Source of the DNA: a virus
Virus record (IMG/VR): IMGVR_UViG_3300005471_000012
Coordinates: 1 to 64,000 of that record
Strand: one strand, 5' to 3'
Length of the DNA: 64,000 nucleotides
Position 1 is the first letter of the stretch; each line of letters opens with the position of its first letter. The notes beneath the pieces are model-generated. The model did not search any database. It was not told where the DNA came from and saw nothing but the letters and a program-made list of their open reading frames with translations. A program made the position numbers and the translations under genes. Positions 1 through 64,000 of this stretch are shown in pieces.

Positions 1-1
1 G

Positions 2-193
2 TGCGCGCAGACCGATCCGGAGGCGTTCTTCCCGGAGAAGGGCGGATCGACCAGGGAAGCCAAGAGAGTGTGCCGGAGCTGCGAGGTACGGGCCGAGTGC
101 CTGGAATACGCGCTGGAGCACGGTGAGCGCTGGGGTATCTGGGGCGGCCTTTCCGAACGCGAGCGTCGCCGCGTGAAGCGCGAGGCCGCGTGA
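2..193 (+). CDS. WhiB-family iron-sulfur transcription regulator (5' end outside window)
   Basis: The first 63 visible codons encode the body of a WhiB-like (Wbl) protein. It shows the motif CAQTDPExFFPEKGG, then a CxxC pair (CRSC), a fourth Cys in AEC and the signature GIWGGLSERERR before a basic tail. The four Cys residues ligate a [4Fe-4S] cluster in this family, and the GIWGG turn contacts sigma factor. Wbl proteins are confined to Actinobacteria and their phages, which supports the host assignment. The start codon lies upstream of the window. The stop overlaps the next ATG by one base, so the two genes are probably co-translated. A phage Wbl probably retunes host transcription; that role is inferred. 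Confidence 0.9.
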   Translation, partial: CAQTDPEAFFPEKGGSTREAKRVCRSCEVRAECLEYALEHGERWGIWGGLSERERRRVKREAA

Positions 194-708
194 TGGCCAT
201 CGCAGACACGCTGACCGCCGAGGCAGGCCGCGAGCGCCGGGCCATGCAGGCAGCCCGGGTCACCGATGAGGAACGGGCCGCGTGCCGGGGCGCCCTGGAC
301 AAGCCCGCCGAACGGCTGGGCTTCGCTGACCTGGTCCTGCTGGTGCGCTACTACAGGGCCGCAGCCCGGCTGCAGCCATCAGCAGCGGCCGCGAGCATGC
401 TGCACACGGCCATCGGCCACCTGGCATTGCTTGGAGGCGGCCGTATGAAGACTCGCGGGCTGCTCGTGCCATCCCCGGCAGAGGCGCAGCAGAGCAGGGT
501 CATGGTCCTGGCTGACTTCACGCCAGCGGAAGCCGACGCGTATAAGCGGGCTCGCACGATTCCCGCAGGCCAGCTGACCGTCGAGCAGGCCCGGCTGCGG
601 GTCCGCTACCACGCAGCGGAGGTCGGCAGGCTGCGCGAAGCCGAACAGAGGCTGGCTCGGGCTGAGCACGACCTGGCCATGGCCGAATTCACTCAGGCGG
701 TGGCGTGA
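193..708 (+). CDS. hypothetical protein, 171 aa
   Basis: I do not recognise this protein. ATG 193 shares a base with the WhiB stop and is preferred over GTG 190. It is Ala/Arg-rich and probably mostly helical. Two similar segments, with DLVLLVRYYRAAARL near residues 45-60 and ARLRVRYHAAEVGRL near 135-150, look like an internal duplication. The C-terminal stretch (REAEQRLARAEHDLAMAE) could form a coiled coil. Its stop overlaps the next start (GTGATG), so it belongs to the leading rightward operon. Confidence 0.7.
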   Translation: MAIADTLTAEAGRERRAMQAARVTDEERAACRGALDKPAERLGFADLVLLVRYYRAAARLQPSAAAASMLHTAIGHLALLGGGRMKTRGLLVPSPAEAQQSRVMVLADFTPAEADAYKRARTIPAGQLTVEQARLRVRYHAAEVGRLREAEQRLARAEHDLAMAEFTQAVA

Positions 709-1181
709 TGGCAAGCGGCTACCGGACCCCCATCGTCATTGCCGCCGTGCTCGTGACTGCGGCCGGCCTCTCGGGTCACGGTTACAACTCGCAGCTGTGG
801 CACGCCGGCGAGCTGTCGGCTTCTGGCCCTCATTCGCACGGCAAGATCGTCCGGATGGGCCGTCACATGGCCGCGCAGTACGGCTGGACGGCCGGCAACG
901 GCCAGTTCGCCTGTCTCAACGAACTGTGGACGCGCGAGTCTGGCTGGGATCCGTACAACACCTACCCGAGCCACGACACGTCTCCGTCGACGCCCTCCTC
1001 GGCGATCACGACGGCGTACGGCATCCCGCAGGCACTGCCCGCGCAGAAGATGGCCACCGCCGGCCCGGACTGGCAGGCGAACCCGCGCACGCAGATCAAA
1101 TGGGGGCTCGGCTACATCAAGGGCAGGTACGGCAGCCCGTGCGCAGCCTGGAACTTCGAGCTAGCGAACAACGGGTACTGA
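708..1181 (+). CDS. secreted transglycosylase (SLT/lysozyme-like) protein
   Basis: A hydrophobic N-terminal segment (IVIAAVLVTAAGL) looks like a signal peptide or membrane anchor. It is followed by a compact domain of about 115 residues typical of actinobacterial SLT-like proteins. That domain has NELWTRESGW, whose Glu is the probable catalytic residue, then AYGIPQALPAQKM, and TQIKWGLGYIKGRYGSPCAAW near the C-terminus. The family cleaves peptidoglycan glycan strands. In phages such proteins help cell entry or exit, and in conjugative elements they open the wall next to the transfer pore. Here it sits upstream of a DUF2637-like and an FtsK-like gene, which fits the second setting as well. ATG 708 is preferred over GTG 705. 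Confidence 0.75.
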   Translation: MASGYRTPIVIAAVLVTAAGLSGHGYNSQLWHAGELSASGPHSHGKIVRMGRHMAAQYGWTAGNGQFACLNELWTRESGWDPYNTYPSHDTSPSTPSSAITTAYGIPQALPAQKMATAGPDWQANPRTQIKWGLGYIKGRYGSPCAAWNFELANNGY

Positions 1182-1182
1182 C

Positions 1183-1410
1183 ATGGCCGCTCCCGATCCC
1201 CCGCCGCACTACGCAGACGACAGTCCCGCAGGGCTGGCCCGCCGCAACCACGCAACTGTCGCGCACGGGCTTGACGAACTGCGTCGGGAGATGGCACTGA
1301 ATCCGCCGGGCCGCAGGCGCATCCGCAGGGAACTGAAGCAAGAAGTGGCCAGGCTTGAAGCGCTAATGGACGTGCTTCTTGCGCAACTCAACGGAAAGGC
1401 GAACCTGTGA
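1183..1410 (+). CDS. hypothetical small basic protein, 75 aa
   Basis: Starts one base after the transglycosylase stop, and its TGA overlaps the next GTG (GTGA). The N-terminus is Pro-rich. The C-terminal half is a basic amphipathic helix (RRIRRELKQEVARLEALMDVL) likely to form a coiled coil. No family is recognised. The tight spacing on both sides is the main evidence that it is a gene. Confidence 0.65.
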   Translation: MAAPDPPPHYADDSPAGLARRNHATVAHGLDELRREMALNPPGRRRIRRELKQEVARLEALMDVLLAQLNGKANL

Positions 1411-2354
1411 ATAACGAAAAGCGGCGCTTTCCCCGCTGGCCGATATTCATAATCGCCGCGCCGGCTGCCATTGCTATCTGGTCGGGCTGGGTCGGCCTAG
1501 GCGCCATGTGCGGGTTCGGCGTCGTTCACCCGCTGCCAGGAATCGTGCCAGGCTTCAAGCTGAACACCGCTATCACTCTGCCAGTTGGCGTTGAGGCATA
1601 CGGCGGCTACGCGCTGGCAGCGTGGCTGCGAGGGAACCTGCCGGCCGAGGTCCGCAAATTCGCTAAGGTGTCGGCGTTCAGCGCGTTTTTCCTTGGCGTT
1701 CTGGGCCAGGTTGCTTATCACCTGCTTGACGCGTCCGGCGTAACCCGCGCGCCGGTACCGGTCATCATCCTGGTGTCGTGCCTGCCGGTCGTGGCCCTGG
1801 CCCTGGGAACCGCGCTGGCGCACCTGCTGCCCGACGGTTCCGCGGTTCCGGGGCGCGCCCCGGTTCCCGGCCCGGAACCAGTTCCCGCCGCAGCGCCGGT
1901 TCCCGCACGCGCTACGGTTCCCGTGCCCGGGCTGGTTCCCGCTCCGGTGCTGGTTCCCGCCGCCGCGCCGGTTCCGCCCGCAGTCAGTTCCGGTGCCGCA
2001 GCGCCAGCAGTTCCCGCCCCGCCCGCCGAGAAAGCCATCACGGGCGGTCCTGGCGCCAGGACCGCCGGCCGCCGGGCGCAGCCGGGCCGGGGACGCGGAA
2101 GCGCCGGCCCGTGGCTGCCCGGCCGGATCGACCGGCGCGGCGTGCACGACCTGAACGCGCTGTTCGCCGCCATCCGGAAGGCCGCCGCGCAGTTTGAGGA
2201 GAAGAACAGCCGGGCGATCACCGGGGAGCTGATGGGAAAGGTGCTCGAATGCCGCAAGGGCGAAGCGATCGACCTCATGAGGCAAGCCGGTGTTCCGCTA
2301 AAGCGCAAGACCAGGGCTGTCGGGCAGGCGCAGGACGAGGCGGCAGGCGGATGA
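1407..2354 (+). CDS. DUF2637-like membrane protein with Pro-Val-rich linker and basic C-terminal domain
   Basis: Residues 1-145 hold several hydrophobic helices, including WPIFIIAAPAAIAIWSGWVG, an amphipathic GVEAYGGYALAAWLRG and PVIILVSCLPVVALALGTAL. This arrangement is typical of DUF2637/SpdA-like proteins of actinobacterial integrative elements and some phages. Residues 150-215 are a low-complexity run of PVP units encoded by repeated GGTTCCCG-type codons. The C-terminal 100 residues are basic and then helical (DLNALFAAIRKAAAQFEEKN) and may bind DNA or a partner. In conjugative elements such genes accompany the FtsK-like transfer protein; one is found about 4 kb downstream here. GTG start overlapping the previous stop. 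Confidence 0.75.
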   Translation: MNNEKRRFPRWPIFIIAAPAAIAIWSGWVGLGAMCGFGVVHPLPGIVPGFKLNTAITLPVGVEAYGGYALAAWLRGNLPAEVRKFAKVSAFSAFFLGVLGQVAYHLLDASGVTRAPVPVIILVSCLPVVALALGTALAHLLPDGSAVPGRAPVPGPEPVPAAAPVPARATVPVPGLVPAPVLVPAAAPVPPAVSSGAAAPAVPAPPAEKAITGGPGARTAGRRAQPGRGRGSAGPWLPGRIDRRGVHDLNALFAAIRKAAAQFEEKNSRAITGELMGKVLECRKGEAIDLMRQAGVPLKRKTRAVGQAQDEAAGG

Positions 2355-2482
2355 CACGCGAAGGGAAACGGGCCCGCAGCGCCGCGGGCACCCTCTCCGG
2401 AGGGCCGTCCCGTGACGGGAGCATGCGCAACGCTTATGCGCGTTGCGCATGCGCGCAACGCGCGCGCGAGGCACAGCCATGA
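2351..2482 (+). CDS. possible small Arg/Cys-containing protein, 43 aa
   Basis: This short frame is translationally coupled at both ends: its ATG overlaps the preceding TGA (ATGA) and its TGA overlaps the next ATG. The product is basic, with RCACAQRAR near its end. It contains the long hairpin at 2421-2452. The coupling argues for translation, but composition alone cannot prove it. Confidence 0.4.
   Translation: MTREGKRARSAAGTLSGGPSRDGSMRNAYARCACAQRAREAQP
2421..2452. repeat. 13-bp perfect inverted repeat (hairpin)
   Basis: GCATGCGCAACGC pairs with GCGTTGCGCATGC across a 6-base loop. No T-run follows, so it could be an attenuator, an operator or an RNA processing signal rather than a simple terminator. 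It lies just before the gene starting at 2479. Confidence 0.7.
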
Positions 2483-2781
2483 TGATACCCGGGCCATTCA
2501 AGGACGCGCTACTGCGCCAGATCAGCCGGCGCGCCGAAATCGGCGGCCTGCAGAAGCAGGAACTCTACCGGCAAGCGCTCAACATCGCCGTCGGCGGCCT
2601 GCAGAAGGAACTTATCGTCGTGGCGAAGCGCGAGCCGCCGGCGAAGTCGCGGGCGGCATACCTGAAGGCGACGAAGTACGTGCAGGAACTGACCGACAAG
2701 GTAGCCGGCGTCAAGTCCGACCCGGGCTCGGTCGGCGACCTGGCTGAGCAGCTGGCCGCAATCGAGGGAGGCGCGGGATGA
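2479..2781 (+). CDS. hypothetical helical protein, 100 aa
   Basis: The double ATG at 2479/2482 is chosen because it overlaps the upstream stop; a longer frame from 2443 would run through the hairpin. The product is largely helical and contains the repeated phrase GGLQK twice about 20 residues apart (IGGLQKQELYRQALNIA, VGGLQKELIVVA). No recognised family. Its stop overlaps the next ATG (ATGA). Confidence 0.6.
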   Translation: MMIPGPFKDALLRQISRRAEIGGLQKQELYRQALNIAVGGLQKELIVVAKREPPAKSRAAYLKATKYVQELTDKVAGVKSDPGSVGDLAEQLAAIEGGAG

Positions 2782-3407
2782 GTGCTGACAACGACTGGGT
2801 CATGCCGGAGTTCGAGCTGCTTGACCCGGAACCGGGAACCGCCCGCGCCGCGCCGGTTCCCGGCATGGTTCCGGCTCCCAGGTGGCAGCCGGTTCCGGGC
2901 CCGCGCCTGGTTCCCGCGTCAGTTCCCGGCTCGGTTCCCGCGCCGGTTCCGGTTCCCGCGCCGGCCCCGGTTCCCGGTTCCGGGCCAGGGCCGGGAACCG
3001 GCAGCGACGTGGTTCCGTATCAGGTTCCCGGCATGCCCGCCGTGCCGGACTTCGCCGACCTCGGGCCCGCGGAAATCGCCCTGGAAACCGTGCGGCACTG
3101 GGTCGGGCAAGGGCGCAAGACCGTACGTGACATGAAAGCCAGCGATAGTAATCCGCTCGGCGGCGCGGTCAAGGGCCGGCCCGGTTCCATCGAAGACCTC
3201 TTCAAGTACGCCGAGTCTGAGGAATGGGTGCCGCCGGCCAGCAACGGAAAGTATCTCGCTGCGGCCGGGAAAGCAGACTGCTACACGATCGGGCTGGCGC
3301 TGAAGATAATCGGCGGTGCCATTTCAGGTGCAGGTGACCGGCCGATGCGGCACTGGCTGCCGATCATCGCCATAGCCATAGCCATTATCTTCATCAAGTT
3401 CCACTGA
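2778..3407 (+). CDS. Pro-Val-rich protein with C-terminal membrane helix, 209 aa
   Basis: The first third is a tandem run of PVPG/PAPVP units made from repeated GGTTCCCG-like DNA, matching the linker in the 1407 gene. A soluble segment follows (about residues 95-165), then GLALKIIGGAISGAG and a C-terminal membrane helix (WLPIIAIAIAIIFI). It may be a tail-anchored partner of the DUF2637-like protein, sharing its PVP region. No catalytic motif is seen. Confidence 0.65.
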   Translation: MSADNDWVMPEFELLDPEPGTARAAPVPGMVPAPRWQPVPGPRLVPASVPGSVPAPVPVPAPAPVPGSGPGPGTGSDVVPYQVPGMPAVPDFADLGPAEIALETVRHWVGQGRKTVRDMKASDSNPLGGAVKGRPGSIEDLFKYAESEEWVPPASNGKYLAAAGKADCYTIGLALKIIGGAISGAGDRPMRHWLPIIAIAIAIIFIKFH

Positions 3408-3422
3408 CCGGAGGAACCCGAA

Positions 3423-4187
3423 ATGCATTTCCTGCTCGCATCAATGCGGAACCCGCTGGACATCGGGGCGATCTTGCTGCTCATCGCCCTGGCGTGCGTA
3501 TGGAAGGATTCCGCTCCGCGGTTCGCGGCATGCGCGGCGCTCGCCGGCGCCGGCATGGCCGCCTGGGAGTTCAAGGTGGCCATCAACCCGTACGCCGGGA
3601 TCCAGGTTCTCGGCGCCGGGGTGCTGCTGATCGTCGCGCTGATCACGTCAATGATCTGGGTTCTCGAGGTGATCCACGGCAAGGACCCGCACCCGTGGCG
3701 GACTCCGGCCGTGTCGGTGATCGCCGGCGCGGCCGACGCGCTGTGCATCGGGCTGCCGCACGTGATTCTCGGGACGCTCGGCGTCGGCGCGTTCGGCATG
3801 CTGTTCCTGCTCGCCGCGATCGTGCTGATGGTGAAGAAGTCCGCTGACCGGCTGGTCGCCGTGCTGGGCCTGGCCGGCGCCGGCATGGTGGCGTGGGCGG
3901 TCGGCGCGATCCTCGTCCCGTATGCCAGGTTCCGGGTCGGCGGCATCAGCGCGCTGCTCGCCGTCGACGCCGTGTTCGCCGTGATCTTGTTCTTCGAGGT
4001 GGCGAAGGGCCGCAGCCCGCACCCGTGGCGGACCCCGGTCACCGCGATGATCCTCGGCGTGGCGATGGCGCTGACGATCGGCGTCGGCGGGCATGCCGCG
4101 AACATCGGCCACCTGAGCAAGCCAGTGGTAACGGGCTTCTACCAGGCTACTCACGCGGGTCACGGCAGCAACAGGCACAAGCACTAG
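3423..4187 (+). CDS. multi-pass membrane protein with internal duplication, 254 aa
   Basis: Preceded by a GGAGG ribosome site. Around seven or eight hydrophobic segments can be counted. The protein is an internal duplication: LAGAGMVAWAVGAILVPYARF in the second half mirrors LAGAGMAAWEFKVAINPYAG in the first, and each half ends with a charged loop (GKDPHPWRTP and GRSPHPWRTP) before another helix. The repeated HPWRTP loop is the best landmark. The family is not recognised. Its place in the FtsK/DUF2637 operon suggests an accessory membrane component of that module. Confidence 0.75.
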   Translation: MHFLLASMRNPLDIGAILLLIALACVWKDSAPRFAACAALAGAGMAAWEFKVAINPYAGIQVLGAGVLLIVALITSMIWVLEVIHGKDPHPWRTPAVSVIAGAADALCIGLPHVILGTLGVGAFGMLFLLAAIVLMVKKSADRLVAVLGLAGAGMVAWAVGAILVPYARFRVGGISALLAVDAVFAVILFFEVAKGRSPHPWRTPVTAMILGVAMALTIGVGGHAANIGHLSKPVVTGFYQATHAGHGSNRHKH

Positions 4188-4221
4188 GGCCGGCGCAGCC
4201 GAGCAGGACAAGGGGCAACTG

Positions 4222-5349
4222 ATGATCATCTTCATCCCGTGGCTGGGGGCGTTCTTCTACTGGGCGTGGCAGCACGGCCGCGCCCAGGGTGAATCGGAAT
4301 GGCGCCGGGCCCGCACGATCATCGCCGATCATGCCCGCCGCGCCGGCCGGGCCGCGCCGCGGACCGTGCGGCAGTGGCTATGGGAGGCGTGGCGCGGGCG
4401 TGGCGTGCTGCGCCGCGGGATGCGCGGGCCGCGGCCGGGCTCGCCGCCAGGATCGGCGCCGCCGGCCGGCGGCCCGTTCCGGCGTATCGGCCGGGCGATC
4501 CGTCGAGGCCGCCGCCGTGCCGGTGCCGCGCGCCCGGCCAGTGGCCGGCTGGGGGTTTGCGACAACTGCGGCCTGCCCGTCGCCGCTCCGGCGCTGAAGC
4601 CGCAGGACCGGGAAGTAGGCGGCCGCCGTGAGCGGTGGATGGTGTGCCCGCGGTGCATGGCCGGCTTCCAGCCGTACACGGCCGACGTGACGGTCACCCG
4701 CCCGGCCCCGCTGGCGCGGCAGGTGACCGGGCCGCCAGCCGCAGCCTCCCTGCCGGTATCAGCCGTGCCCGCGCCTGTGCCGCCGGGCACGACGCCGGCG
4801 GGCCTGCCCGCCGGCACAGGCGCCGCGCCGCTGCCCGCCGCGCCGCCCGCCGCCCCCGGTAGCGCGATCACCGGCCCGGCCGCCGGCCCGCCCCTGGCGA
4901 TCGCCCCGCCCGCCGGGAACATGCCCGCCACTTCCGATCATTTCCCGGCGGCGCTGCCGCCGGCATCACAGCCAGGAGCACTCATGCCGTACCAGCCGTC
5001 CAAGCCCGGTGCCATTGCCCGCCGCAGCCCGGCCGGCGCGGTCAGAAGCGCAGCGGACAGCACCACGCACGGGCAGTGGCAGCAGACAACGACTGCGATC
5101 GCCACCGCCGTAGCGCAGGTGCCACCCGCGCTGCAGGCCATGCTCCAGGCGCTGCGGAACGCCGACGCTAGCGACCGGCAGCGCCGGGCAGTCATCGCCT
5201 GGACCGACCGGCACCTGCAGCTCATCGCCCGGGCGAAGGCAACGCTCGCCGGGGTGGACGCCAAGGTGATGCCGGTCCTGAACGCGATCGAGAGCGTGGG
5301 CGGCACGAAGGAAGTCGCCGGCATCGCCTACCACCGGAACGTCGGCTAA
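4222..5349 (+). CDS. membrane-anchored zinc-finger protein with Pro/Ala-rich linker, 375 aa
   Basis: An N-terminal hydrophobic helix (IIFIPWLGAFFYWAW) is followed by an Arg-rich segment, a probable zinc-binding knuckle (CDNCGLPV ... MVCPRCMAGF, about residues 114-152) and a long Pro/Ala/Gly linker. The helical C-terminal domain ends in LNAIESVGGTKEVAGIAYH. This ending matches the C-termini of the next two proteins (AIQRVGGLAEVAR), so the three share a domain. The function is unknown. The anchor plus zinc knuckle suggests a membrane-proximal adaptor for the downstream FtsK-like ATPase. Confidence 0.7.
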   Translation: MIIFIPWLGAFFYWAWQHGRAQGESEWRRARTIIADHARRAGRAAPRTVRQWLWEAWRGRGVLRRGMRGPRPGSPPGSAPPAGGPFRRIGRAIRRGRRRAGAARPASGRLGVCDNCGLPVAAPALKPQDREVGGRRERWMVCPRCMAGFQPYTADVTVTRPAPLARQVTGPPAAASLPVSAVPAPVPPGTTPAGLPAGTGAAPLPAAPPAAPGSAITGPAAGPPLAIAPPAGNMPATSDHFPAALPPASQPGALMPYQPSKPGAIARRSPAGAVRSAADSTTHGQWQQTTTAIATAVAQVPPALQAMLQALRNADASDRQRRAVIAWTDRHLQLIARAKATLAGVDAKVMPVLNAIESVGGTKEVAGIAYHRNVG

Positions 5350-5396
5350 CCCGGGGCGCCCCGGGCCCCCGGAAAACCAGCGAAAGGGACCACGAG

Positions 5397-5702
5397 ATGA
5401 CAGTCAATGGCTACACCCACGGTGACTGGAAGATGGAGATGGCCGCGGTCCTGGGCCTTGACGGCGCGATCTACAAGGCGCTGGACGAAATGCTGGCCGT
5501 GCTGCGCGGCCCCGCGGTACGCGCAGGCCGCACGCACCTGAAGCTCGTCGCCAGCCTGCAGAAGGAATTCGCTGACGGGATCGCCGAAGGGGCGGCGGCG
5601 GTCGGCGTCGAAGACGCGCACGCGATCCCCGTCCACGAGGCGATCCAGCGCGTCGGCGGCCTCGCCGAAGTCGCCCGGGAAAAGCGTTACCACGAGAGGT
5701 AG
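5397..5702 (+). CDS. hypothetical protein with shared VGG C-terminal motif, 101 aa
   Basis: A small soluble, mainly helical protein. Its C-terminal 24 residues (from EDAHAIPVHEAIQRVGGLAEVAR) are identical at DNA level to those of the following gene over 71 bp, and resemble the end of the preceding gene. The motif looks like a short helix-turn-helix or docking helix. Function unknown; probably a paralogue produced by local duplication. Confidence 0.7.
   Translation: MTVNGYTHGDWKMEMAAVLGLDGAIYKALDEMLAVLRGPAVRAGRTHLKLVASLQKEFADGIAEGAAAVGVEDAHAIPVHEAIQRVGGLAEVAREKRYHER
5609..5679 (+). repeat. 71-bp direct repeat, copy 1
   Basis: Identical to 6194-6264, 585 bp apart and in the same reading frame in both genes. 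It encodes the shared EDAHAIPVHEAIQRVGGLAEVAR segment. Perfect identity at synonymous positions points to a recent duplication or ongoing gene conversion. Confidence 0.95.
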
Positions 5703-5741
5703 CAGCCCGGCTCCGCTTGGGAGCCGAACGGAAAGGATGCC

Positions 5742-6320
5742 ATGCCTGCGGACCTGCTAGGCGCATACGACGTGATGCTGCGAGGCCTGACGGCGGCGGA
5801 CGCGAGCCGCCGCCAGCTCAACGGCGTTATCGGCTGGGCCTGGCATGTGGCAGCCGCCTGCCGGGCCGGCGAGGGCTGCGGCAGCACGGCAGGCATGACA
5901 GTGAACCTGGCCGGCGGCGAATACGACCACGGCTCATGGAAATCGGACTGCCGGCAGATCCTGAGCGCATTGCTGCGGCAGCAGGCGGCAGCGGAACGGA
6001 TCCGGCTAGCCGAGCTTGCCGCGGCAGCCCGCGAGGAAGCAGCCGCTGCCGCGGCCCGCAGAAGAGGCGAGCCGGGGATGGCGGCGCGCCACGACCGTGA
6101 GGCGGCCCGGCACCGGGATCGCGCCGCCCGTGCCCTGAAATGGCAGCTGGCGGCATCTGATGCCCGCGGACAGGGGTGGCTGCTGATCCGGGCCGAAGAC
6201 GCGCACGCGATCCCCGTCCACGAGGCGATCCAGCGCGTCGGCGGCCTCGCCGAAGTCGCCCGGGTGAAGGCCTACTACCAGCTCGCCGGGCACCCGGCCG
6301 CAACGCGAGGCGCGGCATGA
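5742..6320 (+). CDS. hypothetical protein with shared VGG C-terminal motif, 192 aa
   Basis: Starts after a GAAAGGA ribosome site. The N-terminal part contains GLTAADASRRQLNGVIGWAW, similar to ALRNADASDRQRRAVIAWTD in the 4222 gene, so the similarity to that gene extends beyond the tail motif. The central part is Arg/Ala-rich and probably helical. The C-terminus repeats the EDAHAIPVHEAIQRVGGLAEVAR element. Its stop overlaps the ATG of the FtsK-like gene (ATGA). Confidence 0.7.
   Translation: MPADLLGAYDVMLRGLTAADASRRQLNGVIGWAWHVAAACRAGEGCGSTAGMTVNLAGGEYDHGSWKSDCRQILSALLRQQAAAERIRLAELAAAAREEAAAAAARRRGEPGMAARHDREAARHRDRAARALKWQLAASDARGQGWLLIRAEDAHAIPVHEAIQRVGGLAEVARVKAYYQLAGHPAATRGAA
6194..6264 (+). 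repeat. 71-bp direct repeat, copy 2
   Basis: Second perfect copy of the segment at 5609-5679. The flanking sequences differ between the two genes, so the identity is limited to the C-terminal motif. Confidence 0.95.
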
Positions 6321-8668
6321 AACCGCCGCCGCCGGGCATGTACCGCCACCCGCGCGGCCCGGACGGCAAGCGGCTGACCCGCCAGCCGGAAGGCCCGCCA
6401 GCGGAAGGCCAGGAGCCGGAGGCAGGCCGCCGGCCGCGCCGCCGGAATGCGCTGTGGCTCGAAACAGGCCCCGGAGCCGGTGACGATGCCGCGGCGGGCA
6501 GTGAGGCGGCTGCCCGCCCGCCGGGGCCGGCCCGGGAAACCGGGACCACATGGGCCGAGCACGGCCGCGTGCTGGCCCCGTTCGCCGCCATCGCGGCCGG
6601 TGACGGGATTGCGGCCGCAGGCCAGTACCTAACCCACGGAGCCGCCGCCCTGTACCTGGCCGGCTCGGCGGTCGCCGGGGCATGGCTGGCCGTGCGTCGG
6701 CACAACAAGCGCCGCAAGTCCGCTGCGGCGTACCGGAAGAAGTCGTACTGGCTGTGGGCAGCCTGGTCGGCATGGCTGGCGCTCGCCAGCCTGGTGACGT
6801 TCTCCGGCTGGCTTGGCCTGGTGCAATGGGCGTACCTTGCCGGCGGGCTGGTGCTGAGCACTACGCCGCTATGGCGGGAGCATCAGCGGCGGAAAGCCCG
6901 CCGCGAGGCGGCCCGGGCCGTCGCCGAGGCCGCCGCGAAACTCGCCGCCGAGGCCGCCGCGAAACCGCCGGCGCTGCCGCCTGCACCAGACCCGCGGCTG
7001 ACCTTGTTCAGGGACAAGTTCTGCCACGGAGACCTGGCGGGCGCTGAACTGGAGAACTTCGCCGGCCTCGACGGCGGCTTCCGCCTCGACGTGCACCTCG
7101 ACGGCCGGTCACGCAAAGGCACCCGCCAGTTCGCCGACGACACCAGCCTGCGCGTGGAGGTCGCCAAGCTGTACGACGTGTCCTACGACCAGGCGCACAT
7201 CGAGTACGTCCCCGGCTACAGCTCGGAGCGGCGGTTCCGGGTGACGGTGATGACCCGCCGCGAGGTGCTCCGCAAGGCGGTCCGCTGGGACGGGAAGTCG
7301 ACCTTCCAGCCGTACACCGGGTCGGTGATCCTCGGCCATTACATGGACACCCGCCCGTACCGCTGGCAGCTGTGGGCCCCCCGTTCGGGCGCCCTCGGCG
7401 GCGCGATAGCCGGCATGCCCGGCCGGGGCAAGACCGGCGTGGCGCACCGGCTGGCCGGCGAGGCCGGCCTGGCGAAGATGTGCCGCGCCTGCGGCCCGGC
7501 GCGAACCTGCCAGGCCTGTGACATGGCGCGCATCGCCGCGATCTGGATGGCGGACCCGCAGATGCACGGGTTCGCGCCCTGGTACGGCAAGGCCGACGTC
7601 ATGGCGTGGGGCCCCGCCGCCACCGTGGAACTGCTGCGCTGGATCAAGGAGGCCAGCAAGTCGCGGTCCGCGGCGAACAGCGAGCACGTGTGGACCGATC
7701 ATCGTGGCCGCACTCACGAGCGCGGCAAGGGGTTCTTCGACCCGTGGCCCGGTCTCCCGCTCATCGTCGCGATCTTCGACGAGTGGGCGAAGCTGGTCGC
7801 CGATCCGGTGCACGGCCCCGAAGCGGTGGCGCTCATGGAGGAACTGCCGCTGCAGGTCCGCAAGGCCGGCCTGTGCCTGGTCCCCGTCTTCCACGCCGCC
7901 GACGTGGACGAGATCGGCGGCCGGATCATCCGCGACGCGCTGGCGAGCTGGAACGCGGTGGCCCTGCATACCGACAAGCTGTCCACCAACATGCTCAACC
8001 TGATCGGCGATCCGACCGAGCTCCCGCAGGACCTGTGGGGTGTCGCCTACGCCAAGTCAGGCCTCGAGGATCGTTCCGGCGTGCAGATGCGGACGGATGA
8101 GTTTCCCGAGATCGCCGAGCCCGGCGACGGCGAAGCCGACGTGCATGACATCGCGGCGATCATCGCTGCGGACCCGGTCGAATACGACGACGCGGTGCTG
8201 CGGGTCCTGCGCCACGAACTATTCGGCTGGACCGGCCCCGGCCATGTGATCACCGATGACAACATCGTGCCGCCCGGCGGGCTAGCGCAGCCGGCGCAGG
8301 GCGGCGGCACGGCCACGCTGATCCGGCCCGCCGCCGGGCCAGAGTCCTCGCCGCTGGCTGACTTGGCGCGGGGCATCAGGGAAGGCCTGATCCAGCCGAA
8401 CCCGGACGACCCGGATGGCGCGGCGATGCTGCTGCAGGCGCTCGAGCTGGAAGAAGCCCGGCAGGGCGCCGCGGCGTCCCTGGACACGGCCGGGCGGATA
8501 CGGCGGGCCGTCGCCGCGGCCCCCGGCCGGGACCTGTACGGCGTCATGAAAGACACCGGGCTGGACGCGTTCACCGCGATGCGCGAACTCGGCCTGCTCG
8601 TCGAATGCGGGCAGGTCACGCTCGACGCCGCCGGGACATACCGGGCGGCAGCAGGAAAGGACACCTGA
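6317..8668 (+). CDS. FtsK/SpoIIIE-type DNA translocase (TraB-like)
   Basis: ATG 6317 overlaps the upstream stop; longer in-frame readings are rejected. Order: Pro/Arg-rich N-terminus, hydrophobic helices around residues 80-185 (IAAAGQYLTHGAAALYLAG, WLWAAWSAWLALASLVTF, LVQWAYLAGGLVL), a linker, then the motor. The motor shows Walker A (GMPGRGKTG, about residue 366) and Walker B (VAIFDEWAKL, about residue 486). A Cys cluster (CRACGPARTCQAC) just after Walker A may bind zinc, which is unusual. The C-terminus is helical and could be a winged-helix region. The family pumps double-stranded DNA; in actinobacterial conjugative elements a single such protein moves DNA between mycelial cells. Whether it serves transfer or an intracellular step here is inference. 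Confidence 0.88.
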   Translation: MKPPPPGMYRHPRGPDGKRLTRQPEGPPAEGQEPEAGRRPRRRNALWLETGPGAGDDAAAGSEAAARPPGPARETGTTWAEHGRVLAPFAAIAAGDGIAAAGQYLTHGAAALYLAGSAVAGAWLAVRRHNKRRKSAAAYRKKSYWLWAAWSAWLALASLVTFSGWLGLVQWAYLAGGLVLSTTPLWREHQRRKARREAARAVAEAAAKLAAEAAAKPPALPPAPDPRLTLFRDKFCHGDLAGAELENFAGLDGGFRLDVHLDGRSRKGTRQFADDTSLRVEVAKLYDVSYDQAHIEYVPGYSSERRFRVTVMTRREVLRKAVRWDGKSTFQPYTGSVILGHYMDTRPYRWQLWAPRSGALGGAIAGMPGRGKTGVAHRLAGEAGLAKMCRACGPARTCQACDMARIAAIWMADPQMHGFAPWYGKADVMAWGPAATVELLRWIKEASKSRSAANSEHVWTDHRGRTHERGKGFFDPWPGLPLIVAIFDEWAKLVADPVHGPEAVALMEELPLQVRKAGLCLVPVFHAADVDEIGGRIIRDALASWNAVALHTDKLSTNMLNLIGDPTELPQDLWGVAYAKSGLEDRSGVQMRTDEFPEIAEPGDGEADVHDIAAIIAADPVEYDDAVLRVLRHELFGWTGPGHVITDDNIVPPGGLAQPAQGGGTATLIRPAAGPESSPLADLARGIREGLIQPNPDDPDGAAMLLQALELEEARQGAAASLDTAGRIRRAVAAAPGRDLYGVMKDTGLDAFTAMRELGLLVECGQVTLDAAGTYRAAAGKDT

Positions 8669-9030
8669 TGAGGTCAGCTTTGGACGCCGGGCTGCCGGGC
8701 ACCGACTGGAGATTCCCGCCGCCCAACCGGGAGTATGCCGACCGGATCCTGGCCCTGTACGTCGCCCGGCAGATGCTCCCCGCGCCGTCGATGCGGTTCC
8801 TGTCGTGGGGCGTGCCGGGCGACGTCAGGAAATACGCCGGGAAACTGTACGACTGGCTGCAGAAAAACCCGTTCGACGACACCGACGGGTACACCCGCCG
8901 CGCGCAGCTCGCCCTCGCCGCCGACATGGTGCCGTCACGGACGAACGCGGACCGGCTGCTGGCGATGGCGAAAGCCAACTACGACTACGTGATGGAACCC
9001 GTCCGCGCCGCCGAGCGAGCCGCCAGCTGA
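8668..9030 (+). CDS. hypothetical protein, 120 aa
   Basis: Starts at ATG 8668, sharing a base with the stop of the FtsK-like gene. Soluble and helical, with conserved-looking segments PPNREYADRILALYVARQM and RKYAGKLYDWLQKNPFDDTDGY. No family recognised. The direct coupling suggests a partner of the translocase. Confidence 0.7.
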   Translation: MRSALDAGLPGTDWRFPPPNREYADRILALYVARQMLPAPSMRFLSWGVPGDVRKYAGKLYDWLQKNPFDDTDGYTRRAQLALAADMVPSRTNADRLLAMAKANYDYVMEPVRAAERAAS

Positions 9031-9115
9031 AGACGCCGTGCCCCGCTGCACCGCCAGGCCGGCGGCGGGGCACGGACCCAAAGCCAGCAGGCCCGGCGGG
9101 AGAAAGAAGGAAGCC

Positions 9116-9475
9116 ATGGATGCCAGGCCCGCGCCGTGCAAGTTCGATGACATCTGCCGCGCCTGCGGCAACCCCGGCACGAAAGACAACCCGGTGGTGC
9201 TCCGCGCCGACGGCGGCGGCGATGAGCCGGTGCCGATCCACCGGAGCCACCCGGCCGGCCGGTCACCGTTCCCCCGGAACTGGCAGGACTTCATGGACGG
9301 CAAGATCGGGCTGCACCAGCTGGAATGCGTGCTGTGCGGCCGGGCGCCCTGTGCTTGCCGGGTCTGCGAAACGCATCAGATGACCAGCTGCGGCTGCGCC
9401 GGAACTGGCCCTCCGCTTCCGCTGACCGCGATCCTCGATGCTGCGGCGAGGGTCCGCGGCAACCCCCGCGCCTAG
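9116..9475 (+). CDS. Cys-rich zinc-binding protein, 119 aa
   Basis: The ATG at 9116 follows an AGAAGGAA ribosome site; the longer frame from 9038 is less likely. Cys pairs are numerous: DICRACGNPG, ECVLCGRAPCACRVC, and TSCGCAG near the end, with His residues between. At least two zinc sites are plausible. Function unknown. It is one of many small zinc-ribbon proteins in this window. Confidence 0.7.
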   Translation: MDARPAPCKFDDICRACGNPGTKDNPVVLRADGGGDEPVPIHRSHPAGRSPFPRNWQDFMDGKIGLHQLECVLCGRAPCACRVCETHQMTSCGCAGTGPPLPLTAILDAAARVRGNPRA

Positions 9476-9521
9476 CCGGCGCGCGCCAGCTAGCCCAGCT
9501 ACGACCGGAGGAACCACGGCA

Positions 9522-9881
9522 ATGCCAGTCACGTCGCTCACCGCAGAAGAAACGATTAGCCTGATCCTCGGCCTGGACGACATCGTCCTGGCCGGCGGCC
9601 GGGCGGTCGCCGTGCACCGCCCCGGCGACGTCAAGGTTAACTGGGAAAGCATGCGGCGCTCCCTCGTGCCCCCGGCGGTCAGCGACCGGCTGCTGCAGGC
9701 ACGCGCGGTCATCTGTGCCGGCCTGTCCCGCGACGGCAACTTGCACCGGGCCCCGCAGCTGGTCATCACCGACTGCGGTGGCTACGCCATCGAACTGCAC
9801 GGCGGGACGCTCGGCGTCGTGCAGCCCGCCAAGAGCCCGGGCTCGCCGGCGGTCAGCCGCGCCGGCCGGGGCAGAGCATGA
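9522..9881 (+). CDS. hypothetical protein, 119 aa
   Basis: Good ribosome site (GGAGG) 10 bases before ATG 9522. The sequence alternates helix and strand (TAEETISLILGLDDIVLAGG; QLVITDCGGYAIELHGG). The tail is Ser/Arg-rich. No family recognised. Its stop overlaps the next ATG (ATGA). Confidence 0.7.
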   Translation: MPVTSLTAEETISLILGLDDIVLAGGRAVAVHRPGDVKVNWESMRRSLVPPAVSDRLLQARAVICAGLSRDGNLHRAPQLVITDCGGYAIELHGGTLGVVQPAKSPGSPAVSRAGRGRA

Positions 9882-10051
9882 GCGGCTACAGCCCGCACGC
9901 CCACGTCCAGCTGCTCTACGGCGGCCGGGTCAGGGAGCAGGCGTGGAAGTGCCCCGTCAAGCGCTGCGGGGAGACCTACTACGGCACGCGGCCCCCGGCC
10001 TGCCCGTTCCATCGCGGCACGCTGATGGTCCCGAAGCGGGGGCGGCGATGA
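9878..10051 (+). CDS. small zinc-finger protein, 57 aa
   Basis: ATGA-coupled to the previous gene. It contains CPVKRCGETYYGTRPPACPFH, a single C4/C3H-type zinc knuckle, and a basic tail. Too short for confident family assignment, but the metal site and the coupling support expression. Confidence 0.65.
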   Translation: MSGYSPHAHVQLLYGGRVREQAWKCPVKRCGETYYGTRPPACPFHRGTLMVPKRGRR

Positions 10052-10091
10052 AGCCCGCCCGAACCGCCGGGCAAAGAAGAAAGGCAATCTG

Positions 10092-10526
10092 ATGCGACTG
10101 TTCACGCGCAAACAGGAGCCGGCAGGCTGGTACCCCGCCAAGCCGACGTGCCACGCCGGCAAGCCCCCGGCGGTCTTGTATTTCCACCCGGGCATGCCCG
10201 CCGCCGTGATCTACGTGACCGTTGCCCCGGTCACCGACGACGCAGGGCAGCCCCGCGTGCAGGTCACGGCCGACTGGCAGATCCGCCGGCCGCCACGCTA
10301 CATTGCCGCCCGCCCGGAGTGGCGTCTCACTCACAGCGAACTGCTGTCACCACCCATTTACGAGTCGCCGGAGGAAGCCGCTCGCGTCGCTGCCGTGATC
10401 GTGAAGCGGCTTCTCCGGGGAGCGCCTCCCTCCGGCATCATGATCGAACTTGACAGGCGCTTCGTCACCCTGATCTGCAACTGGGATGGCCGGCCGTTCG
10501 AGATGGATGCGGAGGCCGGCCAGTGA
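10092..10526 (+). CDS. hypothetical protein, 144 aa
   Basis: Starts after an AAGAAGAAAGG ribosome site. A beta-rich core (AVIYVTVAPVTDDAGQPRV, then a basic WQIRRPPRYI) precedes a helical segment (ESPEEAARVAAVIVKRLLRG) and the end FVTLICNWDGRPFEMD. No recognised family. It stops just before the short zinc-finger frame. Confidence 0.65.
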   Translation: MRLFTRKQEPAGWYPAKPTCHAGKPPAVLYFHPGMPAAVIYVTVAPVTDDAGQPRVQVTADWQIRRPPRYIAARPEWRLTHSELLSPPIYESPEEAARVAAVIVKRLLRGAPPSGIMIELDRRFVTLICNWDGRPFEMDAEAGQ

Positions 10527-10574
10527 GGCCGCCGCTGTCGGCAACAGGGTCGCAGCGCCGCCGTACCCCCCATC

Positions 10575-10751
10575 GTGCTGCACGACTGCGGCAGGGAAGT
10601 GCGGCTGAAGGCCGACGGCTGGGGTTACTGCACCGTCTGCCGTTGCGAGTTCGACGGGGCGGGTTGCTACGAGGTGCCCCGGCCGAAGGGTGCGGCCAGG
10701 CGGAGTGGGCGTGGGTGGCACCCCAGTGCCCGCTGCACCGCAGGCGGATGA
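10575..10751 (+). CDS. small zinc-finger protein (possibly frameshifted at 5' end), 58 aa
   Basis: The frame reads VLHDCGREVRLKADGWGYC and continues TVCRCEFDGAGCYEV, a clear CxxC-type zinc knuckle. The only start in frame is GTG 10575, with no visible ribosome site. A good GTG (10523, overlapping the previous stop) lies in another frame, separated by a run of six C (10566-10571). One indel there would join the two into a protein of about 75 residues. The real start is therefore uncertain. Confidence 0.5.
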   Translation: MLHDCGREVRLKADGWGYCTVCRCEFDGAGCYEVPRPKGAARRSGRGWHPSARCTAGG

Positions 10752-10801
10752 AGCTAGCCGGGCAAGGCCAGGGGTAGCCAGGCCTTCCGCCTCCCCGTGC
10801 T

Positions 10802-10838
10802 CGAAGCCGCCGCATCGCCTCCCGCGGCGGCGGCTTCG
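10802..10838 (+). terminator. 12-bp stem-loop terminator-like hairpin
   Basis: CGAAGCCGCCGC pairs perfectly with GCGGCGGCTTCG across a 13-base loop. It follows the last gene of the first rightward operon. There is no U-tract, which is common for GC-rich actinobacterial terminators. Confidence 0.6.
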
Positions 10839-10859
10839 TCATGCATACTGGTCCCGCTG

Positions 10860-10873
10860 GTTTCACGTGAAAC
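10860..10873. promoter_or_regulatory. parS-type ParB binding site
   Basis: GTTTCACGTGAAAC is a perfect 14-bp palindrome identical to the Streptomyces chromosomal parS core, which is recognised by ParB for origin segregation. It lies between a hairpin and the gene starting at 10919, in non-coding DNA. I saw no second copy and no parA/parB pair in the window, so host ParB is the likely reader. Confidence 0.8.
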
Positions 10874-10918
10874 AACGTGGCGGTACGTGGTAGCACATGA
10901 CCTGGGGGAGCACGGCCG

Positions 10919-11851
10919 ATGAAGCGCTATCAGCGATACTGGGTTCACTCCGACCCGGAAGCCCCGCCCGCCGGCGACACGAAACGCCGCTGCGCCCGAG
11001 GTGAGCGGTGCCTCGACGCGATACCAGGCGAGGCCGAGGGCACTCTCGCCGCCGGGTACGCCGAGCCGGGGCTGCCGTTCTGCCGCCGGGACGCCTCCGC
11101 GGTCGGCCGGGCGCTGGCCGGCGTCCCCGAACGGTACGTTCACCTGCGCACCGTCATCGGCGTCAAAGGCCAGTCCGGCGGCGACAAGGTCACCATGTCC
11201 CGGTCCGCCCCGCTGCCGGTCCGCCTTGACGTGGACGCCCTGATCCGCGACATGATCCTCATCTTGTGCTCCTGGGATGAGCGGATCGCCGACCTGGCGC
11301 AACTCACCCGGCCGTCCGCGCAGCTGTCCCGCTGCCGCCGCGACGAGACGGTCATCCCGGCCGCGGTGGCCGCGCTCGCCCCGCGAATGGACATGCTGTT
11401 GAAACTCCAGCCGGCGGCCATGTGGCGGGTGCTGCCGATCCGGTTCCGCCGCGGCCAGCCACCGGAAATCCCCGGCCTGGCCGGGCACGCGAACCCGGCC
11501 GGATATGCCCACCCGCACGCCGGCTACGCCGAGGTGAACATCGACCTGGACGGAGCGGCCGCCGGCCTGGAGCTCCTGCAACTGGAACGCCGCTGCAGGC
11601 GCACGCTCGGGCTCACCCTCCCGCCGCCCGTGACCCTGGACGGGATACCGTGCCGCCGTTGCGAGCACCTGGCGCTGGAGGCAGCCCCCGAGCCGCAGTA
11701 CAAGTCGGCGTGCGCCGACTGCGGCGACCTGCTCACCCCGGAGGAGTACCGGACGTGGACGCGCACGTACGAGGCGTGGGCCAGGGCTCAGGTCCTCGCC
11801 GGCGAACTGGAGCCGAGCGACCCGGCCGGATTCAGCAAGCTCGCCGCGTAG
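10919..11851 (+). CDS. hypothetical phage protein with C-terminal zinc ribbon, 310 aa
   Basis: Begins at ATG 10919 near GGGGGAG. A Cys-containing N-terminus (KRRCARGERCLDA ... LPFCRRD) is followed by an alpha-helical core (LPVRLDVDALIRDMILILC and WDERIADLAQ). The C-terminal zinc ribbon is GIPCRRCEHLALE ... SACADCGDLLTPEEY. Similar proteins occur in actinobacterial prophages and phages, but I know of no assigned function. It may bind nucleic acid through the ribbon. Confidence 0.75.
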   Translation: MKRYQRYWVHSDPEAPPAGDTKRRCARGERCLDAIPGEAEGTLAAGYAEPGLPFCRRDASAVGRALAGVPERYVHLRTVIGVKGQSGGDKVTMSRSAPLPVRLDVDALIRDMILILCSWDERIADLAQLTRPSAQLSRCRRDETVIPAAVAALAPRMDMLLKLQPAAMWRVLPIRFRRGQPPEIPGLAGHANPAGYAHPHAGYAEVNIDLDGAAAGLELLQLERRCRRTLGLTLPPPVTLDGIPCRRCEHLALEAAPEPQYKSACADCGDLLTPEEYRTWTRTYEAWARAQVLAGELEPSDPAGFSKLAA

Positions 11852-11980
11852 TCGGCTGGTGACTTGCGGTGGCCGATCACCGACGCGTAAACTCTTGAAC
11901 GGCCTTAAGATCACTGTGCCCTGGGACCGCCGCCGTGGCGCGGACCAGGGCATTCTGCATGCCCGGGGGGTGCGCGCCAG

Positions 11981-12226
11981 ATGCGGATCACCCGCGCGGA
12001 CGGGCTTATCGACGCCGAGCAGGCCGCCGCGATGTGCCGCGTCCGGCAGAAGACCATCCACCAGTGGGTGGCCCGCGGGCACCTGGCGAAAGCGGGCATC
12101 GGCGAGCGCACGGGCCGCAACGGCAGAACCTACAAGGTGAGCCTGTTCGACCCGGCCGCGGTACGTGCGGCCGAGCTGAAACTCCGCGGCCCGGCCCGGC
12201 GGATCATCCTGACTCGCGCCGCCTGA
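11981..12226 (+). CDS. helix-turn-helix (MerR/excisionase-like) DNA-binding protein, 81 aa
   Basis: The sequence LIDAEQAAAMCRVRQKTIHQ continues into WVARGHLAKAGIG, a winged helix-turn-helix like that of small excisionases and MerR-type regulators. A TYKVSLFDPAAV strand and wing follow. Such proteins bind operators or recombination sites. No integrase is present in the window, so a regulatory role is more likely. ATG 11981 is the natural start. Confidence 0.8.
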   Translation: MRITRADGLIDAEQAAAMCRVRQKTIHQWVARGHLAKAGIGERTGRNGRTYKVSLFDPAAVRAAELKLRGPARRIILTRAA

Positions 12227-12408
12227 TCGTCAGGCAAGGGGTATCTGACTTCCCGGCCGCGCGAGCCGTGTCAGGACGCGTATTTCCCGGAATTTCTTTT
12301 GGCCTCGCGCGCGCGCGCGAGTGGCGCCCGGCGCCTGCCCCGGGCGGAGGTGGCCGCAGGTTGCCTGCTCACCGTGCGCGCCCGGTCACCCGCGCCGTCG
12401 TCTCCCAT

Positions 12409-12612
12409 GTGATCGTCCGTGCCTGCCAGGGCTGCGGCCACCCCCGCGAGGCCGGCGCGCCGTGCGCTGGCTGCGGCCTGGCCGACCCGCCCGTAATGCA
12501 CGAGCTCGGCGTGCAGGCGGCCACCTACCGGAACCCGGTCAAGCGGCTGTGGTGGCACCTGATCGGCCAGCGCGCCGCCGCGCGCCGGGCACGCCGGGCC
12601 GCTCAGAGCTAA
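12409..12612 (+). CDS. small zinc-ribbon protein, 67 aa
   Basis: ACQGCGHPREAGAPCAGCG is a CxxC...CxxC zinc ribbon, followed by an amphipathic basic C-terminus (NPVKRLWWHLIGQRAAARR). GTG 12409 is the best start, though the frame is open further upstream. It ends seven bases before the next gene. Confidence 0.55.
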   Translation: MIVRACQGCGHPREAGAPCAGCGLADPPVMHELGVQAATYRNPVKRLWWHLIGQRAAARRARRAAQS

Positions 12613-12619
12613 GGAGCAT

Positions 12620-13279
12620 GTGGCCAACACCGTAATCGTGGTGCGCAAAGGCGACGACATCGTGGCTGCGCGGATGATCGGCACCAGCCCGGCGCAGGCA
12701 GAGCCGAAGCAGCTCGGCTGGGGAACCGGCGGCGTCGGCACAGGCGCTCCGTACACCGCGGCCAAAACCGACGTGGCGGCCTTCCGGGAAGCCGCCGAGG
12801 CGAGGGTCACGGGCACGTCCAGCCAGGTGACCACCACCTACGCGAATGACACCTACCAGGTCGTCGCGACGATTACCTCAGCGGGCGTGCAGACGATCGC
12901 CGAAGTGTTCCTGTCCGACTCGTCGGCCAAGCCGTTCAGCACGACGGTGGCCGGCGGGTCCGGGGTCATCGGGTCGAGCTCGAGCACGAACCTGGTCACC
13001 GCCGCGGCCTATACCCCGGCGAACGGCACCTATATCCAGGTGGACACCGAGGTCATGCAGGTCACGGCCGGGACCGGGACGACGACGCTGACCGTGGCCC
13101 GCGGGCAGAACGGCTCCGCGGCCATTTCCACGATCTCCGCCGCCGACGTGGTGACCCTCGGGAACCCGCCAGGCGTCTCCACCGCAAATGCGACATTGTT
13201 CGTACACGCGACGTTTTCGGGCCTTCCGCTCAATTCGGGCGATAGTCTCCAGAGTACGGTGCAGGTCTCCTTCAACTAG
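12620..13279 (+). CDS. phage tail/virion-type protein, 219 aa
   Basis: The GTG start sits in an AAGGAGCATGTGGC context, related to the initiation motif of the head genes. Residues 120-190 (AAYTPANGTYIQVDTEVMQV, TLTVARGQNGSAA) match a beta-rich segment that recurs in actinophage virion proteins. The remainder is Ser/Thr/Gly-rich, as in surface or fibre proteins. It is followed by a strong hairpin. Confidence 0.7.
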   Translation: MANTVIVVRKGDDIVAARMIGTSPAQAEPKQLGWGTGGVGTGAPYTAAKTDVAAFREAAEARVTGTSSQVTTTYANDTYQVVATITSAGVQTIAEVFLSDSSAKPFSTTVAGGSGVIGSSSSTNLVTAAAYTPANGTYIQVDTEVMQVTAGTGTTTLTVARGQNGSAAISTISAADVVTLGNPPGVSTANATLFVHATFSGLPLNSGDSLQSTVQVSFN

Positions 13280-13293
13280 CCCGCATTCCCGCT

Positions 13294-13323
13294 AGCCCCC
13301 TGCCACGCCCCCGGCAGGGGGCT
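13294..13323 (+). terminator. 11-bp stem-loop terminator
   Basis: AGCCCCCTGCC pairs perfectly with GGCAGGGGGCT across 8 bases, followed by TTCGCG. It directly follows the gene ending at 13279. Confidence 0.75.
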
Positions 13324-13355
13324 TTCGCGCATCTGCCCCAGAAGGAGGAAAGCCC

Positions 13356-13889
13356 GTGCCTTACCAGAGCTGGCGGAGCGTGCTCAATGCGCCGGGTGTC
13401 GGCGCCGGCTCCGCGCTCGCGTCGTCCGCGACGCTGACCGACATTTCCCCGGCCCCTCAGCTGGTGTTCCCGGCTAACTACCTGTATGTCGGGCAGCGGC
13501 TGCGCCTCGTCGGCCACGGGATCTTCTCGACGACGGGCACCCCGACGCTGCTGATCGGCGGCTACTACGGCGGCGTCGCCGGGACGCTGCTCGCTGCGAT
13601 CACGGCCACGGCCACCGGCAACAACGCGGCGTCGTGGCCGTGGCGGATCGAATTGGACATCTACGTCCGGTCCACCGGATCCTCCGGCACCGTGTGGTGC
13701 AACGGGTGGGTGGACCTCGGCACCGCCCTGGCCACGGTGTCGCATGTGCCGGTCCCGAGCACGCAGACACAGCCGGTCACGGTCAACACGACCACCGCGA
13801 ACGCCCTGACCGTCGGCGCGCAGTGGGGCACGAGTTCCGCCTCGAACACGATCACCTGCGAAGACGCCTACGTCGAGGCGCTGAGCTAA
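13356..13889 (+). CDS. phage virion (minor tail/jelly-roll type) protein, 177 aa
   Basis: A strong AGAAGGAGG ribosome site precedes GTG 13356. The sequence is almost entirely beta-strand (YVGQRLRLVGHGIFSTTGTP; WPWRIELDIYVRSTGSSGTV; AYVEALS), as in jelly-roll virion surface proteins. This protein type is frequent next to tail fibre genes of actinophages. A structural role is inferred from composition and neighbours. Confidence 0.7.
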   Translation: MPYQSWRSVLNAPGVGAGSALASSATLTDISPAPQLVFPANYLYVGQRLRLVGHGIFSTTGTPTLLIGGYYGGVAGTLLAAITATATGNNAASWPWRIELDIYVRSTGSSGTVWCNGWVDLGTALATVSHVPVPSTQTQPVTVNTTTANALTVGAQWGTSSASNTITCEDAYVEALS

Positions 13890-13911
13890 CCCCCGCCCGG
13901 CAGGCGGCTAG

Positions 13912-16227
13912 ATGGCGCTCCTGACGAACAACGCCGAAGGCGGCACCAGCGGCACCACCGTCACCACCGCGAACTCAGGCGCCCCGTCCGGGAACGCCTG
14001 GGATACCGTCACCATCGGCACGACGGGGACGCTGGCATACGACAGCACGCATACCGCGCACGGCGGACTGTCCTACAAATTCCAGTTCGGCGGCACCGCC
14101 GCCGACGTGCTCGCGCAATGGGACACGACGCTCGGGTCCGGGATCGCCCAGCTGTGGTTCCGGGTCTACGCATATTTCACGGCAAACCCGGGTGTCGCCA
14201 CCCCGCTGTGGTCGTGTTCACCCGCGTCGGGGCTGTCGGCGCGGCTATTCGTCAACACGGCCGGAAAGCTGATCTTCAACAACTCGGCCGGGTCCACGAT
14301 CCTGACCAGCACGGCCACGGTGCCGCTGAACGCATTTTTCAGGGTTGAAGGATTCTGCGTCGGGTCGGCCACCGTGGGCCAGCTGGAATTCAAGCTGTTC
14401 ACGGCGATGGACTCGCTGGCGCCGGCCGAGACCCAGACGTCGTCGGCGGCGCAGAACACCAGCGGCACGATGGCGAAGGCCTCGTTCGGGAACTCCGGGA
14501 CGACTATCGCCAACGTCGGCCCGTTCTGGCTGGACGACGTAGGCGTATCGACCACGGGCTACCTCGGCCCGTCGGTGGCCCCGGCCGCCGCGTACGCGAC
14601 CTCGCTGCCGCCCGGGTTCCTGTCGCCCGCCGCGTGGCCGTTCATCCCGTCGGCATTCCCCGACGACGCGCCGCCGGTCACCCCGCAGCCGTACTACGTC
14701 GCGTCCGGCGCGGCCACGGGCACCGGGACCACGGTCACGATCGGCGTCCAGAACCCGACCGCCCGCGGCGACGCGATCGTGGTCGCCGCGACATCCTCCA
14801 ATGCAGGCGGCCTCCCGGTGTCCTGCACCGACAGCCAGGGCAACATCTACAGCCAGGTCGCCGCCCAGGCCGCGACCAAGGTTTCCGCGCTGTACGTCGC
14901 GCAGAACACGATCCCGCTGGGTACCTCGGACACGATCACGGCCACGTCGGCGTCGGCGAACACGACCAGGGCCGCGGTCGCGCTCGGCGTGCCCGCGACC
15001 GCGGTGGTCACGTCCCCGGGCGGGTCGTTCCTCACCTATGACCTGGCCAATGCGGCCGGCACCGGGGCACCGTTCGTGTCGGCGGCCACCCCCGCGGGGA
15101 AGGGCATCGCCGGGATACCGGAAATGGTGATCGCGGCGGCGGTCGACGGGACCGCGAATACCGGCGGCCCGCAATACGGGCAGGGCTGGACGGTTCCCCG
15201 CCCGTTCCAGGCCACCAGCGGCAGCGGCGACTACGTGACCGTGGCGTATAAGCCGCTGTCCCGGATCACCGCGGGGTCGACGGTGGTCGCCGTGACGCAG
15301 CCAACCAGCGGGAACATGGCCGTGCTGTACGTGACGCTGCGGCTTGAGGACCGTTTCGCGCCGTCCCGCTACCCGGACATGCCGCCGGGGAACCTGTCGC
15401 CGGGCGCGTGGCAGTTCCAGCCGCTGCCCCGCGGCGGCGCGGTCACCGGCACTGCGTCCCTTGCCTCGCAGGCGGTCGCGTCCGCGGCGGTCACCCGGCA
15501 GCCGCAGGCCACCGGGGCCGCCACGGTGACCACGACCGGGTCGGTGACCCGGCGGGCAGCAGTCACCCTGTCCGGCGCCGCGGCGGCGAGCGCCGTGCTG
15601 GCCCGCCAGCTAGCCCGGTCCCTGGCCGGTGCCGCGACGACGGCCGCTGGACTTGCCCGGCAGCCTGCCCGGACCGTAGCCGACGCGGTCACGGCCAGCG
15701 GGACGCTGGGGCTGCTCCCTGCCCGGGTACTCGCCGCCACTGTCGCAACGTCCGGGTTCCTGGGCCGCGCGCTGGCCGCCAGTTACACGGCGGCAGCCGC
15801 GGCGTCCGGTGCGGTGTCCCGGCAAACTGGGCGCGCTTTCACTGCCACGGTGACCGCCGGCGTCGCGCTGGCCCGCCAGTGCGGCAGGCCACTGGCCTCT
15901 GCGGTGGCCGCCGGCGGCGCGCTGGCACGTCAGGCAGCCGTCACGCTGGCCGCCGCGACGGCCACGGCCGGAACGCTTGCCCGGGCGGTCATGCGGCAGC
16001 TGAGCACCGCGGTCGCCGCGACGGCCACGGCCCTCATCGGCCGGGCATACCTGCGCGCCTTCGCAGCCGCCGTCGCGGCCGCCGCCGCGGCCGTCCTGCT
16101 GGCTCACCGGCCTGTCCGCGCGGCGGTCCGCGCAGCCGCGCCAGTGCTCTCGTGGGCTGCCCGCACCCCGCTGGTCCGGTGGATCACCGGGGCCCCGGGC
16201 GGCGACTGGGACAGCCCGGACGATTAG
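13912..16227 (+). CDS. minor tail/fibre-like protein with 18-residue tandem repeats, 771 aa
   Basis: Residues 1-220 form a beta-rich domain with LamG/concanavalin-like features (LSYKFQFGGTAADVLAQWDT, RLFVNTAGKLIFNNSAGST, FWLDDVGVSTTG). A second beta domain occupies about 255-485. Residues 516-695 are ten consecutive 18-residue repeats with consensus xLAxAVxAxGxLARQxxR, then an Ala/Arg-rich tail. The repeats are likely to form an elongated fibrous or helical element. The first domain may bind a glycan. It is probably a host-recognition or baseplate-associated protein. Confidence 0.75.
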   Translation: MALLTNNAEGGTSGTTVTTANSGAPSGNAWDTVTIGTTGTLAYDSTHTAHGGLSYKFQFGGTAADVLAQWDTTLGSGIAQLWFRVYAYFTANPGVATPLWSCSPASGLSARLFVNTAGKLIFNNSAGSTILTSTATVPLNAFFRVEGFCVGSATVGQLEFKLFTAMDSLAPAETQTSSAAQNTSGTMAKASFGNSGTTIANVGPFWLDDVGVSTTGYLGPSVAPAAAYATSLPPGFLSPAAWPFIPSAFPDDAPPVTPQPYYVASGAATGTGTTVTIGVQNPTARGDAIVVAATSSNAGGLPVSCTDSQGNIYSQVAAQAATKVSALYVAQNTIPLGTSDTITATSASANTTRAAVALGVPATAVVTSPGGSFLTYDLANAAGTGAPFVSAATPAGKGIAGIPEMVIAAAVDGTANTGGPQYGQGWTVPRPFQATSGSGDYVTVAYKPLSRITAGSTVVAVTQPTSGNMAVLYVTLRLEDRFAPSRYPDMPPGNLSPGAWQFQPLPRGGAVTGTASLASQAVASAAVTRQPQATGAATVTTTGSVTRRAAVTLSGAAAASAVLARQLARSLAGAATTAAGLARQPARTVADAVTASGTLGLLPARVLAATVATSGFLGRALAASYTAAAAASGAVSRQTGRAFTATVTAGVALARQCGRPLASAVAAGGALARQAAVTLAAATATAGTLARAVMRQLSTAVAATATALIGRAYLRAFAAAVAAAAAAVLLAHRPVRAAVRAAAPVLSWAARTPLVRWITGAPGGDWDSPDD
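15457..15996 (+). repeat. ten 54-bp (18-codon) degenerate tandem repeats
   Basis: Examples in register are SLAGAATTAAGLARQPAR, TVADAVTASGTLGLLPAR and PLASAVAAGGALARQAAV. The period is exactly 18 codons from residue 516 to 695 of the 13912 gene. The DNA copies have diverged, so protein-level constraint rather than recent slippage maintains the period. Confidence 0.85.
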
Positions 16228-16241
16228 GGGGGCCGCCCGGC

Positions 16242-16565
16242 GTGGCAAGCATCGCCAAGTCCCGGCTGGACACAAGTTTCGTCCAGGTGCCGGTGCAGGC
16301 CATCGTCGACGGCAAGTCCTATGACCCGACCGCCGACGTGGTCAAGCTGGCGTTCATGGCCGGCTGGGCGCTGCCCGGCTCCGGCGACTGGCACGCCGGG
16401 CAGTGGAGCACGTCGGCGGCCGCCGGGATCTACCTGGCACAGTGCCTGGTCGGCCCGGGCACCGGGGGCCTGAACCTGGCCGCCGGAACTTACACCGTGT
16501 GGGTGCAGATCACCGACAACCCTGAGGTCCCGGTCATCAACGCCGGCACGCTCGCCGTCACCTGA
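16242..16565 (+). CDS. small virion-associated beta-rich protein, 107 aa
   Basis: GTG 16242 follows a GGGGGG stretch. SRLDTSFVQVPVQAIVDGKS and the ending TYTVWVQITDNPEVPVINAG suggest an Ig-like or fibre-tip fold, as seen in actinophage proteins that describe a measured interval plus an edge strand. It sits between tail-like proteins and a peptidase. Function inferred only from context. Confidence 0.6.
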   Translation: MASIAKSRLDTSFVQVPVQAIVDGKSYDPTADVVKLAFMAGWALPGSGDWHAGQWSTSAAAGIYLAQCLVGPGTGGLNLAAGTYTVWVQITDNPEVPVINAGTLAVT

Positions 16566-16583
16566 CCGGGAAAGGGCCGCCGG

Positions 16584-17285
16584 ATGCCGCAGGTCGCCGT
16601 CAAGCTAGTCGACATCATGAGCTCGTCGCGCTGGGAGTTCCGCGACACCGGCCCGACATGGCAGCACCCGGTCTACGGCGGCGGCCGGGCGAAATGGGAT
16701 CCGTTCCCGTGCTACCGGCACGAGATGGACGCCGCGATAGCGGCAGCCGAGCATGTGGCCCGGGTGTGCCCGCCGCCCTGGCCGGTCACCATATACCTGG
16801 CCGACCTTGAGGAAACGTCCCGCACCAACGCCTACTCCTACCTGCACGAGACCGGGCACTACGAGGACGGCACGTGGGTTGACGACGAGCCGTCGGGGCT
16901 GATCATGCTGGCCGGGAAGAGAATCCCGCCGCACCCGGCGGTCACCGCCTACCTGATCGGCCACGAATACGGCCACCAGGCCGAATGGATGATCAACTTC
17001 GCGGCCGGGCGGGAACGCCTGCATTCCCCGCTGGCAGCCCGCGACTACATCAAGGTTCGCGGCCTGCCCGACGAGGCGGACCATCATGGCAGCGGCGGCG
17101 CGTGGCACGATTCCGTGCACGAGATCCTGGCCTGCGACTTCCGCATCCTGGCGTGCGGTCTCGAACCCGGCTACTGGCCCCATCCAGGCGTCCCGCGTCC
17201 CGAGGACATCCCGGGCCTGCCCGCCTGGTGGGAAGAAACCCTCGCCGCGATCGAAGCCGCGGGCACCCGGCCAGCCGCGGCCTGA
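16584..17285 (+). CDS. HExxH zinc metallopeptidase-like protein, 233 aa
   Basis: LIGHEYGHQAEW (about residues 124-135) contains the zincin signature HEYGH, whose two His and one Glu bind and activate zinc-bound water. VHEILACDF about 50 residues later offers an acidic third ligand. The N-terminal half ends in a substrate-edge type strand (SGLIMLAGKRIPP). There is no signal peptide. Phage zincins may cleave host regulators or act in the virion; neighbours are tail-type genes. The specific target is unknown. Confidence 0.75.
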   Translation: MPQVAVKLVDIMSSSRWEFRDTGPTWQHPVYGGGRAKWDPFPCYRHEMDAAIAAAEHVARVCPPPWPVTIYLADLEETSRTNAYSYLHETGHYEDGTWVDDEPSGLIMLAGKRIPPHPAVTAYLIGHEYGHQAEWMINFAAGRERLHSPLAARDYIKVRGLPDEADHHGSGGAWHDSVHEILACDFRILACGLEPGYWPHPGVPRPEDIPGLPAWWEETLAAIEAAGTRPAAA

Positions 17286-17320
17286 GGGCAGCGGCACGCC
17301 GGCCGGTACGCTACCTGCCC

Positions 17321-17629
17321 ATGGGTGCTCGCGGATGCAAGCACAAGCCAGCGCGGATCGTCACCCGTTACTCGGTGCTGGGCGACGTCGAGGTGACGGG
17401 ACCGGATTACCGGAACTGGTGGCGCACAGACGGCGTCTGCGAATACGGCAACTGCACCGAGCTCCTCTGCCCGGTCTGCGGATGCGGCCAGGGCGGCTGG
17501 GGCCCGATGGAATGCCCGTGCGAAGACTGGATCGGATATCACGACATGCGCCGTGAACCCGTGCCAGCGGCGGTCAAACCATCCGCTGCCCGCCCCGGGC
17601 GCCGCATTCACCGACGCCGCATCCGCTAA
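17321..17629 (+). CDS. Cys-rich zinc-binding protein, 102 aa
   Basis: Starts at ATG 17321 inside a longer frame. It has GCKHKP, then CEYGNCTELLCPVCGCGQGG and MECPCEDW, enough ligands for two zinc sites, and a basic tail (RRIHRRRIR) suited to nucleic-acid contact. No family is recognised. A gap of about 110 bases follows, containing a palindrome. Confidence 0.65.
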   Translation: MGARGCKHKPARIVTRYSVLGDVEVTGPDYRNWWRTDGVCEYGNCTELLCPVCGCGQGGWGPMECPCEDWIGYHDMRREPVPAAVKPSAARPGRRIHRRRIR

Positions 17630-17656
17630 GCCTATTCCCGGCGCATTACCGGACGT

Positions 17657-17669
17657 CCCGTTAAACGGG
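17657..17669. promoter_or_regulatory. 13-bp palindrome, possible operator
   Basis: CCCGTTAAACGGG is a perfect dyad about 75 bases upstream of the gene starting at 17744. A TATTCT box lies about 25 bases downstream of it. Both are compatible with a regulated promoter, but nothing confirms this. Confidence 0.35.
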
Positions 17670-17743
17670 CGCGCCGCCTGCGGTTCCCCGGTGCTATTCT
17701 TCCCGCTGCACCATTCACGGGGAAACTTAGCGGGGGACTAGGA

Positions 17744-18478
17744 ATGCCACGGCTCAGCCAGGTTGTCGCCGCCGAAGCGGGCACGAAAACCCGCACATAC
17801 GCGGAACTGACCGAATATTACAAGAAGCTCCAGAAGCCGGCGCTCGTGTCCGGTATCAGCCGCACCTACCAGCCTATCGCCGAAGGCGGCGAGCCGCTGC
17901 CCGCCGAATCGACCCGCGTCCAGATCATCGCCGAGGATGTCATCCGCGCGATGGTCACGTCGATGACGAAACTGTTCGACGTGACCGCAACCAAGGACTG
18001 GGCGAACTGCCGTGCCAGGGCACCCGTCCTGGTTGACGGCGAAGTGCTGCTGGAAGGCGTGCCGGTCACCTACCTGCTGTTCCTCGCCAAGCAGCTCAGG
18101 GACCTGCGCGCCGTCATCGTCAAGCTGCCGGTGCACGACCCGGCCGACCGCTGGGAATACGACCCGTCGCAGCGGTGCTACCGCACCGAGCCCCCGGTGG
18201 TCACCTACCGGTCGAAGAAAGTGCCCCGCAACCACGTCAAAGCCGAGGCCACGGACAAGCATCCCGCGCAGGTCGACGTGTACTTCGAAGACGTCAACGT
18301 CGGCGCGTGGACTGCCGTCAAATTCACGGGCGGCATCCCGGCGCAGCGGCAGGCCGAACTGCTCGGCCGGGTGGACACGCTGATCGAGGCGGTCGGCGCG
18401 GCCCGCGAGGAAGCCAACGCGATGCAGGCCGAAGACGTGCACATCGGAACCGACATCCTCGGCTGGCTGTTCCGCTGA
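17744..18478 (+). CDS. conserved phage protein (DUF7873-like), 244 aa
   Basis: Ribosome site GGGGGA before ATG 17744. The start MPRLSQVVAAEAGTKTRTYA and the segments TATKDWANCRARAPVLVDG, GVPVTYLLFLAKQL and EDVHIGTDILGWLFR match a protein widespread in actinobacteriophages and tentatively called DUF7873. No function is known to me. Being widely conserved and close to the Tad2-like gene, it may be part of the phage accessory set. Confidence 0.75.
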   Translation: MPRLSQVVAAEAGTKTRTYAELTEYYKKLQKPALVSGISRTYQPIAEGGEPLPAESTRVQIIAEDVIRAMVTSMTKLFDVTATKDWANCRARAPVLVDGEVLLEGVPVTYLLFLAKQLRDLRAVIVKLPVHDPADRWEYDPSQRCYRTEPPVVTYRSKKVPRNHVKAEATDKHPAQVDVYFEDVNVGAWTAVKFTGGIPAQRQAELLGRVDTLIEAVGAAREEANAMQAEDVHIGTDILGWLFR

Positions 18479-18504
18479 CCATCACCGCGGGTAAGGACAC
18501 GGGC

Positions 18505-18720
18505 ATGAACTTCGGTCACGCGCTGGTCGCGCTGCGAACTGGCAAACGGGTCAGCCGCGCCAACTGGAACGGCCCCGGCCAGTGGATCGCATTGCAAGTA
18601 CCCGACGCGGAATCGAAGATGACACTGCCCTACATCTACATCAAAACAGTGCAAGGTGACCTTGTGCCCTGGCTGGGCAGCCAGACGGACCTGCTGGCAG
18701 ACGACTGGGAAGTCCGCTAG
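18505..18720 (+). CDS. DUF2829 / Tad2-type anti-Thoeris protein, 71 aa
   Basis: The start MNFGHALVALRTGKRVSRAN, the WNGPGQWIAL strand and the C-terminal VPWLGSQTDLLADDWEV are the hallmarks of DUF2829. This family includes Tad2 (Thoeris anti-defence 2), a protein that traps the cyclic ADP-ribose-type signal made by ThsB and so stops ThsA activation. At 71 residues it is a compact member. An AAGGA ribosome site precedes the ATG. It sits between a conserved phage gene and the tRNA-like region. Family call strong; anti-Thoeris activity for this copy is inferred. Confidence 0.88.
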   Translation: MNFGHALVALRTGKRVSRANWNGPGQWIALQVPDAESKMTLPYIYIKTVQGDLVPWLGSQTDLLADDWEVR

Positions 18721-18785
18721 GATCACCGGCGAGCGTAAACTGAATCTGAACCTGAGACTCGGTCAATCCGGTATAGGAACATGGT

Positions 18786-18810
18786 GGAGGTTCGACCCCT
18801 CCCCGGGGCA
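18786..18810 (+). tRNA. tRNA 3' portion A: T-arm plus acceptor 3' strand
   Basis: GGAGG-TTCGACC-CCTCC is a perfect T-arm, followed by acceptor strand CCGGGGC and discriminator A, without encoded CCA. No matching 5' strand lies upstream. The exact complement (GCCCCGG, 18838-18844) lies 28 bases downstream, which gives a permuted order. Confidence 0.45.
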
Positions 18811-18837
18811 CGACGGCGGGAACGCCGCAAACCACCG

Positions 18838-18876
18838 GCCCCGGTAGCCCAATTGGAAGAGGCATCCCATTCCGGG
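18838..18876 (+). tRNA. tRNA 5' half A: acceptor, D-arm, anticodon loop (CCG)
   Basis: GCCCCGG, then TA, a canonical D-arm (GCCCAATTGGAAGAGGC), A, stem strand TCCCA and loop TTCCGGG with T33 and anticodon CCG (Arg). Its 5' acceptor strand pairs perfectly with 18803-18809 upstream. The expected 3' stem strand TGGGA does not follow. Confidence 0.45.
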
Positions 18877-18948
18877 CGAAACTTAGGCTCTCGCTCCAGA
18901 CTCGGTCCTGAAGCTCACCGCCAGATCCACTGGCCGCAGGCAAGTCCA

Positions 18949-18983
18949 TGGAGAGGTTGCCGGTTCGAGTCCGGCCCGGGGAG
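18949..18983 (+). tRNA. tRNA 3' portion B: stem strand, variable loop, T-arm, acceptor
   Basis: TGGAG, variable loop AGGTT, perfect T-arm GCCGG-TTCGAGT-CCGGC, acceptor strand CCGGGGA and G. The strand CCGGGGA pairs perfectly with TCCCCGG at 19007-19013 downstream, and with one mismatch to 18838-18844 upstream. Confidence 0.45.
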
Positions 18984-19006
18984 CGCAGCACCAGCATCAC
19001 CCACAG

Positions 19007-19045
19007 TCCCCGGTAGCTCAACAGGCAGAGCAATCCGGCTAAGAA
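19007..19045 (+). tRNA. tRNA 5' half B: acceptor, D-arm, anticodon loop (AAG)
   Basis: TCCCCGG, TA, canonical D-arm (GCTCAACAGGCAGAGC), AA, stem strand TCCGG and loop CTAAGAA with T33 and anticodon AAG (Leu). The expected CCGGA does not follow. A second anticodon-like arm (GCGGT-CTTAAAC-GCCGC, 19053-19069) lies just downstream. Confidence 0.45.
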
Positions 19046-19139
19046 ATGACTTGCGGTCTTAAACGCCGCTGGCAGCACGTTTCGTGTCTTTGAACAACAC
19101 GACACGGGCCCCTTGCACGGGGTTCATATCCCTTTACCG

Positions 19140-19170
19140 AGGGCCCGCGACTGGCTACGTCGCGGGCCCT
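19140..19170 (+). terminator. 12-bp stem-loop terminator after the tRNA-like cluster
   Basis: AGGGCCCGCGAC pairs perfectly with GTCGCGGGCCCT across TGGCTAC, followed by CCTGGGGTTT. It closes the 18.7-19.1 kb non-coding transcript. Confidence 0.8.
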
Positions 19171-19194
19171 CCTGGGGTTTAACGGGGGTACGGC

Positions 19195-19383
19195 GTGAAC
19201 ATGGGCCTCAAGCCGGCGCCGATCGAGGCGGCCGGCGTCCCGGGCCGGGGCATCCGGCCGGGCACGGTGCACGAGATGATGCTCGACGTTCAGCGCGAAC
19301 GCGGCGACCCGGACGCGCCTGCCGCGGCCGACCCTGAGCACGACAGTAAGAACGCGCGGCCCGGAGAGGTTCCCCCCTCTTGA
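19195..19383 (+). CDS. hypothetical small protein, 62 aa
   Basis: GTG 19195 (ATG 19201 also possible) follows a GGGGGT ribosome site just after the terminator. Contains GTVHEMMLDVQRERGDPD and an acidic C-terminus. No family recognised; moderate support from the ribosome site only. Confidence 0.5.
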   Translation: MNMGLKPAPIEAAGVPGRGIRPGTVHEMMLDVQRERGDPDAPAAADPEHDSKNARPGEVPPS

Positions 19384-19522
19384 CCGGGGCCGCGCCGGCT
19401 CCCCGTACCCCCGGCGTGGCATCCCCGGGCGCGCGTGCGGAGAGCCAGCAGCGGTCCTCGCCGCGCGGCAACGCGCGCAGCTCCCGCCGCGCGGCGGGGA
19501 CCGCCATCTGCCGTCCGGGCTG

Positions 19523-19993
19523 CTAATCCCCGCTCAGGAACCATTGCTGGTCCGGCCAGTGCACGGCTCCGAACCGGCGGCAGGGCCGCATCCGCATCGG
19601 CCCGCCGATCGTGCCGGGGATGGTCAGGCACCGCCCGGCCTGGCTGCGCAGTGCCCGGCTGGCGTAGCCGCGGCGCCGGATCCGGTCCCACCGCTGCCGT
19701 GCGCCGCCCCGGCAGGCCGTCGTCCGCGGGCCGCTGCGGCTCGCGGTCAGGCACAGCCCTGACGCCGACCTGATCGCGTGGCCTGCGATCGTCCACAGTT
19801 CGGCCTGGCTGGCCGGCTGGCCCGGCTGCGGGCACTGCGAGACCACCAGGCCGCCGCGAACGGGCGCTGAGGCGCAGATGCCGACGTCCGTGGACTGGAT
19901 CAGGTGCGGCCGGGGCGCAGCGGCTGCGATGCCCGGCGCTACGGCAACGGCTACGCTAGCGGCGGCGGCAGGCAGCCAGGCGGCATGTTTCAT
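19523..19993 (-). CDS. secreted ricin-type (beta-trefoil) lectin-like protein, 156 aa
   Basis: The N-terminus MKHAAWLPAAAASVAVAVAP ending in AAAA is a classic signal peptide. The mature part shows beta-trefoil repeats of the ricin B type: IRSASGLCLTAS, then CRGGARQRWDRI with its QxW element, RCLTIPGTIG, and a final DQQWFLSGD. The family binds galactose-type glycans. It lies alone on the minus strand among rightward genes, which suggests an independently acquired cargo gene. Export from the infected host and surface binding are inferred. Confidence 0.7.
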   Translation of the reverse strand: MKHAAWLPAAAASVAVAVAPGIAAAAPRPHLIQSTDVGICASAPVRGGLVVSQCPQPGQPASQAELWTIAGHAIRSASGLCLTASRSGPRTTACRGGARQRWDRIRRRGYASRALRSQAGRCLTIPGTIGGPMRMRPCRRFGAVHWPDQQWFLSGD

Positions 19994-20166
19994 GGCTGAA
20001 TGCTAAACCCCGAGACCGGGCCGCGGGCGTCAAAGCCGTCCTCCGGCTCCATGGCATCCGGCCGGCGGGAAGCCAAGGGAATTACGGGAGACCGGCCCCC
20101 TTTCGCCCGGTCGCATGCACCAGCCCTGCGCCCGCGGCCCGCCGCAAGCCCGACCGGAAGGCCACC

Positions 20167-20448
20167 GTGATCTCCCCGCACGAACTGCCGACCCACCAGG
20201 TCACCATTACCGGCGGGCAGGCCATCGGCCGCACCCTCGTCGCCATCGACGGCCACGAGATCCGCACCTGCACCAAGGCGACCCTGAATCTCACCGCCGA
20301 CACCGCGCCAGTTCTCGAACTGTCGCTGCTGGTGCTGAACGACCTGGACACCGGCCTGCCCGCCCTGGTGGTGCTCGACGGCCCGGCCCGGGCCGCGCTC
20401 CGGGCGATGGGCTGGACCCCGCCACCAGGCGAGACTGAGGAGGAATAG
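20167..20448 (+). CDS. hypothetical beta-rich protein, 93 aa
   Basis: GTG 20167 start. The product is a compact beta sandwich by eye (HQVTITGGQAIGRTLVAIDG; VLELSLLVLNDLDTG; LVVLDGPARAAL) with an acidic tail. Function unknown. It ends directly before the next ATG, so the genes at 20167-20995 form one operon. Confidence 0.65.
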   Translation: MISPHELPTHQVTITGGQAIGRTLVAIDGHEIRTCTKATLNLTADTAPVLELSLLVLNDLDTGLPALVVLDGPARAALRAMGWTPPPGETEEE

Positions 20449-20751
20449 ATGGCTGCCATTACCGGCGACGGCGACTACGGCGGCGGGTGGATCAACGCCG
20501 TCGGCGCGGTTACGAGCGTGGCTGCGGGCGCGCCGGGAATCAGCACCTACACCTACCAGTGGCCGCCGGCTGCGGTCACGCAGCAACCGCCGATGCCGCT
20601 CGGCTGGAAATGCGCCGACTGCGGCACGGTCATGGCGCCGTGGATGCCGTCGCATAAATGCCCGGTGACGACAACGGCCACCGAGACGGCGACGGGAAAC
20701 GCGGCCACGCAAGTCTTGTACAAGACCGGCAGCGAAGGAGACGCTCCATGA
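20449..20751 (+). CDS. zinc-knuckle protein, 100 aa
   Basis: Starts immediately after the previous stop. A Gly/Pro-rich N-terminus precedes LGWKCADCGTVMAPWMPSHK and a final CP, a single CxxC...HxxC zinc site. The remaining sequence is Thr/Ala-rich. Its stop overlaps the next ATG (ATGA). Confidence 0.65.
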   Translation: MAAITGDGDYGGGWINAVGAVTSVAAGAPGISTYTYQWPPAAVTQQPPMPLGWKCADCGTVMAPWMPSHKCPVTTTATETATGNAATQVLYKTGSEGDAP

Positions 20752-20882
20752 ACCGCATCCGCAGCCTGTTCCCGCGAACGCACTGGACGACTTACGGCAA
20801 GGCCGGCGATGAACGGCGGCTGGTGATCTGGCGGCAGTGGCTCGGCTACGTCTGGGATGTCACCGACGTCAAGGTCGCATGA
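20748..20882 (+). CDS. small hypothetical protein, 44 aa
   Basis: ATGA-coupled on both sides and preceded by GAAGGAG. Contains many aromatics (FPRTHWTTYGKAGDERRLVI, WRQWLGYVWDV), consistent with a small beta protein. No family recognised. Confidence 0.6.
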   Translation: MNRIRSLFPRTHWTTYGKAGDERRLVIWRQWLGYVWDVTDVKVA

Positions 20883-20995
20883 CCCGGTTCCGCGCATTCG
20901 GCCGCGACCTGGCCCGGTTCGGCCGCATAGTCCTGCTCTGCGGCATAGCAGCCGTCCTGATCGTAATTCTTGAAACAATCCTGACCCACCTTTAA
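20879..20995 (+). CDS. small single-pass membrane protein, 38 aa
   Basis: Overlaps the previous stop (ATGA). A basic N-terminus (RFRAFGRDLARFGR) is followed by one long hydrophobic helix (IVLLCGIAAVLIVILETIL). It could be a holin-like or signal-anchored peptide, but nothing else supports either role. Confidence 0.55.
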   Translation: MTRFRAFGRDLARFGRIVLLCGIAAVLIVILETILTHL

Positions 20996-21055
20996 CAGAT
21001 AGCCGGGAAACACGGGAATGGCGTGACGAGGCGGGGCTACCATCGGCCGGTGGTG

Positions 21056-21079
21056 AGCGCCCCCTTATGCCGGGGCGCT
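21056..21079. terminator. 8-bp GC-rich hairpin between convergent genes
   Basis: AGCGCCCC pairs with GGGGCGCT across CTTATGCC. It lies between the rightward operon ending at 20995 and the leftward gene ending at 21168, so it may serve both. Confidence 0.6.
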
Positions 21080-21167
21080 GGCCGGCGCCGGCGATCTGCG
21101 CCCGGGCAGCACGCCCCTGCTGCGGGCGGCTGGTCAGCGCCCGGCCAGCGCCCCGGTTTCCAGGACG

Positions 21168-21563
21168 TCAGTCCCAGGAACGGACTACCTCAACGTCGAT
21201 CGTGTTGCCCGGCACGCCGAGCGCCGCCGCCATCAGGTCGCGGACCGTGCTCGCGGCACCGTCCGGGTGGCGGATGGCGAGCGGCGACCCGAAACCCTCG
21301 ACGTGCAACTGCCAGGCGGGTCCTTCGCGTTTCTCCCGGTCTTCTACGAGGACCTGAAACCGCCACCGCAGCGCTACGGTCACCGGGTCCGCGTCAAGGA
21401 CGGTGGCCACCAGGTCCCGGGCCATGCGCGCCGCGTCGGCCGCGCCGGCGGACTGGGTGACGCCGATTCCGTCTACGTGCATCTCCCAGCCGCCTGACCA
21501 CCGTTCGGCGCGCACCTCGAAGACCCTGGCGCCTGCCCCGGCTGGTTCCCCCTCCGCGTCCAC
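21168..21563 (-). CDS. HicB-like duplicated protein, 131 aa
   Basis: Two tandem units follow the same pattern: GGWEMHVDGIGVTQSAGAAD with ARMARDLVATVL, and PAWQLHVEGFGSPLAIRHPD with TVRDLMAAALG. This strand-strand-helix layout resembles the partially melted RNase-H-like fold of HicB antitoxins. No HicA-type toxin is adjacent, so it is either a solitary antitoxin-like decoy or a repurposed protein. GTG 21563 is inferred as the start; no strong ribosome site is visible. Confidence 0.6.
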   Translation of the reverse strand: MDAEGEPAGAGARVFEVRAERWSGGWEMHVDGIGVTQSAGAADAARMARDLVATVLDADPVTVALRWRFQVLVEDREKREGPAWQLHVEGFGSPLAIRHPDGAASTVRDLMAAALGVPGNTIDVEVVRSWD

Positions 21564-21588
21564 GCGCCGGAGCGTACAGGAGGGGATC

Positions 21589-21840
21589 TTGGCTGACCTG
21601 CCCGCCACGCCGGTACCCGCCGAAGACGCGATCGCCGCGCTGCGCGACCGGGTGGCCGCTGCCGGGCCGGCCGACACCCTGGTCATCCGGGTGCCGTGGG
21701 ATATTACCCCGGCGCAGTTCAGCGACTTCGGCGACTGGCTCAAAGCCGTCACCGACGACATGGGGATTACTAACCGGGTGCTGCTGCTGCCCGCCGAGCA
21801 GCTCGGCGTACTGGCCGGCGCCGAGGACGAAGGCCAGTAG
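21589..21840 (+). CDS. hypothetical protein, 83 aa
   Basis: The TTG start is chosen because AGGAGGGG stands directly upstream. Residues give a short helix-strand pattern (AEDAIAALRDRVAAAGPADT, LVIRVPWDITPAQFSDFGD). It is divergent from the HicB-like gene with only 25 bases between starts, so the two may share control. Function unknown. Confidence 0.65.
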   Translation: MADLPATPVPAEDAIAALRDRVAAAGPADTLVIRVPWDITPAQFSDFGDWLKAVTDDMGITNRVLLLPAEQLGVLAGAEDEGQ

Positions 21841-22287
21841 CTAGGCGTTTTTCTTCGGCCGGCCAGGGTTGGCATGCCGGCCGTCCCGCACCTGCACGTC
21901 AGCGGTTTCGCGCAGCACCTTGCAAACTAGCGAGTACGTGCGCCCGGTCTGCCCGGCGATGCCTGCGCGGGTCGCCCCGGGGGCCGCGGCGGCGGCGAGG
22001 ATGGCGGCGCGGGCGCGGCTGCGTTCCTGCTGCGCCAGCCGTCCTCGCTGGGTGCGGCTCGGCCGCCCGGACGCCCTGGCGGCGGCGCGGGCCATGGTCA
22101 TGCGCTCTGACCATCCGGGGTCACCGCCGTTGCATCCGGGTGCGCGCCGCGGTATCCCGTCACGCTTCATCCTGCGCTGGATCGTCTTCCCGGCGGCGCC
22201 GAGTCTGGCGCCGATCTGCCGGGTGGACATGCCCGCGTCGTACAGCCGGGCGACCTCGCCCATGTCGAGTGGCCTGAGTTTCCCCAT
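21841..22287 (-). CDS. DNA-binding helix-turn-helix protein, 148 aa
   Basis: The N-terminus has MGEVARLYDAGMSTRQIGAR, continuing LGAAGKTIQRRMKRDGI, a resolvase- or homeodomain-like helix-turn-helix. A second helical part (RAGIAGQTGRTYSLVCKVL) is a likely second helix-turn-helix. The tail is basic (RHANPGRPKKN). Two DNA-binding units make a regulator or repressor plausible. Its stop codon directly abuts the stop of the opposing gene. Confidence 0.75.
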   Translation of the reverse strand: MGKLRPLDMGEVARLYDAGMSTRQIGARLGAAGKTIQRRMKRDGIPRRAPGCNGGDPGWSERMTMARAAARASGRPSRTQRGRLAQQERSRARAAILAAAAAPGATRAGIAGQTGRTYSLVCKVLRETADVQVRDGRHANPGRPKKNA

Positions 22288-22335
22288 GCCCGGAAAATAC
22301 CAGATGCGACACGCCGCAGGACGGAAGGAAACCGC

Positions 22336-22605
22336 ATGTCCTTCAGCTTCACCGCTGTCGGCAGCCGCGACGAGGTCATCGAGCAGCTGGGCCACGTCAC
22401 GGAAGGCACGCACGGGACCGGCGCGCTCGGCCCGGAACTGGCCGCGCTGCTCGCGAAGCACCTGGCGGCCGATGAGGTCACCGCGCCTAGCCCGCGTTAC
22501 CGCATTGCCTACGTGGTCACCGCAAGCGGTCACAGCGGCGGCGGGAGCGCCACCAGCCTGACCGTCAGCCTGGCTTCGCACTACCTGCAGTGGTCGCGGG
22601 CCTGA
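22336..22605 (+). CDS. hypothetical protein, 89 aa
   Basis: Good ribosome site (GGAAGGAAA). MSFSFTAVGSRDEVIEQLGH and later YRIAYVVTASGHSGGGSATS with LTVSL give an alpha/beta pattern found in many small phage proteins. No function assigned. It is divergent from the helix-turn-helix gene. Confidence 0.65.
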   Translation: MSFSFTAVGSRDEVIEQLGHVTEGTHGTGALGPELAALLAKHLAADEVTAPSPRYRIAYVVTASGHSGGGSATSLTVSLASHYLQWSRA

Positions 22606-22644
22606 CGCAGGCGCCTTAGCGCCGGCGGGGGAAGGTGGTCAGGC

Positions 22645-23148
22645 TTGGTGCTTCCCGGCGGCATTACGACGATCACCGTCACCGGGTCCTACCTGGACGC
22701 GCTCGGCAGCCCCGCCCAGGGCGTGGTCATGTTCACGCCAGGATCTGCGCTCACCGACCCGTCCGGCAAGGTCATCCTCGCAGGCACCCCGGTCCAGGCC
22801 CGGCTGTCCGCCGGCGCATTCAGCGTCGTCCTGCCGTGCACTGACAGCGCGGTGCTCAGCCCGTCGCCGTTCTACTACACCGTCACCGAAGCTGTCGCCG
22901 GGGTAGCGCAGGCCCCGTTCACCATCTCGCTGCCCTCGTCCCTCGGCTCCACGGTCGACATGTCCGCGCTGACCCCGGCCCCGGTGCTGCCGGCCCCCCT
23001 GTCCGGGCTGTACGTGATCAGCGTCGACGGCCAGTCGGGCGCGGTGAAAGTGACCCAGGTCAGCGGCGTCACCGTCACCGGCACCCCTGTGGCCGGGCAG
23101 GTGCTGAAAGCTACCTCGGCCACGACGGCCAGCTGGCAGAACCCGTGA
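22645..23148 (+). CDS. tail-fibre-like virion protein, 167 aa
   Basis: TTG 22645 or GTG 22648 start. Begins with a beta domain (ITTITVTGSYLDALGSPAQG), then a Ser/Pro hinge. It ends with GLYVISVDGQSGAVKVTQVS and SATTASWQNP, endings common in trimeric fibre tips. Located away from the main tail block. Structural role inferred. Confidence 0.6.
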   Translation: MVLPGGITTITVTGSYLDALGSPAQGVVMFTPGSALTDPSGKVILAGTPVQARLSAGAFSVVLPCTDSAVLSPSPFYYTVTEAVAGVAQAPFTISLPSSLGSTVDMSALTPAPVLPAPLSGLYVISVDGQSGAVKVTQVSGVTVTGTPVAGQVLKATSATTASWQNP

Positions 23149-23396
23149 CCGAACTAGACCTGCCGGGTCCGGAGTTCACTGACGCCGAGGCCCGGGAAGT
23201 GTGGGCCAGGTTCCGCGAGAACCGCTGCCAGCATTGCGGGGCAACCCATGCCAGGGCGTGCCCCCGGGTGAAACGCCTCGAATTCCATCAGAACGGCAAC
23301 CTGGCGTCCGTCGAGTTCTGGCCCGCCGGGAAATGGCCGGACGAACATGTCGTGTGGCCCGAAACACTGCCACCCGAACCCGGAGACACCCTTTGA
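23145..23396 (+). CDS. zinc-knuckle protein, 83 aa
   Basis: GTG start overlapping the previous stop. Contains NRCQHCGATHARACPRVKRL, a CxxC...HxxxC zinc site, followed by a beta strand (LEFHQNGNLASVEFWPAG). This Zn-plus-strand arrangement recurs in phage-encoded adaptor proteins. No specific function known. Confidence 0.65.
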   Translation: MTELDLPGPEFTDAEAREVWARFRENRCQHCGATHARACPRVKRLEFHQNGNLASVEFWPAGKWPDEHVVWPETLPPEPGDTL

Positions 23397-23614
23397 ATGT
23401 GAAGGTTACGTCTAATCCGTCCGGCGCGCTCCCCGGCGAGGTGGTCGGCCGGCCGATCCGCCTGCCAGCCGTGCTGCTGTGCACGAACGGCGAGCGGTTC
23501 TGCGGGAAGACGTGGACAGCGAACAGCCAGTGGCAGCTGACCGCGGCCATGAAAGAACGCCGGGCTCACGAGCAGTCGTGCCGGGGCGGCCTGATCGTCG
23601 TAGGCAGTTCGTGA
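23393..23614 (+). CDS. small Cys/His protein, 73 aa
   Basis: TTG 23393 overlaps the upstream TGA as TTGA; GTG 23399 is an alternative. It has PAVLLCTNGERFCGKTWTAN and ends HEQSCRGGLIVV, giving C...C...H...C ligands for one zinc. Function unknown. Confidence 0.55.
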   Translation: MNVKVTSNPSGALPGEVVGRPIRLPAVLLCTNGERFCGKTWTANSQWQLTAAMKERRAHEQSCRGGLIVVGSS

Positions 23615-23937
23615 AACCAGGCAAGGACGGCCCGCCCGGGAACCTGGACGCGATCGGGGAACGGCTCGACCCCGGCGCGGCGGAACGGATGTGGAAGCTC
23701 CGCAACGACCTGCTGACGTCGCAAGCATGTGATCCTGGCGCGGTTAAGGCCGCAGAGCCGGACCTTCGGCAGGCCGCCGTTCAGGCTGCCCGTGAGCGTG
23801 GCCCGCGCCCCCGCCCGGAACCGCGGCGGTGGCGGAATCCGTCGTCCGGGATTCCGGTGACGGGCAGGAGTCGGGCCATGCGCAGCCGAGCGGGAATGCC
23901 GGGCACTGGCACGCAAGACGGTAATTCTCGTCCATAG
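23611..23937 (+). CDS. hypothetical basic protein, 108 aa
   Basis: GTG 23611 overlaps the previous stop (GTGA). Residues 10-40 are helical (LDAIGERLDPGAAERMWKLR); the remainder is Arg/Pro-rich and probably disordered. It converges on the restriction-modification operon, with a weak hairpin in the 58-base gap. Confidence 0.5.
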   Translation: MKPGKDGPPGNLDAIGERLDPGAAERMWKLRNDLLTSQACDPGAVKAAEPDLRQAAVQAARERGPRPRPEPRRWRNPSSGIPVTGRSRAMRSRAGMPGTGTQDGNSRP

Positions 23938-23995
23938 GCGGACGGTAACGCCCGGCACCGACACCTGCGGCTAGTGCCCTGGCCCGCCCGTACGG

Positions 23996-24916
23996 TCAGG
24001 GCCGGGCCGCCTCGATGAAGGTCAGTAGCGGGTCAAGATCGTGTGCCCAGATGAGGCTCAGGCCATTATCCTGCGCGTACTTGAGGTTGGCGAGAGCAAA
24101 CACTCCGGAGAGTACCGCAGCCGGTACGACATTTGCCGAGCCGAACTCCCGGCGCCACGAAACGGCCTTGACGGCCGCATCGTTGTTGATGCGCTTATAG
24201 CTATTGGTAGTGCTATTGGACACTTTGCACTCGATCGGCATGAGTCGACCGTCCTGTAGGCGCACGGAGATGTCTGCCTTCCGAGTTCCAACGTCACATT
24301 CCCCGCAGAACTCGCCCGGGCCCGGCGCCATGCTGATATTAGTGATCGGCCGGCGCGGCACCTCGGTGAAGCTGCATTGTTCAACGAGGTAAGTCTTGAC
24401 CTGCTGCTCCTGGCTCGTCTTGCCTTCCTGGCGCCGCCACGTCTCGACCTTCCGGAACGCCAGCATTGCCGCAGTGGATACCGCGGCTGTGCCGCGCTCC
24501 GCCTCAGTCGCCTCCCGGTGCTCGCTGAGCCAGGGGAACCGCTCCCGGTCAAGCCCGAGCAGAATCGTGTCCATCAGTCGGCCGGCACGCGCCGGGTCGG
24601 CCCGAATTAGCGTTGGGGCAAGCGTGACCCCGGCGACTGTTTCAAGGTCATCCGTGCTGATCGGCGGCGAGGCGATGTACCTGGCTGCGTCTACTAGCTG
24701 GTCGTCAGCGAGGAGTTCGACAGCCATCTCGCGGACCCGGAGCAGGTCGCCGGTCATCTCAAGGACTGCGTCGATGGCGACCCTGGCAGCCTGGAAATAG
24801 GTCAGATACCGTTCGAGGGGTTCGCCGACGCGCTCATGCCTGAACGCGGCGATGCTCGCCTGACGCGCATCCTCCAGGTGCTCAACGTCCCACTCGGGCG
24901 GGACTGCCTGCGTCAT
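23996..24916 (-). CDS. XamI-family type II restriction endonuclease, 306 aa
   Basis: The whole length matches the RE_XamI family: FRHERVGEPLERYLTYFQAA, ARYIASPPISTDDLETVAG, RERFPWLSEHREATEAERGT and the C-terminal VKAVSWRREFG...VVPAAVLSGVFALANL. The catalytic region (KADISVRLQDGRLMPIECKV) is a PD-(D/E)xK arrangement with E-x-K. XamI cuts GTCGAC. The start overlaps the methyltransferase gene by 35 bases, typical of restriction-modification pairs and ensuring the methylase is made first. GTCGAC sites remain in this window, so methylation by the neighbour would be needed. Confidence 0.9.
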   Translation of the reverse strand: MTQAVPPEWDVEHLEDARQASIAAFRHERVGEPLERYLTYFQAARVAIDAVLEMTGDLLRVREMAVELLADDQLVDAARYIASPPISTDDLETVAGVTLAPTLIRADPARAGRLMDTILLGLDRERFPWLSEHREATEAERGTAAVSTAAMLAFRKVETWRRQEGKTSQEQQVKTYLVEQCSFTEVPRRPITNISMAPGPGEFCGECDVGTRKADISVRLQDGRLMPIECKVSNSTTNSYKRINNDAAVKAVSWRREFGSANVVPAAVLSGVFALANLKYAQDNGLSLIWAHDLDPLLTFIEAARP

Positions 24917-26510
24917 CGCGCAGAAGTACCTCCGGGCTCGGGACCGGCAGCCGCTCCATCTCGCGCGGCTCGAACTTGGTCAGGCCGCCAGCATAGGTGC
25001 GGCCCTGCCCGGCGCGGACGGAGACGCGCAAATACGCCAAGAGATCGTCTAGTACATCGTCGGCCAGGGGCTGCCGCGGGTAAAGGCCGTGGGCGATATT
25101 GATATGCCGGGCATTGACCACGTTCCGCACGAATGCTGGCGGCCGACGTGCCATGTACGTTGCCAGCACAGGAGCTGGACGCCTTAGCCCCACCCTCCAC
25201 CATGGCCGGCGGGTTCGGGCAATATACCCGTCCGCAGCGCCGGCCCTCCGCGCCTGCGCCAGGAATCTCTCGACTAGTTTCCGCTCCCCGGCCAGAAGCT
25301 CGTCAAGATCCTCTGGCAGGTCGATGACCAGCCGCAATGCCGTCGCGTCCGCAAGAGCAGGCCCCGCATTGAACAATTCAAGGGACCGCGTCACTGACGG
25401 GAACAGGACGCTGACGGGCAGGTCCGTGGCGCCAGCCCGCGTGATCCAAACCGAGTTCGCGCCAGTGACCTGGCCACGGTGAACGCGGCATAGCTCACCG
25501 AGTTCCACGTAGCCTTCGGCGAGCTTCGGCGTTCCTCTTACCAGAGGCCCCCAGCGGCCCGCTTCGCTGAGCGTTGCCCTGGAAACCCTCCGGCCGCCTG
25601 ACAATGCCCCCAGGTCCTGGACCCGCCTGACTTGGCGTAGCCGCATCGAGGTCGGCTGGCGCCCCAGGTGGAAGCATGACACTGCGGTCGTTGTCACAGC
25701 GTCCGCAAATGCCGCGGTTGTGGGGTCTAGGACGTGAACCGAATGGCCGCCCAGGCCATCCAGTAGCAACGCTCGTACTAGCCGGCCATAGTTCACGTCC
25801 ATCCATTCAGCTGACGTGACGAACGTCCCGAAGTCACCAGGCTTGCCGTGGCTTGCCGTGGCGAGGAAGAAGTGAACGTGCAGGCCAGCCAGCTGGCTGG
25901 CGGCAAGGCCGTGCTGGCGGGCCGTGTCTACTAGCCATTTCTTCCACTCGCCGGCGATCTGGTGATGGCGTACGTACGGCGGGTTGCCCACGTAGAGGGT
26001 CCGGCCGCATATCGGATCCGGACTCAATGCCCGGTAGTCGGTTACGGTCACGAGTGATCGGTCACCTGCTCCGGTGGCCGCCAGGTTGGCCCTAGCCGTG
26101 ATAGTCGCTACCGGATCAATGTCGACGCCGACCAGGTTAGCCCGGGGCCAGCGCCGGCCGGCCGCCATGAGGAATCGGCCTGAGCCAACGCCCGGGTCGA
26201 TCACTCGTGCCGGCTCCTCCTGGGCCTCGGCCCACTGAATCATGCTCGCGACGATGAGGGGCGGCGTGTAGGTCTGACCGAGCGGTCGGCGTTCCTCTGC
26301 GCCGCGGATCGCACAGAAGGCATCGCCGAGCGGGTCCTGGCCCGCGCGTATGCGTTCGCGCAGCTCAGCGATGTTGAGCGCGTACTTAGGCACGTCGCTC
26401 AGAAGCCGGCGCTCGTCGCCTGACCAGCCTGGCACCTCTCCTGCGCCGAGTTGCAGGGCCGCGCTGAGCAGCGTCGGCAAGTCGTTGAGCGAAGTCGTCG
26501 CGCCGCTCAC
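24882..26510 (-). CDS. N6-adenine DNA methyltransferase, XamI-type
   Basis: The N-terminal catalytic domain contains the SAM-binding motif ARVIDPGVGSGRFLMAAGRR (motif I) and YVGNPPYVRHHQ (motif IV, NPPY), the hallmark of adenine-N6 methylases. LGQTYTPPLIVASMI is the usual entry motif. A long C-terminal part acts as target recognition (IARTRRPWWRVGLRRPAPVL, VNARHINIAHGLYP). GTG 26510 follows the preceding gene by overlap; longer frames are rejected. It protects GTCGAC against the downstream endonuclease. Confidence 0.9.
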   Translation of the reverse strand: MSGATTSLNDLPTLLSAALQLGAGEVPGWSGDERRLLSDVPKYALNIAELRERIRAGQDPLGDAFCAIRGAEERRPLGQTYTPPLIVASMIQWAEAQEEPARVIDPGVGSGRFLMAAGRRWPRANLVGVDIDPVATITARANLAATGAGDRSLVTVTDYRALSPDPICGRTLYVGNPPYVRHHQIAGEWKKWLVDTARQHGLAASQLAGLHVHFFLATASHGKPGDFGTFVTSAEWMDVNYGRLVRALLLDGLGGHSVHVLDPTTAAFADAVTTTAVSCFHLGRQPTSMRLRQVRRVQDLGALSGGRRVSRATLSEAGRWGPLVRGTPKLAEGYVELGELCRVHRGQVTGANSVWITRAGATDLPVSVLFPSVTRSLELFNAGPALADATALRLVIDLPEDLDELLAGERKLVERFLAQARRAGAADGYIARTRRPWWRVGLRRPAPVLATYMARRPPAFVRNVVNARHINIAHGLYPRQPLADDVLDDLLAYLRVSVRAGQGRTYAGGLTKFEPREMERLPVPSPEVLLRDDAGSPARVGR

Positions 26511-27271
26511 GGCGCCTCCGCTGCAGGTTCGGCCTGGTCGTGAGGCTTCCGCCCGGGCGGCAGGTCCACGCTGACGTACTCGACCGGCTCCCGGAGGCTG
26601 CGGTAGATGCGGCCGCAGCGCAGCTGAACGTACCCGGGAGCGCCGAGCCGGTTGAGTTTCACCCAGGCAACCGACTTCAGCTTCCCGGCCGCCGCCGCAA
26701 TGTCGTCGAGCGCCACGAGGCCCTCCGGCGCCGGGCGCCAGTCCGCCAGCCCGAGCTCGGCCAGGTAGGCGTCCTTCTCGCCGCGCAGGTAGGCGACGCC
26801 GTCGGAGAACCACCAGATGCGGGTCGTCCCGTTGCTGACAAGGGCCGGAAGCGGCGCCCCGGCGCTCCGCATCCGGTGCCAGGTCGCCGCCTTCTTCAGC
26901 CCGGCCGCGTGAGCTAGCTCGCCGATGCTGGCCAGCCGCGTCGATGCCGCGCCGATCGCGGCCGTCACCTCGGCGAGGCACGCCTCGGCGTCGGGCCGCC
27001 AGCGCGGAATCCCGGCAGCCCATTCGCCGGCCTCGAGATCGAAGACCCAGACATGCCAGCCGTCCCGATCGCCGCCGTACCGCGCGGGCCCGAACGCGAT
27101 CCGCGCCTGGCGGGCTGCCCAGATCCAGCAGTCCGCTCCTCCAGGGCCCGGCTCCCGGGTCACGTGCCGGATGTCAAGGCCGGCGGCACCGATCGAGCCA
27201 AGGCCGATCGCCCCGCTGCCGGGGCTGGCCAGCTTGCTGCGCCGTGTCATCGTCTCGCCGCCTCCCGTCAT
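26507..27271 (-). CDS. helix-turn-helix protein associated with the XamI-type system, 254 aa
   Basis: ATG 27271 follows AAGGAGGG. N-terminal segment PGGADCWIWAARQARIAFGP is followed by two helix-turn-helix-like segments: IGELAHAAGLKKAATWHRMR and ALDDIAAAAGKLKSVAWVKL. Its stop overlaps the methylase start (GTGA). Position and fold suggest the operon's control protein, or an adaptor helping the methylase. Longer in-frame starts would overrun the promoter at 27350-27378 and are rejected. Confidence 0.75.
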   Translation of the reverse strand: MTGGGETMTRRSKLASPGSGAIGLGSIGAAGLDIRHVTREPGPGGADCWIWAARQARIAFGPARYGGDRDGWHVWVFDLEAGEWAAGIPRWRPDAEACLAEVTAAIGAASTRLASIGELAHAAGLKKAATWHRMRSAGAPLPALVSNGTTRIWWFSDGVAYLRGEKDAYLAELGLADWRPAPEGLVALDDIAAAAGKLKSVAWVKLNRLGAPGYVQLRCGRIYRSLREPVEYVSVDLPPGRKPHDQAEPAAEAP

Positions 27272-27349
27272 CGCGCCGCCGCCCTCCTTGATCACGATAT
27301 GCCATCGGGTTAATGGCGTCGGGGCCGACCCGGACGCGCCGCTACGCCG

Positions 27350-27378
27350 ATGATACGCGATTCTGATAACGCTGTCTA
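27350..27378 (-). promoter_or_regulatory. leftward promoter (TAGACA-17-TATCAT), restriction-modification operon
   Basis: On the minus strand TAGACA and TATCAT are separated by exactly 17 bases (GCGTTATCAGAATCGCG). This is the first of six such promoters, though its spacer core is the most divergent. It stands about 75 bases before the operon start at 27271 and is divergent from the terminase small subunit gene. Confidence 0.8.
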
Positions 27379-27401
27379 GTATCCTCCGAGGAGGTGCCGC
27401 C

Positions 27402-27935
27402 ATGCCGCGCAGCCGCACCGTCGCCGATCGTGAACGCGATGCCAAAGCCCTGTCCCTGCGCGCCCGCGGGTACACGCACCGGCAGATTTCCGCGCAGCTC
27501 GGCTGGAAATCACCCGCGTCCGCCGTCGGCGCCTGCACCCGCGCCATGCAGGACATGTACCGGGAGGATATAGACAAATGGCGCCAGATTGAGCTGGACA
27601 AGCTCGATGACCTGACCCGCGAGGCCTGGGACGCGATGCAGGAAGCCCACTACCTCGTCTCCCAGGGCAAGGTGGTCAAGGACGACGACGGCACGATGCT
27701 CGTCAACGCCGTCGACAAAGTCAGCCAGCTCGGCACGCTTCTGCTGAAGATCAGCGAGTCCCGCCGAAAGCTGCTCGGCATCGACGCCCCGCCGCAGAAG
27801 GCGCCGACGCCCGATAATCTTGATGCCGAGATCGAGACGCTGGTCAAGCAGCTTTCGGGTCTGGGCGACGTGCCGAAGCAGGTGGCGGACGGCACGGTGG
27901 CCGCTATCGAGAGCGCGGCCCCGCCGGGGGCCTGA
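27402..27935 (+). CDS. terminase small subunit, 177 aa
   Basis: Strong GAGGAGG ribosome site. The N-terminus contains a helix-turn-helix (LRARGYTHRQISAQLGWKSP) typical of small terminases, which recognise the packaging site. It is followed by a coiled-coil region (RQIELDKLDDLTREAWDAMQ; KISESRRKLLGI) that would form the ring. It lies immediately before the large subunit gene, the canonical order. Confidence 0.85.
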   Translation: MPRSRTVADRERDAKALSLRARGYTHRQISAQLGWKSPASAVGACTRAMQDMYREDIDKWRQIELDKLDDLTREAWDAMQEAHYLVSQGKVVKDDDGTMLVNAVDKVSQLGTLLLKISESRRKLLGIDAPPQKAPTPDNLDAEIETLVKQLSGLGDVPKQVADGTVAAIESAAPPGA

Positions 27936-27942
27936 GGCCGCA

Positions 27943-30450
27943 GTGCCGCAGCCATCGTGGGATCAGCTTCCGCCTCATGCGAAGCAGCAGCTCCGCGACC
28001 GGCTCGCGGCTGAGCTGGCGGTGCGGCGCAGTACCACCCCCCGGCCGTGGCGGAAGCTGGCGCGGCCGAAGCAGCTGCCGCCGGACGACCCGCGGCACTG
28101 CCTGCCGGATGCGAACGGCTACAAATGCGGGTGCGACAAGCCCGATATGACCTTCAATGTCTGGCTCGTGATGGCCGGGCGCGGGCTGGGCAAAACGTGG
28201 CAAGGCGCCCAGTGGCTAACGGAACAGGCAATTCGGTATCCAGGGACAGAGTGGGCCGTGGTGGCCCCAACCTTCAGGGACGTGCGCAAAACGGCTATAG
28301 AGGGCACAACGGGCATTCTGGCAGCACTCCAGCCGGGCGAGCTGGCCAGCTATCACCGCAACGAGCTGATGATCACCCTCGCGGGAGGGTCCCACCTGTT
28401 CGGCTACTCGGCCGATAATCCGGAGCGCCTGCGGGGCGCCAACCTGTCCGGTGCATGGTGCGTCGCCCGGGGGGAACCCGTACTCACATCTCGCGGGCCC
28501 GTGCCGATTGAGGACGTGCGACCCGGCATGAGGGTGTGGACGCGGCAGGGATGGCGCCGGGTGCTCGCGCAGCGGCTGATGGCCCGCGCCGCGCCCGTTG
28601 TGCGCGTCGTTACAGACGGAGGGGCGAGCGTCCGGGTCACGGCAGGCCACCGGATTTGGACGCAACACGCCGGGTGGATGGAAGCACGAACGCTGGCCCC
28701 TGGCGATATTCTTAATGTATGGAATTCGCCTACGGGCCACCGGCCTGGATCGAATGGGAGGGCGTCCGCTTCTATCGCCGCAGCAAGAGCGGCCATTACG
28801 CGGATCGCACCGGCTGCCTGCTTCACGTCGCCGTCTGGGAGCGCGCCCATAAGCGACGGATACCTGACGGCCACGCTGTGCATCACAAGGACGAAGATAA
28901 GGTCAACAACGGCGCCGGCAACCTCGAACTGCTCACCAAGGCCGAGCACACCAGGCACCATAACCTCACCGAGCCCCGCGGCATTGCCGTCCTCGCCACA
29001 GCCGAGCGGTCCGGCATATCGCGCAACTCATGGGCCAACCGGCCGGAGCGCGATTTCGCCTGTAACGTCTGCGGCACCTCGTTCAAATCCAAGGGCCAGC
29101 GGGCCATGTACTGCTCGCCCAACTGCCGCGCCGCCGCCTTCCGCGCTGATCACCGCAAACGCGGACAGGACGCGCTGGCCGACCGGCAATGCGAATGGTG
29201 CGGCGACAGCTTCACCCCGCCAGACCGGCGCACCGTCTATTGCGGCCCCGCCTGCCGCCAGAGGGCAGGAGACGGCGCGAAGCGCGCCCGCAACCGCGCA
29301 CGGCTGGGAATTCCGGCCTGCGCAGCCTGCGGCAACCTGTTCACCCCCAAGGACGGTCGCCAGCGATTCTGCTCCGGTCTCTGCCGTCAGCGGCATGCGC
29401 GTCGCGAGGCTCGAGCCCGCTGGGCGGGCTGACGTATACGACCTCCAGGTCGAGGGCGTTCACGAGTTCGTCGTCGGCCGCATCCTGGTCCATAACTGCG
29501 ATGAGCTAGGTTCGTGGCGGTACCCGCAGACCTGGTACGAGGGCCTCATGCCCGCCTTGCGGGTAGGCGAGTTCCCCCGGGTGGTCGTCACGACGACCCC
29601 CCGACTCGTCCCGCTGATCAGGGACCTGGTCGGCCGCGATGACGGCTCTGTGCACATTACCCGCGGGTCGACGTGGGAGAACGCCGACAACCTGTCTGCG
29701 GCGGCGCTCGCGGAACTCCGGCACCGCTACGGCGGCACGAGGCTGGGCCGGCAAGAGCTCGAAGGCGAGCTCCTCGAGGACGTTGATGGCGCACTGTGGG
29801 CCCGCGATGACATTGACGCGGCCCGCGTGAAGCTCGGCGAGGTGCCGCAGCTGCACCGCGTCGTCGTCGCGATCGACCCGGCCACCACGTCGGGCGAGGA
29901 TTCCGACCAGACGGGCATCGTGGTCGTCGGGGAGGGCCCGGGCGGGCACGGCTACGTGCTGGCCGACCTGACGTTCCGGGGCACCCCGGATGCGACGATG
30001 CGCAAGGCGGTCGGCGCCTACCATCAGTACCAGGCCGACTCGGTCGTGGCAGAGGTCAACAACGGCGGGGATTACATCCGGTCCCTGCTGCGGACCGTTG
30101 ACCCGCAGATCCCGTACCGGTCGGTGCGGGCGACCCGCGGCAAGCGGACCCGGGCCGAGCCGGTGTCTGCGCTGTACGAACAGCGCAGAATGCACCATGT
30201 CGGGGTGTTCCCGGAGCTAGAGGACGAGATGTGCTCGTGGACTCCGGATAGCCTCCTGGGCAGCCCGGACCGCATGGACGCACTTGTCTGGGGGTGTACC
30301 GAGCTGCGCGGCCTGTCGGTCGGCTCGTGGCGTGAAGCATACGGCGTGATCATTTGCGCTACCTGCCAGGAGCCATACATGCCGGAAGGCAAGACGGCCT
30401 GCCCGTGGTGCGGCGCCGACGTTCCGGGTGAGGCCGAGGTGCCAGCGTGA
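27943..30450 (+). CDS. terminase large subunit with intein at Walker B
   Basis: GTG 27943 is the start; the frame is open to 30450. Walker A is AGRGLGKTW (residues 78-86). The N-terminal ATPase stops at SGAW, an intein of 346 residues begins at Cys173 and ends in HN, then the extein resumes CDELGSW, restoring a Walker B-type acidic pair. The C-terminal RuvC-like nuclease shows VVAIDPATTSGEDSDQ, AEVNNGGDY and a later MDALVWG. A zinc ribbon (CATCQEPYMPEGKTACPWCG) closes the protein. Spliced TerL would be about 489 residues. TerL translocates and cuts DNA during head filling. Confidence 0.9.
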   Translation: MPQPSWDQLPPHAKQQLRDRLAAELAVRRSTTPRPWRKLARPKQLPPDDPRHCLPDANGYKCGCDKPDMTFNVWLVMAGRGLGKTWQGAQWLTEQAIRYPGTEWAVVAPTFRDVRKTAIEGTTGILAALQPGELASYHRNELMITLAGGSHLFGYSADNPERLRGANLSGAWCVARGEPVLTSRGPVPIEDVRPGMRVWTRQGWRRVLAQRLMARAAPVVRVVTDGGASVRVTAGHRIWTQHAGWMEARTLAPGDILNVWNSPTGHRPGSNGRASASIAAARAAITRIAPAACFTSPSGSAPISDGYLTATLCITRTKIRSTTAPATSNCSPRPSTPGTITSPSPAALPSSPQPSGPAYRATHGPTGRSAISPVTSAAPRSNPRASGPCTARPTAAPPPSALITANADRTRWPTGNANGAATASPRQTGAPSIAAPPAARGQETARSAPATAHGWEFRPAQPAATCSPPRTVASDSAPVSAVSGMRVARLEPAGRADVYDLQVEGVHEFVVGRILVHNCDELGSWRYPQTWYEGLMPALRVGEFPRVVVTTTPRLVPLIRDLVGRDDGSVHITRGSTWENADNLSAAALAELRHRYGGTRLGRQELEGELLEDVDGALWARDDIDAARVKLGEVPQLHRVVVAIDPATTSGEDSDQTGIVVVGEGPGGHGYVLADLTFRGTPDATMRKAVGAYHQYQADSVVAEVNNGGDYIRSLLRTVDPQIPYRSVRATRGKRTRAEPVSALYEQRRMHHVGVFPELEDEMCSWTPDSLLGSPDRMDALVWGCTELRGLSVGSWREAYGVIICATCQEPYMPEGKTACPWCGADVPGEAEVPA
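28459..29496 (+). other. intein within TerL
   Basis: Block A (CVARGEPVLTSRGPVPIEDV) and block B (VRVTAGHRIWT) lie at the N-side. The C-side blocks are ADVYDLQVEGVHEFVVGRIL and the terminal VHN before extein Cys. All three catalytic groups needed for splicing are present. The middle section, in the same frame, is Ser/Thr/Pro/Ala-rich low-complexity sequence because the DNA there encodes the HNH enzyme in another frame. Confidence 0.9.
28719..29432 (+). CDS. HNH homing endonuclease encoded out of frame inside the intein, 237 aa
   Basis: Read in a frame offset from TerL, the DNA encodes a recognisable HNH enzyme: HVAVWERAHKRRIPDGHAVH and HKDEDKVNNGAGNLELL form the catalytic site at residues 36-80. 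Three Cys-type zinc fingers follow (CNVCGTSF...YCSPNC; CEWCGDSF...YCGPAC; CAACGNLF...FCSGLC) that probably read the DNA target. The ORF begins where the intein splicing domain ends and stops just before the intein C-block. Weak ribosome site. Homing endonucleases cut intein-less alleles to spread the intein. Confidence 0.85.
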   Translation: MEFAYGPPAWIEWEGVRFYRRSKSGHYADRTGCLLHVAVWERAHKRRIPDGHAVHHKDEDKVNNGAGNLELLTKAEHTRHHNLTEPRGIAVLATAERSGISRNSWANRPERDFACNVCGTSFKSKGQRAMYCSPNCRAAAFRADHRKRGQDALADRQCEWCGDSFTPPDRRTVYCGPACRQRAGDGAKRARNRARLGIPACAACGNLFTPKDGRQRFCSGLCRQRHARREARARWAG

Positions 30451-30746
30451 CGCGAACCCCGGGCACCGGCACCTGGACCGAGGCGTACACGCCCCCTGCG
30501 CGGACCTACACGGGCGTCTGCAAGGGCGGCCCGGCGGACGGGCAGCGTCATACCCTCCCGGCCCGGCTGCCCCCGCAGGTGCGGTTCTACGCCCTCCCGG
30601 AGGCCCGCCGCGGCCGGTCCGTGGTCCTGTCCAGGTACGTGCTGATTGGCATGTTCACGGCCGGGGAACTGACGTACAACTACCAGGGGACTTACGAAAA
30701 GCCCGGCCCGGTACTCGGCGACAAGGCCAACCCCGCATGGTCGTGA
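30447..30746 (+). CDS. hypothetical protein, 99 aa
   Basis: GTG 30447 overlaps the TerL stop. Contains YTGVCKGGPADGQRHTLPAR and LTYNYQGTYEKPGPV, a beta pattern common in small phage proteins next to terminase. Function unknown. It overlaps the next gene by 10 bases. Confidence 0.65.
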   Translation: MTRTPGTGTWTEAYTPPARTYTGVCKGGPADGQRHTLPARLPPQVRFYALPEARRGRSVVLSRYVLIGMFTAGELTYNYQGTYEKPGPVLGDKANPAWS

Positions 30747-31411
30747 CCGCCGTGACGGCGAAGACGTGCCCACGGTGCGGCCTCGACAAGCCGCTTAGCT
30801 ACTTCCACCGCGACGACAGTCGGCGCGATGGCCTGCAGCCCTACTGCAGGAAGTGCAAGCGGGAACTCGGCAGGGCGCTAGCAGCCGGCCGCGCCGCCCG
30901 GCCGGCGGAAGTCGACCTGACCACTACCAAGCGATGCTGTCGCTGCGGCGAGACGAAGGCGCTAGCCGAGTTCCACCGGAACCGCCGGACTGCGCACGGC
31001 GTCCAGACTTACTGCAAGCCCTGCATGAAAACGGTCAACAAGGCATGGTCCGAAGCTCACCCTCGCCGACGGCAGGAGATCAGTCGGCAGGCTGCCGAGC
31101 GGCGCTGGGAGAAACGGCTGCTAGCAGCAGCCGGCCGCCGCGCCGCCCGCGACGGGATCGCGTTCACGATCACCGAGGCCGACGTCACCATCCCGGAGAC
31201 CTGCCCCGTCCTGGGCATGCCGCTTGTGATGGGTCACGGCCGGCACGGACCTGATAGCGCCAGCCTCGACAAGATCGACCCAATGCTCGGCTACATCCCC
31301 GGAAACGTGCACGTCATCAGCTTGCGGGCAAACATGCTCAAGTCGAACGCAACCCCCGGCGAACTGCTGAAACTCGCCGAATGGGTCTTGCAAGGAGAAT
31401 CCCCCAGATAA
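30737..31411 (+). CDS. HNH-type endonuclease with two zinc fingers, 224 aa
   Basis: Two tandem zinc modules at the N-terminus: CPRCGLDKPLSYFHRDD...CRKC and CCRCGETKALAEFHRNR...CKPC. The C-terminal half has CPVLGMPLVM and SASLDKIDPMLGYIPGNVHV, then SLRANMLKSNA, characteristic of a phage HNH-like endonuclease family. It could be an accessory packaging nuclease beside TerL or a free-standing homing enzyme. ATG 30737 chosen; GTG 30743 is possible. Confidence 0.75.
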   Translation: MVVTAVTAKTCPRCGLDKPLSYFHRDDSRRDGLQPYCRKCKRELGRALAAGRAARPAEVDLTTTKRCCRCGETKALAEFHRNRRTAHGVQTYCKPCMKTVNKAWSEAHPRRRQEISRQAAERRWEKRLLAAAGRRAARDGIAFTITEADVTIPETCPVLGMPLVMGHGRHGPDSASLDKIDPMLGYIPGNVHVISLRANMLKSNATPGELLKLAEWVLQGESPR

Positions 31412-31427
31412 GGGGGGGCGCTCAGGG

Positions 31428-31577
31428 ATGGGTGTCCGGCCTGGCAAACGCTGCGGCGGCAAGGCCGGCGGGCGGCCACAGCCCGGAAGTGGCTCCCTGC
31501 CCTCCCGTCGTCACGGTAAAAGCCGGCGGGGCGCCAGCCGCCTGCGCGGCTGGCGTCCCGTCAGCCACGGCAACTGA
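31428..31577 (+). CDS. possible small Arg/Gly-rich protein, 49 aa
   Basis: ATG 31428 follows a G-rich stretch. Product is MGVRPGKRCGGKAGGRPQPG and continues Arg/Gly-rich, resembling basic leader peptides. It could also be non-coding sequence. Included because the gap between genes is otherwise empty. Confidence 0.3.
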   Translation: MGVRPGKRCGGKAGGRPQPGSGSLPSRRHGKSRRGASRLRGWRPVSHGN

Positions 31578-31589
31578 AAGGCTGGCCAG

Positions 31590-31784
31590 ATGGCAGACGC
31601 AACCGCCGCGAAGGTGATCGCAGCGCTCCGCACCCGGTCCGACGCCCTCCTGGCCGGCGCGCAGCATCTTTACGACAGCGAGATCACCGCCGGTGACCTG
31701 GCGATGGTGCCGGTCATGCGGGAGCTAGCCGGCGAATTCTCCGCCCTGGCGCGCGAGATCGAAGGCCTCGCGGACGGGAAGTAA
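31590..31784 (+). CDS. small helical protein, 64 aa
   Basis: Predicted all-helical: AKVIAALRTRSDALLAGAQH and MVPVMRELAGEFSALAREIE. GAAAGG-type ribosome site. No known family. It stands with the next gene at the right end of the terminase operon. Confidence 0.6.
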   Translation: MADATAAKVIAALRTRSDALLAGAQHLYDSEITAGDLAMVPVMRELAGEFSALAREIEGLADGK

Positions 31785-31813
31785 GCAATGGCCGGCGCCG
31801 TGACGGGGGCAAC

Positions 31814-32194
31814 GTGACCTGGGACGGTGACCTGGACGCCACGCCGCTCAGCGAGGACATGGCCCCGGCTGAGATCAACCGGGTGATGATCGCGACCCGG
31901 CGGATCGCGTGGGCCAAAGTCAGCGAGCTGCGGGACCTGGCGGCCCGGAAAGCTGAGGCGAAACGCGCGGCGAAAGTCGCTTACGCGAAAGCGCTGCTTT
32001 CCGCGGACGGCCCGGTGGAGATCCGCAAAGCACATGCGGTGATCGCCGCGGCGGACGCGCAGTTTGACTACGACGTGGCCGAGGAACTGGTGACGGCGTG
32101 CCGGGAGGCGCTGGACGCCGTGCACGACGACTTCGAGGCGGTCCGCTCGATTAACGCCGACTACCGGGCCGAGCGGTCAGGCCGGGCTTCCTGA
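31814..32194 (+). CDS. helical (coiled-coil) hypothetical protein, 126 aa
   Basis: GTG 31814 start. Long charged helices (MIATRRIAWAKVSELRDLAA, RKAEAKRAAKVAYAKALLSA) suggest a coiled coil. This type of protein is common in phages beside recombination or packaging genes, but I cannot assign a role. It converges with the gene ending at 32245. Confidence 0.65.
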   Translation: MTWDGDLDATPLSEDMAPAEINRVMIATRRIAWAKVSELRDLAARKAEAKRAAKVAYAKALLSADGPVEIRKAHAVIAAADAQFDYDVAEELVTACREALDAVHDDFEAVRSINADYRAERSGRAS

Positions 32195-32244
32195 GCGCGA
32201 CCTGCATCCGGCTGGTGGCCGGCCTGACCGCAGCGCGTGCGGAT

Positions 32245-32871
32245 TCAGCGGTACAGGTTGCCCGGGTTGCGGTCGGTGACCATGCCCAGGATGTCGACCG
32301 GCACCAGCGCGGTAAGGTCCGGCGTGTCATCAGCAGCGGCGATGATCTCGCCGGACGGCCAGCCGCCCATGGGCAGGCTGAACAGGATGTTCCAGCCGGA
32401 TCGGTCCAGCGGGCTGATCATCTCCACGAACCGCCGGGCCGGGCCCGACATCTTGAAGCTGGGCGTCAGCTCCACTGGCGGGCCGCCCCGGCTGACCGGC
32501 TTGCCAGCGTCCCAGATGCTGCCGGAACCGTGCGGGCGCAGTTGCATGGCAATCGCCGGGCCGACCCGGATACCGGGCAGGTGGTCGACGTAGGACCAGA
32601 TGGTGGGGTCCACGCAGGCCGCCAGCGGGTCATACACGTCATCGCCGAGGACGATCCATGAATGCTGGCTGCCGACACCGGGGGCGAATCCGCGGGCGAT
32701 CCGCCCGGGGCCGAAGACGCCGGTGCGGAGAAGCCGCAGGGAGATGTGGTGGCAGCCATGGGCCCACTTGGCGAACGGGGTGTCGATAAGTTCGGCGAGA
32801 CGGTCAGTATCGGCCGCGATGGCATGGAGTTGCACGAGCGTCAGGGGGGTTCTCGCGGCTGGCTGGGTCAT
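32245..32871 (-). CDS. hypothetical protein, 208 aa
   Basis: AGGAGGAAAG ribosome site. Notable segments are FAKWAHGCHHISLRLLRTGV, SWIVLGDDVYDPLAACVDPT and GNILFS-type beta strands near the end. One Cys and several His/Asp could suggest a cysteine-peptidase-like or zinc fold, but no pattern is decisive. Last gene of the leftward block. Confidence 0.65.
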   Translation of the reverse strand: MTQPAARTPLTLVQLHAIAADTDRLAELIDTPFAKWAHGCHHISLRLLRTGVFGPGRIARGFAPGVGSQHSWIVLGDDVYDPLAACVDPTIWSYVDHLPGIRVGPAIAMQLRPHGSGSIWDAGKPVSRGGPPVELTPSFKMSGPARRFVEMISPLDRSGWNILFSLPMGGWPSGEIIAAADDTPDLTALVPVDILGMVTDRNPGNLYR

Positions 32872-32955
32872 CTTTCCTCCTAGTTAGTCCGGTCCGGGTG
32901 GGTCGGGTTCCCTGATCGCAGCGCGCACGGCGGACCCGTGAACGCTGGCGGCGGG

Positions 32956-33231
32956 TCAGCCGGCTAGGCGGGCCGCCGCGCCTGGTTCGCACAGGCAGCA
33001 AAGATCGCCGGGGGCGCGATCCGGATCCCGCCCGCAGCGCCACGAGCACGGCTGGGAGATGCAGTCGCCGTAGGTGCGGTGAACGCGCTCGGTCTTCCAG
33101 CTCTGGTAGCCAATCCCGCCGGCGGGCGGTATTTTCCACTCCTGGTAGCGCGTGCCCGGCTCGATCGGCAGCCGGCAGCGGGAGCACCTGTGCCGCTGGC
33201 GAGCTGTCCGCTCGCAGACGATGGCGCTCAT
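32956..33231 (-). CDS. Cys-rich zinc-binding protein, 91 aa
   Basis: CERTARQRHRCSRCRLPIEP contains the first CxxC. Further Cys residues (DCISQPCSWRCG, LCCLCEPG) can form two or three zinc sites. Such compact multi-zinc proteins are common early genes of actinophages. Function unknown. Its ATG overlaps the stop of the upstream gene (ATGA). Confidence 0.7.
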   Translation of the reverse strand: MSAIVCERTARQRHRCSRCRLPIEPGTRYQEWKIPPAGGIGYQSWKTERVHRTYGDCISQPCSWRCGRDPDRAPGDLCCLCEPGAAARLAG

Positions 33232-33785
33232 GGCGCGGCCAGGAGCGTGTCGATTTCCGCGATGCGGGCCGCGAGGCGCTTACGCTCGGCGGCCAGCGCG
33301 GCAATGTCAGCCTGCTCGCCGGTGATCGCGTATGTTCCCGGGTTCACGACGCTGAGCGCGGCCCGGGGGATGTCCCGGATCTCGGCGATCACGTTGTAGT
33401 CGATAGCAAGCGCGGGGTTTTTCATGCTGCCGCCGCTGGACGGCACCCGGCCCTCGACGACAACGACGCCGTCCGCGAAGCGGACCCCTTGGTCGCGGCC
33501 TGGGCGCTCGGCGATCCGCCGCCCGGCGAACGTCGCGTGCTGATAGTCAGCGAAGTCCTTCAGCTTGATGCGAACGGTGACCAGGTCGGCCGCGTCGGCG
33601 GCGCAGCCGTCAGTGCCGAAGATTTCGCGGGCAAGGTCGCGTACCCGGTCTTCGTCACGGGCGTCGAACTGCCAGCTGGCCCCGTTCCACGACCCGCCCA
33701 TGGGCTTGGCACGGTTGATGATGCCGGTGTTGTACGGGCAGGTTAGGGTGACGGTCGTGCCGTTGTTCTCAACGTTTACGTACAT
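33228..33785 (-). CDS. conserved phage/plasmid protein with AKPMGGSWNG motif, 185 aa
   Basis: Starts with YVNVENNGTTVTLTCPYNTG and contains INRAKPMGGSWNGASWQFDA followed by RDEDRVRDLAREIFG. That phrase resembles the short HARP-type DNA-binding motif (position, then conversion to a shape-reading strand) of helicase accessory proteins. The C-terminus ends with a helical arm (IAALAAERKRLAARIAEIDT). May bind branched DNA; that is inference. Confidence 0.65.
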   Translation of the reverse strand: MYVNVENNGTTVTLTCPYNTGIINRAKPMGGSWNGASWQFDARDEDRVRDLAREIFGTDGCAADAADLVTVRIKLKDFADYQHATFAGRRIAERPGRDQGVRFADGVVVVEGRVPSSGGSMKNPALAIDYNVIAEIRDIPRAALSVVNPGTYAITGEQADIAALAAERKRLAARIAEIDTLLAAP

Positions 33786-33800
33786 GGCATTCCCCTTTCT

Positions 33801-34118
33801 CTAGCTGTCGCTCCTGGCTGACTGGTGAGCCGGGCGGACCGAGGCCTGCCCGAGTGCGGTGAGTTCATAGACGGTATGCGTGCCCTCTGGCGCATGGGCC
33901 TCGCGGCAGCTGACGAGTTTCCGGCCGATCAGGTCGGCCAGGATCTTCTTGACGGCGTCTTCTTTCAGGGGGCTTTCGCCCGGCCGCCAGGCCATCCTGG
34001 TAATCTTGCGGGCGCTCGCGGGACGGCGGCGGGAGATGCTGTCAATGGCATTCATCACCCTCTCCGCCCGTGCGCGGACCACGACCTTGCTGGCATCGTG
34101 GTCATCGTTTGCGTACAT
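33801..34118 (-). CDS. winged-helix-like DNA-binding protein, 105 aa
   Basis: Sequence order ASARKITRMAWRPGESPLKE, DAVKKILADLIGRKLVSCRE and HTVYELTALGQASV gives helix, recognition helix and strand, as in winged helix proteins. It is small, basic at the N-terminus and probably regulates transcription or replication within the early region. Confidence 0.65.
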   Translation of the reverse strand: MYANDDHDASKVVVRARAERVMNAIDSISRRRPASARKITRMAWRPGESPLKEDAVKKILADLIGRKLVSCREAHAPEGTHTVYELTALGQASVRPAHQSARSDS

Positions 34119-34127
34119 GTCCCCTCG

Positions 34128-34721
34128 CTAGCTGCCGGCCAGGTCGCTGGCACGTACGGTGATCCCCTCTTCGTCCCCGGCCGGGTCGTAGTCCCAGGCG
34201 AGCCATCCGGAGCCTTCCCGGAACACGCCGGGCTCGACTTCGCCGCCGGTCGTCACCTCGTGCTCCCGGTCTTCCGCGGTCTCGCCGTTCTCAAGCGGCT
34301 CGGCGAGACGGGCGAGCGCTTCCCGCAGGTTCCTCTCAAGCCGCCGGCGGATCTTCTGCCGCCCGTCGCGGATCTCTTCGGCGTGCGCGACGGCGAGCGC
34401 CTCGGCGCACAGGCTGATCGCCGCGCCGCTCGTGTCCGCCGCGGTGAACCAGTCGACGGACAGCCACTCGCCGCAGCCATGTTGCTTGGACCACTCTTCG
34501 ATCGCGCCGCCTTGCCCGGCGCCGGTGTCGAGCAGCACCGGGCAGCGGTCGATGACCCGGGCGACCGGCTGACCGCACTGCGGGCAGGTGTCACCGACCC
34601 GGTCGGCCCAGACGATCGCGTAGGCGAGATGCCCGCCGGTGACGATGTCGCGGCCGGCGAGGATCTCGGCGTGGATGCCCGGCGGCAGCTTCACGGTCAC
34701 CTGATAGTCGTCATCGTTCAT
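34128..34721 (-). CDS. zinc-site-containing hypothetical protein, 197 aa
   Basis: ATG 34721 is preferred over 34727 because of GGAGGGG spacing. Contains TCPQCGQPVARVIDRCP, GAIEEWSKQHGCGEWLSVDW and long helices (IRRRLERNLREALARLAEPL). One zinc site is likely. Function unknown. Confidence 0.65.
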   Translation of the reverse strand: MNDDDYQVTVKLPPGIHAEILAGRDIVTGGHLAYAIVWADRVGDTCPQCGQPVARVIDRCPVLLDTGAGQGGAIEEWSKQHGCGEWLSVDWFTAADTSGAAISLCAEALAVAHAEEIRDGRQKIRRRLERNLREALARLAEPLENGETAEDREHEVTTGGEVEPGVFREGSGWLAWDYDPAGDEEGITVRASDLAGS

Positions 34722-34791
34722 GATCATCCCCTCCGTTCGTTAGGCCGCGAGCTGGGAGGCGGGATACGGCCACCGCGCACCCTTCCTGCTG

Positions 34792-35217
34792 TTACAGGGC
34801 CAGCAGGCTGGCCGCTGATTCGCGGGCCACGCCGATCCACCGCGGGCAAGTGGCTTGACGTGATCCATTAGCGTGGCTGGTGCCTGGCACATCCAGCATC
34901 GGCCACCGTAGTAAGCCCAGCGAGCCGCCAGTTGCTCTGGCGTTGCGCTCCCTGCAGCTCAGCCGGGAACCGTGCTCGTACCGGACGCAAGTCCACGGGT
35001 CACCATCCGGGCCGCCGTCAGAGCAGTGATCGAGCCGGTAGCCGATCTCGTAATAGTCCCTGTCGCTCCTGGGCGCCTGGACCGCGTACGTGACCGTGAG
35101 CAGCGAGCCGGGCAGGTCCGGGCGGATGAACCGGACGCTGAAGGACTCCCCGGCCTGGATGTCGCCGTCGGGCTGCACGCCCGTGCAGTCAGTGCGCCAC
35201 TGGCCATCGGGCGCCAT
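34792..35217 (-). CDS. hypothetical protein, 141 aa
   Basis: Beta-rich opening (GESFSVRFIRPDLPGSLLTV) and a Cys-containing segment (HCSDGGPDGDPWTCVRYEHG, SRLSCRERNA) suggest a small beta domain plus a zinc knuckle. The tail is variable. No family recognised. Confidence 0.55.
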   Translation of the reverse strand: MAPDGQWRTDCTGVQPDGDIQAGESFSVRFIRPDLPGSLLTVTYAVQAPRSDRDYYEIGYRLDHCSDGGPDGDPWTCVRYEHGSRLSCRERNARATGGSLGLLRWPMLDVPGTSHANGSRQATCPRWIGVARESAASLLAL

Positions 35218-35218
35218 A

Positions 35219-35455
35219 TCAGATCACCTCCAGGAATCTGACCGCATCCATGCCGTACTGGTCCAGCAGGTCCATAACCTGCGCCGCCTTAAGCCCTCTG
35301 CGCTGCGCACCTTCCCAGACCGGCTTGGGCGGAAATCCCCAGTCCGCAGCCAGTAGCTCAATGGTTACCGCCATAACCGCAGCATTCGCGGTGGCACCAT
35401 TACGTCCGGCCCGAAGGGCTCTTTCGTAGGTCACGATCCGGCCGTAAACGCCCAT
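35219..35455 (-). CDS. small hypothetical protein, 78 aa
   Basis: ATG 35455 has GGGAGG upstream; the stop of the previous gene overlaps it. Contains MGVYGRIVTYERALRAGRNG and VMDLLDQYGMDAVRFLEVI, a mostly helical small fold. Function unknown. Confidence 0.6.
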   Translation of the reverse strand: MGVYGRIVTYERALRAGRNGATANAAVMAVTIELLAADWGFPPKPVWEGAQRRGLKAAQVMDLLDQYGMDAVRFLEVI

Positions 35456-35835
35456 CACATTGCCTCCCTTAGTCCGGCTTCCTCCAGCAGTTGCTCGGTG
35501 CGTTCCCAGCGCTCCTGAGCGGCCCCCTCGTCGTCGCCGTAGTACTGGCACTGGTGCTCAAGGCAGAACAGGTCCGGGTCGTCACCCCCGGTATCGGTGA
35601 TCTCCCGCCCGCAGTAGATGGCGCTGCCGTCCCAGCCATTGGGCCGGATCTGCCACGGGCAGCGGCCCTGCTTGCGCAGGCGCCGCTCAACCTTGCTCGG
35701 GCGCCCGTTGTCGATTACCTCGCAGGCAGCGTTGTCGGCCCTGACCACGCGCTCGCAGACGGCATGGGCCCAGCCATCGTGGTCACCGGAAAGGGGGTGA
35801 CCGCAGTACATGCAGTCGTTCTCCGCGGCGGCCAT
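35455..35835 (-). CDS. zinc-knuckle protein, 126 aa
   Basis: Starts at ATG 35835 with GAGAGG upstream. N-terminal knuckle CMYCGHPLSGDHDGWAHAVC is followed by a probable second site (AIYCGREI...DLFCLEHQC) and an acidic helix. Two zinc sites suggest nucleic-acid or protein binding. Ends overlapping the next start. Confidence 0.65.
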   Translation of the reverse strand: MAAAENDCMYCGHPLSGDHDGWAHAVCERVVRADNAACEVIDNGRPSKVERRLRKQGRCPWQIRPNGWDGSAIYCGREITDTGGDDPDLFCLEHQCQYYGDDEGAAQERWERTEQLLEEAGLREAM

Positions 35836-36167
35836 CACATCGCCTCTCGTAGTGCGGCTACCGCCGCGTCCTTGTCGTCTGGCCTCACCAGCACCTCGCG
35901 GGGACCGGCCCCGTTGTCGTAGACGATCTTGCTCAGCCATTGCGTTGTGGCCAGGTGCCGGTCGCCGTGCTCGGTGAACTCGACGAAGTGGCGGCCGATG
36001 CGGGCGAGGACCGTGCCGTAAAGGCTGAACATCACGTGCTCGTCATCCCGCCACACGTGCACCGTGGTGCCGATGTCGAGCGTGTCGTGACCCTCAATCC
36101 AGGCGGTCAGTCCTTCGTGCGTTAGCTCCGGCGTGTTCTCCGGCATCTTGAAAATGTACGGTGGCAT
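35835..36167 (-). CDS. hypothetical protein, 110 aa
   Basis: Strong ribosome site (AGGAGGGA). An alpha/beta pattern (HEGLTAWIEGHDTLDIGTTV; HVWRDDEHVMFSLYGTVLAR; PDDKDAAVAALREAM) with many charged residues, typical of small phage early proteins. Function unknown. Confidence 0.65.
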   Translation of the reverse strand: MPPYIFKMPENTPELTHEGLTAWIEGHDTLDIGTTVHVWRDDEHVMFSLYGTVLARIGRHFVEFTEHGDRHLATTQWLSKIVYDNGAGPREVLVRPDDKDAAVAALREAM

Positions 36168-36207
36168 CTGATTCCCTCCTGGCTGGTAGTGCGTTAAAGG
36201 GGCCGGG

Positions 36208-36450
36208 CTAGCCGCCCGTGATGAGTTCCGCGGCCTGGCCGAAGACCCTGAGTGCCTCGGCGTGACTGGTCCACGGGGTAAGCGCCCACTTGGCGCTGGC
36301 TTCGCGCTGACTGTCCCAGGCGACGACCTGGAACTCGCGCTCGCCTGTCGCGCTGCGCGGCTTCTCCTGGTCCTCAATGCGGATGTAGGCCACGTGGCGC
36401 GGGTTCAGTACCACACGGCCGTTGTCTGCGCTGAGCATGTTCCTGGCCAT
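36208..36450 (-). CDS. hypothetical protein, 80 aa
   Basis: AGGAGGG ribosome site. Short beta-rich sequence (VVLNPRHVAYIRIEDQEKPR; EREFQVVAWDSQREASAKW) followed by a helix (SHAEALRVFGQAAELITGG). The fold resembles small single-domain proteins of other phages; no function known. Confidence 0.6.
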   Translation of the reverse strand: MARNMLSADNGRVVLNPRHVAYIRIEDQEKPRSATGEREFQVVAWDSQREASAKWALTPWTSHAEALRVFGQAAELITGG

Positions 36451-36692
36451 CAGCCCTCCTGGCTGCCGTCGGCGAAGGTGCGGGCCGCCTCTGCGAGGTG
36501 GGGAGCGCAGGCGTACTCGTCAAAGCCGCGCTCGCCCTGATGGCCGTGCGTGGCCGGGGAATCGCAGGTGGAGTTCCAGCCTGCCCCCGTGCGATCGGCG
36601 CGCCCGCAGAGCGGGAGGACCGGCGGGGCCAGGCCGGGGATCACGTACCCGGCGGGCAGCGGCTGCCAGCCTTCCGGCATCTCGGTGGTCAT
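36450..36692 (-). CDS. small Cys-containing protein, 80 aa
   Basis: Contains PPVLPLCGRADRTGAGWNST, then CDSPATHGHQGERGFDEYAC with APHLAEAAR. Three Cys plus His could bind one zinc. The ATG follows GGAAGG. Function unknown. Confidence 0.55.
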   Translation of the reverse strand: MTTEMPEGWQPLPAGYVIPGLAPPVLPLCGRADRTGAGWNSTCDSPATHGHQGERGFDEYACAPHLAEAARTFADGSQEG

Positions 36693-36715
36693 GGGGGATC
36701 AGCCTTCCTGGCCGT

Positions 36716-37297
36716 TCAGGCCCGGGGTGCTTTCGCGGCGATCTCGATGATGCGCAGCGCCACGTCGGGGGGCAGCCAGCGCAGTTCGAGGTTGACCGAG
36801 TCGGCCCTGTAGCCGATCCGCGCGTTCTTGCCCTGGCCAAAGTCCGCATAGCTGGCGGACTGGTCATGGGTCGCCGTTGCGCCTGGCGCGATGCGCAGGA
36901 TCTTCGCGGCGAAGGCGTCGCGCCGGCGGCGCATCTCCTCTTCCTCGCCCAGCTCGGCGTGGTACCCGGCAAGGATCTTCCGGTACTCGGGGAGCACCCG
37001 GCGTTCGATCTCGCGCGCGATCGCGTCGGGGCCGCGGGAGGCGGCGACGGTGATCTCGACCCGCTTAAGCCGGGTTCCTGCGTGCCGGCCGGGAATGTAC
37101 GGGTAGGTGCCGTGGATGGCGAGCCGCCCGGCTTTGCGGCCGGGCTCGATGCAGATCCGCATGCCCTCGGGGCCGTCGGCCATGATGTTGTGCCGGTACT
37201 CTTTCGCCCACTCGTGGTCGACAGTCCACGTGCCCAGTGCGACCACGATCTCGGTGCCGATAAAGTCCAGTTCGGCGCCTGTCACCCTGTCCCGCAT
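36716..37297 (-). CDS. hypothetical protein, 193 aa
   Basis: ATG 37297 has AAGGGAG upstream; longer frames are rejected because they run through the promoter. Beta-rich N-terminus (ELDFIGTEIVVALGTWTVDH) and a long charged helix (LPEYRKILAGYHAELGEEEE) are visible. It is the first gene after promoter 37342-37370. Function unknown. Confidence 0.65.
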   Translation of the reverse strand: MRDRVTGAELDFIGTEIVVALGTWTVDHEWAKEYRHNIMADGPEGMRICIEPGRKAGRLAIHGTYPYIPGRHAGTRLKRVEITVAASRGPDAIAREIERRVLPEYRKILAGYHAELGEEEEMRRRRDAFAAKILRIAPGATATHDQSASYADFGQGKNARIGYRADSVNLELRWLPPDVALRIIEIAAKAPRA

Positions 37298-37341
37298 GCT
37301 GCGTGCTCCCTTGGCTAGGTTAGGCTGTGCCCGATACTTCG

Positions 37342-37370
37342 ATGATACGTCATCATCCGAATCTTGTCTA
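37342..37370 (-). promoter_or_regulatory. leftward promoter (TAGACA-17-TATCAT)
   Basis: On the minus strand TAGACA, 17-base spacer AGATTCGGATGATGACG, TATCAT. Start point is expected near 37336, about 39 bases before the gene starting at 37297. The spacer carries the conserved TTCGSATGATG core. Confidence 0.85.
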
Positions 37371-37766
37371 GCCCAGCCTGGCGTAGACGTATTCGGCGAT
37401 GACATCGAGCGCCGCCTCGTCCAGGGAATCCCGGCCCGGCCCGCGGACGGGCTCCCCGCCGCACGCGAGCGCCTCGCCCTGCCAGCGGTCCCCGATCGGC
37501 ACGACGTCGCCGATACGCGACGACTGGCCGTCCGGGACCACGCCATGCACCGTCACGGGAATGCTGCCCCGGCCGGGCACGAAACGGCGGTCCGCGTAGG
37601 CGGGCAGGGCATAGCCGGGCGGGTCAGCTGCTACGGCCTCGCGGATGGCCGCCTTGCGGGCCTTCTGCGCATCAACCATGCGGCTGATCGCGTCCTGTTC
37701 TTCGGCGGTGTAGGGCCGGTCTTTGAATAGCAGGCCCATGAGCTGTTCCGTGCTGTTGATTTCCAT
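37368..37766 (-). CDS. hypothetical protein, 132 aa
   Basis: AGGAGGAA ribosome site and ATG 37766. Helical N-terminus (STEQLMGLLFKDRPYTAEEQ) then a central beta domain (SIPVTVHGVVPDGQSSRIGD). Its end overlaps the promoter at 37342-37370. Function unknown. Confidence 0.6.
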   Translation of the reverse strand: MEINSTEQLMGLLFKDRPYTAEEQDAISRMVDAQKARKAAIREAVAADPPGYALPAYADRRFVPGRGSIPVTVHGVVPDGQSSRIGDVVPIGDRWQGEALACGGEPVRGPGRDSLDEAALDVIAEYVYARLG

Positions 37767-37780
37767 GAGACGAGTTCCTC

Positions 37781-38008
37781 CTAGCTGCCCGGCCGGCTGG
37801 CCGTGGTCGGCGTGTCGCAGTAGCACGGTGCTAGCCGGCGCTTGCCTGGCTTGCCGTCCGAGCGGTGGTAGTGCGCTTCCGCCGGGTCCGGCTCATCGTC
37901 GTTGACCAGCTGGCCGCTCGTGTAGCCTTGCGCGGCCAGCTCGGCGACCCGAGCCCAGTCAGCTTCGGTCGGCTCGCCGAAGTAGGTGATCTCAAACCCT
38001 GTGGCCAT
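37781..38008 (-). CDS. hypothetical protein, 75 aa
   Basis: Opens MATGFEITYFGEPTEADWAR with a helix (VAELAAQGYTSGQLVNDDEP) and a Cys pair (CYC) near the tail. The GGGAGCGCAAG region may be its ribosome site. Function unknown. It overlaps the neighbouring gene's C-terminal end by 17 bases. Confidence 0.55.
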   Translation of the reverse strand: MATGFEITYFGEPTEADWARVAELAAQGYTSGQLVNDDEPDPAEAHYHRSDGKPGKRRLAPCYCDTPTTASRPGS

Positions 38009-38231
38009 CGTCTTGCGCTCCCTTCGTGTCGTCTTCGCGGGCCAGGGCTAGCGCGGGCCCCGGGGTTGCCGCCGCCCGCTTTCGCTTCAGCACGTACCGC
38101 TTCCTGTGCCCCATCTTCTTCGTCAGCCGCTTCCGCTGCGGACCCGTCAGCCCGCCTTCCGAGCCGAGGGAATGGGTACGCACGCCGCCGGGCTGCGACA
38201 GGTAGTTGCGCCTGCGCTCGGCGTGGTTCAA
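37992..38231 (-). CDS. basic phage protein with HAERRRNY motif, 79 aa
   Basis: TTG 38231 is chosen: it overlaps the upstream TGA (TTGA) and has GGAAGG ahead of it. The opening LNHAERRRNYLSQPGGVRTH with a following GPQRKRLTKKMGHRKRYVLK matches a small basic protein found in many actinophages. It is likely nucleic-acid binding. Function unassigned. Confidence 0.6.
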   Translation of the reverse strand: MNHAERRRNYLSQPGGVRTHSLGSEGGLTGPQRKRLTKKMGHRKRYVLKRKRAAATPGPALALAREDDTKGAQDDGHRV

Positions 38232-38419
38232 TCTGTTGCCGCCTTCCGCGCGCTGCTCGATGCGGATTCGCTGGCCAGCAGGGCTAGCGCTTTCCGCTCC
38301 CACTCGCCGCATGCGGCCGTGCCAGGCCTGAGCGACCGGGCGTAACGCGCCACCCCGGCCGCGGCCTCCTGGCGGCTAACCTCTATGACTTCGCCGCTGT
38401 CGGCGTCGTAGACCAGCAT
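38228..38419 (-). CDS. hypothetical protein, 63 aa
   Basis: ATG 38419, directly overlapping the stop of the 38419-38565 gene. Contains MLVYDADSGEVIEVSRQEAA, YARSLRPGTAACGEWERKAL and a short Ser/Ala tail. Compact alpha/beta fold with no family recognised. Ends in the TTGA overlap with the next gene. Confidence 0.55.
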   Translation of the reverse strand: MLVYDADSGEVIEVSRQEAAAGVARYARSLRPGTAACGEWERKALALLASESASSSARKAATD

Positions 38420-38565
38420 CACAGGACGTCTCCTCCGGCCCCGGGCATGTGCTTGACGCACGCGATCACCCGGGCCCAGCTCAGGACGTTCGCCGTCCAC
38501 ATGCCGTACTGACTCACGCACCCGCACCGGAGGCGGCGCGTGGTGCCGATCAGCAGGCGGGCCAT
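38419..38565 (-). CDS. small Cys-containing protein, 48 aa
   Basis: ATG 38565 with AAGGA upstream, overlapping the end of the preceding gene. Sequence RRLRCGCVSQYGMWTANVLS with ARVIACVKH suggests a single metal site or disulphide. Too short to classify. Confidence 0.55.
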   Translation of the reverse strand: MARLLIGTTRRLRCGCVSQYGMWTANVLSWARVIACVKHMPGAGGDVL

Positions 38566-39131
38566 CACGCGCCGTCCTTGCTCTGCCCGGACGTCAGGCC
38601 GCACGGGCAGTGCGGCTCTACGTGCTGCCAGGGCTTGTCGCTCCGGGTCCGCTTCACCTTGCCGTTGTCCCAGAGGATGTCTTCGTCGCTGATCCCGGCA
38701 CGCCAGGCGGCAAAGGACTCATCGTCGTGCACGTGGTGCTGCCCGGTCATCCCGGCCAGGATGTTGGTGACGTGGATCAGCCCGTCGCCGTTGCGGGTAC
38801 AGCAGAACGTCATCCGCGGGGCGAACGGGTCGTAGCGCGGCGTGATGTCTTTCGCCTGCCATGACTGCATGACCTGCCGTGAGGCTTCCCAGCGCGGATC
38901 GAGTTGCAGCCGCCCCGGGTTGCCGTGCTCGTCACCGCGGCCATACGGCCGGGTGAAGTCGCATCCGGTGGCCAGGAGCTCGGCGCGGAACTGCCGCGCT
39001 TCCTTCTGGTATTTCAGCGTCACCCCGGCGCTCAGGCCGGAGCCGTCGTGCACGACGCGCCACCCGGGCGCGGTACCGGGCGAGCGCCGGACGCTCAGCC
39101 CCCGGTCGGTGTCCTCTGGCATTCTGCTCAT
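38565..39131 (-). CDS. hypothetical protein, 188 aa
   Basis: First gene after promoter 39161-39189; GGAAGG ribosome site. Contains RPYGRGDEHGNPGRLQLDPR, PFAPRMTFCCTRNGDGLIHV and a C-terminal HVEPHCPCGLTSGQSKDG, possibly a zinc site. Function unknown. Confidence 0.65.
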   Translation of the reverse strand: MSRMPEDTDRGLSVRRSPGTAPGWRVVHDGSGLSAGVTLKYQKEARQFRAELLATGCDFTRPYGRGDEHGNPGRLQLDPRWEASRQVMQSWQAKDITPRYDPFAPRMTFCCTRNGDGLIHVTNILAGMTGQHHVHDDESFAAWRAGISDEDILWDNGKVKRTRSDKPWQHVEPHCPCGLTSGQSKDGA

Positions 39132-39160
39132 CTGCCTTCCGTGGTCCAGGTCGCATCTTG

Positions 39161-39189
39161 ACGATACGCCATCATGCGAATTGTGTCTA
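39161..39189 (-). promoter_or_regulatory. leftward promoter (TAGACA-17-TATCGT)
   Basis: Minus strand: TAGACA, 17-base spacer CAATTCGCATGATGGCG, TATCGT. It lies between the gene at 39131 (its target) and the DUF3631-like gene's stop at 39228. The core TTCGCATGATG is intact. Confidence 0.88.
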
Positions 39190-39227
39190 CTGCGATCCGC
39201 GTTCCGTGTAGGTCGTGCAGGTTGTGT

Positions 39228-40472
39228 TTACGCAGGTAGCGCGAGCGGGCCGCGCGGCGAGGTTGTGTAGCTTGTGCGGGCCGGGATCTCCTCGACCTCG
39301 TCCGGGTCGGACATGTCCACGTCTGCGAGATCGGTGACAGTCCCCGCGGGGGCGCGGCGTTCCCATTCGGCCCGCAGCAGGGCGACGACGTATCCGCGTC
39401 CGCGTCGCTGGCCGACGATCCCGGTCCGCTGGCCGTGCTCCGGGGCGACCTCGGCCATCATCATGGACAGGGCCCGGTCGGGCAGTGCTTCATACATCGG
39501 CTCGCCGAACCGGCGCATTTCGTCACGCAAGTCGGCGCCGAGCGCGAACCCGTCGCTGACCAGCCCGGCCGGGATCATGATGTCGCTCGCCCGGCACATG
39601 TCCCTGAGAACGGTCTGCCGCGGGGTGAGCACAGGCTCGCTCGCCGCGTCCAGGGCGAGGTCCAGGAACGCGGCGAGGATGCGCCTCGGCCACATGCCGC
39701 CGGCGGCGCCGGCGATCGCGAACAGCGGCTCCCAGATTTCCCGCTTGCGGCCTTTCAGCTTCGGGTGCAGTCCGCGAGCGCGGAACGCCCGGATCAGCCC
39801 GGCGTTCTCTTTTGCCCATTGCCCGAGTGACGCCCGGTACTTGAGTGCCTGCGGGTCGTGCTCGCGGACAAGGTAATCCTCGGCCGGCTCGCCGGGGGCC
39901 ATGGTGATCACGACACTCCGGGACCGGACGTCGTTGGGCACCGCGGCGCCGCGGCCGGCCATCGCCGCGGCGGCGAACACGTTGACGTCCTCCGCGACCA
40001 GGCTGGACGCGAAACTATCGGTCGCGCCGTACTTGTAGCCTTCGCGCAGCAGCGTGCCGAGCGGGTGAGTGGTGCCGGATCTGCCGGACCGGCCGAACAC
40101 GTCGGACACCTCGTCCACGATGAACGTGGGGCGCTCGGGCTCGTCCAGTTTCGCGCGGACCGCATACCGGGTGCCCTTCCCGCCGGCCCAGGAGTTGCGT
40201 GACAGGTCACGCACCCTGGCCAGGGTCTCGGACTTGCCGGCTTCGGGGTCCTGGGACGTGATCAGCAGCCGCGGCGTCACCACGAAGCACGCCTCTAGCA
40301 CGTGCGTGTGAGCGCACCATGCGGCGATCGCGTCGAGCTGCGCGGGACTGGCGTCGATGAACCTGGCCAGGAATTCGCGGGTGTCGTCCAGGACTGAGGG
40401 GCCCGGCGCTACCGGGCCGGGCATGCTGGCGGGCGGGGCTGCCGCCGGCTCCCATGCGTGCCGTGTGTCCAC
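39228..40472 (-). CDS. DUF3631-like P-loop ATPase, 414 aa
   Basis: Walker A is TSQDPEAGKSET (residues 71-82), Walker B is PTFIVDEVSD (114-123), and a basic AKLDEPER stretch lies between. The remaining layout (RSRSVVITMAPGEPAEDYLV; REIWEPLFAIAGAAGGMWPR) matches DUF3631, a family found in phage and plasmid replication or primase-helicase operons. GTG 40472 has AGGGAGG upstream. Likely role: a replication-associated ATPase, given its length and position in the early block. Confidence 0.8.
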   Translation of the reverse strand: MDTRHAWEPAAAPPASMPGPVAPGPSVLDDTREFLARFIDASPAQLDAIAAWCAHTHVLEACFVVTPRLLITSQDPEAGKSETLARVRDLSRNSWAGGKGTRYAVRAKLDEPERPTFIVDEVSDVFGRSGRSGTTHPLGTLLREGYKYGATDSFASSLVAEDVNVFAAAAMAGRGAAVPNDVRSRSVVITMAPGEPAEDYLVREHDPQALKYRASLGQWAKENAGLIRAFRARGLHPKLKGRKREIWEPLFAIAGAAGGMWPRRILAAFLDLALDAASEPVLTPRQTVLRDMCRASDIMIPAGLVSDGFALGADLRDEMRRFGEPMYEALPDRALSMMMAEVAPEHGQRTGIVGQRRGRGYVVALLRAEWERRAPAGTVTDLADVDMSDPDEVEEIPARTSYTTSPRGPLALPA

Positions 40473-40586
40473 TGTTACTGCCTCCCTAGGGGTTGCTGAG
40501 GCAGGGCCGTCGCCCTGTCGCGCGCGCCCGGGGCTCGCACCCGGGATGCCGCTAAGTTCACGCTGGCCGCCCTGCGGCCCGTTCAG

Positions 40587-40898
40587 TCAGCCGTCGTCGC
40601 TGCGGAGTGCAGCCGCCCTGGCTCCGGCGGCGTCCTTCGGGGTGCGAAGGCGCACGGTCAGCCGGTAGGAGTACGGCGCGCTTTCCAGTTCGCGCCTGAG
40701 CGCTGCGTACTCACCCGGCACCGCGGGCCGCGTCCGGGACATTACGCCTGCTAGGTCCGCGGCGCCGTGCTGGCCGAAGTGGATGAATGACTCGCACATC
40801 GCCGGGTCGGGTGACGCGGGGAGGTATGGGAACAGGGCGATGACGTCGCCATCGGCAAACTTGCGGAAGATCACGACGGTGGCGCCCGGCTCGCTCAC
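40587..40898 (-). CDS. conserved phage early protein, 103 aa
   Basis: ATVVIFRKFADGDVIALFPY and FIHFGQHGAADLAGVMSRTR are typical of a protein found in phages of many hosts, with no known function. The C-terminus is helical. GTG start overlapping the next gene's stop. Confidence 0.7.
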   Translation of the reverse strand: MSEPGATVVIFRKFADGDVIALFPYLPASPDPAMCESFIHFGQHGAADLAGVMSRTRPAVPGEYAALRRELESAPYSYRLTVRLRTPKDAAGARAAALRSDDG

Positions 40899-41185
40899 GA
40901 CCGCACCGGCCCGTCAATGTCGTAGCCGAGCGCGGGGAACCACTCCGTCAGGATGTCCACCACGTCACCGCCCGGCCACCCGCCGTCGTTGCGCGCCTCC
41001 ATGCTGCGAATGCGCGCCAGGAGATCGGTGACCTCGGGCGCCCGCTCCTGCACGGGCGCCCTGGCGGCCTCCTCGGCGAGCATGACCGCGATCTCCCGCA
41101 CGCTCATGTCGTCACGGGACAGCGCCTCACCGAGCAGCCCCTTGAAGCGGTCAGCCAGGTTCTTCGGCCCTTTTTGTCGTGGCAT
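40895..41185 (-). CDS. hypothetical protein, 96 aa
   Basis: ATG 41185 preceded by AAGGGAATC. Helical content is high (RFKGLLGEALSRDDMSVREI; EVTDLLARIRSMEARNDGGW). The end WFPALGYDIDGPVRS and overlap with the following gene fit an early-gene operon. No family. Confidence 0.6.
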   Translation of the reverse strand: MPRQKGPKNLADRFKGLLGEALSRDDMSVREIAVMLAEEAARAPVQERAPEVTDLLARIRSMEARNDGGWPGGDVVDILTEWFPALGYDIDGPVRS

Positions 41186-41233
41186 CGTCCTGATTCCCTT
41201 CTCTCGCTTGCCGTCAGCCCGAGCGTGGCGCGC

Positions 41234-41623
41234 TCAGCCGCGGGCCCAGTAGGTAACCCCGCCGAAATCGACGCTCGCGTAGTCCTGCTTGAGCGCATCG
41301 GCGTACGCCTGCCAGTCGACATAGGCGGACACGGAGCCTTCGTCCCGGCAGTCCCCGGTGTCGTCGGCCAGGTCCCGGGCGTAGTCCCCGAAATGCGAGT
41401 CGCGGATCAGGGTGACGCTGCCCGGCCAGGACAGCAGGCCGCTGCCTGCCAGGCCCCGGGCGTCGTCGCGCAACTCGCGCAGCGCGGCTAGTTCTTCCGC
41501 GTCCCAGTCCTCAAGGTCGTTGCCATGCCGCCGGAGTCCTTTCTGCGTGGTCTCCAGGTCGGCGATCCGTGCGTCAACGTCGGTGGCGTTAATGAAGTCC
41601 TCGCCGTTGTCGATCGCATCCAC
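41234..41623 (-). CDS. conserved phage early protein ending YWARG, 129 aa
   Basis: GTG 41623 has AAGGGAG upstream. DFINATDVDARIADLETTQK, LAALRELRDDARGL and SVTLIRDSHFGDYARDLADD, then the ending YASVDFGGVTYWARG, match a small acidic protein found in phages of diverse bacteria. It is sometimes labelled antirestriction-like, but evidence for that here is thin. Function unknown. Confidence 0.65.
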   Translation of the reverse strand: MDAIDNGEDFINATDVDARIADLETTQKGLRRHGNDLEDWDAEELAALRELRDDARGLAGSGLLSWPGSVTLIRDSHFGDYARDLADDTGDCRDEGSVSAYVDWQAYADALKQDYASVDFGGVTYWARG

Positions 41624-41709
41624 GTCCTTGCTCCCTTCCTTCGGTGGTCCTAGCGTGCATCCCAGCCCTGACGTGACCTGCTGACAGCGCCTCGCCGGCT
41701 GGGGGCGCG

Positions 41710-42156
41710 CTAGCGCCTTGACGCGATATGCCCGTCCAGGTCGGCGAGCAGCTGATTGCCGGCGCTGACCGCCTCGCGGAGCACGGCGAGAGCGGCGTCC
41801 GCGCCCCGCCCGGGCTCCTGGCCGCCGAGGTGCCGGATCTTGGAGTAGTAGGTGAACAGCTTGAGGCTCCCCGGCCCGTCCAGGTAAACCAGCCACGTGT
41901 AGCCGATCTCGCCTTCGCTGTCGTCGTCGTAGTCGAAAGCGATCTCGCCCGGCCCGGTGATCAGCCCGCTCGCCTTGGCCCCGGCGACGATGTCGTACGT
42001 CGTCGCCCCGCCGTCGTCCTCGTGCGGGTCATAGCTCGCGCTCAGTTCCAGCTCGGGTGCCTGGCTGGTCTCACCCGCGGACCGCGGCTCGAACTGCGCT
42101 ACGGCACGGGCAAGCCATGCGGCGGCGCGCTTCTCGTCTAGCGTGAATTCCTGCAT
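41710..42156 (-). CDS. acidic hypothetical protein, 148 aa
   Basis: AGGGAGG ribosome site. Opens with a helix (MQEFTLDEKRAAAWLARAVA), then acidic beta strands (ELELSASYDPHEDDGGATTY; SEGEIGYTWLVYLDGPGSLK) and a final helix. No family recognised. Confidence 0.6.
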   Translation of the reverse strand: MQEFTLDEKRAAAWLARAVAQFEPRSAGETSQAPELELSASYDPHEDDGGATTYDIVAGAKASGLITGPGEIAFDYDDDSEGEIGYTWLVYLDGPGSLKLFTYYSKIRHLGGQEPGRGADAALAVLREAVSAGNQLLADLDGHIASRR

Positions 42157-42170
42157 TGCGGTGATCCTCC

Positions 42171-42635
42171 CTAGCGCTTGCGCTCAGCGCGCTTGATTGC
42201 CTGCCCGGCCGCCTTGAGGTCCGCGGCGAGCGCGGGCAGTTTCGCCGCCATGTCCGCCCGCGCTTCGGCGATCATCTCTGGCACCGGGTAGCCGGGGTCA
42301 TCGTCAGGCATCCCGGCGATCATGTAATCCAGGTCGATCATGCGGATGCCGGTAACGTTGTCGTCCTCATCGGTCAGGGTGACCCGGCCGTGCTCCACCC
42401 CGCCGAGCACCTGACGGAAGCGGTCAAGGTCCAGCCCGGCCAGCCGCGGCGTCACGACAACGATCACGTACTCCCAGTCGCCGGCCCTGAACGCGGCCAC
42501 CTGGGCCGGGGTGTAGCCGTCGCCTTCGGGCTCGCCCATCGCGTTCAGCGACTCGTCGGGCTCAAGCTGGACATGCCAGGTCAGTCCGGGCACGTCCTTG
42601 TCAGGTATGACCTTGCTCTTGATCACGTACGTCAC
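42171..42635 (-). CDS. hypothetical protein, 154 aa
   Basis: GTG 42635. Alternating strands (TYVIKSKVIPDKDVPGLTWH; WEYVIVVVTPRLAGLDLDRF) and a C-terminal helix (ARADMAAKLPALAADLKAAG). Similar small alpha/beta proteins are common in phage early regions. Function unknown. Confidence 0.6.
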   Translation of the reverse strand: MTYVIKSKVIPDKDVPGLTWHVQLEPDESLNAMGEPEGDGYTPAQVAAFRAGDWEYVIVVVTPRLAGLDLDRFRQVLGGVEHGRVTLTDEDDNVTGIRMIDLDYMIAGMPDDDPGYPVPEMIAEARADMAAKLPALAADLKAAGQAIKRAERKR

Positions 42636-42638
42636 GGG

Positions 42639-43244
42639 TCAGCCTTCCTCGCGTAGCTCGCCGGTCACGTGCAGCGCCCGGCTCCTGGTAACGAATGCGT
42701 CGTCGTCACTTTCCGGCCAGCCGAGATAAGTGCCGTCCGTGTCGTGATCGCACTCGTGCCACTGGTAGCGGTCCGGGTGTACGGCGACGCGGCGCAACAT
42801 GAATGTCCAGTCAGCCCGCCATCCGGCTGTACCGAAGTCCGCTTGCCCGCGGTGCGGGGCATCCAGCCACGCGGGGTCAACCTCAATTACGGTGTAGACC
42901 AGCACGCCATCCTCGCGCCGGGCGAAGATCAGCCAGTCGTCGGCGCCGAGCACCCGGAGGATCGCGGGCGGCATCAGGCCAGCGGGGATCGTGTCGGCCC
43001 GCACGTCGTAGAAGCTGTCACCGTAGAACGGCAGGCAGCCGTCAGGCTCGCCCGCTGAGCTGCTCACAGCCGCCCGGCGGCCATGACGCTCGCCGGGCTT
43101 GTCCAGCCACCGCGTGATCGCGTAGCACCGGCCGCCCGTCTTCACGACCATGCCCGGGGCGAGCTGTAGCGCGTCAACCGAGCGGTAGCGGATGCGGTCG
43201 ACCTTGACGCCGAGCGCATCGTACTGGGCGGGCTTCCTGGTCAT
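42639..43244 (-). CDS. hypothetical protein, 201 aa
   Basis: ATG 43244, overlapping the previous gene. Beta-rich (LAPGMVVKTGGRCYAITRWL; VLVYTVIEVDPAWLDAPHRG) with Trp-containing stretches. One Cys only near HECDHDTDGT. No family. Confidence 0.6.
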   Translation of the reverse strand: MTRKPAQYDALGVKVDRIRYRSVDALQLAPGMVVKTGGRCYAITRWLDKPGERHGRRAAVSSSAGEPDGCLPFYGDSFYDVRADTIPAGLMPPAILRVLGADDWLIFARREDGVLVYTVIEVDPAWLDAPHRGQADFGTAGWRADWTFMLRRVAVHPDRYQWHECDHDTDGTYLGWPESDDDAFVTRSRALHVTGELREEG

Positions 43245-43699
43245 GACTGCCCCGCCTTCGCCGGCTCGTCGTTGTCGTGCGCGTTCGCCCACTTGCGGGC
43301 GGCGCTCTTGCTCGCGGTGTACTCGCTGACCCACGGGCACCGGGTGCACCGGGCGTAGAACCCGGCGCGGTTAAGTACGATCTCGCAGTTGACCGTGGTG
43401 GCCACGACCGCGGAGCCAGGCCACGCCTGGCCCGCGGCATCCGCCGGCTCTTGCTCGTGCACGGTCAGCTTCACGGCGGCGATGTTCGCCCGGTAGCTTC
43501 CCCGGCGCGGCCGGTCATTGATCACGGGCATCCCCTCCAGCGTGATCCGCTGGCCCTTGACGGGTGCCTCCGTGAAAGACTTGAGGTAGGTCATGGTGAC
43601 CGGCCCGGCGTCCCCGCGGTCGATCGTGACCGACAGGAACACGGAGCCGTGCGCAGTCGTGCGGCGCACCACCCGGGTAACCGTCCCGGTGATCGTCAT
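43241..43699 (-). CDS. beta-rich protein with C-terminal zinc site, 152 aa
   Basis: Begins MTITGTVTRVVRRTTAHGSV and VTIDRGDAGPVTMTYLKSFT, strands like an OB or beta-barrel fold. The C-terminus holds CTRCPWVSEYTASKSAARKW. Probably binds nucleic acid; that is inference. Confidence 0.6.
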   Translation of the reverse strand: MTITGTVTRVVRRTTAHGSVFLSVTIDRGDAGPVTMTYLKSFTEAPVKGQRITLEGMPVINDRPRRGSYRANIAAVKLTVHEQEPADAAGQAWPGSAVVATTVNCEIVLNRAGFYARCTRCPWVSEYTASKSAARKWANAHDNDEPAKAGQS

Positions 43700-43926
43700 G
43701 TCTGCCGCCTCGCCCCGGCCTGCTTCTCGTAGAGCAGGCTGGCGACTTCATCAGCGCTGTCCATCGTCAGGCCAGCCGCATCGGTGATCAGTTCGATCAG
43801 CGCCCGGCTGTACTCGGGGTTGTCTTCGGCCGTACCGGGCCGCGCCAGCCCCGCGCTGTCAGGTCCCAGCTTGCGTGCCAGCCTGATCAGCTCACCGATG
43901 GTGACCCTGCGCGTAGTGTCGATCAT
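43696..43926 (-). CDS. hypothetical helical protein, 76 aa
   Basis: First gene after promoter 43972-44000, preceded by GGGATGGG. Mostly helical (RRVTIGELIRLARKLGPDSA; ALIELITDAAGLTMDSADEV). Its leading segment resembles small regulators, but no family is recognised. Confidence 0.6.
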   Translation of the reverse strand: MIDTTRRVTIGELIRLARKLGPDSAGLARPGTAEDNPEYSRALIELITDAAGLTMDSADEVASLLYEKQAGARRQT

Positions 43927-43971
43927 GACCGTGTCCCATCCCTCTGGCTAGACTTCCGATCCCTACACGAC

Positions 43972-44000
43972 ACGATACGCCATTAGGCGAAACGTGTCTA
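43972..44000 (-). promoter_or_regulatory. leftward promoter (TAGACA-17-TATCGT)
   Basis: Minus strand: TAGACA, 17-base spacer CGTTTCGCCTAATGGCG, TATCGT. Predicted start near 43965, about 40 bases before the gene at 43926. It shares TTCGCCTAA with the promoter at 47771. Confidence 0.88.
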
Positions 44001-44100
44001 CCTTTTAGCGTGCCGGATGCCTGCCGTGTTCACCGAACACACGCATGCTGAACGGCGGCGGCCTCGCGCGAGTGGGCTGGCGCCCGCGCGGGCAGCGGAA

Positions 44101-44131
44101 AGCCCCGCCCGGGGGCTGTCCGGGCGGGGCT
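44101..44131 (-). terminator. 12-bp terminator hairpin of the recombinase gene
   Basis: AGCCCCGCCCGG pairs perfectly with CCGGGCGGGGCT across 7 bases. On the minus strand it is followed by TTTCC, so it terminates leftward transcription of the recombinase gene. Confidence 0.8.
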
Positions 44132-44147
44132 CCTGGTGGCGTGGTGC

Positions 44148-44732
44148 CTAGCTGGCCGCCCTAGCCCGCGCTATCGTGCGGTACACGGTCGGCCGCGAGA
44201 CGTCGAACAGCTCGGCCAGCTCGGTAATGTTGTGGCCGCCGGCCCGGTGCAGGGTGAGCAGGTGCGCTTGCCTGGTAGCGGACAGCTTGGGCGGCTTGCC
44301 CCTGAGGTGCCCTTTGGCCCGTGCGATGGCCATGCCCTCGCGGGTGCGCATGCGGAGCAGGTCGACCTCGAATTCGGCGAAGATCGCGAGTATGGCGAAG
44401 AACATCTTGCCCATCGGGTCGGCCGGGTCGTAGATGGTGCCGCCGAGTGAGAGTTTCACCCCGCGGGCCGTCAGGTCGTCGGCGATGTCCTGGAAATCGC
44501 GCACCGATCGCGCGAGCCGGTCCAGCTTGGGCGTCACGAGCGTGTCCCCGCTTCGCACGGCGGCTAGCGCTTTGCCTAGTTCCGGCCGGTCGCGGTTGGT
44601 GCCGGTTAGCCCGTGGTCCAGGTAGATGCGCCCGGGAGTCACCCCCAGGTCGCGGAGGGCCGCTTTCTGGGCGGCAAGATCCTGCTTTACGGTACTGCAC
44701 CGGGCGTAGCCCGTAAGCGTGTCGTTTCCCAT
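44148..44732 (-). CDS. serine recombinase (resolvase/invertase), 194 aa
   Basis: TGYARCSTVKQDLAAQKAAL places the catalytic Ser at residue 13. DTLVTPKLDRLARSVRDFQD has the catalytic Arg pair. MGKMFFAILAIFAEFEVDLL is the dimerisation E-helix region, and ITELAELFDVSRPTVYRTIA the C-terminal helix-turn-helix. Length and layout match small resolvases. ATG 44732 is preferred; a longer start would include the inverted repeat at 44740-44781. It could resolve multimers or invert DNA. Confidence 0.88.
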   Translation of the reverse strand: MGNDTLTGYARCSTVKQDLAAQKAALRDLGVTPGRIYLDHGLTGTNRDRPELGKALAAVRSGDTLVTPKLDRLARSVRDFQDIADDLTARGVKLSLGGTIYDPADPMGKMFFAILAIFAEFEVDLLRMRTREGMAIARAKGHLRGKPPKLSATRQAHLLTLHRAGGHNITELAELFDVSRPTVYRTIARARAAS

Positions 44733-44739
44733 GCGGGGA

Positions 44740-44781
44740 GTGTACGGTAAGCGGGGCTGAGCGGTCAAATCCACCGTACAC
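44740..44781. promoter_or_regulatory. 9-bp inverted repeat upstream of the recombinase gene
   Basis: GTGTACGGT and ACCGTACAC are exact complements separated by 24 bases, just upstream of the recombinase start. This may be its own operator or crossover (res-like) site. Confidence 0.65.
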
Positions 44782-44953
44782 CCTATCTGAGACGGTCTTT
44801 CGGCAGGTCGGCACCTGACGGCAAGTGCATTTGGCGGCGTCCGCTGAAGGTTCCCCTACCGGACGCTTCGTAAACGGACATACCGGGCGCCCGTGCGCGG
44901 GGCTGAGCGGGCCGGTGCCGAGCCGGCGCCGGCAGGTACCCGGGCATACGGAA

Positions 44954-44992
44954 AGCCCGCCGATCGACCGCGTACGGCCAGATCAGCGGGCT
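44954..44992 (-). terminator. hairpin terminator for the 45.1-kb genes
   Basis: AGCCCGCCGATC pairs with GATCAGCGGGCT (one mismatch) across 15 bases. On the minus strand it is followed by TTTCC. The 190 bases between here and the recombinase contain no convincing gene. Confidence 0.7.
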
Positions 44993-45008
44993 AGTTCCGG
45001 GCGGATGA

Positions 45009-45128
45009 TCAGTTTCTGCCCGCGGTGCGCCGCATCTCGCGCGGCAGGGTGAGCGACACGAGCCACACGACAGGCCACATGGCCGCGCAGAATGCGGCCA
45101 GCAGCCGGCCCGGCTTGTCCGGGCTCAC
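45009..45128 (-). CDS. small membrane protein, 39 aa
   Basis: GTG 45128 overlaps the stop of the 45125 gene (GTGA). The peptide contains a hydrophobic helix (LLAAFCAAMWPVVWLVSLTL) followed by a basic tail. Such tiny membrane peptides occur among phage early genes. Confidence 0.5.
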   Translation of the reverse strand: MSPDKPGRLLAAFCAAMWPVVWLVSLTLPREMRRTAGRN

Positions 45129-45427
45129 GCTTCGGCGCTCTTGGCGAACCGCGCGGCCAGCCATGCCGTGTCCGCCTGGGCGAGCTGCGACCAGGCTAGG
45201 TAATCGGCGGGGTCGCCGGTAGCCTGCCAGCGGAGAAACATGGCGTGCTCGGCGTGGCGGGCCCTGATCGAGTCGGCCAGCAGGTTACGGGCCTGCTTTC
45301 GCGAGATGCGCCGGCGTCCGATGTACGGCCGTGCGGTCGCCTCCCGGGCGGCGTCGCCGGCAGGCGCGTATGCTTGGGCGTGGCGCCCGCGGCGGCCTGC
45401 GATCACCGGGCTTGGGCTGGTGGTCAT
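45125..45427 (-). CDS. hypothetical basic protein, 100 aa
   Basis: ATG 45427 after AAAGGACC. Basic central segment (RRRISRKQARNLLADSIRAR) then helix (YLAWSQLAQADTAWLAARF). The basic helix would suit DNA or RNA binding. No family recognised. Confidence 0.6.
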   Translation of the reverse strand: MTTSPSPVIAGRRGRHAQAYAPAGDAAREATARPYIGRRRISRKQARNLLADSIRARHAEHAMFLRWQATGDPADYLAWSQLAQADTAWLAARFAKSAEA

Positions 45428-45525
45428 GGGTCTGGTCCTTTCATCCTTGGCTAGGATTCCGATCGGCCGGCCTGGCCGTCGCGGCGCCGTCCCGGCAGGA
45501 CCGGGGCGGCACCGTGACAGCCCGC

Positions 45526-45777
45526 CTAGCGGCTGAGCCGCTTGTCGCGCTGCTCGTTGTTCTCGCACCGCCAGATGTGGCCGTCCGGGGTTGGCACCCG
45601 GACTAGCCGTTTCCCGACGTCGCCGGCCTGGACGTAGCCGATCACGTCGCCAACGGGGATCAGGCCCTCGGTCGTGCGGATGCGGAGCTTGCCGACGTCA
45701 TCCGCCGTGATCGTGTAGAACACCCGCTCGGCAGGCCGGGGCTCGGCCTCGGGCTCGGGCTTGAATATTTCCCGCAT
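45526..45777 (-). CDS. beta-rich hypothetical protein, 83 aa
   Basis: ATG 45777. Beta strands (RVFYTITADDVGKLRIRTTE; VIGYVQAGDVGKRLVRVPTP) suggest a small barrel, similar to OB-fold-like early proteins. Ends basic (NEQRDKRLSR). Confidence 0.6.
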   Translation of the reverse strand: MREIFKPEPEAEPRPAERVFYTITADDVGKLRIRTTEGLIPVGDVIGYVQAGDVGKRLVRVPTPDGHIWRCENNEQRDKRLSR

Positions 45778-45824
45778 GGTCTCTCTGTCCTTCCGTGCCG
45801 TGGTGCGGTCGGGATGCCGGGCGG

Positions 45825-46010
45825 TTACCGGCTGTACTTGAGATAGTGGGCGGGCTTCTCGCCCGTGGTGACCTTGCGGATTGCCGCGTCAATCTCGGCG
45901 CGGTTCTCCTGAATGAACTTGCGCATCGACAGGCCCGACGACTGCCACCAGTCGTAAAGCCCTTCATCGTTGTTAATCCAGCCCTCCCGGCTGTCGCCAC
46001 CTCGCGGCAT
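45825..46010 (-). CDS. small helical protein, 61 aa
   Basis: ATG 46010 with AAAGGACGG upstream. Contains DEGLYDWWQSSGLSMRKFIQ and AAIRKVTTGEKPAHYLKYSR, likely helical and basic at the end. Function unknown. Confidence 0.6.
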   Translation of the reverse strand: MPRGGDSREGWINNDEGLYDWWQSSGLSMRKFIQENRAEIDAAIRKVTTGEKPAHYLKYSR

Positions 46011-46101
46011 CGCTGGCCGTCCTTTCACGCTGGCACCCTGCCAGTCATCAGCGCGGGTAGGGTGAGGTTCCCGCGGACGCCGGGCGGGCCGGCGTTTCGG
46101 C

Positions 46102-46632
46102 TTAGCGCCCGGGCAGGTAGCGCCTGACCATGTCAAGGAATCCGGCGGGCAGCTCCCGGACCAGCCACGCCGAGCCGTAGCGGTAGCCGGTGACCGGGCA
46201 CGGCGGCGTTAGGTCCAGGCTCGGCACCGTGCGGCCGTAGCCGTCCGTTTCCATGACTGGCGCCACGTGATCGCAGCCGGCCGTCATGCCGTTCAGGTGC
46301 CATCCGGCCAGCTTGACTAGCGCGGTTGCCTTGCCGGCGTCGAATCCGGGCGCGTACCCGGTTAGCTCGGCCAGCGGTTCCACAGTCGCGCCGCCTGACA
46401 CAATGTCGCGCCAGTCCGGGTGCCAGACTGCGGTTGTGATGGAGAAATCCAGCGGCCGCCGCACTTTGCGATGGTCGGTCGTCTCGTATTCGTCGCGCCG
46501 GTCCAGGCGTTCCATCGTGACCGTCACGGTAACGCGGAGATTCCGCTTGTATCCGTAGCCGGTGCCGGGCACCGTGCCCACGTAGACATCCTCACGGCTG
46601 AGCGCAATCTCGCCGTTTAGCCCTCTGGTCAT
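46102..46632 (-). CDS. hypothetical protein, 176 aa
   Basis: Strand-rich N-terminus (KRNLRVTVTVTMERLDRRDE) and a Trp-containing DFSITTAVWHPDWRDIVSGG are visible. The C-terminal portion includes AGCDHVAPVMETDGYGRTVP and LVRELPAGFLDMVRRYLPG. GGAAAGGA ribosome site. No family. Confidence 0.6.
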   Translation of the reverse strand: MTRGLNGEIALSREDVYVGTVPGTGYGYKRNLRVTVTVTMERLDRRDEYETTDHRKVRRPLDFSITTAVWHPDWRDIVSGGATVEPLAELTGYAPGFDAGKATALVKLAGWHLNGMTAGCDHVAPVMETDGYGRTVPSLDLTPPCPVTGYRYGSAWLVRELPAGFLDMVRRYLPGR

Positions 46633-46678
46633 TTCGTGATCCTTTCCCGTGCCTGTCTGGGCTGGCTGCCGCTAGCTG

Positions 46679-46861
46679 TTACCCGGCGCTCTCGGTGATG
46701 CCGTATTCGCCGATCGTGTTCCCGTTGCCGTCAAGGATCTTGCCTGAGCCGTGGCCGGCCCGGATGCGCCGCGAGACGTTAGCGACGTAATCCGCCACGG
46801 CATCGGGCCCCGATTCGGCCGCCTCGGCATTGTCCAGGTTCATCGTCAGAGTGAAGATCAT
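46679..46861 (-). CDS. small hypothetical protein, 60 aa
   Basis: ATG 46861 with CCGGAGG upstream. MIFTLTMNLDNAEAAESGPD and AVADYVANVSRRIRAGHGSG give strand then helix. It resembles tiny proteins found in arrays in phage early regions. Function unknown. Confidence 0.6.
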   Translation of the reverse strand: MIFTLTMNLDNAEAAESGPDAVADYVANVSRRIRAGHGSGKILDGNGNTIGEYGITESAG

Positions 46862-46948
46862 TTTCGTCCGGCCTCCGGTCGTTTGCCCTGCCTTCGTCAG
46901 TGCCAGGCGGGCAGTCCTGGCAGACACCCGCGCGGCGGGTGTTTCGGC

Positions 46949-47248
46949 TCAGCCCTCGGCCGGGAAGCAGTCCGCATAGGTGAATTCGGAAGCCTCGGAC
47001 TTCCACGGAATGTCTATCGTGTCGTCGCCGGACTCGATTGAGGCTTCGAAGTCGGTCACGTTTGAGAAGTCGCCGGCGTGCGTGTCAAGCCACGCCTGCA
47101 CCGATTCGCGCGTGATCTTGCCATCGCCGTGCTGGCGCACGTTGTCAACGTCATGCCCGCTTAGCTCGTACGTCTGGGCAGCGGTAACGCTCGCCATCCA
47201 TATGGTCCCGATCACCCGGATAACCGACTTGCGGACCGTGTAGCGCAT
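46949..47248 (-). CDS. hypothetical protein, 99 aa
   Basis: ATG 47248. Starts with a basic strand (RYTVRKSVIRVIGTIWMASV) and continues with acidic segments (TDFEASIESGDDTIDIPWKS). Probably a small alpha/beta fold. No family. Confidence 0.6.
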   Translation of the reverse strand: MRYTVRKSVIRVIGTIWMASVTAAQTYELSGHDVDNVRQHGDGKITRESVQAWLDTHAGDFSNVTDFEASIESGDDTIDIPWKSEASEFTYADCFPAEG

Positions 47249-47317
47249 CGTCTTGCCTTCCGTTCGGTTGCCGCTAGAAACTCCGCACCGCGCGCCGTGG
47301 CGCGCGATACGCAACCG

Positions 47318-47740
47318 CTAGGGCGTGCTGTCCTCTGCGGCGAACATTCCAAGCCGCTCATACTCGGCGGCCAGCCATTCCGCCTCGGCCGCGCTGTACT
47401 CCGCCTCGCGGGAAGAGTCGCCTGCATACTCGGAAGCCTCGCCGCGCAATGCGAACGACTCGCCAGCGGCGGACAGGAACGATGCGAGCGCCCGTGCCAT
47501 CTCGGCGTGACCGGCGGGCCGGCCCTGGGGTGACCTGAGGTCGGACCCTTCGAGCACTGTCCGCCCGTCGGCCACGACCAGGTAATCCCATCCGTTGCCG
47601 GCGTACGCCTTGCCTACGGTGCCGCCACCGTGCGCCGACAGGTAGAGCGAGATCTCGCCGGCGCCGGCCATGATCGGCGGTACCTCTACCGCGTACTCAT
47701 GCTCGCTAGCGTCGTATCCGTAGATTTGCTGTCCGGTCAT
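47318..47740 (-). CDS. acidic hypothetical protein, 140 aa
   Basis: First gene after the promoter at 47771-47799. The segments YGYDASEHEYAVEVPPIMAG and LYLSAHGGGTVGKAYAGNGW lead into strands, then a long acidic helix (EAEYSAAEAEWLAAEYERLG). Ribosome site CGGAGGATG. No family. Confidence 0.6.
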   Translation of the reverse strand: MTGQQIYGYDASEHEYAVEVPPIMAGAGEISLYLSAHGGGTVGKAYAGNGWDYLVVADGRTVLEGSDLRSPQGRPAGHAEMARALASFLSAAGESFALRGEASEYAGDSSREAEYSAAEAEWLAAEYERLGMFAAEDSTP

Positions 47741-47770
47741 GACATCCTCCGTTGCTCTGCCTATATCGCC

Positions 47771-47799
47771 ATGATACACGGTTAGGCGAATGGCGTCTA
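47771..47799 (-). promoter_or_regulatory. leftward promoter (TAGACG-17-TATCAT)
   Basis: Minus strand: TAGACG (one change in the -35), 17-base spacer CCATTCGCCTAACCGTG, TATCAT. Start expected near 47765, about 25 bases before the gene at 47740. Confidence 0.8.
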
Positions 47800-47991
47800 G
47801 TTGTTAGGCGTGGTGACCAGCCATCGCGCGGCATCGTCGCGCGTGACCTCATGTAGCCGGCTGTTGCCGTCCGTCACTGTGAGGCGCCGGCCGTGCGCAT
47901 GCACCGCGGCAACAGTGACAGGCCCGTGAGCTGCCGTCTCGACAGTCGCGCCTATCGCCGGCTGCCGGACGCGGCGGGTACGTGCTGCCAT
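47797..47991 (-). CDS. small basic beta-rich protein, 64 aa
   Basis: ATG 47991 is preferred over 48000 because of AACGGAGTGA upstream. Contains TRRVRQPAIGATVETAAHGP and VTVAAVHAHGRRLTVTDGNS, an SH3- or barrel-like small fold, followed by DDAARWLV. Function unknown. Confidence 0.55.
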   Translation of the reverse strand: MAARTRRVRQPAIGATVETAAHGPVTVAAVHAHGRRLTVTDGNSRLHEVTRDDAARWLVTTPNN

Positions 47992-48050
47992 GCTGATCAC
48001 TCCGTTTCGCTGGTCTCGAACGGGCCGGACTGTCCGGCCGGCCCGGTAGC

Positions 48051-48356
48051 TCAGCCGCGCGGCTGGATCGCGGCGTGATTCTTCCGGTAGGTGAACGCGC
48101 GGAAACGCACGATCGGCGGATCATCATCTGTCGCGACAGATGAGCCGGACACGGTCTCAACTGACACGTACCCGGTAACAGTCTTGCCGTGCACCTCCAC
48201 TGCGGCGGGAACACTAAAATACGTGTCCGCCGTTGCCGCTATGCGCTTGAGCGCGCGAACCTTACCGTCAGCGCATTCCGCCCGCCCGCCCGTGAAAACA
48301 TCCCACATGCCGCCGGTAGTGAGACTTGTACCGTTCGCATACTGCCTGATTCCCAT
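48051..48356 (-). CDS. hypothetical protein, 101 aa
   Basis: Contains AVEVHGKTVTGYVSVETVSG and DPPIVRFRAFTYRKNHAAIQ, a beta-strand-rich small protein with one Cys. Leader region matches the repeated ribosome-site pattern of the 47.7-49.9 kb genes. No family. Confidence 0.6.
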   Translation of the reverse strand: MGIRQYANGTSLTTGGMWDVFTGGRAECADGKVRALKRIAATADTYFSVPAAVEVHGKTVTGYVSVETVSGSSVATDDDPPIVRFRAFTYRKNHAAIQPRG

Positions 48357-48431
48357 TGCCCTAACCTCCGGTTGCGTTGCCCGTAATGATCAGTCCGGCC
48401 ACGTGCCAGCGTTCAGAACGCGGCCGGGAGC

Positions 48432-48698
48432 TCACGGCGAGACGGATGCGCTATCCGGCAGGTACTGACGTACGCGATTGATGAAAACGCGGTGCGCTTC
48501 GGCCTGGTCGGCGAAGATCTTTGCCGGCCACCTCGGGTCGGTTTCGTCGCCGTGTGCCGTGACGTTGCGAGAGCTGATCTGCACTAGCGCGCGGCCATCG
48601 GGATGCACCGCGTAAAAGATCCGCGCGGAACCTCCGCCAGTGTGATCCTCGAACACGCCAAGGATCTTGAATCCTTGTATCCGCTGGTATTGCTCCAC
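48432..48698 (-). CDS. hypothetical protein, 88 aa
   Basis: MEQYQRIQGFKILGVFEDHT, IFYAVHPDGRALVQISSRNV and a helical AKIFADQAEAHRVFINRVRQ are visible. Typical alpha/beta early protein with no recognised family. It shares the leader pattern of its neighbours. Confidence 0.6.
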   Translation of the reverse strand: MEQYQRIQGFKILGVFEDHTGGGSARIFYAVHPDGRALVQISSRNVTAHGDETDPRWPAKIFADQAEAHRVFINRVRQYLPDSASVSP

Positions 48699-48705
48699 TG
48701 CTCTG

Positions 48706-48754
48706 ACCTCCGTTGCCCTGTACCTCGCACCGTACGGTCGGACGGTGCGCCATG
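48706..48754. repeat. repeated intergenic element, copy 1 (leader plus hairpin)
   Basis: ACCTCCGTTGCCCTG followed by CTCGCACCGTACGGTCG, G and ACGGTGCGCCATG. The latter forms an inverted repeat (CGCACCGT with ACGGTGCG). The second copy is at 49131-49178 with one mismatch in the 31-bp hairpin part. Confidence 0.8.
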
Positions 48755-48791
48755 GCCGGCGCCAGACTGGGGAGGCTGGCGCCCGCCATGA

Positions 48792-49124
48792 TCAGCTTGT
48801 GATTTTCCAGAACGATACGGCGTGACGTTCGCCGCCGAGATTGCTGCCGCACACATCGCAGGCGGACCAGCTGAACGACTCTGTCTCGCAGTCGCACTCG
48901 CTGCCAGCCTCGCCGGCCGTCTGGCCGTCAAAGTCGTCCGTGCATGAGTGCTCGCTGCGGAGTAGCCCTAGCGTGATCCTGTAGCCGGCGTTGCGCGTGT
49001 CAATCTCTGCCTGCCAGGCGGTAACGTGCGCCGCGCTCCAATCGGCCGGCGTCTCGCCGTTTGCCAGCAAAAACAGGCAGTCCGTGCACGCCCAACCGCT
49101 GCACGTGTACTCATCTGTTGCCAT
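48792..49124 (-). CDS. Cys-rich phage protein (CSGWACTDC type), 110 aa
   Basis: TCSGWACTDCLFLLANGETP and ACDVCGSNLGGERHAVSFWK flank a helical middle. This N-terminal phrase is recognisable in many actinophage early proteins. Probably two zinc sites. ATG 49124 follows the conserved GGAGGTAAGGCAATG leader. Function unknown. Confidence 0.65.
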   Translation of the reverse strand: MATDEYTCSGWACTDCLFLLANGETPADWSAAHVTAWQAEIDTRNAGYRITLGLLRSEHSCTDDFDGQTAGEAGSECDCETESFSWSACDVCGSNLGGERHAVSFWKITS

Positions 49125-49130
49125 TGCCTT

Positions 49131-49178
49131 ACCTCCGTTGCCCTGCACTCGCACCGTACGGTCGCACGGTGCGCCATG
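49131..49178. repeat. repeated intergenic element, copy 2 (leader plus hairpin)
   Basis: Same ACCTCCGTTGCCCTG block and hairpin as at 48706-48754, with one substitution. It lies directly upstream (on the minus strand) of the CSGWACTDC protein gene. Confidence 0.8.
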
Positions 49179-49221
49179 AAGCGCGGCAGGCCTGCCGGAC
49201 TGTCACGCAACATGATCAGCG

Positions 49222-49506
49222 TTAGGCGTTCGGGTTGGGGCCCGTCCGCCATGCGTAGGCCGGCGAGATACGGCCAATGCCGGCCCGGTAGTGATGCTTG
49301 GAACGCGGCACGATGCGAGCGGCATAGTTGCCGGCGATGACCTCGCCGCGCCGGTAGGCACCGCGCGTTGCCGTGACCTTAACGGTGATACTGCCGGACA
49401 GTTCGTGTCCGGCAGCTCCGGCAACTACCTCGGTAACCTTTACCGGCACCATGCCGTTACGCATCGTGTCGATATACGCCAACTCGCCTGCATAGTGGTC
49501 AGTCAT
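49222..49506 (-). CDS. hypothetical beta-rich protein, 94 aa
   Basis: NGMVPVKVTEVVAGAAGHEL and SGSITVKVTATRGAYRRGEV are strand-rich; the end is basic (SKHHYRAGIGRISPAYAWR). Leader follows the same GGAGGTAGGG pattern. Function unknown. Confidence 0.6.
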   Translation of the reverse strand: MTDHYAGELAYIDTMRNGMVPVKVTEVVAGAAGHELSGSITVKVTATRGAYRRGEVIAGNYAARIVPRSKHHYRAGIGRISPAYAWRTGPNPNA

Positions 49507-49573
49507 TGCCCTACCTCCGTTGCGTTGCCGTATCGATCACGGCCGGCACGTGCGAGACGTGCCGGCGAGTCCG

Positions 49574-49873
49574 CTACGCCGACTCTGAGCAGTCATCCTC
49601 AGCGCACGACGTAACCCACCAGGCGGTAGGTATGTCATGCGCCGAGTCGGGGTTCGTCGCCGTGTAGACCAGGAAGTCCTGACCTGCCGTTGCGCCGTGA
49701 ATCGCAGTGTGCGCTTCGAGGTACTGTTCGTCCGTGCCGTCATCCCATGCGCGCTCAAGATCCTCACGCAGAGCTGACAGCGCATCGGACCAATCCGCGT
49801 ACGGGTAGCCCGCATCATCCGACTCGGGCAGGTAGCCTGCCACGTTGTGGCCAGCGTGCCAGTGCATCGCCAT
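49574..49873 (-). CDS. hypothetical protein, 99 aa (first of the leftward block)
   Basis: ATG 49873 (ATG 49867 also possible). Contains HAGHNVAGYLPESDDAGYPY, ADWSDALSALREDLERAWDD and a strand near DFLVYTATNPDSAHD. Acidic alpha/beta fold, unknown function. Transcribed from the promoter at 49906-49934. Confidence 0.6.
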   Translation of the reverse strand: MAMHWHAGHNVAGYLPESDDAGYPYADWSDALSALREDLERAWDDGTDEQYLEAHTAIHGATAGQDFLVYTATNPDSAHDIPTAWWVTSCAEDDCSESA

Positions 49874-49905
49874 TGCCTTACCTCCGTTGCTTGCCGATAC
49901 TCGGC

Positions 49906-49934
49906 ACGATACAGCATCATGCGAACGCTGTCTA
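49906..49934 (-). promoter_or_regulatory. leftward promoter (TAGACA-17-TATCGT), first of the block
   Basis: Minus strand: TAGACA, 17-base spacer GCGTTCGCATGATGCTG, TATCGT. The TTCGCATGATG core is intact. It starts the leftward early block and is about 280 bases from the divergent portal gene. Confidence 0.88.
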
Positions 49935-50006
49935 GCTATCTGGCGAGGCAACGTGCGGACGCTGCCGGCCTGGCAGGCAGGTACGGATGCGCAGGGCACA
50001 AGGCTT

Positions 50007-50026
50007 GACCCCCCCCTCGGGGGGTC
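50007..50026. terminator. GC hairpin in the divergent intergenic region
   Basis: GACCCCCC pairs with GGGGGGTC across CCTC. It lies between the leftward promoter and the portal gene and may insulate the two. Confidence 0.5.
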
Positions 50027-50148
50027 CCCAATCGCCCGAAGTCGCATAGGCGAATGCAGAAACCCCGGCTAGCCCGGTCCCTGACGAGCCTCGCGCGCGC
50101 GTGCGAGTGGCATTTCGTCCCGGTTTGATTCCCCCTGATTTTTTTGGT

Positions 50149-50184
50149 GGCAGTCAGCTGCCGCGCGAGTGGCGGCTGACTGCC
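50149..50184. repeat. 10-bp inverted repeat upstream of the portal gene
   Basis: GGCAGTCAGC pairs with GCTGACTGCC across 16 bases. A T-run (50139-50145) precedes it on the plus strand, so it is not a standard rightward terminator. It may be an operator or RNA structure in the portal leader. Confidence 0.5.
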
Positions 50185-50216
50185 GCTGAACGCCGACCTA
50201 CCGGGGCGGGGGTTGC

Positions 50217-53200
50217 ATGCCGGCCGCCGAGATGACCGCCCGTACCCGCGAGATCATGCGCGCGCTGAAGTCAACGGCGCAGCCGGGCTCGCAGAGCGGC
50301 GGGTTCGGCGCCGTGACGGGCCCGTCTATCTCGCCCGGGCCGAGCCCGCTGGTCATGTCGTACGGCGAATGGACGTCCGGGCGGGCATCAGGCACCAGGT
50401 ATTCCCTGCCCCGTGACCCTGAGACGTTCCTGTCGGGCATGTTCGGGCCGCTCGCGCCTATTCAGACCATCCCGATCGACGTGCCCCGCGAGGGCGAGGA
50501 ACGGCCCGAGCCGCGGCGGTGGCAGTACCCGGTCGGCTGGAACATGCCGATGGGCATGCCCGGCACCGAGGGGATCGGGAAACTCGCCGATTTCCAGACG
50601 CTGCGCACGATCGCCGACCTCTACTCGGTGGCCAGGGCCTGCATCGAACTGCGGAAAGCCGAGCTACGGGGGGTCGGCTGGGACATCGTGCTGACGAAGC
50701 AGGCGGCTAAGGCGCTGCGCGGCGACCACAAGGGGATGGCCGACTTCGCGAAGAGGCGCGCCGAGGCGGTGCGGTGGTGGCGGCGTCCCGACCACGATTA
50801 CGCCGATTTCAGCACTTGGTTCGATGCGCTGCTGGAAGAGGTGTTCGTCACCGACGCGCTGGCGCTGTACGCGCAGCCGTCGCTCGGCACCCGCAAGGGA
50901 CTGCTGGGCAGCAGCCTGGCCGCCCTCGACCTCATCGACGGGACGCTGATCAAGCCGCTCGTTGACATCCGGGGCAGCAGGCCGCAGCCGCCGAATCCTA
51001 GCTACCAGCAGTTCTCCTACGGGGTTCCGCGCGTCGACCTGATGACGCTGCTCACCCACCATGAGACCCCCGATGAGCGGGAACTGGTCGCCGAGTACCG
51101 CGGCGACCAGCTGTTCTACCTGCCCTACAGCCAGCGGACGTGGACGCCGTACGGGATGGCGCCGATCGAGCGGGCGATCATCCCGATCATGGCGGGGCTG
51201 AACAAGCAGGCCTACCAGCTGAATTTCTTCCAGGAAGGCAGCATTCCGGGCCTGTTCGTGTCACCGGGCGACATGAACATGACCCCCAGCCAGATCCGCG
51301 AGCTGCAGGACGCCCTGAACGCGCTGGCGGGGGACCAGTCGTGGAAACACAAGATCATCGTGCTGCCGGGCGGCAGCAAGGTTGACCCGCAGAAGCCCGC
51401 GGCGCTCGCCGACCAGTTCGACGACGTGATCATGGCGCAGACCTGCATGGCCTTCGGGGTCATGCCGATGGAGCTGGGCATTTCGCCGCAGGTCAGTTCA
51501 AGTCAGTCATCTGCGGCAGCTAACCAGATGGCCAAAGCCAGCCAGGACATCCAGGAACGCAAGTCAACCGTCCCGCTGCTGCTGTGGCTCAAGACCGCGA
51601 TCTTCGACCGGATCCTGCAGGGCGTCTGCGGCCAGGCAGACATGGAATGGCAGTTCGAGGGCCTCGAAGAGGACGAGGACGCCGAGACGGTCACCAGCCT
51701 GCTGGTGCAGCAGGTCGGCACCGGCATGCGGTCGATCGACGAGGCCCGGCAGGAACTTGGCCTGGACCCGTGGAACCTGCCGGTCACCTCCGATCCGGGC
51801 TGGTCGACCGAGCGGACCGGGTTCGTGTCTTTCACGGCGACCGGGGCGTTCCCGACCGCGGGCGGCGCTTCGCAGGGCGACACGCAAACCGACAGCCAGT
51901 CTGGCTCGGTGGCGCTGCCTGCCGCCGATCCGCGGCAGGCGATCACCGCGCCGAAACCACCCGATGACGGCAAGCCGTCCACGCCGGCGCATTCCGCGGC
52001 GCATGCCACCCCCGACGCGACCCGGAGCAAGCCGGCATCCGGCAACGGCCGCGCCGGGAAAGCCGCGAGCCTCGGCCAGTGGCGAGCCCGCGACATCCCC
52101 GCGCATGTCATGGCGATCATGGCCGAGGACCTGGGCAAGGGGCTGACCGCCGATGAGGTGTGCGCCAGCGTCCGGCCGCTGCTCGCCGGCAGCAAGCCGG
52201 CGCTCCGCGAACTGGGCCTGATCCGCTCATGGCTGCGCAAGTCGCACACGAATGTGACAACCCGGCACGGGCACGGCGACCAGACCCACGAGGTGTACGC
52301 CTACCTCGGGCGGCACTACCCGGCGTCGGTACTCGAATGGGTCAAGGAAGCCCGCTGGGACGAGCCGAGAAAAGTGGCACTGTCGAAAATCGACATGGCA
52401 CGCCGTCCGGGTGGCGCCCGCGACGAGCAGAAAGTTGCCCTGATCGCCGCCGCGATCAGGGCAGGCGTGCACCTGCCCCCGGTCGTCCTGGTGAACGTGC
52501 CCGGCAAGAACCTGTACGAGATCGCCGACGGATGGCATCGCACCCTGGCCATCAAGCACGCAGGCGGCAAGACGGCACTGGCATGGGTCGGCAAAGCCGG
52601 CGCGAAAACCGGGCCCTGGGACGGCGAGATGAACCGGGCCAAGCTGAACAAGGCCGCCGGGGGTGGTGCCGGCCCAAAAGCGGGTAACCCGGCCTGGGAC
52701 CACGACCAGGTCCTGGCCGCCGAGTTCGCCCGTCAGCTGGCGCGTGGCCTGCAAGCCTCGGTGCACGCCGGGCCGTTCGCGCACGCGTGGCTGCAAGCCC
52801 GCCGGCAAGGCGCAAGCGCGCCGCAGGCCAGCCCAGCGGTCCGGGCGGCCGTCAGGCACGCTCTGGCGAGCGTGCTGTACGCCCTGTGGGCACGGGCCTG
52901 GGGCCTGGGCTGGCGGGCCGCGCTGACCCTGCTTGCCGCGCAGCTGCGTCGTTTGCTGACCGGTGACCCCGGCGTATCTGCCCGGGGGCTGCGGCAGTTG
53001 CTCTTGCAAGCCGAACAGCGCATCGGCGCGATGACGCAAACCCGCATCGGCCGCCTGGAAAGGCTGCTCGGCGAAACCCCGGAAAACATCAGCGCCGCTG
53101 AGCTGGCCTCGCTGATCGACGCCGAGCTCGGCTCGTTTGACGCGGCGCTGCTGGTTACCCAGACCGAGACGACATGGGCGGTCAGCGAAGCGATGGTCAC

Positions 53201-53387
53201 CGCCTACCTTGACGCCGGGATCACGGAAGCGCGGTGGCAGACAGCCGACGACGACGTCACCTGCCTCAGGTGCCTGGCCAACGAAGCGCAGGGCGCTCTG
53301 CCCGTCGGCGATCAGTACGCCAGCGGCGACACCAGCCCGCCGGCGCACCCGAGGTGCAGGTGCGGACTACTGCCCGCTGGCAACTGA
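50217..53387 (+). CDS. portal - ParB-like nuclease - MuF fusion protein, 1056 aa
   Basis: Residues 1-560 are a portal protein: LRTIADLYSVARACIELRKA, VFVTDALALYAQPSLGT, YSQRTWTPYGMAPIERAI and MAFGVMPMELGISPQ. A Ser/Thr/Pro hinge follows. Residues 715-800 form a ParB N-terminal-like domain (VALSKIDMARRPGGARDEQK, LPPVVLVNVPGKNLYEIADG, DGWHRTLAIKHAGG). The C-terminal 200 residues are MuF-like, ending WQTADDDVTCLRCLANEAQG and PPAHPRCRCG with the usual Cys/His set. Portal-MuF fusions are known; the middle ParB-like unit is unusual. Confidence 0.88.
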   Translation: MPAAEMTARTREIMRALKSTAQPGSQSGGFGAVTGPSISPGPSPLVMSYGEWTSGRASGTRYSLPRDPETFLSGMFGPLAPIQTIPIDVPREGEERPEPRRWQYPVGWNMPMGMPGTEGIGKLADFQTLRTIADLYSVARACIELRKAELRGVGWDIVLTKQAAKALRGDHKGMADFAKRRAEAVRWWRRPDHDYADFSTWFDALLEEVFVTDALALYAQPSLGTRKGLLGSSLAALDLIDGTLIKPLVDIRGSRPQPPNPSYQQFSYGVPRVDLMTLLTHHETPDERELVAEYRGDQLFYLPYSQRTWTPYGMAPIERAIIPIMAGLNKQAYQLNFFQEGSIPGLFVSPGDMNMTPSQIRELQDALNALAGDQSWKHKIIVLPGGSKVDPQKPAALADQFDDVIMAQTCMAFGVMPMELGISPQVSSSQSSAAANQMAKASQDIQERKSTVPLLLWLKTAIFDRILQGVCGQADMEWQFEGLEEDEDAETVTSLLVQQVGTGMRSIDEARQELGLDPWNLPVTSDPGWSTERTGFVSFTATGAFPTAGGASQGDTQTDSQSGSVALPAADPRQAITAPKPPDDGKPSTPAHSAAHATPDATRSKPASGNGRAGKAASLGQWRARDIPAHVMAIMAEDLGKGLTADEVCASVRPLLAGSKPALRELGLIRSWLRKSHTNVTTRHGHGDQTHEVYAYLGRHYPASVLEWVKEARWDEPRKVALSKIDMARRPGGARDEQKVALIAAAIRAGVHLPPVVLVNVPGKNLYEIADGWHRTLAIKHAGGKTALAWVGKAGAKTGPWDGEMNRAKLNKAAGGGAGPKAGNPAWDHDQVLAAEFARQLARGLQASVHAGPFAHAWLQARRQGASAPQASPAVRAAVRHALASVLYALWARAWGLGWRAALTLLAAQLRRLLTGDPGVSARGLRQLLLQAEQRIGAMTQTRIGRLERLLGETPENISAAELASLIDAELGSFDAALLVTQTETTWAVSEAMVTAYLDAGITEARWQTADDDVTCLRCLANEAQGALPVGDQYASGDTSPPAHPRCRCGLLPAGN

Positions 53388-53411
53388 CACGTCATACGCC
53401 GTAATACAGCA

Positions 53412-53606
53412 ATGGGGGTCCGGGTGGACGCATCACAGGAATACGGCCTGGTTAACACGGCGTGCATAGCGCAGCACGAATGGTACGCGGCGCTCCGCTC
53501 AGCCGGGTTCACCCGCTCGGAAGGCCTGTACATCATCACCCGGCCGTCCGTGGAGTCGTCGCGGCTGGAATGGCTGGCCATGCACCCTGACAGCCAGGCC
53601 ACATGA
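53412..53606 (+). CDS. small hypothetical protein, 64 aa
   Basis: ATG 53412. HEWYAALRSAGFTRSEGLYI is a compact helix-strand unit. Its stop overlaps the next ATG (ATGA), linking it to the small membrane protein. Function unknown. Confidence 0.6.
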   Translation: MGVRVDASQEYGLVNTACIAQHEWYAALRSAGFTRSEGLYIITRPSVESSRLEWLAMHPDSQAT

Positions 53607-53860
53607 AACGGGTCGTCGGCTTCGCGTACTGGCTGACCCGTGACAGCCGCAAAGTGTCCCCGCTGGACGAATACCTGTGGATGTTCCTGATCTGGTGGCT
53701 GGCCACCGCGCATTACGGCTTCGTGGTCAAGATTCAGGTAGCCGTGCTGGGTTCCGTGGCCGCCGTATTCGGCTCAGAGTTCGCCGCCAGTTTCGTCGCC
53801 GAGGCCAGGAAGGACCTGGCTGGCCGGGACCGGAACGGTCGCGGCGTTGAGGACCTGTGA
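53603..53860 (+). CDS. two-helix membrane protein (holin-like possible), 85 aa
   Basis: Two hydrophobic segments (YLWMFLIWWLATAHYGFVV; IQVAVLGSVAAVFGSEFAAS) with a basic N-terminus and a charged tail. Size and layout would fit a holin, but no endolysin is adjacent, so a head-assembly membrane role is equally possible. Confidence 0.55.
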   Translation: MKRVVGFAYWLTRDSRKVSPLDEYLWMFLIWWLATAHYGFVVKIQVAVLGSVAAVFGSEFAASFVAEARKDLAGRDRNGRGVEDL

Positions 53861-53866
53861 CGACCT

Positions 53867-54652
53867 GTGTGCCTGAACTGCGGCTGCCTCATGCCCAATG
53901 CGGACCACGGTCATCCCGGCAATTTCCTGCTGGCCGAACTGGAGAAGGCCGCCGCGGCAGGCGGCACCAGCGCCGCTGAGGCAGCCTGGAACATTCCCCG
54001 CACCCTCACGGTGGCCACGTCGCCCGCGTGGCCACCTGAGCCGTATCACGCGGCCTCGCGGCCCACCCTGGCATGGGACGTGGACGGCATCCTCGCGTTC
54101 ACCGCCGAAGCGATCGTCGCCGCGCTGAACGCCCGGTTCGACACCGGCTACGACGCCATGTCGCAAGGATTCTTCCCCGGCACGTTCGTCTCCTCGGCGC
54201 TCCCGGCCGAGGAGGCCGCCTGGCTCGGCCAGCAACTCAGCTCAGGCGAGTTCGGCATCTACGGGGCGTGCGCACCAGACTGGCACGCGATCGACACGAT
54301 GCTTGACGCGTCTGCGGCGGGCTACCCGACGGTGATCATCACAGAACGGCCCGCCGTGGTGGCCGACCAGACACGTTCGTGGCTGCGGTCGTGGACCGGG
54401 CAGCAACCGCCGCAAGTCGTAGCCGTCGGCCGCGGCAACAAGCCCGCCTACATGGGAGCCCGGTTCGGGCCCGGCAACCCCGCCATCCTGGTCGACGACA
54501 ACCCGGCCGTCAGGATGACCATCGCCCGTGAGGGCATCGAGGTGTGGACCCCGCAGCGGCCGTACACGCCGGCGCCCGGCCGGCCGCATGCGCGGACATT
54601 CGGCAACTGGCCGGCAGCACGGTACTGGCTCGGGATCAGCCCCGCCAGCTAA
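53867..54652 (+). CDS. HAD-like phosphatase fold protein with N-terminal zinc tag, 261 aa
   Basis: The N-terminus MCLNCGCLMPNADHGHPGNF is a short zinc-binding tag known in actinophage proteins. TLAWDVDGILAFTAEAIV carries the DxD of HAD enzymes, VIITERP supplies the Thr motif, and NPAILVDDNPAVR the later acidic pair. The family hydrolyses phosphoesters, for example nucleotides. GTG 53867. Substrate unknown. Confidence 0.7.
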   Translation: MCLNCGCLMPNADHGHPGNFLLAELEKAAAAGGTSAAEAAWNIPRTLTVATSPAWPPEPYHAASRPTLAWDVDGILAFTAEAIVAALNARFDTGYDAMSQGFFPGTFVSSALPAEEAAWLGQQLSSGEFGIYGACAPDWHAIDTMLDASAAGYPTVIITERPAVVADQTRSWLRSWTGQQPPQVVAVGRGNKPAYMGARFGPGNPAILVDDNPAVRMTIAREGIEVWTPQRPYTPAPGRPHARTFGNWPAARYWLGISPAS

Positions 54653-54975
54653 CGCGTCCGGTTCCGCCTGTTTCTCGCCGTGGCGGCTACCGTTTCCGCC
54701 CAGACCGGCCGGTTCGGAGAGATCACCATGACGCCCCGCCGGCGGTCTACCGGCCGGCCGCCGCACCTGGGACACGGCCTGGTGGCCCACGGGATGAACG
54801 GGTGCCTTACTTCGCCGGAACCATGACACCGGCGGCAGCCGGGAGAGTGCGGGTGCGTCCGCAGTGACAGCAGGTAGACCACCAGGGCGGCGAGCGCCAA
54901 GACGACCGTGGCGCCGGCCAGCCCGACCTGGCCGCCCAGCCAGCCATATCCGAGCAAGACCAGCAGCCACCGCAT
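54649..54975 (-). CDS. membrane protein with DnaJ-like zinc segment, 108 aa
   Basis: Lies on the minus strand inside a rightward block, which is unusual. N-terminal helices (LVLLGYGWLGGQVGLAGAT, VVLALAALVVYLLSL) precede CRRCHGSGEVRHPFIPWATR with CPRCGG, like DnaJ zinc elements. The tail is Arg-rich. Function unknown; possible membrane-anchored zinc protein. Confidence 0.55.
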   Translation of the reverse strand: MRWLLVLLGYGWLGGQVGLAGATVVLALAALVVYLLSLRTHPHSPGCRRCHGSGEVRHPFIPWATRPCPRCGGRPVDRRRGVMVISPNRPVWAETVAATARNRRNRTR

Positions 54976-55069
54976 GCCACCGATGATGACATTTCGTGGC
55001 CGTCGCGGCTAGTCCCGCAGGAAAAGGTTCCTGACCACCGCTTTACCCCCAACCGCCTACTGGAGGCAT

Positions 55070-58000
55070 GTGGCGACAGCCATTGATGAGCTGACCTACG
55101 TCAGTTTCCCCATCGTCAAGTTCGAGAAGACGGACGACGGCGACCTGATCGTGGTCGGCAAGGCCACCGATGGCTCCGTCGACTCAGATGAGCAGATCGT
55201 AGACCCGACCTGGTCGGCGAAAGCGCTGGGCGACTGGCTGGACACGGGCGGCAACGTCCGGGTGCAGCACCAGGCGATGCGCGACCCGGCCGGCAAGGGC
55301 CTCCAGGTCGAGATCGACAAGGACGGCGACGGGGGGCACTGGGTCCGTTCGCTCGTCGTCGAGCCCGTCGCCAAGCGGCTCGTGGAAAAGGGCGTCCTCA
55401 CCGCCTACAGCGTGGGGATCGCACGGCCCGTGATCACCCGTGACCCGACCGGGAAGGCACGCGGCGGGATCGTCACCGGCGGCCACCTGGCGGAACTCTC
55501 CCTCGTCGACCGGCCGGCGAACAAGAACTGCGGCCTGATGATCGCCAAGGCCGAGAACGGCGCGAAGGGCGGCATGGAACTGGTGGGCGAAGTGTTCGGC
55601 GACCCCGAGTTCCTGGCCAAGGCCGCCGAGGATGACCTGCTGGCCAAGGCCGACAGCAACGACGACACCGTGTCCGGCAACGACGGTGACGCAGACGATG
55701 TCCCGGAAAGCGAGGAGCAGGCTGGCGGCGACGACGTCAACCCGACCGGCACCGACGAGAAGGCGGAGAAGGCCAGCGAGACGATCGCCCAGTCGGTGGA
55801 CGCCGAAACCGCGGCACTGTACAAGTCGCAGCGCGCCATGTGGCTGGCCGCAGAGCCGTCGGTGAAGGGCATCGCCGGAGGCACTGAGTACCTGGCCAGG
55901 CGCGCCGACTGGATGCGGTGGCATTCCGAGGGCGAAGCCGCGGGCCTCGACGGTACCAAGGACGGCGCCGAGCGGTGGCTGGCCAAGCGTGACTTCAGCG
56001 CCTCCGAGCGCCGGTCTGCGGCCAGCAGCGGCGCGGCTATGTCCGACGGGTCTTTCCCGATCAAGAACGGATCGGACCTGGCCAACGCGATCCACCTGGC
56101 GGGCCACGCCAAGGACCCGGCGAAGGCACGCGCGCACATCAAGCGCCGCGCCGCCGCGCTCGGCCTGTCCGACAAGATTCCCGACAGCTGGAAGGCGGTC
56201 AGTACCGAAGAACTGGCCAAGATGATCGCTGACGGCGTGATGGCGGTCCAGGCCGCACAGGCCATGCTCGGCCCGGCCTGGCCTGGCCTGGACCTGGCCA
56301 AGGCCGGCTCCGACGGCGACGGCGGTAAGGACTGCCCGACGTGCAAGGGCACCGGGAAGATCAAGGGCGGCAACGTTAAGTGCCCGGCGTGCGGCGGCAG
56401 CGGCAAAATGTCGTCCAAGGCCGATAGCGACGGGGACGGCGACAGCGCGGCGGTGGAAGACGCCGACGTTGAGAAGACGGCTGCCCGGACCTGCGGCGGC
56501 TGCGGCAAGGGCTTCGGCGAGGAGTCGCTGGCCAAGTTCTGCGACGGCTGCGGAACCAAACTGGCCTCGGCGGACGATACGGCAAGGAAAGCCGCCGCCG
56601 AGGCCGTGGCCCTGCTCGCCGAGACGGTCAGCAAGTCCGTCGGCGCCGGCCTGATCTCCCAGGAGGCAGCCGACGCGATCATCGCGCGGGCCGCGCTCGC
56701 TGCGGCCAAGGCCAACGACCCGCCGCCCCCGGACACTAAGCCAGTTGGCGCGCACCGGGAACCAGACGGCAGCTTCGTTGAGGCATTCGAGCAGGACGCC
56801 GGGCTGCCCTCCGACGGTGACGGGACCTCGGACAAGATCCCCGAATCCACGGTGGTCAGCGACATGGGCGGCAAGACGGGCAAGCCGGGCAAGACGGGCA
56901 AGCCGACGCCGTACGCGGTCGGCCGGCTGCACGACGTCACTTGCGCCGCATACGACCCCGCCGCCGCCCTGGCCCTGTACCCGACGCTGAAGTCGGCGGC
57001 CGACGCCGTGGACGAGGACTGGTTCGCTGCCCGCGCCGCCAAGGCGGTCGCCGCCGGGAAAACCAAGAAGGCCGCCAGGCTGACCAGGCTGGTCGAAGCC
57101 GCGCAGGCGGTCAAGGCAGCCGACCCGGCCGCCGTCGCCGACGGCCAGGCGCAACTGCGCAAGGCCTTCACCGACCTGTACCCCAACTTGCGCATCTCCC
57201 CGTCGGACCCGCCGAAGCCAGGCAGCTACCAGCGGCCGTACCTGACCGCCGGCCACGCCGCCGAGAACGCCTCAGTGAACGGCGGATCCAACATCCCGCG
57301 GTCCAGCCACACCCCAGACGCGGAAGATTTCCGCCGGCCGCTGATCACCGCCGGGCACCAGTCCGACTCCCCGGCCAACAAGAACGACATCCGCGGCGGC
57401 GCGCCAACCGCAACCGGCGCGGCCCGCACCTACTACAGCAACGCGCAGCGTGAAGCGGCCAGGGTCGCGCTCGCCTCAATGCACGACCACATCGCGGCCG
57501 TCTACCCGCACCTGTGCCCGATGGCCGCCTCGAAGTCAGTGCTGCCACCCGACATGGGCACCACGAATGTCCCTGCCGCCGTGCGGCCAGCGGACACCGG
57601 CGGCGTCCCCGGCGTTGGCAAGACCACCGTGGCCCCCGCGGTCACCGGCGGCCAGGACCTGCAGGCCCTCATCGCCGGCGCGGTGGAGCGGTACACCGCC
57701 CGCAGCGCCCCGCAGATGACCGCCGAGCAGCTGCAGAAGGCCGCCGCAGGGCTCGGACTGGCGGTCACGCCGGCGCCCGTCCCGCAGCCAGCCCAGATCG
57801 GGCTGTCCCCGGCCGAGATGAAGGCCCTGCTCGCCGAGCAGATCACCCCGCTCGCAGAGCGGTACGAAACCCAGTTCACAGACCTGCGTAAGCAGATTGA
57901 CGACATCGGCTCACAGCCCGACCCTGCGATGGCCCCCGTCCGGGGCGCGCTGGCCCGGGCACCGCTGACAGACACCGTTCCCGTGGAACGCCGGTCACTG

Positions 58001-58159
58001 GTCGATGAGGCAGCTGAGAACGCACGCAAGATGGCCGCAGACGACGACACCCGCTACCGCGAGTACGTCCAGCTGCTGGCCAAGTCCCCGGACCCAGGCG
58101 TACGCGAGTCCGCCATGGCCGTCCTCGACAAGATGGCCGCGCCCGCGGCCGCCAGCTGA
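55070..58159 (+). CDS. prohead protease-scaffold fusion with zinc elements, 1029 aa
   Basis: GTG 55070 is in a GGAGGCATGTGGC initiation context. Residues 1-160 are protease-like: SVDSDEQIVDPTWSAKALGD, RVQHQAMRDPAGKGLQVEI and GGHLAELSLVDRPANKNCG. A long acidic hinge follows, then SYPIKNGSDLANA-type DUF6582-like sequence near residue 330. DnaJ-like zinc elements (CPTCKGTGKIKGGNVKCPAC) and a ribbon (CGGCGKGF...CDGCG) lie centrally. The C-terminal half is Ala/Pro-rich and coiled-coil prone, ending as a scaffold. The protein matures the capsid and shapes the prohead; the zinc elements are unusual. Confidence 0.8.
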   Translation: MATAIDELTYVSFPIVKFEKTDDGDLIVVGKATDGSVDSDEQIVDPTWSAKALGDWLDTGGNVRVQHQAMRDPAGKGLQVEIDKDGDGGHWVRSLVVEPVAKRLVEKGVLTAYSVGIARPVITRDPTGKARGGIVTGGHLAELSLVDRPANKNCGLMIAKAENGAKGGMELVGEVFGDPEFLAKAAEDDLLAKADSNDDTVSGNDGDADDVPESEEQAGGDDVNPTGTDEKAEKASETIAQSVDAETAALYKSQRAMWLAAEPSVKGIAGGTEYLARRADWMRWHSEGEAAGLDGTKDGAERWLAKRDFSASERRSAASSGAAMSDGSFPIKNGSDLANAIHLAGHAKDPAKARAHIKRRAAALGLSDKIPDSWKAVSTEELAKMIADGVMAVQAAQAMLGPAWPGLDLAKAGSDGDGGKDCPTCKGTGKIKGGNVKCPACGGSGKMSSKADSDGDGDSAAVEDADVEKTAARTCGGCGKGFGEESLAKFCDGCGTKLASADDTARKAAAEAVALLAETVSKSVGAGLISQEAADAIIARAALAAAKANDPPPPDTKPVGAHREPDGSFVEAFEQDAGLPSDGDGTSDKIPESTVVSDMGGKTGKPGKTGKPTPYAVGRLHDVTCAAYDPAAALALYPTLKSAADAVDEDWFAARAAKAVAAGKTKKAARLTRLVEAAQAVKAADPAAVADGQAQLRKAFTDLYPNLRISPSDPPKPGSYQRPYLTAGHAAENASVNGGSNIPRSSHTPDAEDFRRPLITAGHQSDSPANKNDIRGGAPTATGAARTYYSNAQREAARVALASMHDHIAAVYPHLCPMAASKSVLPPDMGTTNVPAAVRPADTGGVPGVGKTTVAPAVTGGQDLQALIAGAVERYTARSAPQMTAEQLQKAAAGLGLAVTPAPVPQPAQIGLSPAEMKALLAEQITPLAERYETQFTDLRKQIDDIGSQPDPAMAPVRGALARAPLTDTVPVERRSLVDEAAENARKMAADDDTRYREYVQLLAKSPDPGVRESAMAVLDKMAAPAAAS

Positions 58160-58199
58160 ATCCTCGAACGATTCTCCTAGCACGCAAATTTGGAGGCGT

Positions 58200-60065
58200 G
58201 TGACAGGCACTGAAGTCCTGCCTTTCGGCACTGCCGCAAGGCCAGCGCTCGAGCGCGCGGACGCGAACCCGTCGTGGTACGCCGACGCTGACGCAGGCGC
58301 ATACCGGGCACCCGACGCGATGCTGTCGGACAAAATGCCCACCCTGGTCAAAGGCGCCGGCTACTGCCGGCCGGGAGGCAACCGCCCCCTGGACGACGAC
58401 GACCAGGTTTTCCGCCGCTCGATGAAAGCCGAAGTGGCTTTCCGGTCGGCGATCAAGCAGGGCATCGAGAACCCCGGCCAGGTCCTCAAGGGCATGTCCC
58501 CGGAGTTCGCCGGCCAGTTCGGCGCCTTCATGGCCGCCGCCCCGGCCAACCAGGCGATGAACCAGCTGGTCACCCAGCTCAACTCGCAGCTGTCCGACCA
58601 GCTCGGCAAGTCGATCACCCTGACATCGCCGCTCTCGACGGGCTTCGTGCCTTTCGACCTCGTGGCGCCGAGTTCGCTTATCTACCCGGTCTATTCCCCG
58701 ATCCGCAACAAGCTCCCTCGTAGCCCCGGTCAGGGCACCAGCCGGATCCGCAAGGTGATCACTGGCGTTTCCGGTTCGCAGACCGGCCCGTCGGGCGGCA
58801 AGTTCGTCCGGCTCGCCATCCCTGAACTGGTGCAGTCCGGCGGCGCCATTTCCGGTGCAAGCACGGCGGTTAACTGGCCGCTGAACTTGCCAGGAACCGG
58901 CACGCAGGACGCCGTCGACCTGACCATCCCTTACCGTTTCTGGGGACTGTCCGAGAACCTGTCGTGGCTTGCCCAGTTCTCCGGGCAGGGATTCGAGGAC
59001 ATTTCTGCGCTCGCGAATCTCCTGCTGCTCCAGGAGTTCATGCTGAATGAAGAGGCAGCCCATCTGGGTGCCACTTCCACGGCACTTACCGCGCCTGCCG
59101 CGCCGACGCTTACGGCGCGTGCGGCGAATAGCGGCGAGTCTCCGCTGACCGGTATTACCACGAACGTGTTCGTAAAGGTCAGCGCGAATACGTTCTTCGG
59201 GGAAACGGCAGTCGTCGCCTCGGGCGCGTCCGTGGCCTGGTCGACCGGCCAGGTCGTCGACGTGCAGATCGCCCCGGTCGCCGGGGCCCAGTGGTACACG
59301 ATCTACGCCACTACAGGGTCTTCTGCGGGTACGTATCACCTGTTCGCGGCCAATGTCGGCGGGCAGATGTACACCCTGCAGGGCGCGCTGCCGACCACGT
59401 CGGCGCAGCCGCAGGCCTCGGACAGCGGTACGTCGTCCGCCAACGACCAGGAGGGCCTGACCTCGGTCCTGTCCGGCCACTCGGCGGGCGGCATCTACCC
59501 TTCGAACTGGCAGGCCGGGTACTTCTCCCAGACAACAGGTGACACGCTTAAGACAAGCGTTCTCAACAACGCATTCCAGCAGCTCTGGGATGGCACCGGG
59601 AACGTTTACGGAGCATTCAGGGCGGACCCGGCCGAGATCATCGCCGAGGGCGGCGACGTCATGCGCCTGTCGAACGACATCGTTCAGCAGGGCGCCGCCA
59701 CGAACTACCGCCTGTTCGTCGAGCAGTCGGAAGTGCCCGGCGTCCGCGTCGGCGCGGCCGTGTCCGAGTTCCAGAACCCGATCACACGGTCCGTGGTGCG
59801 CATTGTCGTGCACCCCTGGACCCCCCAGGGCTCGGCTTACCTCATGTCCTACACCATGCCATTCGCATGGTCGAACGTGAGCAACGTTGTCGAATTCGTG
59901 GCCGTGCAAGATTACCTCAGCATTAGCTGGCCGGTAATTGACGCGAGCTTCCGCTACAGCATGTTCCTGTTCGGCAGCCTAGTAGTCAATGCGCCTTTTT
60001 ATTGCGGGTTGATCCAAGGTATCCAGAAGTCCGACCGCTCCGGGTCTATCGGGACCTGGTCGTAA
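58200..60065 (+). CDS. HK97-type major capsid protein, 621 aa
   Basis: GTG 58200 follows TGGAGGCGTGTGAC. The body has FRRSMKAEVAFRSAIKQGIE, PSSLIYPVYSPIRNKLPRSP, WPLNLPGTGTQDAVDLTIPY and the core LTSVLSGHSAGGIYP, then SVVRIVVHPWTPQGSAYLMS. A central Ser/Thr/Ala-rich segment (about 300-430) is an insertion domain, probably exposed on the shell. It sits directly after the protease/scaffold, the standard order. Confidence 0.88.
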   Translation: MTGTEVLPFGTAARPALERADANPSWYADADAGAYRAPDAMLSDKMPTLVKGAGYCRPGGNRPLDDDDQVFRRSMKAEVAFRSAIKQGIENPGQVLKGMSPEFAGQFGAFMAAAPANQAMNQLVTQLNSQLSDQLGKSITLTSPLSTGFVPFDLVAPSSLIYPVYSPIRNKLPRSPGQGTSRIRKVITGVSGSQTGPSGGKFVRLAIPELVQSGGAISGASTAVNWPLNLPGTGTQDAVDLTIPYRFWGLSENLSWLAQFSGQGFEDISALANLLLLQEFMLNEEAAHLGATSTALTAPAAPTLTARAANSGESPLTGITTNVFVKVSANTFFGETAVVASGASVAWSTGQVVDVQIAPVAGAQWYTIYATTGSSAGTYHLFAANVGGQMYTLQGALPTTSAQPQASDSGTSSANDQEGLTSVLSGHSAGGIYPSNWQAGYFSQTTGDTLKTSVLNNAFQQLWDGTGNVYGAFRADPAEIIAEGGDVMRLSNDIVQQGAATNYRLFVEQSEVPGVRVGAAVSEFQNPITRSVVRIVVHPWTPQGSAYLMSYTMPFAWSNVSNVVEFVAVQDYLSISWPVIDASFRYSMFLFGSLVVNAPFYCGLIQGIQKSDRSGSIGTWS

Positions 60066-60066
60066 C

Positions 60067-60120
60067 ACCATTCTGCGGAATGGCCGTGCAAGTATTGGCG
60101 GCCATTCCGCAGAATGGTTT
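60067..60120 (+). terminator. 20-bp perfect stem terminator after the capsid gene
   Basis: ACCATTCTGCGGAATGGCCG pairs without mismatch with 60099-60118 across 12 bases, followed by TTT. It begins 2 bases after the capsid stop and probably defines the 3' end of the most abundant transcript. Confidence 0.9.
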
Positions 60121-60157
60121 CACCGCATTATTCCGACGCGACTTAGGAGCGTTTGTC

Positions 60158-60493
60158 ATGCCCTTGAACCCGCCTGCGGGCACCGCAATCCAGGCCGGGC
60201 CGATCATCTACACCAACCCGCCGCAGATGCCGGGCATCACGACAGCCCCGCCAACGGTGACAACGCCAGCATTCCCGAACACGACTGTCGCGGTCGCCAA
60301 CACAACGGGCGTGGACGTGATGGTTTACGCCCTCGCGGGCGCGGCCGGGTTCACCGTGATCGCGGTCAACGGGGTCACGACTGGCCTGGTGACCGCTGCC
60401 ACCGCGAGCGCGAGCATCTACCTGCCTGCCGGGCAGACGATCGCGTTCACCTACGCGTCGGGCACGCCTTCCTGGGTGTGGCAGGCGGTCTGA
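60158..60493 (+). CDS. head decoration-like protein, 111 aa
   Basis: TAGGAGCGTTT ribosome site before ATG 60158; the longer frame would start inside the terminator and is rejected. Pro-rich opening (MPLNPPAGTAIQAGPIIYTN), then strands (TTVAVANTTGVDVMVYALAG; AGFTVIAVNGVTTGLVTAAT). Likely a decoration or fibre-like head protein. Confidence 0.65.
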   Translation: MPLNPPAGTAIQAGPIIYTNPPQMPGITTAPPTVTTPAFPNTTVAVANTTGVDVMVYALAGAAGFTVIAVNGVTTGLVTAATASASIYLPAGQTIAFTYASGTPSWVWQAV

Positions 60494-60496
60494 GCA

Positions 60497-60769
60497 GTGG
60501 CCGGCGCGCAGCAGTACACCGTTGCCACCACGCCGGTGCTGATCGCCTCGGCGCCGGCCACCGTCACCAACGGCCCGTCCGGGTGGTTTTACCTGTCGAA
60601 CACCGGCGCGACCGTCTACCTCGCCGGCAGTTCCGCGAACGCCACCGCCACCACGGGGGCGGCCGTGGTCACAACTGGCACGTTCACCGGGTTCCTGTTC
60701 CCCGGCGACCAGATATGGGCGTTCTGCGCCACCAGCACCGTGGTCACAGTCCTGCAGACGGGGGCGTGA
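60497..60769 (+). CDS. small beta-sandwich virion protein, 90 aa
   Basis: GTG 60497. AQQYTVATTPVLIASAPATV, WFYLSNTGATVYLAGSSANA and TGFLFPGDQIWAFCATSTVV form a compact beta domain similar to head decoration proteins. It is in the head operon. Confidence 0.65.
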   Translation: MAGAQQYTVATTPVLIASAPATVTNGPSGWFYLSNTGATVYLAGSSANATATTGAAVVTTGTFTGFLFPGDQIWAFCATSTVVTVLQTGA

Positions 60770-60773
60770 GCCT

Positions 60774-61070
60774 GTGACCACGGTTCAGTTGCCAGACGGC
60801 TGCTACGGCCTCGACATGGCCAACGGCCGGCAGTACACCGCAGACAAGCCCGGCGGCAAAGTCGAAGTCTCCGGCCGGGACGCCCGGTTCATCGACACCT
60901 CGTATTACGGCCAGGGCCAGGCCGGGATCATGCGCGGCGGCCCGCAGTTCACCATCGGCACCCGCAAGGGCCGCTGGTGCGAGCCGTGCCGCCGCCTGTG
61001 GAACGCCTGGTCTCATCTCTGCCCGCGCTGCGGCGCGGCCACAACCGAGCACAACCCAGGAGGCATGTGA
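60774..61070 (+). CDS. zinc-site phage head protein, 98 aa
   Basis: GTG 60774. VQLPDGCYGLDMANGRQYTA precedes a zinc site WCEPCRRLWNAWSHLCPRCG near the C-terminus. The last codons overlap the next GTG (GTGA). Similar short zinc proteins flank head genes in actinophages. Confidence 0.65.
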   Translation: MTTVQLPDGCYGLDMANGRQYTADKPGGKVEVSGRDARFIDTSYYGQGQAGIMRGGPQFTIGTRKGRWCEPCRRLWNAWSHLCPRCGAATTEHNPGGM

Positions 61071-61636
61071 CCACAGTCGCATACGCAATGACAGACCTCG
61101 GGCCGTCCAGTGACGGCCAGGTCGACGCCGGGACGGTCAGCGTCTCGGAAGCCAACGGCGGCTGCGGGAAGCAGCACAAGGCGTTCCTCAACGAGGACGG
61201 CAGGCCGTGCATCGAGTGCGCCGTGTGCGCGCCGGTCCTGATCGGCGGCCATTACGGCTGGTCGGCGACCCCTAACGGGGTGCCGCTGACTCCAGACGAG
61301 ATCGCCGAGCGGGAGCTCGCCGAGCGGGACGGCATCGCCATGCAGCGCGTGATGATGAAGTCTGTCACCGACCATTTCATCGAGTCGATGGCCGCGAAGG
61401 GTGCCGCCGGGCCGGCGCTGAGCGCGTCGACGCTGGCCGCGCAACTGGCCGCGCTGCCAGCCGCCGAGCGGGCCGAGATCGCCAAACTGCTCGCGCCAGG
61501 CGGCGTGCCGCCAGCGTCGCACCCGGCCACCTTGGCTGAGGGCAAGCCGGCCGAGCAGCCCGCGAAGGATCCATCAGTTCCGGCGGGGGCCGCGATGAAA
61601 CGGCCGCCGGGCCGGCCCCGCAAGACGGCTAACTGA
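61067..61636 (+). CDS. hypothetical head-region protein with AT-hook-like tail, 189 aa
   Basis: GTG 61067 in a GGAGGCATGTGAC context. A central region has CIECAVCAPVLIGGHYGW, then helices (RELAERDGIAMQRVMMKSVT). The tail (RPPGRPRKTAN) contains a GRP core like an AT-hook, suggesting DNA contact. No family recognised. Confidence 0.6.
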   Translation: MTTVAYAMTDLGPSSDGQVDAGTVSVSEANGGCGKQHKAFLNEDGRPCIECAVCAPVLIGGHYGWSATPNGVPLTPDEIAERELAERDGIAMQRVMMKSVTDHFIESMAAKGAAGPALSASTLAAQLAALPAAERAEIAKLLAPGGVPPASHPATLAEGKPAEQPAKDPSVPAGAAMKRPPGRPRKTAN

Positions 61637-61640
61637 CCCG

Positions 61641-61823
61641 GTGCGGGCCCGCCGGCGGTCCCGGCCGCACTGCTCCAGGTGCGGCGGCCCGAAACGCCGT
61701 CCCTCGGACGCGTCGATCACCTGCCGGGCCTGCGGCGACCTGATCTGCCTCAAGCATGCCGTGGAGAACCCCGACTACGGCGGGTGGATCTGCACTCGCT
61801 GCGCGCGGTCAGCCGGGGGGTGA
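61641..61823 (+). CDS. small double zinc-ribbon protein, 60 aa
   Basis: GTG 61641. Four CxxC pairs (CSRCGG, CRACGD, CLKH, CTRCAR) make two zinc sites. Arg-rich start. Probably nucleic-acid or protein binding. Confidence 0.65.
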   Translation: MRARRRSRPHCSRCGGPKRRPSDASITCRACGDLICLKHAVENPDYGGWICTRCARSAGG

Positions 61824-61826
61824 CGT

Positions 61827-62783
61827 ATGCCCGAACTCAACCCGGGCGCCATCTCGGCGAGCCCCGGGACGCCGTACGTCACCCCATCGCTGCTGCTCTC
61901 GGCGCCTACAGGGATCGTGTGGTCGACGCTCGGACCCGGCGCGCGGCCGAACGAGCAGCAGCAGTTCGACGAGCAGCTGAACCTGTGCCGCCGCGCCACC
62001 AGCATGATCGACGGGTACTGCAACCAGCCGCTGCGGGCCACCCTGGACAGCGAGACGCTGTACGGGCCCGGTGAACTGCGTTTTCAGATGCAGCCCAACG
62101 GTAATGCGCGGCTGCTGCTGTCCCGTTCCCCGGTCACCGCGGTGCTCGGCGGCCAGGTGTCGATGGCCGCGTCGTTCCCGGCGCAGAACACCCCGATCCC
62201 CGCAGCCAGCTTCAAGATCGCAAATCCGCTGATCGGGGTGTACGGCGCGACCGTCCCCGGCGGGTCCGACAACTCCGGGCAGGCGGTGTTCCTCGCACCC
62301 GGAGTGGTCTCGTGGCTGGCCGGCCGGTTCGGGTACCAGGTGCAGGTCTCCTACATCAACGGCTGGCCGCACGGCTCCACGCAGGCGGCCGCCGCGGCAG
62401 GCGACGCGACGATCGAGATAGACGACTGCACCGGCTGGGGCGTTCCGCCCGGCGGCACTACCGGCGCGACAGGTACCTTGTATGACCCTGGCGCGCAGGA
62501 AACCATCACCGTGCTGGCCGCGTCTGCGACGTCCGGCCCGGGGGTCCTTGCGCTGTCAGCGCCACTGGCCTACAGCCATGCGGTCGGCGTCATGGCCAGC
62601 ACGTTGCCGAACACGGTCATCCAGGCCGCGATCTTGTATTGCGTCAGCCAGGCGCTGGTCCGGGGCACGACGTCGACGAGCATCCAGTCCCTTCCCGGCG
62701 GCGCCGCCGGCGGGGGGAAGTCGGGCGAGGAATACGCCACCGAAGCCGACCTGATGATCCACCCGTACAAGCGGGTCATATGA
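61827..62783 (+). CDS. head-tail connector-like protein, 318 aa
   Basis: ATG 61827. The N-terminal half has QQQFDEQLNLCRRATSMIDG and a beta part (ELRFQMQPNGNARLLLSRSP). The C-terminal half shows AILYCVSQALVRGTT, typical of connector/head completion proteins. It lies between head and tail-like genes. The last 19 bp are repeated at the next gene start. Confidence 0.7.
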   Translation: MPELNPGAISASPGTPYVTPSLLLSAPTGIVWSTLGPGARPNEQQQFDEQLNLCRRATSMIDGYCNQPLRATLDSETLYGPGELRFQMQPNGNARLLLSRSPVTAVLGGQVSMAASFPAQNTPIPAASFKIANPLIGVYGATVPGGSDNSGQAVFLAPGVVSWLAGRFGYQVQVSYINGWPHGSTQAAAAAGDATIEIDDCTGWGVPPGGTTGATGTLYDPGAQETITVLAASATSGPGVLALSAPLAYSHAVGVMASTLPNTVIQAAILYCVSQALVRGTTSTSIQSLPGGAAGGGKSGEEYATEADLMIHPYKRVI

Positions 62784-62799
62784 CGTATAAGCGGGTCAT

Positions 62800-63501
62800 A
62801 TGAAGCCGCCGGGCGTCAACGTCCCGGCGCCGCTGCCAGGGGCAAGGCGGGGCCACCGGCGGCATCCGAGGATCACCAACCAGCTCGTGCCGGTCCCGCA
62901 CCATCATGCGCATAAACGCCGTCATCATGCGAAGAAACGCCGTCACCAGGCTCACGGCCGGCACCACGGCCTGACGTTGCCCGGCCCGCCGGCCGGGTCG
63001 TGGATTCTGGGCGGCAACGACCGTTACGGCAACTGCGCGGCGGTGGCCGCCGCGAACAGCCTGCTGGCCGTGACCGGCCGGCGGGCCTCCGGTCAGGACA
63101 TCCTGGCGCTGCACCAGGCCGCCTGCCGTGGCCACGACGCCGGCGCGGCGATAGCCGACGTGCTGCATGCCCTGGTCGCGACCGGGCTGGCCGGCGCGTG
63201 GCCCGGCGGCTTCGAAGAACTCGAGGACGGGGAACCGCTGGCCGGGACCGGGCTGATCGTCGGCCTGGCACTGGAAGAAGCGCAGAAACAGCAGGCCGTC
63301 TGGGATGACGTGCCATCCCCGCCGTGGGGGCCGCACGCGGCCGTGCTGGCCGGCGGCGCGGTGATCAGCTGGGGCCGGGAGATACCGGTCACCGGCGTGT
63401 TTCTCGCCGGGCAGGTCACGTCGGCGTGGCGGGTGCGGTGGCAGGGGGTGCCCGCCCGGTGCCGCTTAACTCTGTCAGTGAATACGTCCTCGGCTTGCTG
63501 A
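62800..63501 (+). CDS. cysteine-peptidase-like protein with His-rich leader, 233 aa
   Basis: The N-terminus is extremely basic and His-rich (PHHHAHKRRHHAKKRRHQA). A catalytic-type pattern follows: GNDRYGNCAAVAAANSLLAV with Cys at the helix start and WGPHAAVLAGGAVISWG as the His strand, as in C39/papain-like peptidases. Placed among connector genes, it may process virion proteins or act on entry. Overlaps the next gene by 43 bp. Confidence 0.6.
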   Translation: MKPPGVNVPAPLPGARRGHRRHPRITNQLVPVPHHHAHKRRHHAKKRRHQAHGRHHGLTLPGPPAGSWILGGNDRYGNCAAVAAANSLLAVTGRRASGQDILALHQAACRGHDAGAAIADVLHALVATGLAGAWPGGFEELEDGEPLAGTGLIVGLALEEAQKQQAVWDDVPSPPWGPHAAVLAGGAVISWGREIPVTGVFLAGQVTSAWRVRWQGVPARCRLTLSVNTSSAC

Positions 63502-63971
63502 ACGGGCTGCCGTTGCCCGGCCCGGCCGGGGAAGGCGGTGCCCTGCAGTGCTTCATCACGCCTCCGGATCCGGGCACGCTGACCGTTCCGACCGCCTACC
63601 TGTGGCCAGGGACAGGCGCCGAGACACGGCTGACCCCGCCTAGGGCCGGGGGCCCGAACGTCGTCAAGCCAGGCTGGAAGAAGATCGCCCACCAGTTGCA
63701 ACTGTGGATCTCGTGGGTCGGCTCGGGCGACGACCCTTCGGCTGACACGAATTTCCCCGCCGTAGTCGACGCGATCATGGCGGCTTTGCGTCCGTCTGCC
63801 GACGAAGTCACGGTCACCGACCCGATCACGGGGGTGATCACTTCAGTGATCCTCGGGGTCGGCGAGCAGATGACCTACGACGTCGCGGTCGTGCACGCCC
63901 TCGAAGACCAGCGGTACCTACGGTACGACGCGCGGCTCACCCTTCCCGTTTCCGAGTATTTCCAGTCCTGA
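63459..63971 (+). CDS. connector/tail completion-like protein, 170 aa
   Basis: GTG 63459 (GGGGGT upstream). SVSEYVLGLLNGLPLPGPAG, KKIAHQLQLWISWVGSGDDP and LTLPVSEYFQS fit connector or tail-terminator proteins, which are small with one long beta sheet. Overlaps the previous gene's end. Confidence 0.65.
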   Translation: MPLNSVSEYVLGLLNGLPLPGPAGEGGALQCFITPPDPGTLTVPTAYLWPGTGAETRLTPPRAGGPNVVKPGWKKIAHQLQLWISWVGSGDDPSADTNFPAVVDAIMAALRPSADEVTVTDPITGVITSVILGVGEQMTYDVAVVHALEDQRYLRYDARLTLPVSEYFQS

Positions 63972-63989
63972 CCCCCACCACGGAGGCAT

Positions 63990-64000
63990 GTGGCGCAAGC
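63990..64000 (+). CDS. start of the next tail gene (cut by window end)
   Basis: GTG 63990 in a CGGAGGCATGTGGC initiation context identical to that of other structural genes. Only three codons are visible (V-A-Q). Likely the next tail protein. Confidence 0.6.

Follow-up and report, generated by a model that had tools for sequence, protein, structure and literature searches.

An HNH endonuclease gene lies overprinted, in the -1 frame, on the linker of a phage terminase intein, in a layout that recurs in phage loci

The stretch analysed here (the window) comprises positions 1-64,000 of the 91,148-base virus record IMGVR_UViG_3300005471_000012, and carries on its plus strand a terminase ORF (TerL; 27820-30450, frame 1, with GTG 27943 as the likely start) in which Pfam matches to Terminase_6N and Terminase_6C, both in the TerL frame, are separated by an intein. 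The N-extein (27943-28458), which holds the ATPase domain and matches Terminase_6N, runs from the GTG start to GAW and aligns without a gap at the insertion site to the intein-free TerL of locus L217. The C-extein (29497-30447) resumes at the Walker B sequence CDELG and includes the nuclease domain (Terminase_6C, E=1.6e-18; TerL matches in 140 phage records). The complete intein (28459-29496, 346 aa) sits directly ahead of the Walker B residues, between GAW and CDEL(G), and was delimited by Pfam Intein_splicing and Hint_2 matches, both in the TerL frame, by block alignment and by a predicted Hint fold. Its N-terminal splicing half (28459-28707; own intein-N HMM, E=1.3e-27; AlphaFold pLDDT about 96-98 as far as residue 80) contains blocks A and B and ends in Gly-Asp, with the end of block B at about 28707; its C-terminal half (29428-29496; own intein-C HMM, E=3.2e-12; pLDDT 93-98) contains blocks F and G (ADVYDLQVEG...ILVHN), block F starting at about 29428. 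We found the residues of a class 1 intein, namely C1, T61xxH64 in block B, N346 preceded by His, and Cys+1; T61, H64 and N346 are invariant, and C1 nearly so, in 28 aligned intein members. Since a single TerL ORF covers both halves, the intein of the window is not a split intein. A sequence-only reading of this DNA had placed an intein at 28459-29496 in the TerL Walker B motif, with its blocks in the TerL frame; those coordinates are right, and the Pfam matches and block residues agree with them.

Two further features flank the terminase region. Upstream of the terminase genes lies a pair of long overlapping ORFs on the minus strand (24882-27023 and 26507-27601), one of which resembles an Eco57I-like DNA methyltransferase. 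Shortly 3' of terL, a Cys-rich ORF (30749-31408) has at its C-terminus an SLDKID...GYIPGNV...N segment suggestive of a further free-standing phage endonuclease; its Pfam matches are weak throughout (Stc1, DUF6510).

On the same strand, the stretch between intein blocks B and F also holds, shifted to the -1 frame of TerL, a gene for an HNH endonuclease (ATG 28719 to TGA 29432; 237 aa plus stop; HNH_3, E=6.6e-12), whose product combines an HNH core with three CxxC/CxxxC zinc-knuckle pairs. A TAA in the HNH frame at 28713-28715, a few nucleotides 5' of the ATG, indicates that the gene is not an in-frame continuation from upstream. Across 23 aligned HNH members, H36, H55, H56, D58, N63, N64, N68, H77 and H81 are invariant, as are the cysteines of the first zinc knuckle among the aligned members. 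From its similarity to HNH_3 and I-HmuI-like proteins we infer that the enzyme is of the homing type, with predicted cleavage and homing functions. The TerL frame stays open throughout 28719-29432 and encodes a linker rich in Ser, Pro, Ala and Thr (28728-29390; 41% identical to that of the relative L002). The window thus departs from the canonical large intein with its in-frame endonuclease, since the HNH gene is in the -1 frame and the in-frame linker is predicted to be disordered. An HNH enzyme with three zinc fingers at 28719-29432 in another frame, beneath an open TerL frame yielding a low-complexity linker, had been proposed from the letters alone, and the profile match, the -1 phase and the stop-free, disordered composition of the linker all bear this out.

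We modelled both products of this DNA with AlphaFold, using input alignments built from loci of the contig searches only. For the TerL-frame intein, residues 1-90 and 311-346 are predicted to form a Hint fold (pLDDT mostly 93-98 for residues 1-80, 87 for 81-90 and 93-98 for 311-346), while the roughly 220 residues between them (91-310) are modelled without secondary structure at a pLDDT of mostly 37-52. A Foldseek search with the intein model returned the gp41-1 intein as its top match, followed by the DnaB and RecA inteins. The HNH frame gave a model with a pLDDT of 82, whose nearest solved structure is I-HmuI (1u3e; profile E=5e-4; Foldseek E=0.027, a weak match). The models therefore predict a disordered linker in the TerL frame and an I-HmuI-like fold in the HNH frame of the same DNA.

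To look for the layout elsewhere, viral contigs were searched with the window HNH and with two alignments of HNH relatives, and the oriented loci were scored in three forward frames with HMMs for the intein N-half, the intein C-half and the HNH domain; the layout was defined as one ORF holding both intein halves with an HNH between them in another frame. This sample, drawn by HNH similarity and mostly from metagenome contigs, contains 92 non-identical phage loci with the overprinted layout, the window included, which fall into 44 clusters at 50% HNH identity and span 27-68% GC. Searching related TerL inteins for the same layout was a check proposed alongside the original reading, and it reveals a widespread layout that is not unique to the window. 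The phase is that of the window in 90 of the 92 loci and the other one in two (L015 and L157), with L175 a probable third. Pfam Intein_splicing is matched by each of the 28 enclosing ORFs tested, and terminase families by most of them; one of these terminase ORFs additionally hits LAGLIDADG_3 (E=1.3e-7), which may mark a further, canonical intein within that gene. The nearest relative, L002, has an HNH 70% identical to that of the window in an equal layout and phase. Named phages with the layout include Tetrasphaera phage TJE1, Rhodobacteraceae phage LS06-2018-MD07 and Acinetobacter phage Highwayman (L222), in whose records the terminase alone is annotated and the HNH is not. A scan of genome contigs with a single protein yielded three poor matches and no layout of interest.

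Other arrangements of the same parts were also recovered. In 13-14 HNH relatives (e.g. L056, L149) the intein halves lie on separate ORFs with the HNH between them. In Lactobacillus phage CL2 (L056, 506-2771), the annotated TerL stops at the intein N-half and is followed by the HNH gene, and an unannotated ORF (2487-2771) encodes the intein C-half and the TerL C-terminus, making this a split-intein (fractured) terminase. Vibrio phage 1.238.A (L048/L010, 245-3973) offers another split version, in which TerL with a Hint N-half is followed by an HNH gene and a separate 'hedgehog/hint' ORF that begins the TerL C-terminus. At the insertion sites of this set, no in-frame HNH was found among the collected loci. 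A canonical counterpart of the out-of-frame layout does exist in a DNA polymerase I ORF (L120, 1318-4149), whose intein carries an in-frame, distant HNH of the same broad family.

How the internal HNH gene would be started is suggested, in most relatives, by Shine-Dalgarno (SD) pairing, which upstream of HNH starts is -5.1 kcal/mol against -2.1 kcal/mol at other ATGs of the same loci (p=9e-17). L011 provides an example (AAAGGAGGATCGTT-ATG), and in the common group related to L012 the SD is read from the conserved Gly-Asp codons of block B (e.g. AAGGGTGATAAGTT-ATG). The window's own SD is weak (-1.9 kcal/mol); a -10-like box, TATTCT (28707-28712, plus strand), lies exactly at -12 to -7 of the HNH ATG, without an extended TG and without a clear -35, and marks a candidate leaderless promoter. 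Of 13 weak-SD starts, 7 have TANNNT at -12 to -7, where the frequency at other ATGs would predict 0.11, the box being TGATATAAT in L007, L186 and L213, TATTCT in the window and TACACT in L002. Because codons for Gly-Asp-hydrophobic favour TANNNT, we compared loci by ATG distance: with the ATG 12 nt downstream, 7 of 10 loci carry the box in these codons, as opposed to 8 of 82 others (p=7e-5, in a post hoc comparison). On this contrast, which stays post hoc, TANNNT need not be a mere by-product of the Gly-Asp-hydrophobic motif, and the position of the box suits a leaderless mRNA with its 5' end at the HNH ATG.

These start signals also bear on a programmed -1 frameshift, by which some ribosomes would make the HNH as a fusion with the intein N-half. 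The HNH does lie -1 to TerL, the commonest frameshift direction, yet in the window only a few nucleotides separate the HNH-frame TAA at 28713 from the ATG, and no slippery heptamer was seen there. Across the set, in which some HNH starts were assigned by rule, 60 of 92 starts fall within 30 nt of a preceding HNH-frame stop, and the starts have SD or -10 signals of their own. We regard frameshifting as improbable, though less so than the other rival accounts of the locus.

Whether the open TerL frame exceeds chance was assessed by counting the stops expected in synonymous-codon shuffles of the HNH gene. Taken by itself, the window keeps an open TerL frame in 4.8% of shuffles (P about 0.05), so that this single GC-rich sequence is not decisive. 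Over the 92 loci, no TerL-frame stops were observed against 204.6 expected, and with one gene per 50%-identity cluster (44 genes) there were none against 105.9, the product of the P0 values being about 10^-63; the unused third frame of the 92 loci held 1531 stops against 1582 expected. Since openness was itself used to class the loci, the telling controls are relatives whose class did not depend on an open enclosing frame. In the same phase, 18 free-standing HNH genes had 114 stops against 106 expected and 14 split-layout HNH genes had 108 against 103, and none of either kind was open; the free-standing HNH of Acinetobacter phage BP10 has 12 stops in the common phase. The three rarer-phase genes had no stops in their host's own phase against 23.4 expected and, in the usual phase, 28 against 25.4, with no depletion. 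Of these TerL inteins with the HNH in the other out-of-frame phase, L015 and L157 are stop-free where 7-11 stops would be expected, which suggests that loci of this kind (L015, L157, L175) arose independently. Stops are absent at 27-40% GC as well. On average, the common phase would hold about 2 stops per HNH gene and the third frame about 17, and one phase dominates because an HNH gene in the common phase needs few stop-removing changes. The homologues are thus decisive that the openness of the TerL frame goes beyond chance, and the window alone argues weakly for it.

Divergence between the window and L002 reveals which frame is constrained. HNH residues are 70% identical and TerL-frame linker residues 41%, and differences per HNH codon position are 0.18, 0.21 and 0.48, piling up at third positions. 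By the Nei-Gojobori method, dN/dS comes to 0.21 for the HNH frame and 2.09 for the TerL frame, ratios that for overlapping genes are only indicative, and in seven further pairs the HNH-frame value is 0.06-0.25. Taken with the invariant active site, this pattern shows that the enzyme is kept by selection: the HNH enzyme is under purifying selection, while the TerL-frame linker drifts, its constraint being mainly the absence of stops. It is accordingly very unlikely that the HNH frame is a dead remnant, or that GC richness alone keeps the TerL frame open, even though the window-only shuffles leave some room for the latter. A dead HNH is ruled out by the codon-position divergence and by the invariant catalytic H, N and Cys columns, and chance opening by the shuffles with their internal controls and by the stop-free loci of low GC, if weakly so for the window taken by itself.

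The distribution of the insertions suggests that they move. L217, whose TerL is 63% identical, has a contiguous GAWCDEL without insertion and represents an empty site, and L218 and L219 also match the spliced TerL query in one piece. Insertions occur at the Walker B site in 27 loci, at an acidic motif of the nuclease domain in 48 and elsewhere in 17. In an HNH tree, a quick one with many weak branches, embedded, split and free-standing forms are interleaved, with 17 state changes, and the window pairs with L002 with a support of 98; this suggests repeated movement between the embedded, split and free-standing layouts. The free-standing HNH of BP10 (L223, 2495-3136), upstream of terS, is 51% identical to the embedded HNH of Highwayman, and the TerLs of these two phages belong to different families. 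From the HNH class, the purifying selection, the patchy presence and the empty site we infer that the HNH mobilises the intein.

We put the probability at roughly 0.85 that the locus is a cis-splicing TerL intein with an HNH homing-type gene overprinted in the -1 frame across its linker, the HNH being made separately. Ribosomes in the TerL frame would make a TerL-intein-TerL precursor, in which the Hint halves (about 90 and 36 aa) would fold around the 220-residue disordered linker, splice out and restore Walker B. The intein anatomy is laid out in the DNA itself, and protein splicing is predicted from it. The HNH would be made apart from an internal start, using in most relatives an SD that overlaps the block-B Gly-Asp codons and, in a subset including the window, probably a leaderless mRNA from a -10 box in the same codons, as the statistics above indicate; it would then cut intein-free terL alleles, into which the intein would be copied. 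The phase would be fixed by the few stops (about 2 per gene) that the TerL frame meets at +1 of the HNH, as against about 17 in the other frame, and leftover TerL-frame stops would be purged by selection because TerL is essential. The earlier proposal that one segment encodes both linker and enzyme is now backed by homologues, stop avoidance, codon-position divergence and structure prediction.

Three other accounts of the locus fare worse. The HNH could be an out-of-frame gene tolerated as a loop of TerL in a non-splicing element, much as an out-of-frame zinc-finger HNH lies in the open host frame of a phage methylase (PMC11855218). Here, however, blocks A, B, F and G are conserved with Cys1, TxxH, His-Asn and Cys+1, the predicted Hint fold matches solved inteins, and the Walker B motif that it interrupts belongs to an essential ATPase, all of which make such a tolerated loop very doubtful. 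Two compensating indels from sequencing or assembly, shifting an ordinary in-frame HNH, were a concern of the sequence-only reading, for a lone contig could be wrong, yet this has next to no standing: phase and boundaries recur in about 90 other loci, isolate records included, the HNH gene ends at a stop of its own, follows another stop in its frame and often has an SD, and the equal layout and phase of L002 exclude two compensating sequencing errors, so that the idea is refuted by homologues; neither an indel pair nor an in-frame homologue at the site came to light. A self-splicing RNA intron with an endonuclease gene, suggested by the fact that intron endonucleases of the I-HmuI kind are often out of frame with their exons, is just as implausible, given intein motifs that are in frame, no reason for a stop-free exon frame in 92 loci, and no Rfam match at E up to 1 in 27400-31500, on which a group I or II intron was rejected.

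Inteins are taught as an endonuclease fused to a splicing domain in one polypeptide, or as split genes. We lean slightly towards overprinted inteins being a third general architecture, next to the in-frame and split ones, that has evolved repeatedly in phage terminases; the HNH would be expressed independently via block-B start signals (an SD or a leaderless -10), and one DNA segment would be selected at once for splicing motifs, enzyme, expression signals and stop absence. If the class is large, it would show that an invading endonuclease gene can occupy an intein without being fused to it, and that homing can be controlled independently of the host protein. It would also be a natural replicated experiment on overlapping genes, in which one frame is constrained in sequence and the other only to be stop-free. 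Annotation pipelines miss such enzymes, those of TJE1, LS06-2018-MD07 and Highwayman among them. Inteins able to accommodate 220 arbitrary residues also have appeal as splicing tools.

Among known systems, the ShiLan domain and similar insertions of an out-of-frame HNH into phage methylases (Arsenault et al. 2025, PMC11855218) share with the window a zinc-finger HNH out of the host frame in an insertion that is stop-free in that frame, and leaderless initiation has been proposed for ShiLan HNH genes from other evidence (PMC11855218). ShiLan elements, however, lack intein splicing motifs and are believed to remain part of the protein, whereas the window, which has the out-of-frame HNH, also has a splicing domain, its HNH lying between blocks B and F of a complete intein. 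Mycobacteriophage TerL inteins, in which an in-frame endonuclease is found and active endonucleases are known (Kelley et al. 2016, PMC5050341), resemble the window in their ATPase-motif site, Hint domain and endonuclease between the splicing halves; in canonical large inteins, though, the endonuclease is part of the intein polypeptide, while the window encodes it by a separate out-of-frame gene and has a linker predicted to be disordered. Among the reports compared here, we found none of a complete continuous intein with an endonuclease overprinted in another frame. A 2025 preprint by Gosselin et al. (bioRxiv 10.1101/2025.01.02.630785), which deals with actinobacteriophage inteins of 'non-canonical architecture' and is cited in PMC11855218 for overlapping reading frames in actinophages, may describe related cases. 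I-HmuI (1u3e) shares the HNH_3 core and is the best match by profile and by fold, a remote similarity, and differs from the window HNH in being encoded in a group I intron, where the latter has C-terminal zinc knuckles and an intein host. Fractured genes, reportedly described by Dassa and colleagues in 2009, are said to contain split inteins with a free-standing endonuclease gene between the halves. They are like the window in placing an endonuclease gene between the halves of a small intein, and gp41-1 is the top Foldseek match; their inteins are split, whereas in the window and the 91 other loci, a real and widespread design and not a sequencing slip, the host frame runs through the endonuclease gene.
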